Positions 1-46,484 of a DNA stretch of 46,484 nucleotides are shown here, piece by piece. Numbering within the stretch: the stretch's first letter is position 1; every line of letters begins with the position of its first letter. The stretch spans positions 1-46,484 of the forward strand of contig JAGWVL010000006.1 in NCBI GenBank assembly GCA_018970885.1, in the 5' to 3' direction. Under the pieces are notes generated by a model. The model ran no database searches and was not told the DNA's origin. It worked only from the letters and a program-made list of their open reading frames with translations. The position numbers and the translations under genes were made by a program. The DNA is from Actinomycetales bacterium. Lineage in GTDB: Bacteria > Actinomycetota > Actinomycetes > Nanopelagicales > Nanopelagicaceae.

Positions 1-208
1 CACGAAATGCACCTTCAATAGTTGTTTCATGAGAATCACGGGCACCACCTGGGATACCCCATGTGTCACCGTTATGTACCCATGGCGCACGATGTTGCAA
101 AAGGATTTCGTGGCCGCGCACAATCATGATTCCGGCTGCGCCGTTAAGGCCCCAGTGCTTATTTCCGCAGCCGCATTCAACCCATCCATCACCATCTCGC
201 GCAGCCAT
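1..208 (-). CDS. NUDIX hydrolase, partial (runs off the left edge)
   Basis: Minus-strand reading from ATG at 208: MAARDGDGWVECGCGNKHWGLNGAAGIMIVRGHEILLQHRAPWVHNGDTWGIPGGARDSHETTIEGAFR; matches the start of a NUDIX box (WGIPGGxxxxxET..GAxRE). Absent from the ORF track because it is truncated. Confidence 0.85.
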   Translation of the reverse strand, partial: MAARDGDGWVECGCGNKHWGLNGAAGIMIVRGHEILLQHRAPWVHNGDTWGIPGGARDSHETTIEGAFR

Positions 209-263
209 GTTCATAGCCTGTCACAACTATCCACAGTTTGTGCAGTAGTTAGCGCCACCGTCT

Positions 264-1019
264 GTGGGGCAATTTATGGTGCCGCACATGGTCGCCATCA
301 TTGTGATTTTTGCTCTTATCTTCGCTACTCCTACCCCTGCGCTTGCAGATGAGTGTGCAGAAAAAGCGTGTATCAATGTCTACACCGACAACAACCAGAT
401 AATTATCGAAGCCCGCAAAGGCAATACATCTGCGAAAAGGAGCATCAGCCAGGCACCGAAGAAAACAACAGTCAAACCTTCACCAAAACCAACTGCCAGG
501 CCTTTGTTCTTTCCGCCTGCAGCGGTTAAGCCAATTATAAAAAAGCCTGTTATAAAGCGCACCTATAAGCCGCGGATTAAAAAAACTACAACGCGGGTAA
601 ATCTGAGCGATCGATTGACCAAGCTAGTTCCAACGGCAGGTGTTGCTTATCAACCAGAGTTTGAACCGCTCGTCAATGTGCCTGTGTATTTCTGGTGCGA
701 TCTTCCATCACTCTTTCAAAGCCGGGTCGACATTATTGGCGAGGTTGTTGATGTTGTGCTGCGACCATCCTTTACCTGGAGCTTCGGTGATGGCTCGATT
801 TACTCAACAACTGAGAATGGTGCGCCGTATCCAGCAGGCACCATCCGCCACACATATTCACGTCCAGGCACATATGTGGTTTCACTTCTTACTACCTGGA
901 ATGGCAGCTACACCCATAACGCACAAGTGCGTGCGGTAACCGGCACCGTAAAAAAGATTTCCATCGCTGAAATAACTGTTGTACAAGCCCCTACCCACTT
1001 CATTACACGCAAAGGATAA
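264..1019 (+). CDS. Predicted secreted protein with Lys/Pro-rich linker and PKD-like domain
   Basis: N-terminal hydrophobic signal (VAIIVIFALIFATPTPALA), K/P-rich linker, then WSFGDGS...HTYSRPGTYVVSL typical of PKD folds. Start may be GTG 264, ATG 276 or ATG 288. Confidence 0.6.
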   Translation: MGQFMVPHMVAIIVIFALIFATPTPALADECAEKACINVYTDNNQIIIEARKGNTSAKRSISQAPKKTTVKPSPKPTARPLFFPPAAVKPIIKKPVIKRTYKPRIKKTTTRVNLSDRLTKLVPTAGVAYQPEFEPLVNVPVYFWCDLPSLFQSRVDIIGEVVDVVLRPSFTWSFGDGSIYSTTENGAPYPAGTIRHTYSRPGTYVVSLLTTWNGSYTHNAQVRAVTGTVKKISIAEITVVQAPTHFITRKG

Positions 1020-1024
1020 AAACT

Positions 1025-1573
1025 ATGACCACTGAAAATATGTATGTCAGCATCACACCACTTCCACTTGCTACTGATTCTGAGTTCATTGAAAGTGTGA
1101 ACACCTTTGCCCTGCGTCCCGATATGGATGATCTCAATCTGCTGCAGCGAGATGGAGCAACTGCCGTCATTGATTTGTCGATGCAGTTTGCAGATCGTGG
1201 ATACCAATGTGATGTCGAACTTGTTTCTCAGGTGCTAGGACGTTTGATGGATATTCAAGTTCGGGATTTTGCATTAGGAACTCACAACGCCAAGACCTTT
1301 GATATCTATTGGAATATGTGGCTGTACTTATTGCGGGTTGCACCCACAGGTTTTGTCGCACCTGTTGCGTGTTTATTTGCGACCTTGGCCTACGAACGAG
1401 GCGATAGCGAACTCGCCTACCGCGCATTAGATCGGGCAACCGCCGATGATCCCAAGTACTCATTAACAATTTTGTTGCGCAGAGTCTTTGGATCAGGCTG
1501 GCCCGCCGCCGCTTTTGCTGCGATGCGGGTGGAGCTCCACCCCAAGGTGACCGCTGGGATTTTTGAGTCCTAG
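1025..1573 (+). CDS. DUF4192-like protein, apparently only the C-terminal half
   Basis: LLRVAPTGFVAPVACLFATLAYERGDSELAYRALDRATADDPKYSLTILLRR resembles the C-terminal part of actinobacterial DUF4192 proteins. Confidence 0.55.
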   Translation: MTTENMYVSITPLPLATDSEFIESVNTFALRPDMDDLNLLQRDGATAVIDLSMQFADRGYQCDVELVSQVLGRLMDIQVRDFALGTHNAKTFDIYWNMWLYLLRVAPTGFVAPVACLFATLAYERGDSELAYRALDRATADDPKYSLTILLRRVFGSGWPAAAFAAMRVELHPKVTAGIFES

Positions 1574-1584
1574 TCGCTAGAATC

Positions 1585-1695
1585 AGGTCGTTCACGAGTC
1601 CTACGTATTAGCCCCGGCTTAGTAGGCGGCAACCCTCCACCGCGGCGGGGTGCTCCGGGTGACGAACAGGTCGTTTCGGCGACAAGCGCAGGTGA
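1585..1695 (+). ncRNA. SAM-IV riboswitch
   Basis: GTTCACGAGTCC...TTAGCCCCGGCTTAGTAGGCGGCAACCCTCCACCGCGGCGGGGTGCTCCGGGTGACGAACAGG closely follows the SAM-IV consensus known from actinobacteria; sits directly upstream of metX. Confidence 0.9.
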
Positions 1696-1705
1696 AGGAT
1701 TTCAA

Positions 1706-2779
1706 TTGACCGCAACAGGAGCATGGCTCGAAACTCACGATCCAGGTGAACGTAAGTTCATCAAGATCGGTTTTCTCCTTCTTGAAAATGGCGAGACACT
1801 TCCCGATGTCACTATCGCGTATCAAACATGGGGCAAATTAAACGCAGCAAAAGATAATGCGATTTTAGTAAACCATGCGTTGACCGGATGGTCGGATGTA
1901 CCTGGTTGGTGGCCATCCATGGTTGGCCCAGGGTTGCCATTTGATACCGATAAATACTTTGTTGTCTGTCCCAATGTCATCGGTGGGTGTCAGGGATCAA
2001 CTGGACCTTCATCGATTGCACCTGATGGAAAAAGATGGGGTTCACGTTTTCCTGCAATAACCATTCGAGACATGGTCAATGCCGAGATCGCTTTTACAAA
2101 TGCTATTGGGATTGAAAAGTACAAACTTGCGGTCGGTCCTTCCTTAGGTGGTATGCGCGCACTGGAATGGGCGGTACAACTACCTGATCGTGTTGGTGCC
2201 ATCTGCACCATTGGATCATCAGCTGTTGCAACCGGTGATCAGATCGGAACCGCATCTATACAAATTCGTGCCATCAAATCCGATCCACATTTCAATAAGG
2301 GCGATTACTACGAGCAAGAAATCGGTCCCGTTGAGGGAATGGGAATCGCTCGTCGGATCGCACATCTGACCTATAGAACTGAAGCAGAGATGGATATCCG
2401 TTTTGGTCGACAGATGCAGGGAGATGACACGGGACGGTATGCCGTTGAGTCATACCTAGATCATCAGGCCAATAAGTTAGCCCAGCGCTTTGATGCCAAC
2501 ACCTACATCGCGCTGACAGAGGCGATGAACAGCCATGATATTGGTCGTGATCGCGGGGGAGTAGCCGCGGCTTTGGCAACCATCAAGATTCCCGTGGTCG
2601 CTGTCTCAATTGATACCGATCGACTCTTTCCAGTTCGCTTGCAGGCTGAGATCGCTGAATTAGCCCCAGCTGCTGCGCCGTTAGTGACCATTTCCAGCCC
2701 ATTTGGACATGATGGCTTCCTTGTTGAGGTTGAGAGCGTGGGAAATGTGGTCCGGGAGGCTTTAAATCTGGCCAATTAG
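1706..2779 (+). CDS. metX: Homoserine O-acetyltransferase
   Basis: Alpha/beta-hydrolase with AYQTWGKLN, NALTG, GPSLGGMRALEWA, SSPFGHDGFLVE; TTG start with upstream GAAGG; SAM riboswitch upstream. Confidence 0.92.
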   Translation: MTATGAWLETHDPGERKFIKIGFLLLENGETLPDVTIAYQTWGKLNAAKDNAILVNHALTGWSDVPGWWPSMVGPGLPFDTDKYFVVCPNVIGGCQGSTGPSSIAPDGKRWGSRFPAITIRDMVNAEIAFTNAIGIEKYKLAVGPSLGGMRALEWAVQLPDRVGAICTIGSSAVATGDQIGTASIQIRAIKSDPHFNKGDYYEQEIGPVEGMGIARRIAHLTYRTEAEMDIRFGRQMQGDDTGRYAVESYLDHQANKLAQRFDANTYIALTEAMNSHDIGRDRGGVAAALATIKIPVVAVSIDTDRLFPVRLQAEIAELAPAAAPLVTISSPFGHDGFLVEVESVGNVVREALNLAN

Positions 2780-2814
2780 TCCTTTTGGATGTGCATTTAC
2801 CCCTGTGGACAAAT

Positions 2815-2820
2815 TATAAT
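2815..2820 (+). promoter_or_regulatory. Probable -10 element of rpoD
   Basis: Exact TATAAT 48 bp upstream of the GTG start; no convincing -35 seen. Confidence 0.5.
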
Positions 2821-2867
2821 ATAGCCATCGCTTCAGCGGCTTCGCTGAAATAAATCAAAGGATAATT

Positions 2868-4559
2868 GTGGCTGTATTTAGTGCGCTCAAAAACAAGGTG
2901 AAAGCAAAAACTTCATCGAAGAAAGCAGCACCAGCAAAAAAAGCTGTTGTAAAAAAGACCGCACCAGCAAAAAAAGCTGCTGTAAAAAAGGCTACACCTG
3001 CCAAGAAAGCTGCACCCGCTAAGAAAGCCACTGTAAAAAAGGCTGCACCTGCGAAGAAGGCTGCACCTGCGAAAAAGATTGAGTTAAAGAAGGATTTAAC
3101 CGCCAAAGATGTTCAGCAGATTGTTGATGCAAAGAATGCGGTACTTCGCCAAAATGAGGTTCTTGCAGAACTAGATGCTCGCGGTGTGACATCAATTAAT
3201 CGAATTCCAAAGAAGGCTGACAAGGATCTAGTTGACGAGGCTCGTGCGCTGGCTATTGAAGTTCCACTATTAATTGAAAAACTTCGAAAGAGTGGACTTG
3301 GTACACCATCACGCATTCTTAAGAAGGCGGAGTATGAACTCATTGCTCCAAAACCTGAACCAGTTAAGGCTGTGCCTGAATCAAAGGTTGACTCCAAGAC
3401 CGGCAAAGCGATTGTTACAAAGATTGATGGTGAAGAGGTTGAGTTAGAAGAGGTTGAACTAGAAGATGTAGAAACCCTTATTAAAGAAGCTGTCGAGATC
3501 ATCGATAGCGAGGAAGAGGACAAGGGTAATCAACCTCGTGTTGTAGATCTTGCGGCAGAGGATGCAAATCAAGGTAATGAGGAAAACGCCTTCACATTAA
3601 AGGCCTCAGAAGAAGATGATGCACCTGCTCAAACTGTTATGACAGCAGGAGCCACCGCAGATCCTGTTAAGGATTACCTCAAGCAGATCGGTCGTGTTGC
3701 CCTATTGAATGCTGAGCTTGAAGTTGAGCTAGCAACACGTGTAGAGGTTGGTCTTTTTGCGGAAGAAAAGTTAAAGCATGAAAAGAAGTTGGATAAGAAG
3801 TACAAGCGCGAACTTGAATGGTTAGTTGAAGATGGAAAGCGCGCCAAGAATCATCTACTTGAAGCCAACCTTCGCTTGGTAGTTTCTCTGGCAAAGCGTT
3901 ACACCGGCCGTGGAATGTTGTTCTTGGACTTGATCCAGGAAGGCAACTTGGGTCTGATTCGTGCCGTTGAGAAGTTCGACTACACAAAGGGTTATAAGTT
4001 TTCGACTTATGCGACTTGGTGGATCCGGCAGGCGATTACCCGTGCGATGGCTGACCAGGCTCGTACGATCCGTATTCCGGTTCACATGGTTGAAGTTATT
4101 AATAAGTTGGCACGTGTACAGCGCCAGATGCTTCAGGATCTTGGTCGTGAACCGACCCCTGAAGAGCTTGCTAAAGAATTAGACATGACACCGGAAAAAG
4201 TGGTCGAGGTTCAAAAGTACGGTCGCGAGCCAATCTCTCTGCACACACCACTGGGTGAAGAAGGAGATTCAGAGTTTGGTGATTTGATTGAGGACTCAGA
4301 GGCTGTTGTTCCAGCTGATGCGGTTTCATTCACATTGCTACAAGAGCAGTTGCACTCAGTTCTTGACACCTTGTCAGAGCGTGAAGCTGGAGTAGTTGCA
4401 ATGCGTTTTGGTTTAACTGATGGACAGCCAAAGACACTTGATGAGATCGGAAAGGTTTACGGGGTTACTCGTGAGCGCATTCGTCAGATTGAATCAAAGA
4501 CAATGTCTAAGCTTCGTCACCCATCACGCAGCCAGGTTCTTCGCGATTATCTCGATTAA
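2868..4559 (+). CDS. rpoD: RNA polymerase principal sigma factor (RpoD/SigA)
   Basis: Regions 1.2 to 4.2 present: [115 protein letters not shown]. Confidence 0.97.
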
Positions 4560-4568
4560 GAATTAGTT

Positions 4569-4760
4569 GTGAGCAATCCAAAGGTTTTCATAAATCCAAA
4601 GAGCGGATCGATTCGCTTATCTGGAACGGTGGACATTGTTGATGCTGACGGCAATCTCATTGAAACAATTGAAAACCCAAAGTTCTGTGGCTGTGGCCAC
4701 TCACAAGAAAAGCCCTTCTGCGACGGTTCGCATAAGGGCTTTCTCGATAAAAAAGATTAG
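4569..4760 (+). CDS. CDGSH iron-sulfur domain protein
   Basis: CGCGHSQEKPFCDGSHKGF motif. Confidence 0.88.
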   Translation: MSNPKVFINPKSGSIRLSGTVDIVDADGNLIETIENPKFCGCGHSQEKPFCDGSHKGFLDKKD

Positions 4761-4969
4761 TTTTTAGATTCGATTAACTTTTCAGTCTCATCTTGAATCT
4801 TTGCGGCAACACTCTTTAGCTTTTCAGCGTACTCTTTGCCGTGATGGGCGCAGAACATTAATTCTCCGCCGTTGAGAAGTACTGCGCGCACATAAGCTTG
4901 TGCTCCGCAACGATCGCAGCGATCGAGGGCGTTAAGAGGTACTGATTCAAGCAACAACTGTTCGGTCAT
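4757..4969 (-). CDS. Small zinc-ribbon-like protein, DUF7455-type
   Basis: LDRCDRCGAQAYVRAVLLNGGELMFCAHHGKEY; SD-like GGAGAG before ATG 4969 (ORF track start 5020 is probably too long). Confidence 0.7.
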   Translation of the reverse strand: MTEQLLLESVPLNALDRCDRCGAQAYVRAVLLNGGELMFCAHHGKEYAEKLKSVAAKIQDETEKLIESKN

Positions 4970-5167
4970 TTCTCTCTCCGTTTCCATGTACTGCCTTGCT
5001 TCTATGGAACAGGAAACCACATTTATTTATTCCCCGCTCGTTAATATTGATTTAATTTCACGAATTAACGCTGAATTAACACTGAGAGTCGACAAATCCC
5101 AATATCTGAGAGCATTTTGGGCGCGCTTACGCTGAAAAATAGGCTCAGGCGGATAATCTTTCGCCCC

Positions 5168-7249
5168 ATGGCCGAGAAAGATGCAGTTGCGACCCCTTCG
5201 CAAGATAGCTATACCGCCAAAGATTTAGCGGTTCTCGAAGGCCTTGATGCGGTTCGCAAACGTCCAGGTATGTATATCGGTTCAACCGATTCACGTGGCC
5301 TTATGCATTGTTTGTGGGAAATTATTGATAACTCAGTTGATGAGGCACTCGCCGGACATTGCAAGAAAATTGAAATTAATCTTGAATCAGATGGATCTGT
5401 TGAAGTCCATGATGATGGTCGCGGTATTCCAGTTGATAAGGAACCAAAGACTGGCCTAACAGGTGTTGAAGTTGTTTTGACTAAATTGCACGCAGGTGGA
5501 AAGTTTGGCGGTGGATCATATGCAGCCTCTGGTGGTTTGCACGGAGTTGGTGCATCAGTTGTTAACGCGCTTGCTTCACGCCTAGATGTTGAAGTAGATC
5601 GTGATGGCAAGATTTATTGGATGTCATTCCAACGTGGTGCTGCAGGAATCTTTGATGGTGATGGACCTAAGGCTCCATTTGAACCAAAATCAGGTTTACG
5701 TGTAATCGGAAAGATTTCATCCAAGATCACCGGTACCAGAATTAAATGGTGGAGTGATCGCCAGATCTTTCTTAAGGAAGCAGAGCTAGATCTTGAAGAG
5801 ATTTACGCTCGCGCACGTCAGACTTCCTACTTAGTTCCGGGATTGACGCTGGTTGTTAATGACAATCGCACCAAGACTAAGACAACAGAGACCTTCTTTC
5901 ATAAGAGTGGAATTACTGAATACTGTAACTTCCTGCAGCCAGATGAGCCTGTTGGCGATGTTATTCGTATCTACGGTACTGGTCATTACCAAGAGACTGT
6001 TCCTGTTCTCGATGACAAAGGCCATATGGTTTCAACTGAGGTTGAGCGCGATATGGAGGTTGATATCGCGATGAAGTGGGGCAATGGTTTTGAGACTACC
6101 CAGCGCTCATTTGTAAACATTATTGCTACACCAAAGGGTGGAACCCACGTTGTTGGTTTTGAAAAAGCTTTGGTCAAGGTTGTCAATGAAGCACTTCGCT
6201 CAACCAAAACTTTGTCCAATAAAGAAGCAGATGTTATTAAGGATGATGTGCTGGAAGGTTTGACGGCGGTAGTAACTGTTCGTATGTCTGAACCGCAGTT
6301 TGAAGGACAGACTAAGGAAGTTTTAGGAACAGCTGCTGCAACTCGCATTGTTTCTGCCGTAGTCGCAGACAAGATGAAAGAGTTCTTCAATACTTCTAAG
6401 CGCATCGACAAAGCAAATGGTCGACTGGTTTTGGAAAAGATCGCAGCAGCATCACGCACACGTATCAGCGCACGTGCTCACAAGGATTTACAACGCCGCA
6501 AGAACGCACTGGAGTCATCATCACTTCCTACAAAGCTCTCCGATTGCCGCTCAGAGGATGTAACACGAACTGAACTGTTTATCGTCGAAGGTGACTCAGC
6601 ACTTGGAACAACCAAGGCCGCTCGTAATAGCGAGTTCCAAGCGATCCTGCCGATTCGCGGAAAGATTTTGAATGTTCAAAAGGCATCACTGTCACAGATG
6701 CTTGAAGATAAGGAATGCGGTTCGATTATTCAAGTAATCGGTGCGGGTTCTGGAAAATCCTTTGAATTAGATGAGGCTCGTTACGGTCGCATTATCTTGA
6801 TGTCAGATGCTGATGTTGATGGTGCGCACATTCGTTGTTTACTTCTGACCCTGATGTATCGCTACATGCGCCCATTGATTGATTCAGGCCGGGTATTTGC
6901 AGCGATCCCACCCTTGCACCGAATTGAGATTGTTGGCGGGGGAGGCAAGAAGGGCAATTACATCTACACCTATAGTGATGATGAGATGAAGAAGATAACA
7001 GCAGAGCTTAAAAAGGAGGGCAAGCGCTGGAAGGAGCCTATTCAACGCTACAAAGGCCTTGGCGAAATGGATGCCGACCAGCTCCGCGAAACTACAATGG
7101 ATCCAGATGCTCGAACTTTGCGCCGCATTACCGTTTCCGATGCCGCCGCCGCCGAGGCGATGTTTGAGCTTTTGATGGGTAGCGATGTCGCACCGCGTAA
7201 AGAGTTCATTGCTAACGCAGAGATTGACCGCGATCACATCGACGCTTAA
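5168..7249 (+). CDS. parE: Type IIA DNA topoisomerase subunit B (ParE/GyrB-type)
   Basis: GLDAVRKRPGMYIGST, HGVGASVVNALS, EGDSALG, PIRGKILNVQKA, QRYKGLGEMD. ATG 5168 preferred over the 5117 start. Confidence 0.92.
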   Translation: MAEKDAVATPSQDSYTAKDLAVLEGLDAVRKRPGMYIGSTDSRGLMHCLWEIIDNSVDEALAGHCKKIEINLESDGSVEVHDDGRGIPVDKEPKTGLTGVEVVLTKLHAGGKFGGGSYAASGGLHGVGASVVNALASRLDVEVDRDGKIYWMSFQRGAAGIFDGDGPKAPFEPKSGLRVIGKISSKITGTRIKWWSDRQIFLKEAELDLEEIYARARQTSYLVPGLTLVVNDNRTKTKTTETFFHKSGITEYCNFLQPDEPVGDVIRIYGTGHYQETVPVLDDKGHMVSTEVERDMEVDIAMKWGNGFETTQRSFVNIIATPKGGTHVVGFEKALVKVVNEALRSTKTLSNKEADVIKDDVLEGLTAVVTVRMSEPQFEGQTKEVLGTAAATRIVSAVVADKMKEFFNTSKRIDKANGRLVLEKIAAASRTRISARAHKDLQRRKNALESSSLPTKLSDCRSEDVTRTELFIVEGDSALGTTKAARNSEFQAILPIRGKILNVQKASLSQMLEDKECGSIIQVIGAGSGKSFELDEARYGRIILMSDADVDGAHIRCLLLTLMYRYMRPLIDSGRVFAAIPPLHRIEIVGGGGKKGNYIYTYSDDEMKKITAELKKEGKRWKEPIQRYKGLGEMDADQLRETTMDPDARTLRRITVSDAAAAEAMFELLMGSDVAPRKEFIANAEIDRDHIDA

Positions 7250-7261
7250 TTGCCTAAGAAT

Positions 7262-8860
7262 CTAGTCAATAGAAACTAGGTCGAAGTACTCCTCTTTCCA
7301 TAAATCCTCATCGCCATCTGGCAATAGGATCACACGATCTGGCTTAAGTGCTTGAACTGCGCCTTCATCGTGAGAAACCATGATGACTGAGCCTTGGTAT
7401 TCAGCAAGTGCGCCAAGAATTTCAGCACGAGATGCAGGATCTAAGTTGTTAGTGGGCTCATCCAGTAATAAAACATTTGCAGCAGATACTACGAGCACAG
7501 CTAGAGCTAAACGAGTTCTTTCTCCACCAGATAAGACCTTTACCGGCTTATGAACATCATCGCCAACAAACAGGAACGAACCCAATATGTTCCGAGCTTC
7601 AGGTTCGCGAATATCTGGGGTAGCAGACATCATGTTCTCTAAAATAGTGCGATCAAAATCAAGTGATTCATGCTCTTGGGCATAGTAACCGATCTTTAAA
7701 CCATGGCCATGTTCAACTCTTCCAGTATCTGATTCAAGTTCGCCTGCCAAGATACGAAGCAGAGTTGTTTTTCCTGCACCGTTGAGTCCTAGAATTACAA
7801 CACGAGTACCCTTATCGATAACGCAGGAGATGTCGGTAAAGATTTCAAGTGAACCGTAGTTTTTTGAAAGTTCCTCACCTGCAAGAGGCGTCTTTCCACA
7901 TGGGGCAGGTGTAGGGAAACGTAGCTTTGCAACTTTGTCAGATTTTCTTACTTCTTCAAGGTTTGCCAATAATGTATCGGCTCTCTTGAACATCGACCGC
8001 GCCGCCGCAGCTTTATCCTTCTTAGCCCTAAATTTCTCAGCCTGTTTTTGAAGAATCTCAGCTTTCTTCTCCGCAATCGCTCTCTCTTTCTTGCGGCGGT
8101 GCTCATCCTGCTCACGTTGCAACAGGTAGGCCTTCCATCCAAGGTTATACACATCAATTACATTTCGATTAGCATCTAGATAAAAAACTCTATTTACAAC
8201 GGTTTCAATTAAGTTTACATCGTGAGAAATTATCACCAGTCCACCCGGGTATTTAAGTAGAAACTCTCGAAGCCACACTATTGAGTCAGCATCGAGGTGG
8301 TTAGTTGGTTCATCCAATAAAAGGGTTTCTGAACCACTGAAGAGAATTCGGGCAAGTTCAATTCTTCGTCTTTGCCCTCCTGACAAAGTTGATAATTCAT
8401 GGTCAAAGACCTTTGTTGTAACTCCAAGAGATGTTGCAATTGCCTCTGCTTCTGCTGTTGCCGCGTATCCTCCGGCGGCGCTAAATTCATGTTCAACGCG
8501 TGTGTAACGGTCCATCGCTTTTTCTAAGGCTTCACCTTGAGTTGTAGCCATTTCTTCTTCGACTGATCGCATTCTTTGAGATATTTGGTCTAGATTTCGA
8601 GCAGACAAAATTCGATCAATTACGGTACCTGGTTCATCACCGGTACGAGGATCCTGCGGGAGGTAACCAATCTTTCCGGTGCGATTAACCGCACCACCTG
8701 CGGGCATTGTTTCACCAGCCAAAACCTTTGCAAGGGTTGATTTACCAGCACCATTACGTCCAACAAATCCAATACGGTCGCCACTATTAATGCGAATAGT
8801 TACGCCTTTAACTAGGAGGCGAGCTCCTGCACGTAATTCGAGCGCTTGGGTTGAAATCAC
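7262..8860 (-). CDS. ABC-F family ATP-binding protein
   Basis: Two ABC modules: GRNGAGKST / LSGGQRRRIELARIL / LLLDEPTNHLD and GLNGAGKTT / LSGGERTRLALA / LLLDEPTNNLD, joined by a charged linker; no transmembrane segments. Confidence 0.93.
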   Translation of the reverse strand: MISTQALELRAGARLLVKGVTIRINSGDRIGFVGRNGAGKSTLAKVLAGETMPAGGAVNRTGKIGYLPQDPRTGDEPGTVIDRILSARNLDQISQRMRSVEEEMATTQGEALEKAMDRYTRVEHEFSAAGGYAATAEAEAIATSLGVTTKVFDHELSTLSGGQRRRIELARILFSGSETLLLDEPTNHLDADSIVWLREFLLKYPGGLVIISHDVNLIETVVNRVFYLDANRNVIDVYNLGWKAYLLQREQDEHRRKKERAIAEKKAEILQKQAEKFRAKKDKAAAARSMFKRADTLLANLEEVRKSDKVAKLRFPTPAPCGKTPLAGEELSKNYGSLEIFTDISCVIDKGTRVVILGLNGAGKTTLLRILAGELESDTGRVEHGHGLKIGYYAQEHESLDFDRTILENMMSATPDIREPEARNILGSFLFVGDDVHKPVKVLSGGERTRLALAVLVVSAANVLLLDEPTNNLDPASRAEILGALAEYQGSVIMVSHDEGAVQALKPDRVILLPDGDEDLWKEEYFDLVSID

Positions 8861-8881
8861 ACTGAACTCTATCGGGAGAGG

Positions 8882-10414
8882 TTAAGCAGCACCAATTCGC
8901 GTACGTCGCGGTGTTGCAAAGGACTTTCCAACCGCAGTTAACTCATCAGAAACTTGTGCCTTAATTGCATCCTCGCTCTTAAGCAACTTTGTTAGCTCGG
9001 CGATTGTGCTCTTGAGTTCTTTTTGCTCAGTTTCCAGTTCAATCTTGCTCATCTTAGTCAAACGACGAAGAGGCATATCCAAGATATAGGTTGCTTGTTC
9101 ATCGTTGAGTTTAAAGTCCTTGATTAACTTGTCTTTTGCAGCTGCTGCATCATCGCTGCCCCGAATAATCTTGATTACCTTATCGATGTCAATAATCGCT
9201 TTAAGTAAACCATCAACCAGACCTAAACGGGCTTGGGCCTTTGCTTTGCGGAACTCTGAACGACGACGAACAACTTCGATCCGGTGATCAATAAATACTC
9301 GTAGCAGCTCCTTTAGACCAAGCGTCTGTGGGCGGCCTTTCACCAGTGCAACTGCGTTAATTGCAAATGCATCTTCCATAGGAGTCAATGCGTATAGCTT
9401 CTCCAGAATATCTTCAGGCTCAAAGCCATTTTTAATCTCAATAACAACATTGGTGCCTGTCTGGCCATCGGAAAGATCAACGATGTCGCTGATTCCCTGA
9501 ATTTTCTTTGCCTTTACAAGAGCTGCAATACGTTCAACAACCTTTTCCGGTCCAATTGTGTATGGAAGCTCCTTGATCACGATACCCATCTTGCGGGAGG
9601 TCACCTTTTCAATCTCAACTGTTGCACGTACCTTGAAGGATCCCTTACCAGTTGAGTACGCCTCGCGAACACCATCAAGTCCAACGATCTCGCCACCGGT
9701 TGGGAAATCTGGACCTGGAACAAATTTCATTAACTGCTTAACAGTTGCCGATGGATTATCGATCAAAAACTTTGTTGCAGCGATGACTTCGCCTAAGTTA
9801 TGAGGTGCCATATTAGTTGCCATACCAACAGCGATTCCAGAACCACCATTTACAAGCAGGTTTGGATATGCTGCTGGCAAAACAATTGGCTCAGAAAGCT
9901 GTCCATCATAATTTGGACCAAAATCAACGGTGTCTTCATCAGCTTCTGCAACCATTGCCATCGCAGCTGGTGCTAAACGGGCCTCGGTGTATCGCATCGC
10001 TGCGGGACCTGCATCAAGGGAGCCAAAGTTTCCGTGGCCATCAATAAGTGGCAATCCCATTGAAAAACTTTGTGCCATACGAACTAAAGCATCGTAAATT
10101 GCGCCATCACCATGCGGGTGCAACTTACCCATTACCTCACCAACAACACGTGCACTCTTTACATGTCCGCGCTCTGGACGAAGACCCATGTCCGCCATCT
10201 GATGAAGGATGCGACGGTGAACAGGTTTTAAACCATCACGTGCATCAGGAAGAGCGCGCGAATAAATAACTGAGTATGCATATTCAAGAAAAGATTCTGA
10301 AACCTCTTTGGAAACATCGATGTCTACGATCTTGCCCGGATATTCGCCGGGCTTTGGTCCAGCAGGTTTCTTACCCTTTGCCGCAGATTTCGCGGGAGTC
10401 TTCGCAGTTGCCAT
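8882..10414 (-). CDS. parC: Type IIA DNA topoisomerase subunit A (ParC/GyrA-type), lacking the C-terminal pinwheel domain
   Basis: SFLEYAYSVIYSRALPDARDGLKPVHRRIL, HPHGDGAIYDALVRMAQ, YTEARLAPAA (active-site Tyr), LRRLTKMSKIELE; ends at GKSFATPRRTRIGAA. ATG 10414 (MATAKTPAK...) preferred. Confidence 0.9.
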   Translation of the reverse strand: MATAKTPAKSAAKGKKPAGPKPGEYPGKIVDIDVSKEVSESFLEYAYSVIYSRALPDARDGLKPVHRRILHQMADMGLRPERGHVKSARVVGEVMGKLHPHGDGAIYDALVRMAQSFSMGLPLIDGHGNFGSLDAGPAAMRYTEARLAPAAMAMVAEADEDTVDFGPNYDGQLSEPIVLPAAYPNLLVNGGSGIAVGMATNMAPHNLGEVIAATKFLIDNPSATVKQLMKFVPGPDFPTGGEIVGLDGVREAYSTGKGSFKVRATVEIEKVTSRKMGIVIKELPYTIGPEKVVERIAALVKAKKIQGISDIVDLSDGQTGTNVVIEIKNGFEPEDILEKLYALTPMEDAFAINAVALVKGRPQTLGLKELLRVFIDHRIEVVRRRSEFRKAKAQARLGLVDGLLKAIIDIDKVIKIIRGSDDAAAAKDKLIKDFKLNDEQATYILDMPLRRLTKMSKIELETEQKELKSTIAELTKLLKSEDAIKAQVSDELTAVGKSFATPRRTRIGAA

Positions 10415-10439
10415 TGGGGCATTCTGCCAAGAGTCAGCC

Positions 10440-11321
10440 TTAAATGAGGGGAGGGCGCGCCCCAACTGATGAAACACACTTTGCTGCCAATGCAGCTCCG
10501 GCGGAAAGTGCTTGTGTTAAATCACTTGTTTCTAGCCACTTCGGAATAAATCCAGCAGCAAAGGAGTCACCAGCACCTGTTGTGTCGACAACATTGGTAG
10601 TAACCGCGGAGACTTTGGCGGTATCGGTGCCATTAATCGCCATGGCACCCTTTGAACCCAACTTAATGACAACAAGTGGTGTGTGCTGAGCAAGGTTTTC
10701 TTCAGCGGTTACAACATCTTTTGAATCTCCAAGATACAAAGCCTCTTCACTATTAAGAAGAATTCCATCCATCATTGAAACCCATGACAATACTTCTTCA
10801 CGGCTAACGATCTTCATCGCACCTGTTGTTGTTGGGTCAAAGAAGATTGGCTTTCCTGCAGCTTTAATCTTTTTGATCATCGCAAGAACAGCATCACGAC
10901 TACGGAAATCTAGAAGCGCATAACCAGATAAATACACCCCATCGATATCATCTAGTGGTGGCAGATCGGATGCTTCAAGATCTGCGTTTGCCCCATTGTC
11001 CGGAAACATTGTTCGCTCACCATTGGCATCAACCAAAATGACGACAACACCTGTTGGGCGTCCACTATGCATCAAATTGAGGTGTTCTACGCCGTACTTA
11101 TCAAGATCTGAAATAAGGGCAAAACCGACAGGGTCATTTCCTGTGCGAGCTACTAAGTGAGCCTTTGAATTCGTACGCGTTATCCAGGTCGCAACATTTG
11201 CAGCCTGTCCACCAGGGTGGCTAGAAATTCTGCTGGCAGTGTCATTTCCATAATTGATCGGCTCTTTCAGCTGAGAAATTACATCGAGTGCTAAATCACC
11301 GATACACAAGATCTTTTTCAT
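10440..11321 (-). CDS. psuK: PfkB-family carbohydrate kinase, probable pseudouridine kinase
   Basis: GGQAANVA and NVVDTTGAGDSFAAGF PfkB signatures; start overlaps the stop of psuG. Confidence 0.78.
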   Translation of the reverse strand: MKKILCIGDLALDVISQLKEPINYGNDTASRISSHPGGQAANVATWITRTNSKAHLVARTGNDPVGFALISDLDKYGVEHLNLMHSGRPTGVVVILVDANGERTMFPDNGANADLEASDLPPLDDIDGVYLSGYALLDFRSRDAVLAMIKKIKAAGKPIFFDPTTTGAMKIVSREEVLSWVSMMDGILLNSEEALYLGDSKDVVTAEENLAQHTPLVVIKLGSKGAMAINGTDTAKVSAVTTNVVDTTGAGDSFAAGFIPKWLETSDLTQALSAGAALAAKCVSSVGARPPLI

Positions 11322-12220
11322 TGAAGCGCCACAGCAATCTGAGCTCCTAATAAACAATTCGCTTTAATGATTTCAGTATTGATGGCTAAGGATTCACCTT
11401 TTGAGGTAGTGTGAAAATGCTCTAGCAAGAAAGGTGTCACCGCCTTTCCAGCAATACCCTCTCTCTCTGCCTTCTCCAAACCTGATTTTAAAATCTCATC
11501 ATGTAAAGCTTGATTCATTTCCTTCACAACTGGGTTTGCAACGACCAGTGCTTTACTCAAAGTACCAACTTCTTTGCGAGCCTTGATAATCGCTGCGATT
11601 TCTTCAGGAGTATCAACTCGATGTTCAAGTGTGTAACCAGAATCAGTGAGATAAAAACCTGGAAAAGCATTTGTCTTATATCCAACGAGGCTGATCGCCA
11701 ATGTTTCAAGCCTTTCCAATGTTGCAGGCACATCCAAAATGGATTTCACACCTGCGCAGATCATGGTCATGTCAACATTGGCCAGAGCGGTTAAATCTGC
11801 CGATTCATCAAAGGATTCATTTGCACCTCTGTGAACTCCACCAAGTCCGCCTGTAGCAAAAATATGAATTCCAGCAAGTGCTGCGATGTGCGCCGTTGCA
11901 GCAACTGTTGTCGCAGCGCTCTTGCCTTGAGCAACTATGATCGGAAGGTCTCGAATTGATGCCTTAGAAATATCATCACGGTTAGCAATCGCTTCTAACT
12001 CAAATCGTTCTAATCCGACCAATATCTTTCCATCAAGCAATGCGATCGTTGCCGGAGTAGCACCTGCATCACGAACGATTCGTTCGCACTCGAGGGCTAC
12101 CTCAAGATTTGAAGGACGTGGCAATCCATGGCTGATGATGGTTGATTCCAGAGCAACAACAGGCTTTCTGGCCTTGAGCGCATCGGCAACCTCAGCAGAT
12201 AATTTGATCGCTTTTTCCAC
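11318..12220 (-). CDS. psuG: Pseudouridine-5'-phosphate glycosidase
   Basis: VVALESTIISHGLPRPSNLEVA, ATGGLGGVHRGA, TICAGVKSILDVPATLE, LVGYKTNAFPGFY. GTG 12220 preferred over TTG 12226 because TAGAGT lies exactly 6 nt upstream. Confidence 0.92.
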   Translation of the reverse strand: MEKAIKLSAEVADALKARKPVVALESTIISHGLPRPSNLEVALECERIVRDAGATPATIALLDGKILVGLERFELEAIANRDDISKASIRDLPIIVAQGKSAATTVAATAHIAALAGIHIFATGGLGGVHRGANESFDESADLTALANVDMTMICAGVKSILDVPATLERLETLAISLVGYKTNAFPGFYLTDSGYTLEHRVDTPEEIAAIIKARKEVGTLSKALVVANPVVKEMNQALHDEILKSGLEKAEREGIAGKAVTPFLLEHFHTTSKGESLAINTEIIKANCLLGAQIAVALQ

Positions 12221-12258
12221 AGTCAAACTCTAGTGCACACTCGTGGGAAGATAAGCAC

Positions 12259-13359
12259 GTGCATTTGTCCCAGATAACACCATCTATCTTTTCATCCCTC
12301 GGGCTGGACAGTGCCGTTGATCACTTAGCGGTTGGTCAATCGCCTATGGGGCGTGAGCTTTTATTTTTGATTGATGGGTTTGGCTTTGACACCTTGTCAC
12401 AGTACGCGGATGTAATGCCAACAATAAGTCGGATGTTTAATCATGGTTTGGTGCAGACACCATTTCCTTCAACAACTGCAACCTCGCTTGCAACTTTAAC
12501 AACTGGCGAACTCCCCGGTGTGCATGGAATGTTGGGATACACCGTTCAGGTTCCACGCAGTGGTGGGCGATTGCTTAATGCTTTGAAATGGGATGAACGT
12601 GTAGATCCCGAAAATTGGCAGCCGGTCGAAACTCTTTTTCAACGCGCAGCCAAAGTTGGAATTTTGGTAACCCATGTTGCTGCCAAACGTTATGAAAATT
12701 CTGGATTTACCCGAGCGGTATTTCGTGGTGCAGAGTACAAAGGTGCAAATGTTGTTGCAGATTTAGTAAGCGAAACTAAGCAAGCACTTCAAAAAACACC
12801 ATCTTTTGTTTACTTGTATGTTAATGATTTAGATAATGCAGGACACTCAGATGGAGTCGGTAGCGATAAGTGGATTGCGGCACTGACTGCCATTGATCAA
12901 TTGGTCTCTCAGCTAATGAAAGAGGTTCCAAAAGGAACTCGTATCTGGGTAACCTCTGATCATGGAATGATTAATGTTCAAGAAAAGATCATTATTGGTC
13001 AGGACAACCCATTGCTAACTGGCATTAGCGTTATTGCCGGCGAACCACGTGCTCGTCACCTGTATTTAGAGAGTGACTCTGTGCAAGCACGTAGGGAGGT
13101 TGCATCATTGTGGCAAGAGTATTTGCAGGAAAAAGCCTTGGTCCTAACCCGTGAACAAGCTATTTCCAGCGATCTATTTGGTTCTCAGCTAAGCGCTGAT
13201 GCAGTTGATCGAATGGGTGAGGTGATTGCAATTGCTCGAGGGGGATTAGTTTTACTAGATCCGGAACGTGCAGATAAAGAAGGTGCGATGGTTGGACACC
13301 ATGGTTCAGATAGCAAGAATGAATCTCAGGTGGGATTGCTTACAACAACCCTGAGTTAA
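12259..13359 (+). CDS. Alkaline phosphatase superfamily / nucleotide pyrophosphatase-like protein
   Basis: LFLIDGFGFDTL, FPSTTATSLATLTTGELPGVHGMLGY, YVNDLDNAGHSDG, VTSDHGMINV, VGHHG. Confidence 0.85.
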   Translation: MHLSQITPSIFSSLGLDSAVDHLAVGQSPMGRELLFLIDGFGFDTLSQYADVMPTISRMFNHGLVQTPFPSTTATSLATLTTGELPGVHGMLGYTVQVPRSGGRLLNALKWDERVDPENWQPVETLFQRAAKVGILVTHVAAKRYENSGFTRAVFRGAEYKGANVVADLVSETKQALQKTPSFVYLYVNDLDNAGHSDGVGSDKWIAALTAIDQLVSQLMKEVPKGTRIWVTSDHGMINVQEKIIIGQDNPLLTGISVIAGEPRARHLYLESDSVQARREVASLWQEYLQEKALVLTREQAISSDLFGSQLSADAVDRMGEVIAIARGGLVLLDPERADKEGAMVGHHGSDSKNESQVGLLTTTLS

Positions 13360-13375
13360 GAATTTCACAAATGAG

Positions 13376-14221
13376 TTAAGAGGGCTTGTCCTCTGGCTTG
13401 ATGCCAAACATGATTTCATCCCAACTTGGAACCTTTGCACGTGCGGTTATTCCGTCTCGTGATGCCTCATCATCTGGCTCTTCGCGAATAACAGCTAAAC
13501 GTGGAACCTCGCGAATTGGTTCGATCTCTTCTTCAATCTCGCCTTGAACCTCTTCCTTGCGGAACTCGCTGTAAACATCGATGATCCGGCGCTCGGATGG
13601 GTGCGAAGATTCGGTAGGGATAAGAGCAGCGGTTGGAAGTTGGCGAGGTGCAGGCTCATCACCCATCATCCACCGTGCATTTTCATCCATCGATGTAACT
13701 GTGCGAAGCGTTGCATCAAAGCTCCACTGTGCAATTCCGACACCTGAAGAATTTGGATAATGAAGTTCAATGGTCCAGGTCCCATCTTCGAGGCGCCAGG
13801 TGTCCCATGAGAGTTCAGATGAATCTATGTTACGTGGTGCTAAACGTGAGATAACAACCCCTAGTAAAGTAACAGCATCACGTCCGCCTTCTTTACGGAT
13901 CGCAATTTGCTGTGCTTGATCAATTATATAAATACGTTCAGAGAGAATTGGACCTGCAAAACGTTCAACTCTCTCAATCGTTGTGTCATTTTCGCGAGCG
14001 ATTTGTTCTGCAGTCTGTCCGGCACGTAATAATCGCTGAATCTCTTTAATTGAAATACTTGTTTCATCATTGTATGGAACCACCGTCAAGCGCTGCTGAT
14101 TTACTGTTGCACGCAATGTGTCGGAAACACGGACTGTGTATTCCTGTCCGTCATTGTCATGTAACAAAAGGTAGAGACCATCTTCGGTCTTTCCATTAAG
14201 TCGTAGCTCAGTCACGAGCAC
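13376..14221 (-). CDS. sepH: Septation protein SepH (DUF3071 family)
   Basis: N-terminal LRLNGKTEDGLYLLLHDNDGQEYTVRVSDTLRA and helix-turn-helix-like LLRAGQTAEQIARENDTTIERVERFAGPILSER, typical of SepH. Confidence 0.87.
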   Translation of the reverse strand: MLVTELRLNGKTEDGLYLLLHDNDGQEYTVRVSDTLRATVNQQRLTVVPYNDETSISIKEIQRLLRAGQTAEQIARENDTTIERVERFAGPILSERIYIIDQAQQIAIRKEGGRDAVTLLGVVISRLAPRNIDSSELSWDTWRLEDGTWTIELHYPNSSGVGIAQWSFDATLRTVTSMDENARWMMGDEPAPRQLPTAALIPTESSHPSERRIIDVYSEFRKEEVQGEIEEEIEPIREVPRLAVIREEPDDEASRDGITARAKVPSWDEIMFGIKPEDKPS

Positions 14222-15449
14222 GAGGGTAGCCGATTAGCCCCTTATAAGTCTGGAAATACGGAAGTGTGGCTGCACACGCCGCGATCATGAATCCCAGCGG
14301 TACCCAAAATGCAATGTCTGCACCAAAGCGGTCGATGATTTGGCCAGATAGTGCGCTAGAAATTGCACCACCCACAGGCATACCTGCAACCACCCAGGTC
14401 AAAGTTTCAGTGATTTGATCTGGTGGAACAGCACCCTCAGCGACTCCGTAAGCATTAATAACAAGGGGAGCGATCGCAAAACCATTAAAGAAGAGGGCAA
14501 CGGCCAGCCATGAAATTGAATGTACAAACAACATTGGAATCGAAAGCACAGTTAGCGCAAAGAGAAAGATTAAGAAGCGAGATGCACTTGATAGTTTCCA
14601 CTTGATAACCCCATTGATAATGGCGGCAACTGCGCTGCCGGCTGCCCAAATCGCTAACAGGATTCCGGATTGTGCTTCTTGGCCACGGAATTCTGCAAAT
14701 GCAACTGTCACGATTGCAATTGAGCCAAAAAAGCCACCCAATAATGTCGTGGGAAGAACTACAGCTTGCACCCGCTTGTTTCTAATAACCGCTGGATGTG
14801 GATCAACGATTCTTTTGGGATTTGCAGGTGGCTCGGTCTCTTTGGCCATAACAAATAATGGAAAACCAATTGCAACAAAGATAATTCCCGAAATGATTCC
14901 CGCAGCAGGTGCGATAGAGGTTGCGCACGCGGTGACGATGATTGGCCCGAGTATAAAAACAACTTCATCCATCAGCGCTTCAAAAGAGTATGCGGTGTTT
15001 ACGATATGTCGGTCTTGTTCATCCTCTGTAGTGGTTGTTTTGTCTGGACTCAATATATGTAACCAACGTCGACGCACAAGTCCGCCTGTATTTACAGAGA
15101 ATGCTTCAGCGATAAAGATGGATACAAACCAGGTCCACACAGGTGCTTCATTGAGTACCAAAACTGTAAATGCACAAAAGGCAATGACCTTGACTGGAAT
15201 TACTCGGACCAGCATCGCACTTTGTCCAATGCGATCTGCAACCCTTGACCAATGTGGTGTTGCTAGCGCCATCACTACTGAGGCAGTTGCACTCAAAGCG
15301 CCTGCAATCGCATATGAATCACTGACTGCGACAACTATGAAAACAAGCGCAAGTGAATCCATGGAAATTGGCATACGTGCGATTACGCCAGGAATTGAAA
15401 ATTTCAGCGCCCCAGGGGTTTTCAAAAGTGTTAAGTACCCTGAGAACAT
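14208..15449 (-). CDS. MFS transporter
   Basis: About 12 hydrophobic segments; ATG 15449 preferred (TAGACT 7 nt upstream). Confidence 0.8.
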   Translation of the reverse strand: MFSGYLTLLKTPGALKFSIPGVIARMPISMDSLALVFIVVAVSDSYAIAGALSATASVVMALATPHWSRVADRIGQSAMLVRVIPVKVIAFCAFTVLVLNEAPVWTWFVSIFIAEAFSVNTGGLVRRRWLHILSPDKTTTTEDEQDRHIVNTAYSFEALMDEVVFILGPIIVTACATSIAPAAGIISGIIFVAIGFPLFVMAKETEPPANPKRIVDPHPAVIRNKRVQAVVLPTTLLGGFFGSIAIVTVAFAEFRGQEAQSGILLAIWAAGSAVAAIINGVIKWKLSSASRFLIFLFALTVLSIPMLFVHSISWLAVALFFNGFAIAPLVINAYGVAEGAVPPDQITETLTWVVAGMPVGGAISSALSGQIIDRFGADIAFWVPLGFMIAACAATLPYFQTYKGLIGYPRARD

Positions 15450-15483
15450 AGGCAAGAGTCTATCCCGCCATTAGACTGCGGTT

Positions 15484-16248
15484 ATGACAGATACCAATGA
15501 GCTTCTTCAACTTGCATTAAATATTGCTCGTCAAGCTGGAGATTTATTGGTAGATCGTCCCGCTTCCTGGGACTTGACAGTTAAATCAACGGCAATTGAT
15601 ATTGCAACTCAAATGGATCATGCGAGTGAAAAGTTAATTGTTGAAAGTATTTTGGCTGCACGCCCCGAAGATGGAATCATCGGAGAAGAGGGAGCTTCAC
15701 ATGCCAGCAAAAGTGGGATCACCTGGGTTATCGATCCAGTAGATGGCACAGTTAATTACTTTTACGGATTACCGGGATGGGCAATCAGCATTGCTGCCAA
15801 AGATGAAAGTGGAACATTGGTCGGCGTCGTTCATTCACCAACTGTTAACTCAACCTGGCATGCATGCAAAGGTGGGGGAGCATTCCTCAACGATGTGAAG
15901 ATCGGCTGCAATGATCCCGTTGAACTCAATCGCGCTTTATTGTCATCGGGTTTTGCTTATGATGTTAAAAACCGAATTGAGCAGTTAAAGATTGTGAATG
16001 CCTTACTCCCGCAGATTCGAGATCTTCGTCGAATTGGATCAGCTGCTGCCGACATCTGCCATGTAGCAACTGGATTGGTTGATGGTTACTTTGAAACTGG
16101 ACTGTATGAATGGGATCTAGCTGCCGCAGAGTTGATCGCCCGTGAAGCTGGTGCAATGGTGACCACCCGTCCCTGGCATGGGCTCAATCTGACCGTTGCC
16201 GCTGGCCCTCACCTCTTTGAGGCGCTCAACGCTCACATTCCCGAGTAA
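15484..16248 (+). CDS. Inositol monophosphatase family protein
   Basis: GEEGAS, WVIDPVDGTVNYFYGLPGWAISIA, RRIGSAAADICHVATGLVDGYFETGLYEWDLAAAELIAREAGA. Confidence 0.92.
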   Translation: MTDTNELLQLALNIARQAGDLLVDRPASWDLTVKSTAIDIATQMDHASEKLIVESILAARPEDGIIGEEGASHASKSGITWVIDPVDGTVNYFYGLPGWAISIAAKDESGTLVGVVHSPTVNSTWHACKGGGAFLNDVKIGCNDPVELNRALLSSGFAYDVKNRIEQLKIVNALLPQIRDLRRIGSAAADICHVATGLVDGYFETGLYEWDLAAAELIAREAGAMVTTRPWHGLNLTVAAGPHLFEALNAHIPE

Positions 16249-16355
16249 AGCGCAGCGCCAGAGGCCGATTTACGGTTCTGAGCGTGGCTGTGGCACAATA
16301 CGCAATCTGCACCGCCAAAGCGCGTGCTTCATAGAAATGACAAAAGGATCCGAAT

Positions 16356-16913
16356 ATGAACACTCTTGACGCCGTAGATGCAGCATCGCTGCGCAAAGAC
16401 ATCCCACAATTTCGTGCTGGTGATGAGCTCAAGATCCATGTTCGCGTTATCGAAGGTAACAAGAGCCGTCTTCAGGTTTTCCAAGGTTTAGTTATCCGTC
16501 GCCAAGGTGATGGCGTTCGCGAGACCTTCACAATCCGTAAGGTTTCATACGGCGTTGGCGTTGAGCGTACCTTCCCAGTTCACACTCCAGTTATTGAAAA
16601 AATCGAGTTGGTAAAGAAGGGCGAAGTACGTCGCGCCAAGCTGTACTACCTACGCGATCTTCGCGGTAAGGCTGCAAAGATTCGCGAAAAGCGCGATGGC
16701 GTAGAAGGTTACGGTGACGGAATTCTTTCAACACCTGAGCCAGTAGTTATCTCTGAGCCAGTAGTTGAAGCGGTTGTTGAAGCACCTGCGGCAGAGGCGG
16801 TTGTTGTGTCCGAGCCAGTAGCAGAGGTTGCTGTGGCAGAGGCACCAGCTGAAGCTGCGACTGCAGATGTTGTGGATGCACCTGAAGCAACTGAAGCTCC
16901 AAAAGCTGAATAA
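16356..16913 (+). CDS. rplS: 50S ribosomal protein L19 with long acidic C-terminal extension
   Basis: [70 protein letters not shown]...[22 protein letters not shown], then an A/E/V/P-rich tail. Confidence 0.95.
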
Positions 16914-16921
16914 TCTCTTCA

Positions 16922-17578
16922 ATGCGAAATAAGGGATCGCTCCTTAAGGAGCTCCCAATCCTTGTTGTTGTTGCACTCGTTGTCTCCTTATTTATCAAGA
17001 CATTCCTAGTGCAGTTTTTCTATATTCCATCTGGATCCATGGAAAACACACTTCAAATCAAGGATCGCGTTGCAGTAAATAAAGTTCCTTTTATCTCAAA
17101 CACAATTAAACGTGGAGATGTAGTTGTATTCCGCGATCCCAATAACTGGCTTCCAGAGATCATCGATTACTCAACAAATAAGTATGTTGCAAAGGCTAAA
17201 AGCGCACTTGTAGCTGTGGGAGTTCTTCCCAACCCTGCCAAGCAGTACTTAGTAAAGCGTGTCATTGGTGTTGGCGGCGACCGTGTTGTCTGCTGTACCA
17301 AGGATGGCAAATTAACTATCAACGGCGTTGAAGTCACCGAGCCTTACATCTTTGCTGGCAATAAGCCATCTGAAATGAACTTTGATGTCACCGTTCCCAA
17401 GGGCAAGTTATGGGTAATGGGAGATCACCGCGGAGCAAGTGCGGATTCTCGCTATCACCAAGAGGATATTAATAAGGGCTTTGTTCCTGAATCAAAGGTG
17501 AGCGGGCGTGTAGTTGGAGTTATCTGGCCGTTCAAGCACATCAAATATGTTCCAAGAGTTGATGTCTTAAATAAGTAA
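16922..17578 (+). CDS. lepB: Signal peptidase I
   Basis: IPSGSMENTLQIKDRVAVNK, RGDVVVFRDP, YLVKRVIGVGGDRV, VMGDHRGASADSR; N-terminal transmembrane segment. Confidence 0.95.
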   Translation: MRNKGSLLKELPILVVVALVVSLFIKTFLVQFFYIPSGSMENTLQIKDRVAVNKVPFISNTIKRGDVVVFRDPNNWLPEIIDYSTNKYVAKAKSALVAVGVLPNPAKQYLVKRVIGVGGDRVVCCTKDGKLTINGVEVTEPYIFAGNKPSEMNFDVTVPKGKLWVMGDHRGASADSRYHQEDINKGFVPESKVSGRVVGVIWPFKHIKYVPRVDVLNK

Positions 17579-17582
17579 CCTT

Positions 17583-18191
17583 ATGAAGGTTATCGAACAA
17601 CTTTTAACTAATGCCGGAATCTCACCGATTGCAGGTGTTGATGAAGCAGGTCGTGGAGCATGTGCTGGCCCTCTTGTGATCGCTTCAGTTGTTCTCAATG
17701 ATCCATTTGCACCAGAGCTTGCGGTAGTTCGCGATTCAAAAGAGATCCCGGAAAATAAACGTGATGCAGTTTTTGAGTTAATTCATCAGGTCGCTGCATC
17801 TGTCAGTGTTGTAATTGTTCCTGCCAGCGAAGTTGATTCACGTGGTGTGCATGCGGCAAATTTAGATGGAATGCGTCGAGCGGTTCAGGGATTAAGTGTT
17901 GAACCCGCCTATGTCTTAACAGATGGCTATGCGATCGAAGGGCTAGGGCTCCCAAACCTTGCGGTATGGAAAGGTGATCAAGTTGTTGTTTCAATTAGCG
18001 CAGCATCGGTGATCGCAAAGGTCACTCGAGATCGAATCATGCGCGAGATGGATAATGAATTTCCGTTGTATGGCTTTGCTGGTCACAAGGGGTACATAAC
18101 AGCTGCACACACAAAGGCGCTCAATGAGCATGGGCCGTGTGCACAACATCGTCGCTCTTTTGCCAATGTTGCTGCCCTAATCCACAAGTAA
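17583..18191 (+). CDS. rnhB: Ribonuclease HII
   Basis: IAGVDEAGRGACAGPLVIASVVL, DSKEIPENKRD, SAASVIAKVTRDRIM, GFAGHKGY. Confidence 0.94.
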   Translation: MKVIEQLLTNAGISPIAGVDEAGRGACAGPLVIASVVLNDPFAPELAVVRDSKEIPENKRDAVFELIHQVAASVSVVIVPASEVDSRGVHAANLDGMRRAVQGLSVEPAYVLTDGYAIEGLGLPNLAVWKGDQVVVSISAASVIAKVTRDRIMREMDNEFPLYGFAGHKGYITAAHTKALNEHGPCAQHRRSFANVAALIHK

Positions 18192-18239
18192 GTTCCGCGC
18201 TACATCTGGGCTCGATTGGGGTATTTATCCTCCCTGATC

Positions 18240-18605
18240 ATGAAGACAAAGAATAATCAAAGTACTGGGGCACTTGGCGAAGATGCGGTTGCTCAATATC
18301 TGATCGAACATCACTGCGAAGTAATCGAAAGAAATTGGCGGATACGTGAAGGCGAAATAGATATCGTCGCTCTTAATCCCACCGGAATCTTTTCATTTGT
18401 AGAGGTTAAAACTCGTAGTTCAGTTGCATTTGGTCATCCGTTCGAAGCGATCAATCGTGATAAAGCCCATCGCATGCAACGTCTAGCTCTTGCCTGGTTA
18501 GCTACACATGGGTGTTTAGGATGCGATTATCAAATCGATGTTGCAGCTGTTCTAGTGCAACCAGATGGAAAGCTTTCCATTGAATACCGCGAGAAGTTGC
18601 TATGA
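18240..18605 (+). CDS. YraN family (UPF0102) endonuclease-like protein
   Basis: GALGEDAVAQYLIEHHCEVIERNWRIREGEIDIVAL...FVEVKTRSS. Confidence 0.9.
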   Translation: MKTKNNQSTGALGEDAVAQYLIEHHCEVIERNWRIREGEIDIVALNPTGIFSFVEVKTRSSVAFGHPFEAINRDKAHRMQRLALAWLATHGCLGCDYQIDVAAVLVQPDGKLSIEYREKLL

Positions 18606-20122
18606 CTCTTGCGCTTACACATTCAGTCGCGTTACAAGGTTTAGCAGGCCACCTTGTGACAATCGAGGTTGATATTGCAGATGGTTTGCCGGGTTATGCA
18701 TTGTTGGGACTGCCAGATGCTGCCCTCTCTGAATCACGTGATCGGGTCCGCAGTGCAATTGTTAACTGTGGTGAAGTTTGGCCCAATAGAAAGGTAACAG
18801 TTTCGCTCTCACCTGCTTGGTTACCAAAGAGCGGGTCTAGTTTTGATTTAGCGATCTGTATTGCTCTTTTATCCGCGCATGACACGGTACCTCATAACAG
18901 GATTGCTGAACTTCTATTTCTTGGTGAACTGTCGCTGGATGGAAGAATTCGTTCAGTACGTGGAGTTTTACCGGCTTTGATGGCGGCGTACAAAGCTGGT
19001 GTTCGCACAGCGGTTGTTCCTGCAGCAAACTTTGCGGAAGCTCAATTGATGCAATCTATGACCATAGTTCCGATGGAGCATCTGAAACAAGTACTGCGTT
19101 GGTTACGCACAGGAGAGCGTGACGTTGTGCAAGAGATCGATTTACAGTGGGAACAAACCGATACTCGATTAGATTTTGCAGATGTTGCGGGGCAATCGGC
19201 TGCGCGTTTAGCTGCTGAAATAGCTGCAATCGGTGGTCACCACATCTTGTTGATCGGCCCACCCGGTGCCGGAAAAACAATGATCGCCGAAAGAATTCCA
19301 ACGATTATGCCCGCTTTATCTATTGAACAAGCGTTAGAGGTGACAGCGGTTCACTCCATTGCAGGTACGTTAACTCAAAGATCACCTTTGTCTTTGCTTG
19401 CACCTATAGTTTCTCCGCATCACACAACAACACGTATCGCAATGGTGGGCGGAGGCTCGCACGTTATTAAGCCCGGTGCATGTTCGCTTGCGCATCACGG
19501 AGTTCTCTTTATAGATGAAGCTCCCGAATGTGGCCCTGGAGTTTTAGACTCCTTACGACAACCGCTGGAATCAGGCACTGTAACAATCGCCAGAAGTGTT
19601 GGAAATCTAGCCTTTCCCGCCCAGTTTCTACTGGTGTTAGCTGCTAATCCGTGTCCATGTGGAAAGTTCACCGGTCGTGGCCGTAACTGCACCTGCACGT
19701 CACAACAAGTTCGACGGTACTTAGGAAAACTTTCCGGACCATTGATGGATCGCATTGATTTACGGGTGCAAGTCGAGCCCGTTGGAAGAGTTGACATGGC
19801 CCGCAATGAACTGGGTGAAAGTAGTGGCGCCATTAGACAACGTGTCATCGCTGCTCGTAGCGTTGCTGAAAAACGATTTGCCGGAATGGGATGGAGTTTA
19901 AACTCACAAATTCCAGCTCGTGCCTTGCGATCAACCTTTCAACCAGATCGAAAGGCAATGAATTTTCTGCATGATGAGTTAGATAGAGAGCAAATCACGG
20001 CGCGAGGACTTCACAAGATCATCCGAACTTCATGGAGTTTTGCTGATTTACATGGACATCCAGTTCCAACGATGCAGGATGTTCAAGCCGCACATGCTTT
20101 GAGAGGCAAGGTCGAAGCATGA
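18602..20122 (+). CDS. YifB/ComM-type Mg-chelatase-like AAA ATPase
   Basis: LPGYALLGLPDAALSESRDRVRSAI, DFADVAGQSAARLAAEIAAIGGHHILLIGPPGAGKTMIAERIPTIMP, NPCPCGKFT. Confidence 0.94.
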   Translation: MTLALTHSVALQGLAGHLVTIEVDIADGLPGYALLGLPDAALSESRDRVRSAIVNCGEVWPNRKVTVSLSPAWLPKSGSSFDLAICIALLSAHDTVPHNRIAELLFLGELSLDGRIRSVRGVLPALMAAYKAGVRTAVVPAANFAEAQLMQSMTIVPMEHLKQVLRWLRTGERDVVQEIDLQWEQTDTRLDFADVAGQSAARLAAEIAAIGGHHILLIGPPGAGKTMIAERIPTIMPALSIEQALEVTAVHSIAGTLTQRSPLSLLAPIVSPHHTTTRIAMVGGGSHVIKPGACSLAHHGVLFIDEAPECGPGVLDSLRQPLESGTVTIARSVGNLAFPAQFLLVLAANPCPCGKFTGRGRNCTCTSQQVRRYLGKLSGPLMDRIDLRVQVEPVGRVDMARNELGESSGAIRQRVIAARSVAEKRFAGMGWSLNSQIPARALRSTFQPDRKAMNFLHDELDREQITARGLHKIIRTSWSFADLHGHPVPTMQDVQAAHALRGKVEA

Positions 20123-20976
20123 GTGAACAGTTAGCACGAGCTTGTTTATTTAGCGTTGTCGAAGGTGGTCACACATTTTGGTCTGCTGAAATTTCAACTC
20201 ATGGTGCATCTGCGGTATACAACAAGTTACTCAATGGGGGATATGACCCGATCAAGTATGCCAAGTTGATTACCAATCTGCGTGAAGCCAATGGCGATAA
20301 AATTTTGACCGAAATTGATAAACACTGTGCACGTCTTATTTCGCCAGATGATGAAGATTGGCCTCAACAATTTAATGATCTTGCCGCTCCACCCATTTGC
20401 CTAATTTTCAAGGGAAACATCAATGCGCTACACCAATCATCCTTAGCGATAGTTGGAACCCGTAATCCAACATCCTATGGAGCAAGAATTGCTGGAGAGT
20501 TTGCCGCAGGTTTTGCAGATCGTGAATGGGCAATTGTTAGCGGGGGAGCATACGGAATCGATTCCTATGCACATAAAGGTGCACTGATTGCCGAAGGGGT
20601 AACAGTTGCGGTTGTTGCTTCTGGCATTGACATTAACTATCCAGCCGGAAACACCAGACTGTTTGCTGAAATCTGCGAATCAGGGGCGATAGTTACAGAG
20701 TTCATGCCGGGACACAGAGCACTTCCTAATCGATTCCTCACTCGCAACCGTTTAATTGCCGCACTCTCTAAGGCAACCCTTGTCGTGGAAGCTGCTTTTC
20801 GAAGCGGATCATTACGAACTGCACGTGATGCGGCAGAGATCTTTCGACCGGTCATGGCGATTCCAGGTCCAATTAACTCTCCAACAAGTGAAGGTTGTCA
20901 TCGCTTAATTGGTGAAAGAGCGGCAGAGATCGTTACATCTGTCGCAGATGCTGTGGAGTTTATTGGCATAAATTGA
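20119..20976 (+). CDS. dprA: DNA-processing protein DprA/Smf
   Basis: LAIVGTRNPTSYGARIAGEFAAGFADREWAIVSGGAYGIDSYAHKGAL, VVASGIDINYPAGNTRLF, FLTRNRLIAALS; ends shortly after the Rossmann fold. Confidence 0.93.
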   Translation: MSEQLARACLFSVVEGGHTFWSAEISTHGASAVYNKLLNGGYDPIKYAKLITNLREANGDKILTEIDKHCARLISPDDEDWPQQFNDLAAPPICLIFKGNINALHQSSLAIVGTRNPTSYGARIAGEFAAGFADREWAIVSGGAYGIDSYAHKGALIAEGVTVAVVASGIDINYPAGNTRLFAEICESGAIVTEFMPGHRALPNRFLTRNRLIAALSKATLVVEAAFRSGSLRTARDAAEIFRPVMAIPGPINSPTSEGCHRLIGERAAEIVTSVADAVEFIGIN

Positions 20977-20991
20977 TGAGAGAATAAGGCT

Positions 20992-21912
20992 ATGAGTGAT
21001 TTCCGTTCGGGCTTCGTAGCCATTGTTGGCCGCCCTAATGTAGGTAAATCAACCTTAATTAACGCTTTAGTTGGTAGCAAGATCGCAATCACCTCGCATC
21101 ACCCAAATACAACTCGCACAGCTATTCGTGGCATTGTTCATCGCCCTGAATTCCAAGCGGTGCTTGTCGATACACCAGGTGTTCATAAACCAAAGACACT
21201 ATTGGGTCAGCACCTTAATCAAGTTGTAGATCAAAGCATGGAATCTGTCGACATCGTAATTATGTGTATTCCTGCTGATGAAACATCTGGTGCAGGTGAC
21301 ACATTCATTGCGGCAGAGATTGCAAAGCATCCAAAAGCCAAAAAGTTTGCGGTCATTACAAAGACAGATTTGATTTCCAAGGAAAAGCTAGCGATTCGCT
21401 TGCTTGGGATCATGAAGATTGCTGAAGGCTTTGTCTGGGATGAAATCATTCCAGTCTCGGCTGCGGTACATGATCAGGTAGATCTGCTCAATGAACTTAT
21501 TGGTAACAACCTTCCAGCCGGTCCTCAGTATTACCCAGAGGGAACAACAAGTGATCAAGCTATTGAGCAGTTAATCTGCGAGTTCATTCGAGAAGCAGCT
21601 CTACAAGATGTTCGTGAAGAGCTGCCACATTCGATTGTTGTGACAATTGACGAATTCGGTGAGCGAGCGGAAAAGGGTTCACGCCCATTTTTCGATGTTC
21701 ACGCAACGATTCACGTAGAACGCGACACCCAGCGTGCTATTTTGTTAGGACATCAAGGAGCTCGTTTAAAGGAGATAGGAATTCGCGCCCGCGCAGATAT
21801 CGAGCGCGCACTTAATGCAAAGATCTTCCTTGGGCTTCACATTAAGGTTTCAAAGGAGTGGCAGAAGGATCCGAAGTTGCTTGCAAAACTAGGGTTTGGT
21901 GACAGGAGTTAA
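20992..21912 (+). CDS. era: GTPase Era
   Basis: GRPNVGKSTLINALVG, VDTPGVHKPKTLLGQHLN, TKTD, KH-domain ILLGHQGARLKEIGIRARADIERALNAKIFLGLHIKVSKEW. Confidence 0.96.
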   Translation: MSDFRSGFVAIVGRPNVGKSTLINALVGSKIAITSHHPNTTRTAIRGIVHRPEFQAVLVDTPGVHKPKTLLGQHLNQVVDQSMESVDIVIMCIPADETSGAGDTFIAAEIAKHPKAKKFAVITKTDLISKEKLAIRLLGIMKIAEGFVWDEIIPVSAAVHDQVDLLNELIGNNLPAGPQYYPEGTTSDQAIEQLICEFIREAALQDVREELPHSIVVTIDEFGERAEKGSRPFFDVHATIHVERDTQRAILLGHQGARLKEIGIRARADIERALNAKIFLGLHIKVSKEWQKDPKLLAKLGFGDRS

Positions 21913-22784
21913 TAGTTCGTGCTTTTTTCCGGGCTCTTCCTGCTTGCAAGATAAGAACCTATTAAGACGAGCGGTAATCCAATAATGATTCCCGCTGTCA
22001 ATGGCTCCCTCAGAATAATTACACCGAGAACAACGGCAACTGCGGTGTTCAAGTAAGTAACCAATGAACTACGTGCAGGGCCTATCTCTTCCATCACCTT
22101 GAAGAACAGGATAAATGCAAAGGCGGTACTGAAAACTCCGAGCGCAATCAAAGACAACGCTGAATCTATGGAAATGCTAGATGGCCACTGAGCAATTGCT
22201 ACGGGTGCCCAGAAGATTGTTGTGAGCGCCATCGCAAGGCCGTTAATCGCAATACCATCAACCAATGGCAGGTTAGTAGTCACCATTATTACCGCATATG
22301 CATAACCCATCGAAGCCAGAATCACCATGGCAATAGAAAGTGGATCACTAGTTCCGGTAAGGCTTTCAATACCGACAACCAGGATCAAACCAAAGAATCC
22401 AACTACAATTCCAACTATTCGCTTGAACTGCCAGACTGAATGATCCCCTCGCAAAGAGGTAATTATTGTTGCAAAAATTGGTACTGTAGAAACTAACAAA
22501 CCTGCAAGCCCAGAATTAATCTTTTGTTCTGCAGTTGTTATCAAGATCCAAGGACCGATCATTTCCAGAAGTGCATAAAATGCGACAAACTTAAATCCCA
22601 AGACCGCGCCTTTAAACTTCTTGCGATAGATAGCAACGGGAATCAAAATAGTGGCACCAATTAAGGTGCGGCCTGCAACTACTGCTGCAGGTGGAAAATC
22701 TTCCACGGCGACCTTCATCAAGAGGTACGGAATGCCCCATAAAATTCCAACCAAAACAAAGTGGAACAGCGATTTACGGCTCAT
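21909..22784 (-). CDS. EamA/DMT family transporter
   Basis: Ten hydrophobic segments, duplicated EamA-like halves (GILWGIPYLLMK; SSLVTYLNTAVAVVLGVIILREPLT). Confidence 0.85.
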   Translation of the reverse strand: MSRKSLFHFVLVGILWGIPYLLMKVAVEDFPPAAVVAGRTLIGATILIPVAIYRKKFKGAVLGFKFVAFYALLEMIGPWILITTAEQKINSGLAGLLVSTVPIFATIITSLRGDHSVWQFKRIVGIVVGFFGLILVVGIESLTGTSDPLSIAMVILASMGYAYAVIMVTTNLPLVDGIAINGLAMALTTIFWAPVAIAQWPSSISIDSALSLIALGVFSTAFAFILFFKVMEEIGPARSSLVTYLNTAVAVVLGVIILREPLTAGIIIGLPLVLIGSYLASRKSPEKSTNY

Positions 22785-23945
22785 TTATGCAAGCACACGG
22801 CGGTAGAGATCGACAGTCAATGCTGCAACCGCATCCCATCCAAATTGTTTTTGAGCTCGTACACGTCCTGCGGCGCCATACTTTTTGAGCAGATCAGGCT
22901 GCGACATTAAACGTGTAATGGACTCAGTTAAAGCTTTTTCAAATGTAACAGCCTCGCCGATGTAGTCAACAAGTTCACCAGTTTCCTTATCTGCAACAAC
23001 CTCGGGGATTCCACCGACGCGTGAGCCCAAAACTGCGGTTTCACAGCCCATCGCTTCCAGGTTCACAATCCCGAGTGGTTCATAAATTGATGGGCATATG
23101 AATAAATCCGCTGCGGTTAACATGGCGGTTAACTGATTATGGGGGAGCATCTCTTTAATCCACCACACATTGCGGCGGGTTGATTGAAGTTCTGAAATCA
23201 ATGCGGCAACTTCATTGCCGATACCTTCTTCGTCAGGGCTTCCTGCAGCTAATACCAAACCAAATTCAGGTGGAACTTCCTTCCAGGCCCGCAGTAAATG
23301 CGCCAAACCCTTTTGACGGGTAATTCGACCAACAAAGATTGCAAATGGCCCATCTATTCCAAAACTCTTCAATACAGATCCATCATGATTAGGTGCAAAC
23401 TTAGTGGTGTCTACTCCATTGCGAATTGTGACAACCTTTGCTGGATCAATAGCGGGGTATGCCTTCAAAACATCTGCGCGCATTCCATCACTTACTGCGA
23501 TGATTGCACTTGCCGCCTCATAAGCGGTCTTTTCGGCCCATGATGAAATTCGATATCCGCCACCCAGTTGCTCAGATTTCCAAGGACGCAATGGTTCAAG
23601 TGAGTGTGCACTCACGATGTGGGGGATTGCGTGTTGTAGCGCGGCAACATGTCCTGCCATGTTCGCATACCAAGTATGAGAGTGAACAACATCAACATGT
23701 CCAAGATGTGTTGCCATCTCAAGATCAATTGCCAAAGCTTGAACCGCTGGATTTGCATCTGCAAAACCCTCTGGTAGTGAGTAACCAAAAGCATCATCTC
23801 GTTTGCCACCAAAGCAGTGAACATCGACATGAACATCTTTAATAGTGCGAAGGGCTTGCGTTAGTTGGAGGACATGAACGCCAGCGCCACCATAAATGGC
23901 TGGTGGCCACTCTTTAGTAACGATTCCAACCTTTAACGCAGTCAT
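22785..23945 (-). CDS. glgA: Glycogen synthase, actinobacterial GT4-type
   Basis: VGIVTKEWPPAIYGGAGVHV, VVHSHTWYANMAGH, FVGRITRQKGLAHLL, CPSIYEPLGIVNLEAMGCETAVLGSRVGGIPEVV; SD GGAGG before ATG 23945. Confidence 0.9.
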   Translation of the reverse strand: MTALKVGIVTKEWPPAIYGGAGVHVLQLTQALRTIKDVHVDVHCFGGKRDDAFGYSLPEGFADANPAVQALAIDLEMATHLGHVDVVHSHTWYANMAGHVAALQHAIPHIVSAHSLEPLRPWKSEQLGGGYRISSWAEKTAYEAASAIIAVSDGMRADVLKAYPAIDPAKVVTIRNGVDTTKFAPNHDGSVLKSFGIDGPFAIFVGRITRQKGLAHLLRAWKEVPPEFGLVLAAGSPDEEGIGNEVAALISELQSTRRNVWWIKEMLPHNQLTAMLTAADLFICPSIYEPLGIVNLEAMGCETAVLGSRVGGIPEVVADKETGELVDYIGEAVTFEKALTESITRLMSQPDLLKKYGAAGRVRAQKQFGWDAVAALTVDLYRRVLA

Positions 23946-23995
23946 ATCTTTGTATTCCTCTTCCTCCGACAAGGGTGAAAGGCTATCGTTAAGGC

Positions 23996-25219
23996 ATGGC
24001 CAAACTGCAACTTCCGCTCAGCATCGTTCTTGCTGGTGGCGAAGGAAAGCGCTTAATGCCGCTGACAGCAGATCGTGCCAAGCCTGCAGTTCCATTTGGT
24101 GGCTCCTATCGTTTAATTGATTTTGTTTTATCAAACCTTGCAAATGCCAACATGCTCAAAATTGCTGTATTGACTCAATACAAATCTCACTCACTGGACC
24201 GCCACATCACAACAACCTGGCGCATGTCCTCATTACTAGGAAATTACATCACCCCTGTTCCAGCGCAACAGCGTTTAGGACCACGTTGGTACACAGGTAG
24301 CGCTGATGCAATCTTGCAAAACTTTAATTTGATTCAGGATGAAGACCCAAAACATGTCTTAGTTTTTGGTGCAGATCACGTTTATCGCATGGATCCAATG
24401 CAGATGTTTCAACAACATCTTGAATCTGGAGCTGGTGTAACAGTTGCGGCGATTCGTATGCCACGATCTGAAGCTCATGATTTTGGTGTTATTGAATTAG
24501 CAGAGGATGGAATCACCATAAAGGCCTTTCATGAAAAGCCTTCAAATCCACCTGCGATGCCAGGGCATCCAGAGCTTTCATTAGTTTCAATGGGTAACTA
24601 CATCTTTAAGCGTGATGTAATGGAAGAGGCGCTGATTCTTGATTCTGAAGATATTGAATCTCGACATGATCTTGGCGGCAATATCATTCCTTACCTAACT
24701 TCACAAGGTCAGGCGATGGTCTACGACTTTGCCAATAATGTTGTGCCTGGAGAAACAGAGCGCGATAAGGGTTACTGGCGTGATGTGGGTTCAATTGATG
24801 CGTACTACGAGGCACATATGGATTTAGTCTCTGTTCACCCAATCTTTAATCTATACAACCGCCAGTGGCCATTGCTTACCAATCCGCCGTCACTTCCACC
24901 TGCCAAGTTCAGCGAGGGTGGAGCAGCTCATGATTCAATCGTTGGTGCTGGCTCAATCGTTTCTGGTGGAATCCTGCATGGTTCCGTTGTTTCGTACGAT
25001 GTTTCAGTTGGAAAAGCAGCAATAGTTGAAGGCACAGTATTGATGCCTAATGTTCGTATTGGCGAAAAAGCAATTATTCGCAAAGCGATTCTGGATAAAA
25101 GCGTGATTGTAGATCCAGGTGCACAGATCGGTGTTGATTTAGAACGGGATCGTCAGCGATTTACTGTAAGTGAAGGCGGAATTGTTATTGTCGGTAAGGG
25201 TGTCCGCGTTACCGTCTAA
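23996..25219 (+). CDS. glgC: Glucose-1-phosphate adenylyltransferase
   Basis: [78 protein letters not shown]. Confidence 0.95.
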
Positions 25220-26622
25220 CTCCAGCTTTCTGTGTTGTTCTTAAGCTCTTTGTACCGCGCCATTACATCTGGTGTTGCAACGCTGGTGTGATGAGTAACT
25301 TCTCCTAAATTCCATGTTGGCAGTTCACCTAGTAGGGCCCATGCTGCTTGCTTTGCTGCGCCATCGGCAACATATTCACCAGCTGGTGGAACCAAAACTT
25401 CACGACCAAATAATGCGCTAGCAATTACGGGAACTGCAGGATTTTTCGCTGCACCACCAATCAATAAAATGCGATGAACACCAACACCTAATGCAACTAA
25501 TGCATCAACGGCATCTGCCAATCCTGCAAGCATTCCTTCAACCATTGCACGAGCAATATCCTCTTGATTTGAGTTGCTTAAGTTCATGCCGGCAAAAACA
25601 CCAGTTGCCTTAGGGCGGTTAGGTGTTCTTTCGCCTTCAAAGTAGGGTAGAAGTGTTAAACCATTGGCACCAGGCTTTGCAGCAAGCGCAAGTTGTGCAA
25701 CCTCGTCATGGTTCTTTCCTAAAATTCTGCATGCAGCATCTAAGATTCGTGCGGCGTTTAGTGTGCACACCAAAGGAAGGTATCGCCCGGTTGCATCAGC
25801 AAAACCTGCAACTGCGCCACTTGCATCATGAGTTGGAGTTTCCGAAACTGCAAAAGCGGTTCCGCTTGTTCCTAAAGAAACAATCACATCACCAGGTTGA
25901 GCCTGTAATCCCAAAGCAGCTGCGGCGTTATCGCCGGCACCTGCAGCGATTGGAATACCAGAGACAGTATTTCCGCCAAATTGAGCTGGCTGAATAATCT
26001 TTGGAAGAGTTAACTCATGATCATGACGAAGAGATAGGTGCACAATCTCTTCGCGGTAATGAGAGGTGCTGGGATCAAAGTAACCAGTACCCGATGCGTC
26101 ACTGCGATCGGTAAATAATGTGGATAAATCTGTGCCACCTTGCAATTGCCATGACAACCAATCGTGGGGCAGAGCGATTGCTGCAACACGAGCGGCATTT
26201 TCAGGCTCATGATCTGCCATCCAACGAACCTTAGAGGCGGTGAAAGATGCGACTAACTTTGATCCAACTTTGCGAGCAATCTCTTGATCACCGCCAATTT
26301 CGTGGTTGAGATCATCGGCCTCCTTTGCAGAACGAGTGTCATTCCACAAAAGTGCTTTTCTAATTACTTCACCTTGCGCATCAATTGCGACCATTCCATG
26401 TTGCTGTCCTGCAATAGAAATAGCTTTGACATCATCTATTCCACCAGCATCTGCAAAAGCGTCATGTAATCCACTCAGCCAATGCGCAGGATCAACTTCG
26501 GTGCCATCGGGGTGGGAGGCACGTCCTTGACGCACTAACTCACCTGTATGAGCATCGCGAATAACTACCTTTACAGATTGGGTTGAGGAATCCACGCCGG
26601 CGATGAGTTGTCGATTAGCCAT
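25216..26622 (-). CDS. xylB: Xylulokinase (FGGY family)
   Basis: [63 protein letters not shown]. Confidence 0.88.
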
Positions 26623-26716
26623 GGGGCAAGGCTAGACTGTGCCAGTCAGCGTTGACCACAGGTGGCGGAAAGTATTTGAGCCACACAATCAAACAATAAA
26701 ATTGTTGGAGTAAATC

Positions 26717-27742
26717 ATGCGTATTGGTGTCCTCACTGGCGGCGGAGATTGCCCTGGTCTTAACGCGGTTATCCGCGCAGTAGTTCGTAAAGGTGTAAAA
26801 GAGTACGGTCACGAGTTTGTTGGTTTCCGTGATGGGTGGAAGGGACCGCTAGAGGGTCTAACCATGCCATTGAACATCGAAACAACACGTGGAATCTTGC
26901 CCCGTGGTGGAACAATTCTTGGTTCATCACGTACCAACCCTTTTAAGATCGAGGGCGGCGTAGAAAAGATTAAGGAAAACCTTGAGAAAACTGGCATTGA
27001 TGCGTTGATCGCAATTGGTGGAGAAGACACTCTTGGTGTTGCAACAAAGCTTGATGCGCTTGGTGTAAAGGTGATTGGTGTTCCAAAAACGATTGATAAT
27101 GATCTGAACAATACTGATTACACATTTGGTTTTGATACATCTGTAAATATCGCGGTAGAGGCGATTGACCGTCTGCACACAACAGCAGAATCACATCACC
27201 GTGCATTGATCGTAGAGGTTATGGGACGTCACGCAGGTTGGATCGCTCTTCACTCAGGTCTTGCAGGCGGAGCAACATGTATCTTGATTCCAGAACAGAA
27301 GTTCTCGGTCGACAAGGTATGTGAATGGGTTGAGTCACGTTTCAAGTCTCACTATGCACCGATTATTGTTATCGCCGAAGGTGCAATTCCCCAGGATGGC
27401 GACATGGTGACAAAGGATCAGACGCTTGATGCCTTTGGTCATGTCAAGCTTTCAGGAATTGGTGATTGGCTAGCCGGTCAGATTGAAGAGAGAACTGGCA
27501 AGGAGGCACGAACATCTGTATTGGGACACATTCAACGTGGTGGAACTCCGACGGCTTTTGACCGTGTTCTTGCTACCCGCTTTGGTCTGCATGCGATTAC
27601 AGCTGCCCATGAAGGTGACTGGGGCAAGATGGTTGCGCTACATGGCACCAATATCGCCCGTGTTCCACTGGCATCTGCAACTGAAAAGCTAAAGACAGTT
27701 CCAATAGAGCTATACAAGGAGTCAGAGATCTTCTTCGGATAA
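26717..27742 (+). CDS. pfkA: 6-phosphofructokinase, residues of the PPi-dependent type
   Basis: GVLTGGGDCPGLNAVIRAVV, AIGGEDTLGVA (Asp), VPKTIDNDLNNTDYTFGF (Lys), EVMGRHAGWIAL, LGHIQRGGTPTAFDR; SD GGAG before ATG. Confidence 0.92.
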   Translation: MRIGVLTGGGDCPGLNAVIRAVVRKGVKEYGHEFVGFRDGWKGPLEGLTMPLNIETTRGILPRGGTILGSSRTNPFKIEGGVEKIKENLEKTGIDALIAIGGEDTLGVATKLDALGVKVIGVPKTIDNDLNNTDYTFGFDTSVNIAVEAIDRLHTTAESHHRALIVEVMGRHAGWIALHSGLAGGATCILIPEQKFSVDKVCEWVESRFKSHYAPIIVIAEGAIPQDGDMVTKDQTLDAFGHVKLSGIGDWLAGQIEERTGKEARTSVLGHIQRGGTPTAFDRVLATRFGLHAITAAHEGDWGKMVALHGTNIARVPLASATEKLKTVPIELYKESEIFFG

Positions 27743-27783
27743 TTGCTACTCGCAGTTACTCATAGACACTCTAAACTTCTCCA

Positions 27784-29130
27784 ATGAGCACACACATTGA
27801 CTCCCTGTTCACACCTGGTCTTGTTGCGGCCCAGCAACCAACATGGCCGGGTGGAGCAGAGGGAGAGCCGATCAAGGCGGCGGTGGCTCAGCTCAAAGCA
27901 TTGCCTCCACTTGTCTTTGCTGGTGAGTGTGATGATCTCAAAGCGCGAATTGCGCTCGCAGCCGATGGAAAAGCATTTTGGTTACAAGGTGGCGATTGTG
28001 CAGAAACATTTGCAGCAGCCACCGCAGATTCAATCCGTAACCGTATTAAAACCATTCTTCAAATGGCTGCAGTATTGCAGTACTACTCAAGCCTTCCAGT
28101 AATCAAGGTTGGTCGAATGGCGGGGCAGTTTGCAAAACCTCGTTCCAGCGATTTTGAAACTCGTGGAGAAATAACTTTGCCTGCTTACCGCGGAGATGCG
28201 GTCAATGATATTGAATTTACGGAGGCTGCCCGAACACCAGATCCAATGCGTTTAGTTCGGGTGTACAACACTTCTGCAGCAACCCTGAACTTAGTGCGAG
28301 CATTTACTCAAGGTGGTTTTGCAGATCTTCGCCAGGTTCATGAGTGGAACAAGGGATTCATCCGCGATTCAAAGGTTGGCGATCGCTACGAGCAGATGGC
28401 TAAGGAAATTGGTCGCGCACTTGAATTCATGAAATCTGCAGGAGTAGATCCTGAAAGCTTTAAATCAGTTGATTTTTTTGCCAGCCATGAGGCATTAATA
28501 ATGGAGTATGAGAAGGCTTTGACCCGTATCGATTCACGTACCGGTGATGCATACGATGTTTCAGGTCACTTCATTTGGATTGGTGAGCGCACACGTCAGT
28601 TAGATGGAGCACATGTTGATTTTGCTTCAAAGGTTCGTAATCCAATCGGTATCAAACTCGGGCCGAAATCAACTGTAGAGGATGCACTTGCTCTCATTGA
28701 CAAGTTAGATCCAAACCGCGAGCCTGGCCGAATTACCTTTATTACACGTATGGGTGCCAAGAACATACGCGAGATTTTGCCGGCGCTAGTTGATGGTGTT
28801 ACAAAATCTGGTGCCAAAGTTCTATGGGTGTGCGACCCAATGCATGGAAACACCTACGAGGCACCAACTGGTTATAAGACCCGCAGCTTTGATGATGTTA
28901 TGGATGAGGTAAAGGGCTTCTTCGAAGTTCATAAATCATTGGGAACACATCCTGGTGGAGTCCATATTGAGTTAACTGGTGATGATGTCACCGAGTGTGT
29001 TGGTGGTGGTGAAGAGATTTCACATGAGGATCTAGCTTCACGATACGAGACCGCATGCGATCCACGTCTTAACCACGCTCAATCCCTTGAACTTGCTTTC
29101 CTAGTTGCTGAAATGTTGCGCGATCGCTAA
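27784..29130 (+). CDS. Class II 3-deoxy-7-phosphoheptulonate synthase
   Basis: FWLQGGDCAETFA, VGRMAGQFAKPRS, HFIWIGERTRQLDGAHVDFASKVRNPIGIKLGP, WVCDPMHGNT, GGVHIELTGDDVTECVGG. Confidence 0.95.
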   Translation: MSTHIDSLFTPGLVAAQQPTWPGGAEGEPIKAAVAQLKALPPLVFAGECDDLKARIALAADGKAFWLQGGDCAETFAAATADSIRNRIKTILQMAAVLQYYSSLPVIKVGRMAGQFAKPRSSDFETRGEITLPAYRGDAVNDIEFTEAARTPDPMRLVRVYNTSAATLNLVRAFTQGGFADLRQVHEWNKGFIRDSKVGDRYEQMAKEIGRALEFMKSAGVDPESFKSVDFFASHEALIMEYEKALTRIDSRTGDAYDVSGHFIWIGERTRQLDGAHVDFASKVRNPIGIKLGPKSTVEDALALIDKLDPNREPGRITFITRMGAKNIREILPALVDGVTKSGAKVLWVCDPMHGNTYEAPTGYKTRSFDDVMDEVKGFFEVHKSLGTHPGGVHIELTGDDVTECVGGGEEISHEDLASRYETACDPRLNHAQSLELAFLVAEMLRDR

Positions 29131-29139
29131 TTTTAGCGA

Positions 29140-29613
29140 GTGCCACTTTTCATAACTTCTCACAAGACCCCAGTAGGCACACTCAATTTACTTGCCGATG
29201 ATCAAATTCTGATCGGTGCAAATCTTTCAACTATTTCTGCTTTCAAAGCAGGCAAAGATGTAAAGATTGTTAAATCAATTCCTGTTATCTCTGATCTGAT
29301 TAATGATTACTTTGATGGAGATCTAACTGCGCTTAATGGCATCAAGGTTCGCCAACCAGGAGCACCCTTTTCACAAGCTGCCTGGAAAGCGATGCGCAAG
29401 ATTGCTCCAGGAAAAACCTGGTCATATTCGGATTTAGCGGAAAAAGCAGGCAGCCCTGCAGCGGTTCGTGCAGCTGGTAGTGCATGTGCAAACAACGCGA
29501 TCATGCTGGTTGTCCCTTGCCACCGCGTTGTAAAAACTGGGGGAGCGTTAGGAAATTATGCCTACGGTGTAGATAAGAAGCTGTGGTTATTAACTCACGA
29601 GGGCTTTCTTTAA
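29140..29613 (+). CDS. ogt: Methylated-DNA--[protein]-cysteine S-methyltransferase
   Basis: IAPGKTWSYSDLAEKAGSPAAVRAAGSACANNAIMLVVPCHRVVKTGGALGNYAYGVDKKLWLLTHEG. Confidence 0.94.
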   Translation: MPLFITSHKTPVGTLNLLADDQILIGANLSTISAFKAGKDVKIVKSIPVISDLINDYFDGDLTALNGIKVRQPGAPFSQAAWKAMRKIAPGKTWSYSDLAEKAGSPAAVRAAGSACANNAIMLVVPCHRVVKTGGALGNYAYGVDKKLWLLTHEGFL

Positions 29614-30624
29614 AATTTCAATAGCCTCTACGCATTGAGCATCATCAAAATCAAGATGAGTCACTAGGCGTGCATACTTTGGACCCAGTGCACTGATCCA
29701 GAGACCTGCATCTTTACAACGTGCAGCAAGTTCAGCTGCGCTAATTGGAAGAGCTGAAAGATCTAAACCAACAATGTTTGTGTGTACCGTTGTTGGGTCA
29801 ATTAATGATGAATCAACAGCGGCGATTGCTTTTGCGAGCTCTTGAGCACGACGGTGATCTTCAGATAGGCGATCAATATTGTTATCCAGTGCGTAATGTG
29901 CACCAGCTGCCAGTAAACCAATTTGGCGCATTCCAGCTCCGTATCGCTTGCGCCACACTCGAGCCTTGGCTACACGCTCCTTAGTAGAAAGCATCACAGA
30001 ACCAACGGGTGCCCCTAACCCCTTTGATAAACAGACAGAGATCGTGTCGAAGTACTTTCCGTACTCTGCAAATGCAACACCAGATGCAACATGTGCGTTC
30101 CAAATACGTGCACCATCTAAATGCAAAGCAAGACCAAGTTCATCTGCACCTTTTCGTAAGGCGGCAATCTCTGCAATCGGTTGAACAGTTCCGCCACCAA
30201 AGTTGTGGGTGTTTTCTACAGCAATTGCAGTTGTGGAAACTAGGTAAGGTCCGCTGTCGGGGCGTGCGATTTCAAGGGCATCTGCAGCCTTGAGTAAGCC
30301 ATTTTTGGCAGGAAAGGTGCGAGTGGTAATTCCACTGAATGCCGCTGCTGCACCTAGCTCTGCTCGAACTATGTGGCTATTGGTTTCTGCGATTAACTCT
30401 TCACCGGGTGCTACCAACATGCGTATGGCTAATTGATTTGCAAGTGAACCGGTTGGTGTAAACAAACCTGCTTCCTTGCCAAACATAGTGGCAACACGCT
30501 CTTCAAGTGAGTTAACCGTTGGATCATCGCTATACACATCATCGCCTACTGGTGCATGAGCGATCGCTTCTCGCATTGCAGCAGTTGGACGGGTTACGGT
30601 GTCGCTTCGAAGGTCTATTGCCAT
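29590..30624 (-). CDS. Low-specificity L-threonine aldolase family, PLP-dependent
   Basis: DLRSDTVTRPTAAMREAIAHAPVGDDVYSDDPTVNSLEERVA, FTPTGSLANQLAIRM, CLSKGLGAPVGSVM, RKRYGAGMRQIGLLAA. Confidence 0.93.
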   Translation of the reverse strand: MAIDLRSDTVTRPTAAMREAIAHAPVGDDVYSDDPTVNSLEERVATMFGKEAGLFTPTGSLANQLAIRMLVAPGEELIAETNSHIVRAELGAAAAFSGITTRTFPAKNGLLKAADALEIARPDSGPYLVSTTAIAVENTHNFGGGTVQPIAEIAALRKGADELGLALHLDGARIWNAHVASGVAFAEYGKYFDTISVCLSKGLGAPVGSVMLSTKERVAKARVWRKRYGAGMRQIGLLAAGAHYALDNNIDRLSEDHRRAQELAKAIAAVDSSLIDPTTVHTNIVGLDLSALPISAAELAARCKDAGLWISALGPKYARLVTHLDFDDAQCVEAIEILKKALVS

Positions 30625-30633
30625 TTGCAGAGC

Positions 30634-31497
30634 CTACTTCTGTTCCTTGAGCACAATCAAATACATGGCTACAACTACAAGAACTCCACCGACTGCGCTT
30701 TGTAATGTGAGTCTTTCACCACCGAGAAGAATGGCGAAGATTGCGGCAAAGACAACCTCCATCGTCAAAATTACCGCTACCTTCGTTGCGCTAATGTGTG
30801 CTTGTGACCAGGTTTGAACAATAAAGGCAATAGCGGTTGCAAATACGGCGGTGAAGACTACGACCGCCCATACACCTTTATCTGGAGGAGCGGAATAGCC
30901 ATCAGGAATTGAAGCAATACCTGACAAAATTGCACACATTGAAAGTTGCACAACGGTCATGGCGTAGACATCACGTCCAGATGACCATTTACTTAGGGCG
31001 ATGATGTGCGCGGCAAATAAGAAAGCACTTGCCAGAACAAACATCTCACCAATTCCAACCGAGAAACCTCTGATTGATAACAGTCCTAACCCAACTGTTG
31101 CAAGCATGATGCACAACCAAGTAAACCTTGAAATCTTTTCTTTCAGTACTAACCAGGCAATTAAAGGGGTTAGAACTACATACAAGCCAGTGATGAAACC
31201 AGTGATCGCAGCACCTGTGCGCTCCAAACCTAGAGTTTGTGCGATGTAGCCAAGACCAAGAAATACTCCAGCTAAACAACCACGCAGCAAAAGATTTTTG
31301 TTGAAATGCTTAACGGTCTGTGGCTTAATCATAAGCATCACTACGACAGCAAGCGCAAAGCGGCTAAATAGAAAGTTGTTAACACTCTGCCGTTGGATCG
31401 CATCTTTCATTACGACGAAGGCAAAGCCCCAGGCGGCTGCAACTGAGAGCAAAGCCCATGGAGCTAATTTGAGTTGAAGTTGATGGCGAGCAGACAT
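30634..31497 (-). CDS. EamA/DMT family transporter
   Basis: LSVAAAWGFAFVVMK, repeated hydrophobic segments, TMEVVFAAIFAILLGGERLTLQSAVGGVLVVVAMYL. Confidence 0.85.
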   Translation of the reverse strand: MSARHQLQLKLAPWALLSVAAAWGFAFVVMKDAIQRQSVNNFLFSRFALAVVVMLMIKPQTVKHFNKNLLLRGCLAGVFLGLGYIAQTLGLERTGAAITGFITGLYVVLTPLIAWLVLKEKISRFTWLCIMLATVGLGLLSIRGFSVGIGEMFVLASAFLFAAHIIALSKWSSGRDVYAMTVVQLSMCAILSGIASIPDGYSAPPDKGVWAVVVFTAVFATAIAFIVQTWSQAHISATKVAVILTMEVVFAAIFAILLGGERLTLQSAVGGVLVVVAMYLIVLKEQK

Positions 31498-32360
31498 TAG
31501 CCGCGTAATTTCTTCAGCAACGCAACTTCCTTGCCATGTTCTGGCTCTTGTCCAGGTGTTTCGAGAATTAAAGGCGCATTCGTAACCGCCGGATGAGAAA
31601 GTAGTTCCGTAAATGGGTCAACGCCGATGTGACCTTCTCCAATATTTTGATGTCGATCTTTCAATGCACCGCAAACATCCATCGAATCATTGGCATGTAC
31701 CAACTGAAAACGTTCGATTCCAGCGACTTCTATAAGCAAATCAATTGTCGCTGTCATTCCACCTGTCACCGAGATGTCATGTCCTGCTGCAAATACGTGA
31801 CAGGTATCAAGACAGATACCAACCTTTGGATGGTATTCAAGCGCTTTCAAATACATCTCGAGATCATCTAACTTCTTCACCAGACTTTGACCTTGACCGG
31901 CTGTTGGCTCTAGTAATAAATACGGTGCATCATCACCGAGAGAGTTCAGAATCGGCATCATGCCCTCATGGATCTGCTTCCAGGCTTTCTCAACATGATC
32001 AACATCGACCGCTGATCCTGTATGAATTACTACGCCTAGCGCACCAATTTCTGCCCCGCGCTGTAATGAATATTTAGTAGAAGCTAATGAGTTCAAATAT
32101 GTTGCCTCTGTTGGAGACCCTAAATTAATTAAGAAGGGCGCATGCACATAGCTTTCAATATCTAGTTCAGCTGCCTTGATTTTAAAGGCTTCATCTAACT
32201 CAGGTTTTGCCTCTGGCATCGCCCAAGTTCGGGGACTTGACGCAAAGACTTGAATCGCCTCGGCACCAATTTCTAGTGCGTATGCGATAGATCGCTTAGC
32301 CATTCCACCAGTAGTAGGGGTGTGGGCACCAATACGAGGTTTTTTAACTGGAGTAGGCAT
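31497..32360 (-). CDS. nfo: Deoxyribonuclease IV (endonuclease IV, AP endonuclease)
   Basis: GAHTPTTGGMAKRSIAYALEIGAEAIQVFASSPRTW, YVHAPFLINLGSP, GICLDTCHVFAAGHDI, HANDSMDVCGALKDRHQNIGEGHIG. Confidence 0.93.
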   Translation of the reverse strand: MPTPVKKPRIGAHTPTTGGMAKRSIAYALEIGAEAIQVFASSPRTWAMPEAKPELDEAFKIKAAELDIESYVHAPFLINLGSPTEATYLNSLASTKYSLQRGAEIGALGVVIHTGSAVDVDHVEKAWKQIHEGMMPILNSLGDDAPYLLLEPTAGQGQSLVKKLDDLEMYLKALEYHPKVGICLDTCHVFAAGHDISVTGGMTATIDLLIEVAGIERFQLVHANDSMDVCGALKDRHQNIGEGHIGVDPFTELLSHPAVTNAPLILETPGQEPEHGKEVALLKKLRG

Positions 32361-32364
32361 TGGC

Positions 32365-34266
32365 TTACCCTACGGTAATCGTCACCAAGCTGCCACGTTT
32401 TACCTTGGTGTTGACCGCTGGTGAAACTCTCTTAACAACTTTCTTCTTGTTCTTACCAATTGGTACAACCTTGACCTTTAAACCAAGGGATTCAAGCATT
32501 TCCTTTGCAGCGTTTGCCTCCATCGTGATAACAGTCTTTGGGATGTATGTATAGCGAGGTCCCTTCGAGATCAAGATTGAAACCCTGCCACCCTTATTTG
32601 CAGTAGCACCGCCTGGTGGATTTTGTGAAATAACTGCAAGCTCTGGAACAGTTTCATTAAAGGCATATCCTGCTTCAACAACAAAACCTGCCTCAGTTAA
32701 CTCATTAAGAGCTTGCTCACCACTCTTACCGAGATAGGAAGCTAGCGCGACCTGTTCAATTCCCTTTGATACCAACACATTGACAGTTGTATCTCGCTTT
32801 ACCAAAGTTCCCGATGCAGGCGAAGTTGAGATAACAAAACCCTTTGGTATATCTGAGCTAAATATTTCCGTAATTGTCCCTACAACAAGTGGAGACTTTT
32901 CGATGGCAAGTTGAGCCGCTTCTGGTGTTAATCCTTTAGTTATCGGAACCGCGTAACGCTCAGGGCCCTTCGAAACAATGAGCTTAACCGAGCCCCCCGC
33001 ATCAATCTTTCCGCCACCTGAAGGAATACTTTCGATGATTTTTCCTTTAGGGATTTCTTCATCAAATCTATTTTCAACAACAACTGCGTTTAATCCCAAA
33101 GGCGAAATTACACTGACCGCCTCATCAAAGCTTCCACCAACTACAGATGGAACAACAACACGTGAACCTGGACCGACTAATGTCCACCAACCACCCACGC
33201 CTAAAACAATTGCAAGAATCAATGCGACTTTGCGGTTACGACGAACCCGCTTGCTAGCACGCTGCTTTTTCTCTTCTTTACGGCGGATCTCTTTGGTTGT
33301 CTCTACGACTGGAGCGGTAATTTCAACTGGCGCAACCTCCTCTTTAACCTTCTTGCGTGCTTTTTCACGGATTGGCTCAACTGGAAGATCTAATCCGAGA
33401 TCCATTTGATTTTTGCGGGGATCCAAATCAATCTGAATCTGATGTAACTTTTCTAGGAAATCTCCTGCGGTGCGTGGGCGCTCATCTGGGTTCTTCGCTG
33501 TTGAACTTGCGATCAAATCATCAAGTGCTTGTGGGGCATCTTTGCGCTTGCTGCGAAGACGAGGAATTTCATCATTAACATGCATGTATGCGATTTGAAT
33601 TGGAGACTCTGCTGAAAATGGTTTTTCACCTGTGAGCATCTCATAAGCAACAATGCCTACTGCGTACACATCGCTTCGAGAATCAGCTACACCGCGTTGC
33701 ACCTGTTCAGGTGAGAGATACGAAACACTTCCCAAGATCACACTTGATTCAGCGGTCATAGTTGAACCAATAATCTCACCCCGGGCTAATCCAAAATCTG
33801 CAATCTTGACGCGACCTTCCTTCGAGATCAAAATGTTTTCCGGTTTGATATCTCGGTGAACTATTCCCAAACTATGGGCGGCGGCTAAGGCGCTCAAAAT
33901 GGGAGTTAAATAATTGATTGCATCCTTAATTTCAAAACGGCCACGTTCATTGAGATATTCGCGAAGAGTATGTCCCTCAATCAACTCCATTACTAAAAAG
34001 ACAGCAGGAACTCCGCTTTGATTCCACCCTTGATCCTGCACCGCAACGATATTGGGATGGGATAAAGCTGCAGCAGCCTTCGCCTCCTTGATGAAGCGAG
34101 AAACAAATGATTCATCCTGAGCAAGGTGTGGATGCATGATCTTGACCGCAACTTTTCTATCAAGTCGAGTATCGATAGCTTCATAGATTGAAGCCATTCC
34201 ACCATTGGCGACCTGGCGCAGTAATTGGTAGCGCCCATCAATGAGCTCACCAGACAGATCAGACAT
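32365..34266 (-). CDS. pknB: Ser/Thr protein kinase with C-terminal PASTA repeats (PknB/Stk1-type)
   Basis: Kinase motifs GIVHRDIKPENILIS, KIADFGLARG, SPEQVQRG; transmembrane helix VALILAIVLGVGGWWTLVG; four PASTA-like repeats. ATG 34266 preferred (TAAAAT 6 nt upstream). Confidence 0.93.
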   Translation of the reverse strand: MSDLSGELIDGRYQLLRQVANGGMASIYEAIDTRLDRKVAVKIMHPHLAQDESFVSRFIKEAKAAAALSHPNIVAVQDQGWNQSGVPAVFLVMELIEGHTLREYLNERGRFEIKDAINYLTPILSALAAAHSLGIVHRDIKPENILISKEGRVKIADFGLARGEIIGSTMTAESSVILGSVSYLSPEQVQRGVADSRSDVYAVGIVAYEMLTGEKPFSAESPIQIAYMHVNDEIPRLRSKRKDAPQALDDLIASSTAKNPDERPRTAGDFLEKLHQIQIDLDPRKNQMDLGLDLPVEPIREKARKKVKEEVAPVEITAPVVETTKEIRRKEEKKQRASKRVRRNRKVALILAIVLGVGGWWTLVGPGSRVVVPSVVGGSFDEAVSVISPLGLNAVVVENRFDEEIPKGKIIESIPSGGGKIDAGGSVKLIVSKGPERYAVPITKGLTPEAAQLAIEKSPLVVGTITEIFSSDIPKGFVISTSPASGTLVKRDTTVNVLVSKGIEQVALASYLGKSGEQALNELTEAGFVVEAGYAFNETVPELAVISQNPPGGATANKGGRVSILISKGPRYTYIPKTVITMEANAAKEMLESLGLKVKVVPIGKNKKKVVKRVSPAVNTKVKRGSLVTITVG

Positions 34267-34321
34267 GTGCAAATTTTATGGAGCCGACCATGTACAAGGC
34301 CTAAGGGCGCGCCCAAAAACC

Positions 34322-34813
34322 TTATGAAGTGAGTTTAAACTCGCAGTTTTCTCTCGTTTGATCTGTAGCAAAGTGAATTGCTTGATCAATCTGCCATTGA
34401 CGCATTTGCTTCTCAAGATGTGCACCGTCACGAGCTAAAACTCGTTGTAAACCGGTATCAGCATCAATATCTAGCCAATAGGTTATAGCACCAGCTTCTC
34501 GCACAATTGCTTGTGCGGCACCAACACCTTCAATGATCAAGTAATCGGTGGGCGAAACTATTTCTTCGCGATCAAACTTCATTGAGTACCAATTAAAGAG
34601 CCTGATTGTGCAGTCAACACCGGCTAGGTGAGCCGAACTAATCATGTGCAAAGTATCTGTCAGATACTGGCCAAGAGCGTTCTCCCAGCCGTTATATAAA
34701 TCATCCATGTGGATCACACGAACTGTTGAGTGCGCTGAGTATTCAGCTTCAAGCTGAGAAGCGAGCGTGGTCTTACCCGCACCTGCTGGACCATCAATGG
34801 CTAAGAGAGTCAT
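34322..34813 (-). CDS. Small P-loop kinase, uridine-kinase-like; substrate unknown
   Basis: Walker A GPAGAGKTTL, HMDDLYNGW, YLIIEGVGAAQ; overlaps pnuT-like CDS by 20 bp. Confidence 0.75.
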   Translation of the reverse strand: MTLLAIDGPAGAGKTTLASQLEAEYSAHSTVRVIHMDDLYNGWENALGQYLTDTLHMISSAHLAGVDCTIRLFNWYSMKFDREEIVSPTDYLIIEGVGAAQAIVREAGAITYWLDIDADTGLQRVLARDGAHLEKQMRQWQIDQAIHFATDQTRENCEFKLTS

Positions 34814-35369
34814 TCCATCGTTTCCAGCCGATCACTGCAATTACTGTAAACATTCCATACAAAACTGCAGTAAACCAGTATCCAAGTAATGCGTATTGAA
34901 TGGTTCCAGCTAAATCTACGATTAACCAAACAATCCATGATTCATACTTTTCATAGACCATCATGATCTGAGCGGCCAAACTTCCGATTAATAGAAATGC
35001 ATCTGTCCATGTTGCTGCAGCACCAATATTTGATAACACAGGTGTTAATGCTGCAACACTAAACACCACAGCGATTGTAATAATCCCTCGATTTCGAGTT
35101 GACACTCTTCCCGGAACAGCTCCAGTAGGAGCCCAATCCTTCCAACCGTAAACCGCAGCGATGATAAAAACTATCTGCAGCACAGCGCTAGCAAATAGAT
35201 CAACTTGGTAAAAGAAAACTCCATACAAAGCGCTACTTAAAGCCCACCATGGCCAAGTGATTCTCTTTCCTGTGGTTCCCAGGTACACACCCACAAATGA
35301 TGAAAACGCAGCGATAAATTCTAGAATGGATACTTCATAGCCCCAGGCTGTAAATAATGTCGATGACAT
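34794..35369 (-). CDS. PnuC-family transporter, probably a thiamine transporter (PnuT)
   Basis: Multi-TM PnuC-like protein (W.YALLGYWFTAVLYGMFTVIAVIGWKRW; FIIAAVYGWKDW); TPP riboswitch immediately upstream. Confidence 0.85.
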   Translation of the reverse strand: MSSTLFTAWGYEVSILEFIAAFSSFVGVYLGTTGKRITWPWWALSSALYGVFFYQVDLFASAVLQIVFIIAAVYGWKDWAPTGAVPGRVSTRNRGIITIAVVFSVAALTPVLSNIGAAATWTDAFLLIGSLAAQIMMVYEKYESWIVWLIVDLAGTIQYALLGYWFTAVLYGMFTVIAVIGWKRWNDSLSH

Positions 35370-35379
35370 AGTTCATTCC

Positions 35380-35458
35380 TTTCCACATCCGCATTACCGG
35401 ATGGGTCAATCGGTCGGTCTGAATTTCAGACCCTCTCAGCCTTGTAGGCTCCCGTGGT
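35380..35458 (-). ncRNA. TPP riboswitch (THI element)
   Basis: Minus strand: ACCACGGGAGCCTACAAGGCTGAGAGGGTCTGAAATTCAGACCGACCGATTGACCCATCCGGTAATGCGGATGTGG; contains CTGAGAGG, a P3 hairpin GGTCTGAA/TTCAGACC, and CATCCGGTAATGCGGATG; P1 CCAC/GTGG. Confidence 0.88.
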
Positions 35459-35462
35459 CGTT

Positions 35463-35468
35463 ACTTTA
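35463..35468 (-). promoter_or_regulatory. Candidate -10 element for the TPP-riboswitch transcript, overlapping the crtB stop codon
   Basis: TAAAGT on the minus strand about 6 nt before the riboswitch 5' end. Confidence 0.4.
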
Positions 35469-36368
35469 GCGTGAAGTGAGTTGGCGCTTCACAAAAGCGG
35501 TACCTGCAACACGAATTCTTCTGGCGGTAGATGTCTTTGCACGATGATTAAAGATGTCATACCCAATCTTTTCAACCTCATCCACAATTCCACAATACAA
35601 AGTGCTTGCGGCTTCAATACATGGACGGCTTGATGCCTCCAGCATCTTTATCCCAGGAGCAGCCTCTGTTTGCAATTGCCGAACCCTTGCAATTTGGAAC
35701 TTCAAAGCATCAATTATTTCTGGAGTTAAAACACGGTCCTCCAGCATTTCACGTGTAACCCCAAACTGACCTAACTCCTTGAGCGGTAGGTACACACGTC
35801 CGCGATCAAGATCCTCATCTACATCGCGAATAAAGTTAGCTAACTGAAAAGCGATACCCAGCTTTTTAGCGGCTTCAAATGCATCATTGTGAAGTGGCCC
35901 CAAAATAGGAACCATCTCTAAACCGATTACAGCGGCTGAGCCATATACATACTCCAGTAGGTCTTCGTAACTTTCATACTCTTGAACAGTTAAGTCCATC
36001 GTCATCGAATGCAAAAAAGCTTCAAAGTGTTGGTGGGGGATTTCAAAACGTTTGACAGTATCGATCAAGGCACGACCTACATGATCTTGGCTAATTCCTT
36101 TTTTAAGGTCTGCCAAAACTCCATTTCCCCACGTGCTCAAAACTTCAGCCTTTTCCTCCACACTGAGCTCTGATGCCAAATCATCAACGATCTCATCGGC
36201 GTATCGAGCAAATCCATACAGCGCATGAACATAGGGACGCTTTGCCTTGGGTAACAACAAGGTCGCTAGGTAATAAGTCTTTCCGTGCAATGCATTGAGC
36301 CGCTTGCACTCTTCATAAGATGCACGAAGATCGGGATCTGTAATCCCTGCAGCGGTTAACTCATCCAT
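35466..36368 (-). CDS. crtB: Phytoene synthase
   Basis: YYLATLLLPKAKRPYVHALYGFARYADEIVDD, GLEMVPILG, AFQLANFIRDVDEDLDRGRVYLPLKEL. Confidence 0.94.
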   Translation of the reverse strand: MDELTAAGITDPDLRASYEECKRLNALHGKTYYLATLLLPKAKRPYVHALYGFARYADEIVDDLASELSVEEKAEVLSTWGNGVLADLKKGISQDHVGRALIDTVKRFEIPHQHFEAFLHSMTMDLTVQEYESYEDLLEYVYGSAAVIGLEMVPILGPLHNDAFEAAKKLGIAFQLANFIRDVDEDLDRGRVYLPLKELGQFGVTREMLEDRVLTPEIIDALKFQIARVRQLQTEAAPGIKMLEASSRPCIEAASTLYCGIVDEVEKIGYDIFNHRAKTSTARRIRVAGTAFVKRQLTSR

Positions 36369-37853
36369 TTACTTAACTGGTCCCACAATACGTTCTGCAG
36401 CTAGTCGACCGGAGATCAAAACCATGGGAACACCAACACCTGGTTGAGTTCCCGAACCGGCAAAAACAACATTTTCGATACCAGCTGCCATGTTGCGTGG
36501 TCTAAATGGACCTGTTTGGAAGAAGGTATGTGCGCTAGCAAATGGTGCGCCAGCCTCCATCCCTTGATTTTTCCAATCCAGCGGTGTTGTTATGACTTCA
36601 GTTTCAATTGCATCACCAAAACCTGTGTATCCGCGCTGTTCGAGAGTTTTGACCATGTGATCTCGGTATGGCTGTGTCTGCTTAGTCCAATCAATGTCTG
36701 CCGTCAGGTTTGGTGTAGGAAATAGAACATAGTAAGAATTTTTTCCTGCAGGAGCTAAAGCTGGATCATCTAGTGAAGGGATTGTGACTAAAACACTTGG
36801 ATCACTCATGAGTTTCTTCTGCTTAATTAACTCATCAAAGACGCCATCCCAAGATTGGCCAAAGTGTATATTGTGGTGGGCGGCAAAGTCGTATTTCTTT
36901 GAGGAGCCCACCAACATAGTTACACATGATGGGGAGTAGTTCAGGCGCTTCACGTTCAGAGGGGTCTTTCCCAGCAAATCACGCCAAGCAACAGGAAGAT
37001 CTGGATTTAAAATGATTGCATCGCATTCGATGCGCTGCCCATCTTCGGTGATGACCGCTTTTGCGCGTTTATTCTGTATGTCTACCTTTGTGACCGTTGT
37101 ATTGTACTTAAATTCAACTCCATGCTTTTGTGCAGCCGCTGCCATGGCACGCGGAACTGCGTGCATTCCACCCTTAGGGAAGAACACACCGTTGACTGAG
37201 TCCATGTATGCGATGACCGCATAAATTGCTAGCGCTTGTTGTGGGCTAACACCTGCATACATCGCCTGGAATGAGTACACCTTCTGCAATCTTGGATCCT
37301 TCATGAACTGATTCACCTTTGGTGATAGGCGACGGAAACCACCCAATGCGATAAGGCGGGCAAGGTTAGGAGTCAACAAATTAAGTGGTGAATCAATATT
37401 TCTATCGATGAAATCATTCATTTCATATTTGTATAACTTAGTTACAAAATCTACATACTTGGCATAACCAGCAGCCTCTTCTGGACTGATCTTCTCTGCA
37501 ATTTCAGCTTCCATCTGCTGTGTATTTGCATGAACATCTAACTGGGATCCATCCGCGTAAAAAGCACGGTACAAAGGTGAAACGGGCATGAGTTCTACCC
37601 AATCCTTCATGTCTTCCCCGACACAAGTAAAGGCATCCTGAATTAATGAGGGCATTGTTAAAACTGAAGGTCCGGTATCAAATGAGTAGCCATCTTTTTT
37701 CAACAAACCGCTTCGTCCACCCGGAACTGACTCGCGTTCAATAACAGTTACCTTGCGGCCAGCACCTGCCAGACGTAGCGCAGCACTTAAGCCGGCATAG
37801 CCTGCTCCAACGATAACGACATGGTCAGTGGGTCCTTTGACGCGAGCAGGCAT
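36369..37853 (-). CDS. crtI: Phytoene desaturase
   Basis: VVIVGAGYAGLSAALRLAGAGRKVTVIERESVPGGRSGLLKKDGYSFDTGPSVLTMP; C-terminal FAGSGTQPGVGVPMVLISGRLAAERI. Confidence 0.93.
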   Translation of the reverse strand: MPARVKGPTDHVVIVGAGYAGLSAALRLAGAGRKVTVIERESVPGGRSGLLKKDGYSFDTGPSVLTMPSLIQDAFTCVGEDMKDWVELMPVSPLYRAFYADGSQLDVHANTQQMEAEIAEKISPEEAAGYAKYVDFVTKLYKYEMNDFIDRNIDSPLNLLTPNLARLIALGGFRRLSPKVNQFMKDPRLQKVYSFQAMYAGVSPQQALAIYAVIAYMDSVNGVFFPKGGMHAVPRAMAAAAQKHGVEFKYNTTVTKVDIQNKRAKAVITEDGQRIECDAIILNPDLPVAWRDLLGKTPLNVKRLNYSPSCVTMLVGSSKKYDFAAHHNIHFGQSWDGVFDELIKQKKLMSDPSVLVTIPSLDDPALAPAGKNSYYVLFPTPNLTADIDWTKQTQPYRDHMVKTLEQRGYTGFGDAIETEVITTPLDWKNQGMEAGAPFASAHTFFQTGPFRPRNMAAGIENVVFAGSGTQPGVGVPMVLISGRLAAERIVGPVK

Positions 37854-38929
37854 TAAGCACTCCTTTTAGTTGCGATGTTAGCTAGCTCGACGAGCAAAGC
37901 CTTTCCATCGTTGGTGAAAAGTGATGATTCAGCTGCTTTTAAGGCAGTATCAGTAAGTTTTTCAATAGTTGATTCAATTTCAGCGCGCGCACCGGTGGTT
38001 TCAATAATCTCTTGCAAGATTGCAACGCCGCGAGCATCAAGATCTGCACGACCAAAGTACTTCTGGCAGGTTTCAGCTTGTGCAGGGGATTGGCGTTCAT
38101 GTGTCAATGCAATTAACACGGTGCGCTTACCCTCACGAAGATCATCACCTGCAGGCTTGCCAGTAACTGATGGATCTCCAAAGACACCTAAAAGGTCATC
38201 GCGAAGTTGGAAAGCTTCTCCTAATGGTAAGCCGTAGGCAGATAGTGCGGCGAAGATTTCATTACTTGGCTTTTCGCTCATGGCAGCACCCAAATGCAGC
38301 GGACGTTCAATGGTGTACTTACCCGATTTGTACCGTGCAATCTTCATCGAACGAGCTGTGCTGGTGGCTTTTTGAGTTTGTTCATGAATGTCCAAGAACT
38401 GTCCAGCCATTAACTCAACTCGCATCTCGTTATACAAAGGAATCATTCGCGCATATTGTTCAGAGGATAAGCCAGCACTGTTAATCATTTGATCAGACCA
38501 CACAAGTGCAAGGTCGCCTAGCAAGACCGCGGCAGATAATCCATATTGAGGCGCAAATCCATCAAGTTGATGCTGCACATGAATAGTTTCAAAGTGGCGA
38601 TGAATTGATGGCTTACCTCTGCGTGTATCTGACCCATCCATCAAATCATCATGAATTAACGCACAAGCTTGCAGTAACTCAAGAGCGGCAATCGCACGGG
38701 TAGTTGACTTCTCGATTGCGCCACCGGCAGCTGCAAATCCTGCATAGGCAAAAAGTGGGCGAAGCCGCTTTCCGCTATCTAATAAGAAGGAGGTCAGGGC
38801 ATCTGAGACGGGTGCTAAATCTGATGAGATCGAATTTAGATATGTGCCTTCACGGTTGAGGAAGATACTTAGCTCCTCTTCAACGGCGCTTCGCACACTC
38901 TTTAATGTTGCCTTCGGCTCTGAACTCAC
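37853..38929 (-). CDS. crtE: Polyprenyl diphosphate synthase, probable GGPP synthase
   Basis: GKRLRPLF, ALIHDDLMDGSDTRRGKPSIH, GEAFQLRDDLLGVFGDPSVTGKPAGDDLREGKRT. Confidence 0.92.
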   Translation of the reverse strand: MSSEPKATLKSVRSAVEEELSIFLNREGTYLNSISSDLAPVSDALTSFLLDSGKRLRPLFAYAGFAAAGGAIEKSTTRAIAALELLQACALIHDDLMDGSDTRRGKPSIHRHFETIHVQHQLDGFAPQYGLSAAVLLGDLALVWSDQMINSAGLSSEQYARMIPLYNEMRVELMAGQFLDIHEQTQKATSTARSMKIARYKSGKYTIERPLHLGAAMSEKPSNEIFAALSAYGLPLGEAFQLRDDLLGVFGDPSVTGKPAGDDLREGKRTVLIALTHERQSPAQAETCQKYFGRADLDARGVAILQEIIETTGARAEIESTIEKLTDTALKAAESSLFTNDGKALLVELANIATKRSA

Positions 38930-38935
38930 GCGGTA

Positions 38936-38941
38936 ACGGTA
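38936..38941 (-). promoter_or_regulatory. Candidate -10 of crtE (TACCGT, 6 nt upstream of the GTG start)
   Basis: TACCGT-TACCGC-GTG on the minus strand. Confidence 0.5.
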
Positions 38942-38945
38942 CCCT
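38940..38945 (+). promoter_or_regulatory. Candidate -10 of metF (TACCCT, 6 nt upstream of the GTG start)
   Basis: TACCCT-CACTCC-GTG; shares 2 bp with the crtE -10. Confidence 0.5.
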
Positions 38946-38951
38946 CACTCC

Positions 38952-39806
38952 GTGGTCTTGCGCACTTCGTATTCATTCGAGTTCTTCCCTCCAAAGGATG
39001 TTGAGGGTGAAGATCGGCTATGGGCTGCCATCGAAGGGCTTAAATCATTCGCCCCAGACTTTGTCTCAGTTACATATGGTGCAGGTGGCTCTACTCGCGA
39101 TCGCTCAATTCGAATAGCTCAAGAGATTACTAAGCGGACAGGTATTTCAACTGTTGCGCACCTGACATGTGTCGGATCTACTCGAGATGAATTGATCACA
39201 ATTTTGCACCGCTATAAAGAAGCAGGAATCACAAGTATTTTGGCACTTCGCGGAGATCCAACTGGCGGACCAAGTGCGCCATGGACTCCAACACCTGGTG
39301 GTTTCAATCATGCCGATGAATTAGTTCAATTAGCTGATGAGTTTGGTGGCTTCACTATCGGAGTCGCAGCATTTCCAGATGGTCACCCTGCATCAAAAGG
39401 AGACTTTGATAAAGATGTAGATGTACTTATTCGCAAAGAGGAGTTAGGTGCAAGCTTTGCAACCACTCAATTTTTCTTTGAAGCAAAAAAGTACACCCAA
39501 TTAGTTGAAGCACTTGCAGCCCGTGGGTCAAAGTTGGTAATCATTCCTGGCATCCTGCCCGTAACAAACGTTAAGTTACTTCATCGCATGGCCGAACTTG
39601 GTGGTACCCCAATTCCTCGCCACATCGCTGATGCTTTTGCGAAGGTTGAAAATGATCCACATGCTGTGCGTGCGCTAGGCGTAGAGATAGCAACATCACT
39701 TTGCAGAGAGTTATTGGCCGCTGGAGTACCAGGCCTACACTTTTACACAATGAATAGCTCTACAGCTACCCAAGAAATCTACAGAAAGCTCAACGATGCT
39801 CAGTAA
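38952..39806 (+). CDS. metF: Methylenetetrahydrofolate reductase
   Basis: YSFEFFPPKDVEGEDRLW, DFVSVTYGAGGSTRDRSI, TVAHLTCVG, ILALRGDPTGG, TTQFFFEAKKY. Confidence 0.94.
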   Translation: MVLRTSYSFEFFPPKDVEGEDRLWAAIEGLKSFAPDFVSVTYGAGGSTRDRSIRIAQEITKRTGISTVAHLTCVGSTRDELITILHRYKEAGITSILALRGDPTGGPSAPWTPTPGGFNHADELVQLADEFGGFTIGVAAFPDGHPASKGDFDKDVDVLIRKEELGASFATTQFFFEAKKYTQLVEALAARGSKLVIIPGILPVTNVKLLHRMAELGGTPIPRHIADAFAKVENDPHAVRALGVEIATSLCRELLAAGVPGLHFYTMNSSTATQEIYRKLNDAQ

Positions 39807-40419
39807 CCAAGAGTTCAAGGCAAAGTGGAGTTCTTTGCATAGCGATGCTCAAACAACGGGAGTTGTCGGTGCATGGCTGAACATTTCTTATCGCTTTGGT
39901 TTGATCTGCACCTTGCTTCGTATTTCTCCAAACGCGCTGACCTACTTGGGCTTGTTAGGTGCGGTCGGAACTGCATTAACAGCGCAAACCTGGTGGTCTA
40001 TTGGCTTCCTGGTTTTCTCACTATTTTGCGATGGAATCGATGGCAGCGTTGCAATTTTCCAGCAGCGTGATAGCAAATGGGGTGCAACTCTAGATTCAGT
40101 TGTGGATCGAATTAGCGAAGCGCTGTGGTTCTATACCCTGTATGTAATTGGTGTTCCTGCGTGGATTCCGATCGCTCTGTGGAGCGTTGCAGCCTTTCAA
40201 GAGTATGCGCGAACAAAGTTGATCTCACTAGGAGTTAGCGATCTTGGTGTTGTCACTCCAGCTGAACGCCCAATGCGAGCAAGTTACATATTCATCATCT
40301 TGGTGTTGAATTTACTAGGACTTCCAGGTGTAACCGTTCTTTCTATGATTTTCTTTGCGATACAGTGTTACAGCTTTATTAGTGTCGTGCGTTTTTCTCG
40401 TAGCCAATTGCTTCAGTAA
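39796..40419 (+). CDS. CDP-alcohol phosphatidyltransferase family protein
   Basis: CDGIDGSVAIFQQRDSKWGATLDSVVDRISE (CDP-AP-like motif with Ile in place of the usual Arg); multiple TM segments. Confidence 0.82.
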   Translation: MLSNQEFKAKWSSLHSDAQTTGVVGAWLNISYRFGLICTLLRISPNALTYLGLLGAVGTALTAQTWWSIGFLVFSLFCDGIDGSVAIFQQRDSKWGATLDSVVDRISEALWFYTLYVIGVPAWIPIALWSVAAFQEYARTKLISLGVSDLGVVTPAERPMRASYIFIILVLNLLGLPGVTVLSMIFFAIQCYSFISVVRFSRSQLLQ

Positions 40420-41875
40420 CTAAATCTCCACTAATTCCAACAAGCGGTAATCCGCCACCTGGGTGTGCCGAACCACCAACTAGGTACAAACCTTTAATTG
40501 GTGAACGGTTCTTCGCACGCATAAATGCAGCACGTGCACCATTACTTGAAGTTCCATAAATCGCACCACCTGGAGCGTGAACAGCGGCCTCCAGATCCGC
40601 GGGTGTTCTAATAGTTAAAGATTCCAAGCGATCGCGAACAGAAATCCCACGCGCTTCAATTTGATCAATAATCGTATTGGCATAATTTCGGGCAAACTCT
40701 TTATCGCTCCAGTCAAATTGGCCATGGGTAGGAGCGTTTACTAGAACAAACCAGCCTTCAAGGGTTTCATCCTTACTCATAGATGGATCTTGTGGAGCAC
40801 AGATATAGATCGTTGGTTTCTCGACCGGCTTACCATGTACAAAAATGGCATCAAATTCGGCATCGTAATCCTCAGGAAACAATATTGTGTGGTGGCTAAG
40901 AACTTGTTCTGCATCTTTGCGCATACCTAGCAACAAACAGAATCCAGCTAATGAAACATCAGCCTTTTCAATGTTTTTACGGGCCTTCTTCAGGATGCGC
41001 TTATGGCCTTTGATTAACTTGTTATAGACCAAGGAAGAATCAGCATTTGCCACAACAGCATCTGCTTCAACAGCTGTTCCATCAGCAAGGATCACCCCTG
41101 TGGCCTTCTTGCCTTTGGTGGTGATCGACGCAACGGGGGAGTTCAAATGAAAAGTAACGCCAACATCTACCGCTCGTTGATACACCTTCTCAGTGAGCTG
41201 GCCAAGGCCACCCTTCACATGCCAAGCACCGAAACTCTCCTCAACAAATGCGATAGTCGATAACACCGCAGGTGCTTTGCGTGGATCTGACCCGCTATAT
41301 GTTGCATATCTATCCATGATGTAGCGAAGATGCTGATCCTTCAAAATCTCATCTGCATGATTACGTAGAGTCTTCCACGGCGCAATAATCTTCATATCCC
41401 GGATAAAAGATATTCGCTTTATTAGTGACAGAGGTGATTTCAACTCTGATTCAATAAAGGGACCACGACTAACATCCCACATAAGCTCAGCACGTCTCAT
41501 GATGCGATCCCATTGAGTAGCACTCTCTGCTCCAAAGGATTCATTGATCGCATCCAGCGTCTTCTTACGAGAAAGATTTGAAAACTTTACATTGCTGCCA
41601 TCTGCAAAACGATATTCAAAGGATGGATCAACAGATTTAATAGGACACACTAAGCCCATGGGCTTACCGGTACGCTGAAAGAAATCCTTATAGACAGCGG
41701 GCAGGGTCAGCAATGAAGGACCGGTATCAAATGCAACCTTGCCGATCCATTCGGTACGACACTTTCCACCTACTTGATCTGAAGCTTCATACAGAACAAC
41801 TTCGTGGCCGCCACGTGATAAACGTGCAGCAGCGGTCATACCGCCCATACCTGCACCGATCACCACGATCTTCAT
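40379..41875 (-). CDS. Second CrtI-family carotenoid desaturase (possibly CrtD-like)
   Basis: MKIVVIGAGMGGMTAAARLSRGGHEVVLYEASDQVGGKCRTEWIGKVAFDTGPSLLTLP; C-terminal GLYLVGGSAHPGGGLPLVGISGDLVTEAI. Confidence 0.88.
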   Translation of the reverse strand: MKIVVIGAGMGGMTAAARLSRGGHEVVLYEASDQVGGKCRTEWIGKVAFDTGPSLLTLPAVYKDFFQRTGKPMGLVCPIKSVDPSFEYRFADGSNVKFSNLSRKKTLDAINESFGAESATQWDRIMRRAELMWDVSRGPFIESELKSPLSLIKRISFIRDMKIIAPWKTLRNHADEILKDQHLRYIMDRYATYSGSDPRKAPAVLSTIAFVEESFGAWHVKGGLGQLTEKVYQRAVDVGVTFHLNSPVASITTKGKKATGVILADGTAVEADAVVANADSSLVYNKLIKGHKRILKKARKNIEKADVSLAGFCLLLGMRKDAEQVLSHHTILFPEDYDAEFDAIFVHGKPVEKPTIYICAPQDPSMSKDETLEGWFVLVNAPTHGQFDWSDKEFARNYANTIIDQIEARGISVRDRLESLTIRTPADLEAAVHAPGGAIYGTSSNGARAAFMRAKNRSPIKGLYLVGGSAHPGGGLPLVGISGDLVTEAIGYEKNARH

Positions 41876-42939
41876 ACTGTGCGACCTTTCCACATCACTG
41901 TTTTGCGCACTAAGTATGAGTAAACAATCAGGTAAATCAGTGCAACGATGGATATTGGATGCAACACACTGTCCAATACACGTCCGCGACTCTTAATGGC
42001 ACTTAATACTCGCGTTCCGACAATCGCTGCAAATCCCAGCCAGCCGTACGGATCACCCAATAGGCCCAGAATCAATGGGGCGATGCTGGTTGCAAAGAGA
42101 AAGGCAATAACAAAGATTGCACCGAGTAATGACCCAAAAGCTTTACTCAAAGACTTGCCATAGCCAGCCTCAATCTCACTCCATGATGAATACATCCGAG
42201 TCTCTGCAATATCTGATCCATTAATTACCGTTCCAGAAGATCCCTTCGCCATTAAAGAACGTGCCAAGAAAACATCATCGATCACCGCATCTTTAACGGA
42301 TTGGTATCCATCAACAGATTCCAAGGCAGAACGTTTAACAACAAAGAATTGACCATTTGCTACCGCCATTGATTTATTACGTGCACCTTCGGCATAGCGC
42401 AGCGGCACCGTTGTAAGCCAGGACCATTGCAGCAACGGTTGGATCAAACGCTCAGCAAAACTCTGCGCGATCTGACGAGGATATGGCGAGACAAAATCCA
42501 AGCGAGCACTATGCATCAGCGTCACCGCCTTGTTAATTGCATCATTTATTAATCGCACATCTGCATCAATTGAAACTAAAACCTCTTCATTGCTTGCCTC
42601 AAATAATTGCTGCAAGGCCCAGGTTTTTCCGATCCAACCATCGGCTAATGGAGCACCTTTGATTACGGTAAAGCGTTTGTCACCTGCAGTAAATCGTTGT
42701 AATAGTTCAAAGGTTGAATCCTCAGAGTTGTCATCTAAGAGATAAAAGTGAAATGGACCATCTTGCGCTGATAGGGTTGCAACTATCCCTTCAACATTTT
42801 CGGCCTCATTACGCATAGGCACAACCACACCTACAGAGTCCTGTAACTCAGAAATAGCTTTGGGCGTACGGATGTGCACAAAGTTAATTGCCGCGATCGT
42901 CAGCAAAGTAAGAGGAAGCAGGAAGAAGAGAATCATCAA
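41872..42939 (-). CDS. cruG: Family 2 glycosyltransferase with membrane segments, CruG-like
   Basis: VVPMRNEAENVEGIVATL, FYLLDDNSEDST, EVLVSIDADVRL; C-terminal hydrophobic region; located between cruF-like and desaturase genes. Confidence 0.72.
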   Translation of the reverse strand: MMILFFLLPLTLLTIAAINFVHIRTPKAISELQDSVGVVVPMRNEAENVEGIVATLSAQDGPFHFYLLDDNSEDSTFELLQRFTAGDKRFTVIKGAPLADGWIGKTWALQQLFEASNEEVLVSIDADVRLINDAINKAVTLMHSARLDFVSPYPRQIAQSFAERLIQPLLQWSWLTTVPLRYAEGARNKSMAVANGQFFVVKRSALESVDGYQSVKDAVIDDVFLARSLMAKGSSGTVINGSDIAETRMYSSWSEIEAGYGKSLSKAFGSLLGAIFVIAFLFATSIAPLILGLLGDPYGWLGFAAIVGTRVLSAIKSRGRVLDSVLHPISIVALIYLIVYSYLVRKTVMWKGRTV

Positions 42940-42943
42940 GGCT

Positions 42944-43747
42944 TTACGGTCTTCCGACCCATCGATTAAAGAAGTATGGAGTCAAGAGGACGCCAAGGAT
43001 TGCTCCGGAAAAGAGTGCGATCCCTGGGCGATCAAAGAAGAAGAGATTTCCGACAACCCCGGAAAACCAAGTCCAGAACAACATGACATCAGCTGCAATC
43101 AGTGATCCACCCACCTTGCGACGATCCCGCGGGGACAAAAAGTGCAGAATCGTCATTAGTACTATTGATGACAACAACCAACCAAAGGCATTGGATAATG
43201 GAATCTCAGGTTGGTAGGGAACATGTGCTCCTTTAACAACCCAGGTCCAACGACCAGCAGAAACCATAAGTGGATCTAAGAAAAGATCCCATGCAGTCAT
43301 AAGCAATGCTCCATACAAGAATACCCATGACTTACCGATTCTACGTGCTGCAACTAAACATGGATGAGCGATCATCACCCAAGCAAATGGAACAACTAAT
43401 GGAACGCTCAATAACTTTGGTCCTAATGTTGAAGAGTATGAGTATTCGCCAAATGGCCAACTTGTCGTTACTCCAATTTGTTCAATCACAAAACCGAAGA
43501 CAAGCGTGATTCCCAACAAGCTCCAACCGTAACGCGCACCAAAGGCTGCAATTCCATGAAGGAACATCGCAAGTGCGGCACAATAAACAGATGAGATAGT
43601 AATTACCTGCAGCGTTGTGCCATCTACTAATGGATATGCGATCTGCATCAAAATCGCTATGCCAAGTGCAACACCCATTACTTTGATCAAAAGGGGAGAT
43701 GCGCCACCTTTAGCCCGACGGCGGGGTGTGTAATGACGGATGGACAT
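42944..43747 (-). CDS. cruF: Carotenoid biosynthesis protein, CruF-like carotenoid 1,2-hydratase
   Basis: Polytopic membrane protein with FGFVIEQIGVTTSWPFGEYSYSSTLGPKLLSVPLVVPFAWVMIAHP and TAWDLFLDPLMVSAGRWTWV, typical of the CruF/DUF422 family. Confidence 0.87.
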   Translation of the reverse strand: MSIRHYTPRRRAKGGASPLLIKVMGVALGIAILMQIAYPLVDGTTLQVITISSVYCAALAMFLHGIAAFGARYGWSLLGITLVFGFVIEQIGVTTSWPFGEYSYSSTLGPKLLSVPLVVPFAWVMIAHPCLVAARRIGKSWVFLYGALLMTAWDLFLDPLMVSAGRWTWVVKGAHVPYQPEIPLSNAFGWLLSSIVLMTILHFLSPRDRRKVGGSLIAADVMLFWTWFSGVVGNLFFFDRPGIALFSGAILGVLLTPYFFNRWVGRP

Positions 43748-43786
43748 AGGTTAAGTCTGCCTTATTCCATTTGCATAAGACAGTTA

Positions 43787-44437
43787 CTACAAAGTTCCGC
43801 GTACTTCATGCACAGCAAATCGAGCAAAAAGCTCCTCTGAATACCAGCGATAGGCAGAAGTATCTGCAATCGCCTTTTGATGCGCCGCACCCTTGTATGC
43901 AAACTCGCGAATCGCAGCCGCAGACTCCCACAGCGAAAAAGTCCCCTGTAGTCCAATAGGTGCTTCACCTATTCCAATCGCCGCAACCAAGCCCGGGGCT
44001 GACTTTAAAGAAACCGTTACAGGTGGCACCGAGCTCCAAAATCTAAAGTTCTGACGCCACTTTATGCGCGCACGAGTAATTGCTGCGACCTGTCCATCCC
44101 AATCTTTGGCGGTTGCAACAAATGGCTCTTTACCCGCCCACTTACCATTCGATGAAATCGGTTCCAGTACCGCACGAAACTCTGAAACTGAACCCTTGCG
44201 CCAACGCTTTACTACTGTTGATGAATCAAACCTTTCTATATCTTCAACCACTGCAACTAAACCCCACTGCAAGGCATTGGCATCGCTGGGCGTAAAGGTT
44301 TCGCCCCTACCTGTACCTAAAGATTTATGAAAAGAAACATTCTTATCTGCCTTGAGAAAGAATCGATCAAAGCCCATTGCAAAGATGGCATTGGCTATGC
44401 GTGATGGCTTAATTGTCCAAAAGTAAGCAACTATCAT
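43787..44437 (-). CDS. CrtA-like (spheroidene monooxygenase family) protein
   Basis: FHKSLGTGRGETFTPSDANALQWGL, LEPISSNGKWAGKEPF, VAAITRARIKWRQNFRFWSSVPPVTVSLKSAPGLVAAIGIGEAPIGLQGTFSLWESAAAIREFAYKGAAHQKAI..YSEELFARF. ATGA overlap with upstream ybaK-like gene fixes the start at 44437. Confidence 0.83.
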   Translation of the reverse strand: MIVAYFWTIKPSRIANAIFAMGFDRFFLKADKNVSFHKSLGTGRGETFTPSDANALQWGLVAVVEDIERFDSSTVVKRWRKGSVSEFRAVLEPISSNGKWAGKEPFVATAKDWDGQVAAITRARIKWRQNFRFWSSVPPVTVSLKSAPGLVAAIGIGEAPIGLQGTFSLWESAAAIREFAYKGAAHQKAIADTSAYRWYSEELFARFAVHEVRGTL

Positions 44438-44919
44438 TCGCCTACGACCATTGGTTGAGCACCGGTACATTCAAGTAACTCGGCAAAAGTTGTGGGATAA
44501 ACCGCATGTGGGTGGCCTGCAGCTGCCCACACAACCTCATAATCATTGAGCGCTTGATCAATCAAGATCGTAGCGGGGGAGAGCCAACCAATCGGTGCAA
44601 CGCCGCCGATTGAAAAACCTGACTTTTCCTTTACATAATCCGCATCTACCCGTACGAGTTTTTCGATACCTAAGTTCTTTGAAACTAATTCTGTGTCTAC
44701 GCGGTGACGACCACTTGTAATTATTAATAGGGGCGATTCATCTGGGAGTTTAAAGATTAGCGATGATGCGATCTGGCCAACTTCAATTCCTAATGCAGAG
44801 GCTGCTTCTTGAGCGGTACGTGCGCTATCGGAAAGTACGTGAACTTCGCCTGTTAACCCGTGTTGGGCAAGGGCGGCAATAACTCGCTTAACCGCAGCTT
44901 TTTCCTTTACGCCTTCCAT
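44434..44919 (-). CDS. YbaK/EbsC-family protein (aminoacyl-tRNA deacylase-like)
   Basis: TAQEAASALGIEVGQIASSLIFKL, GFSIGGVAPIGW, VVWAAAGHPHAVYPTTFAELLECTGA. Confidence 0.9.
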   Translation of the reverse strand: MEGVKEKAAVKRVIAALAQHGLTGEVHVLSDSARTAQEAASALGIEVGQIASSLIFKLPDESPLLIITSGRHRVDTELVSKNLGIEKLVRVDADYVKEKSGFSIGGVAPIGWLSPATILIDQALNDYEVVWAAAGHPHAVYPTTFAELLECTGAQPMVVGE

Positions 44920-44961
44920 GCTCCTAGATTATCTGTTGAAGTGGGTTACCGTTATCACTCT

Positions 44962-46176
44962 ATGACAACTGATTTATATGCCCTTGGAATTCGAGCCCGT
45001 AATGCAATCTACGCCTCATTCTTCTTTCTGGGATTTCTAGGACTTGCGTGGATTCCACGCATTCCTGAAATCAAAACATCGCTGGGATTAAGTGACGGGC
45101 AGTTTGGTTTAGTTCTCTTGGCCAGCACAGTTGGTTCAATCCCTGGTGCACAAATTGCAGGTCGTGCGGTGCATTCATATTCATCAAAGTTAGTAGTGCG
45201 CATATCAGGCGTTTTATTGCCGGTAGGAGTGTTTGTAGTTGGAATCGCTGACAGCGTTCAGGTTTTGCTTTTAGGTTTGTTTATCACTGGTTTTAATGTC
45301 TCATTCATGGACATTGCGATAAATGGTCAGGCGGTTGAAATTGAAAAGCACACGCAAGGCCGATGGATGTCGAGCTTCCATGGGTTATGGAGCATTGGCG
45401 CATTTGCTGCAACTTTAGTTGGTGGATTGGTGGCAAACTTCGTTTCTCCGCGCGATAACTTAATCGCGATCGCAGTTCTTGGGTTAATTGTTTTCCAATT
45501 TATTGCTCACTACCTGCTTCCACCAGAACATGATGGTCATCTGGGTGAACCTGGTAAGGATGATGCTGGAAAGGTCAAACTCTTTGGTAAAGAGTCGTTG
45601 ATTTTATGGGCGCTCGGAATTGGTTTGATGTGCGCATTAATTCCTGAAGGTGGTGCTTACGAGTGGAGCGGAATTCTGCTGCAGGATCACATGGGTATCG
45701 GCAAGGGATTAAATGCGGCAGCTGCAACTACATTTTCTTTAGCGATGATTGCCAGCCGTTTGTTGGGTGATCGTGCATTTGAAAAGTGGGGCCATGTAAA
45801 CACCGTTAAGTACGGTGGTTACTTTGGTGGTGGCTTATGGGGAATTGGGCTATTAGTTGGAATCTCTATTTCAGATACTTATCCAACGGCAGGATTAATA
45901 ATTGTCTGTTTAGGTTTTGGTGCGGCAGGTTTTGGAATGGGGCCATTCTTTCCAGCCTTTAACCTTGCAGCTGCATCGATTCCAGGAATTGCACCCTCTG
46001 TGGGCTTAGCTCGCGTGGGATTAATTGCAATCGCTGCTTACTTTGGCGGACCAACGATTATCGGATTAATCGCCGAAGTTACTTCGCTGCCGATTGCTTT
46101 TGCCTTCCCGGTCTTGCTCTATATGGTGGTGGGATTGCAATCCAAATACATCAAGGTACGTGAGATTAAGCAATAA
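44962..46176 (+). CDS. MFS transporter
   Basis: 12 hydrophobic segments; FLGFLGLAWIPRIPEIKTSLGLSDGQFGLVLLASTVGSIPGAQIAG. ATG 44962 preferred over 44860, which lies inside the opposite gene. Confidence 0.87.
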   Translation: MTTDLYALGIRARNAIYASFFFLGFLGLAWIPRIPEIKTSLGLSDGQFGLVLLASTVGSIPGAQIAGRAVHSYSSKLVVRISGVLLPVGVFVVGIADSVQVLLLGLFITGFNVSFMDIAINGQAVEIEKHTQGRWMSSFHGLWSIGAFAATLVGGLVANFVSPRDNLIAIAVLGLIVFQFIAHYLLPPEHDGHLGEPGKDDAGKVKLFGKESLILWALGIGLMCALIPEGGAYEWSGILLQDHMGIGKGLNAAAATTFSLAMIASRLLGDRAFEKWGHVNTVKYGGYFGGGLWGIGLLVGISISDTYPTAGLIIVCLGFGAAGFGMGPFFPAFNLAAASIPGIAPSVGLARVGLIAIAAYFGGPTIIGLIAEVTSLPIAFAFPVLLYMVVGLQSKYIKVREIKQ

Positions 46177-46484
46177 TCCAGGTTTCAAGCAGGGTAAATG
46201 CAGCAATTGAGTACAACAAGAGTGCAAAGCCTTTACGCAGGATAGTGGGGTTCATTTGGCCACTCTTGATCGATGCAAAGCGAGCAACAATCACCGCTCC
46301 AATAGACATTGTGATCGGCACGGTCCACGTAACCTCTGACCAATTTTGGTAATGACCAAAGAATGCGGTGATTGAGTTAATTGCAATGATTGCAAGAGAT
46401 GTACCTGCGGCTTTTCCTTGTGGCACTTTGAAGAAGAGAACAAGAACGGGAATGGCCAGAAAGCCACCACCGATTCCAAATAAA
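46166..46484 (-). CDS. Sulfite exporter TauE/SafE family (TSUP) protein, partial (runs off the right edge)
   Basis: Minus-strand frame open to the edge: LFGIGGGFLAIPVLVLFFKVPQGKAAGTSLAIIAINSITAFFGH. Confidence 0.85.
   Translation of the reverse strand, partial: LFGIGGGFLAIPVLVLFFKVPQGKAAGTSLAIIAINSITAFFGHYQNWSEVTWTVPITMSIGAVIVARFASIKSGQMNPTILRKGFALLLYSIAAFTLLETWIIA

Follow-up and report, generated by a model that had tools for sequence, protein, structure and literature searches.

A leader RNA, a PnuC-family gene and a P-loop kinase gene lie together in an acI genome

The source genome belongs to the acI/Nanopelagicaceae group, its closest named relatives being Planktophila/acI genomes, and the window analyzed here is a stretch of 46,484 nucleotides from it. 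On the minus strand of the window, a TPP-riboswitch-like RNA is followed by a PnuC-family gene and then by a gene encoding a P-loop kinase (Table 1). A previous reading of the window, made from the sequence only (the sequence-only reading), had described a TPP riboswitch controlling a candidate operon for thiamine capture and trapping. The ORFs and the match to PF04973 confirmed its description of a PnuC-family gene with a 20-bp overlap onto a 163-aa P-loop kinase, and the kinase does contain the two motifs that it gave, GPAGAGKTTL and HMDDLYNGW.

Directly downstream of the kinase candidate lies a gene for a PASTA-type Ser/Thr protein kinase (32365-34272, minus strand), in an order that the family conserves. 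Carotenoid genes lie on the upstream side of the pnuT operon (35466-38929, minus strand) and by sequence encode a phytoene synthase, a desaturase and a polyprenyl synthase; crtB often adjoins the kinase site in the family, even where PnuC is absent. Elsewhere in the window, a SAM-IV riboswitch (1590-1694, plus strand) scored 88.4 bits, above its gathering score.

Table 1. Features of the pnuT-kinase locus, in positions of the window
Feature	Position	Strand	Evidence or remark
-10-like hexamer TAAAGT	35463..35468	-	8 nt before aptamer CGGGAG; putative promoter element
Variant TPP-riboswitch-like RNA upstream of pnuT	35369..35460	-	RF00059, 35 bits; variant covariance model R1, 79.5 bits
J3/2 CUGAGA, pyrimidine-sensor motif, kept	35434..35439	-	Invariant in 56/56 aligned variants
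P4-P5 hairpin CCCAUCCG-GUAAUG-CGGAUGUGG	35383..35405	-	Near-continuous helix with one bulged nucleotide, without the J4/5 internal loop
AAAGGA, Shine-Dalgarno-like, between aptamer and pnuT ATG	35377..35382	-	Sequence; putative function
pnuT, PnuC-family, proposed thiamine permease, 191 aa	34794..35369	-	PF04973, E 3.8e-37; putative substrate
Proposed thiamine kinase, uridine-kinase fold, 163 aa	34322..34813	-	PRK06547-like, 98 bits; AlphaFold pLDDT 97; distribution

The leader RNA is a conserved relative of the TPP riboswitch that standard scans omit

A covariance scan with the Rfam TPP model (RF00059), which the sequence-only reading had proposed, matched the leader at 35363-35465 of the minus strand with 35.0 bits. 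This was the sole match in the region at the E-value threshold (E 9.7e-5) and the sole TPP-like match in the whole 1.1-Mb genome (E 1.7e-5), but it lies below the Rfam gathering score of 54.3, and a standard scan therefore omits it. The leader is nevertheless more than a chance match, because the same variant RNA lies directly upstream of the pnuC-kinase pair in 68/68 Nanopelagicaceae loci, a co-occurrence of the kinase with pnuT and a TPP-like RNA that the sequence-only reading had proposed to check. The variant was also found at 53 of 54 further pnuC-kinase loci, the remaining one differing by a single loop base.

Since an alignment of all variants (MAFFT) shifted the 3' arm between RNAs with and without a bulge, a variant covariance model (R1) was built from the unbulged RNAs only. 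R1 scored the window RNA at 79.5 bits, as compared to 35 with RF00059, and gave 33-54 bits to canonical TPP elements, for which RF00059 mostly gives 52-70.

In 102/110 variant RNAs, 8-10 nt separate the end of a TANNNT motif from the CGGGAG downstream of it, so that transcription probably begins at the aptamer itself; this close -10-like element is not specific to the variant, as many canonical TPP elements of the family share the spacing. The aptamer stands directly before the Shine-Dalgarno sequence and the start codon, and translation of pnuT-kinase is the likely level of control. MFE folding gave no evident P1 helix that would mask the Shine-Dalgarno sequence, its flank being paired in only 5/112 folds; P1-like pairing is visible in the thiT-linked RNAs of the second lineage described below.

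The pyrophosphate-sensing loop is missing from the leader RNA

In the TPP aptamer, the pyrimidine is bound at U39-A43, the conserved nucleotides linked to the pyrophosphate are G60, C77 and G78, and U59 and A80 lie in P4 (PMC3764141). The leader shares with RF00059 the P2 and P3 helices, an optional P3a, the UAAU loop L5, the position before thiamine genes and the CUGAGA pyrimidine sensor, which was invariant among the 56 aligned variants; CUGAGAGG was likewise invariant among the aligned variant RNAs. It differs from RF00059, besides its sub-gathering score and weak P1, in that J4/5 and J5/4, the pyrophosphate sensor (G60, C77, G78 region), are lost, P4-P5 being continuous or interrupted by one bulge. 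Rfam's own alignments place deletions at consensus A65 U66 in the pnuT-linked RNAs, while the unbulged variants also lack C81 G82 and most others have them changed, a single locus (L004) of those displayed keeping the CG letters.

P4-P5 pairing was scored on 121 RNAs, 11 of them canonical and 110 variant. P4-P5 formed an uninterrupted 8-bp helix in 54 of the variants and carried a single 3' bulge in another 42, together 96/110, and its pairs covary. Two thiC elements (L036 and L045) also scored 8 with the pairing script and were set aside from the variant count: they keep CG yet can pair across a shortened loop, so that pairing alone does not discriminate the variant, whereas the other canonical elements display an internal loop. 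The canonical TPP elements of the family, which precede thiC, thiamine-synthesis genes and transporters such as ykoE, scored 58.8-68.7 bits; they keep CG in J5/4 and, in 3/4 of those displayed, AU in J4/5, where the thiC element is one nucleotide short. TPP elements before other thiamine genes of the family thus retain the pyrophosphate sensor, whereas all 68 pnuT-kinase loci carry the variant.

Judged by these sequence comparisons, the leader is a variant TPP riboswitch and not a standard TPP aptamer. The riboswitch named in the sequence-only reading therefore stands as a genuine TPP-like RNA, but not as a normal aptamer, and TPP cannot be taken for granted as its ligand, since nucleotides at the pyrophosphate site are missing. 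Thiamine or TMP would be a natural candidate, at least as good as TPP, which might in turn be bound through other contacts. If the RNA was such a degenerate yet ordinary TPP riboswitch, one would understand why RF00059 still detects it and why the UAAU loop and P3 are kept, and TPP is the usual feedback signal. This explanation, which concerns only the ligand and is compatible with a thiamine operon, is a serious one to which we give somewhat less than an even chance. It sits poorly with the deletion of A65 U66, with the deletion or change of C81 G82 in most variants and the covarying continuous P4-P5, with the place of G60, C77 and G78 at the pyrophosphate (PMC3764141), with the coexistence of canonical elements in the same family and with the recurrence of the same deletion in a distant lineage. 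Furthermore, the pyrophosphate was reported to be mandatory for thiM switching, with a KD of 50 uM for thiamine versus 50 nM for TPP (PMC4112796). We found no description of a J4/5-less TPP variant in the open-access literature searched.

The kinase has a predicted uridine-kinase fold without the nucleoside-binding features

The kinase matched no NCBIfam model above its cut-off: the nearest was that of the hypothetical protein PRK06547 (NF005115), at 98 bits for an equivalog cut-off of 173, and the Pfam cut-off for the PRK/uridine kinase family was barely passed (22.7 vs 22). The APH fold (PF01636) was not among the best 25 Pfam matches listed for the kinase, which comprised PRK and other P-loop families, and TIGR01378/PF04263 (ThiN/TPK) was absent among the listed matches, in agreement with the sequence-only reading, which had not recognized the protein as a canonical thiamine kinase or pyrophosphokinase. 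ThiK (YcfN) of E. coli, which would share with it the proposed conversion of thiamine into TMP feeding ThiL, has an APH fold, unlike the P-loop, PRK/uridine-kinase fold of the window kinase.

The structure comparison that the sequence-only reading had suggested pointed in the same direction as the profiles. The AlphaFold model of the kinase has a mean pLDDT of 97.3, and its top Foldseek matches are uridine-cytidine kinases, with a TM-score of about 0.8 between the predicted structure and uridine-cytidine kinase 2. The protein resembles PRK06547 and uridine kinases over its full length and in its fold, but it falls below the equivalog cut-offs and lacks the nucleoside-binding segment: in an alignment with the Thermus uridine kinase, this segment (NYDHPDAFD) is an insertion relative to the kinase family, in which other residues also stand in place of F and H in YDF..H, with an invariant Trp. 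Among 39 aligned family members, the invariant residues are D7, G8, A10, G11, G13, K14, D37, Y40, G42, W43, W75, E95-G98, W113, R124, R128 and D129, and the three tryptophans could stack on thiamine. A uridine-kinase fold modeled without nucleoside-binding features makes a new substrate plausible. No PnuT-linked, uridine-kinase-like thiamine kinase was described in the open-access literature searched.

The kinase is distributed as a thiamine kinase would be in Nanopelagicaceae

The same 81 Nanopelagicaceae genomes were profiled for each thiamine gene. The kinase was found in 75/81 and ThiL, the TMP kinase, in 78/81, including all 55 high-quality genomes, while thiamine pyrophosphokinase (TPK) was found in 0/81, with positive-control genomes that did give matches. 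ThiC was detected in two genomes of the 81 and ThiE, at real scores, in seven. Since ThiL is conserved, TPK absent and ThiE rare, most cells must form TMP from thiamine with neither ThiE nor TPK, and the enzyme that the pathway lacks is a thiamine kinase; by gene content, the kinase fills this thiamine-to-TMP gap (EC 2.7.1.89) in genomes that have ThiL and lack TPK and ThiE.

The kinase was missing only from five ThiE-positive genomes (G005, G014, G020, G032 and G044) and from G056, which is 60% complete. The association of kinase loss with ThiE (Fisher p = 4.8e-6) is uncorrected for relatedness and overstates independence, as the losses in ThiE-positive genomes fall in only two genera. In two of the kinase-lacking genomes, TPP elements precede thiO/thiG/thiE genes (G005 and G014) and, in G005, also a CytX-like HMP permease, so that a thiamine kinase would not be needed there. 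Comparative genomics thus supports a role of the protein as a thiamine kinase producing TMP for ThiL. HMP and thiazole, which the sequence-only reading had also considered as substrates, are unlikely and were rejected, as most family genomes lack the ThiE that would join them.

Another hypothesis was that the protein shares no more than a transcript with pnuT, as a general nucleoside kinase or an unknown PRK06547-family kinase with a housekeeping role, and that an unrecognized ThiK of the APH type phosphorylates thiamine. The PRK06547-like family is indeed widespread in Actinomycetes without a thiamine context (139/217 genomes at class level), APH proteins are present in the genus (APH-fold proteins in 11/13 genomes searched) and the chromosomal site of the kinase is kept without PnuC. 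We nevertheless consider this hypothesis unlikely, because the kinase losses follow ThiE, the nucleoside-binding features of uridine kinases are missing and the absence of TPK together with the conservation of ThiL leaves exactly the gap of a thiamine kinase.

Across the class, the PRK06547-like family showed no correlation with ThiE in 217 genomes (p = 0.38), and a class-wide role of the family as a thiamine kinase was not supported. Homologues in Cellulomonas and Sanguibacter (Micrococcales; L184 and L190) lie beside tyrS and what is probably argH, without a TPP element or PnuC. Because the wider family has no relation to ThiE and has other neighbors in Micrococcales, we restricted the claim to Nanopelagicales, to which the thiamine role may be confined. 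Class-wide TPK matches in 95 genomes, none above the cut-off, were partial matches of ~40 residues (model positions 10-58) in ORFs of mostly ~400 aa or more; they were excluded as TPK and we suspect them to be SteA-like proteins. Five MAG records titled Bifidobacterium breve (L121, L130, L131, L162 and L164) carry acI-type loci, and their titles are probably wrong.

The kinase is kept when the neighboring transporter changes

PnuC lies directly upstream of the kinase in 68 of the 75 genomes that have the kinase. In the others, the kinase retains its site upstream of the PASTA-kinase gene, mostly beside crtB, except in G002, where the contig ends. In genomes where the kinase is not next to PnuC, the TPP element is found elsewhere, before a ThiB-type ABC transporter or, in G076, before a YkoE-like permease (PF09819). 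The ThiB-type assignment was made in four genomes, by TIGR01254, well above its cut-off, in G003 and G011, and by Pfam matches to a binding protein or permease and by sequence in G021 and G033. In G011, a highly divergent kinase (~25% identity; L094, 2295-2840) occupies the same crtB site, and the ThiB-type ABC transporter lies behind a canonical TPP element. That the kinase is kept across these transporter swaps supports a thiamine role, and a nicotinamide riboside or nucleoside role would not predict such swaps together with the pattern of loss in ThiE-positive genomes.

The top NCBIfam models for the transporter itself are nicotinamide riboside PnuC models (TIGR01528, 58.7 bits for a cut-off of 42.45), and the kinase profile picks up an NRK1 chain at 2e-7. 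PnuC might thus import nicotinamide riboside for a kinase of the NRK fold, the thiamine-like RNA being misleading. We regard this as very improbable, considering that a TPP-like RNA precedes the pair at each of the 68 loci, that the kinase is retained where PnuC has given way to a thiamine ABC or YkoE-type transporter behind the TPP element, that it is lost in ThiE-positive genomes and that the same RNA precedes thiT-thiN in a second lineage. With its thiamine-linked context, the PnuC-family protein is instead proposed to be a thiamine permease, PnuT. The capture-and-trapping operon of the sequence-only reading is therefore supported, since the presence of the kinase tracks, over the 81 genomes, the requirement to make TMP from thiamine, and thiamine transporters are its partners.

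A second actinobacterial lineage carries the same loop deletion before thiT-thiN

The variant covariance model was used to search 397 genomes of the phylum and gave matches in 96. Among the best 30 loci, 26 were resolved by script, all canonical except the window and three others. These three loci (G415, G445 and G464), from one genus of another class of the phylum, have RNAs with the same missing loop that scored 62-64 bits and whose P4-P5 reads CCGUUCCG-GUAAUG-CGGAGCGG; the Rfam alignment confirms the same deletions in the two of the three that it lists. The downstream gene encodes ThiT (TIGR02357, 120 bits for a cut-off of 108). In the one genome checked, thiT and a thiamine diphosphokinase gene (thiN; TIGR01378, 111 vs 76) overlap at the stop of the former and the start of the latter.

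A J4/5-less RNA thus precedes a thiamine transporter and a thiamine-phosphorylating enzyme twice, with unrelated genes, which supports the assignment of the kinase. Because both lineages pair the variant RNA with these two functions, the comparison suggests that the loop loss may go with the uptake of thiamine and not with its synthesis. We tentatively raise the possibility, doubtful as it still is, of a TPP-derived riboswitch class with unphosphorylated thiamine (or TMP) as its ligand, which in each of two distant actinobacterial lineages controls a thiamine transporter and a thiamine-phosphorylating enzyme, one of these enzymes being a new thiamine kinase family.

Discussion

We consider it probable that the locus is a thiamine salvage operon, in which PnuT and a kinase making TMP for ThiL stand under a J4/5-less variant riboswitch that probably answers to a thiamine compound. 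Thiamine would enter through PnuT by facilitated diffusion and the kinase would phosphorylate it to TMP, trapping the vitamin in the cell, before ThiL converts TMP into TPP. The kinase would thereby replace the absent TPK and ThiE-dependent synthesis, and also ThiK. The variant leader would set the translation of pnuT-kinase according to a thiamine compound. What the analysis established is the layout of the locus, the conservation of the module, the pattern of gene content, the predicted fold and the missing loop, while the transported substrate, the reaction of the kinase, the ligand and the sign of the switch are inferred.

Parts of this arrangement have precedents. A study of acI genomes reports a THI element before pnuC in four of them, proposes PnuT and describes acI strains as thiamine auxotrophs missing nearly all enzymes of de novo synthesis and salvage (Kang 2017; PMC5301498). 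The pair of riboswitch and PnuT is thus already published for related genomes, and the passages found in that study mention no kinase and no loss of the sensor loop. In Bacteroides, pnuT-tnr3 operons similarly join a TPP-type riboswitch, PnuT and a thiamine-phosphorylating enzyme (PMC5613172), a precedent that we counted in favor of the thiamine operon; the enzyme there is a thiamine pyrophosphokinase, whereas that of the window is a uridine-kinase-fold protein, with ThiL encoded elsewhere.

The loop-deleted RNA, which may sense thiamine, is a natural case in which to test how recognition of the pyrophosphate could disappear from a TPP aptamer; when TPP riboswitches are annotated from loose scans, the J4/5 loop needs to be checked before TPP is assumed to be the ligand. 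Thiamine auxotrophy concerns some of the most abundant bacteria of fresh waters, the acI actinobacteria, whose unassigned step from thiamine to TMP would be filled by a small conserved candidate kinase.
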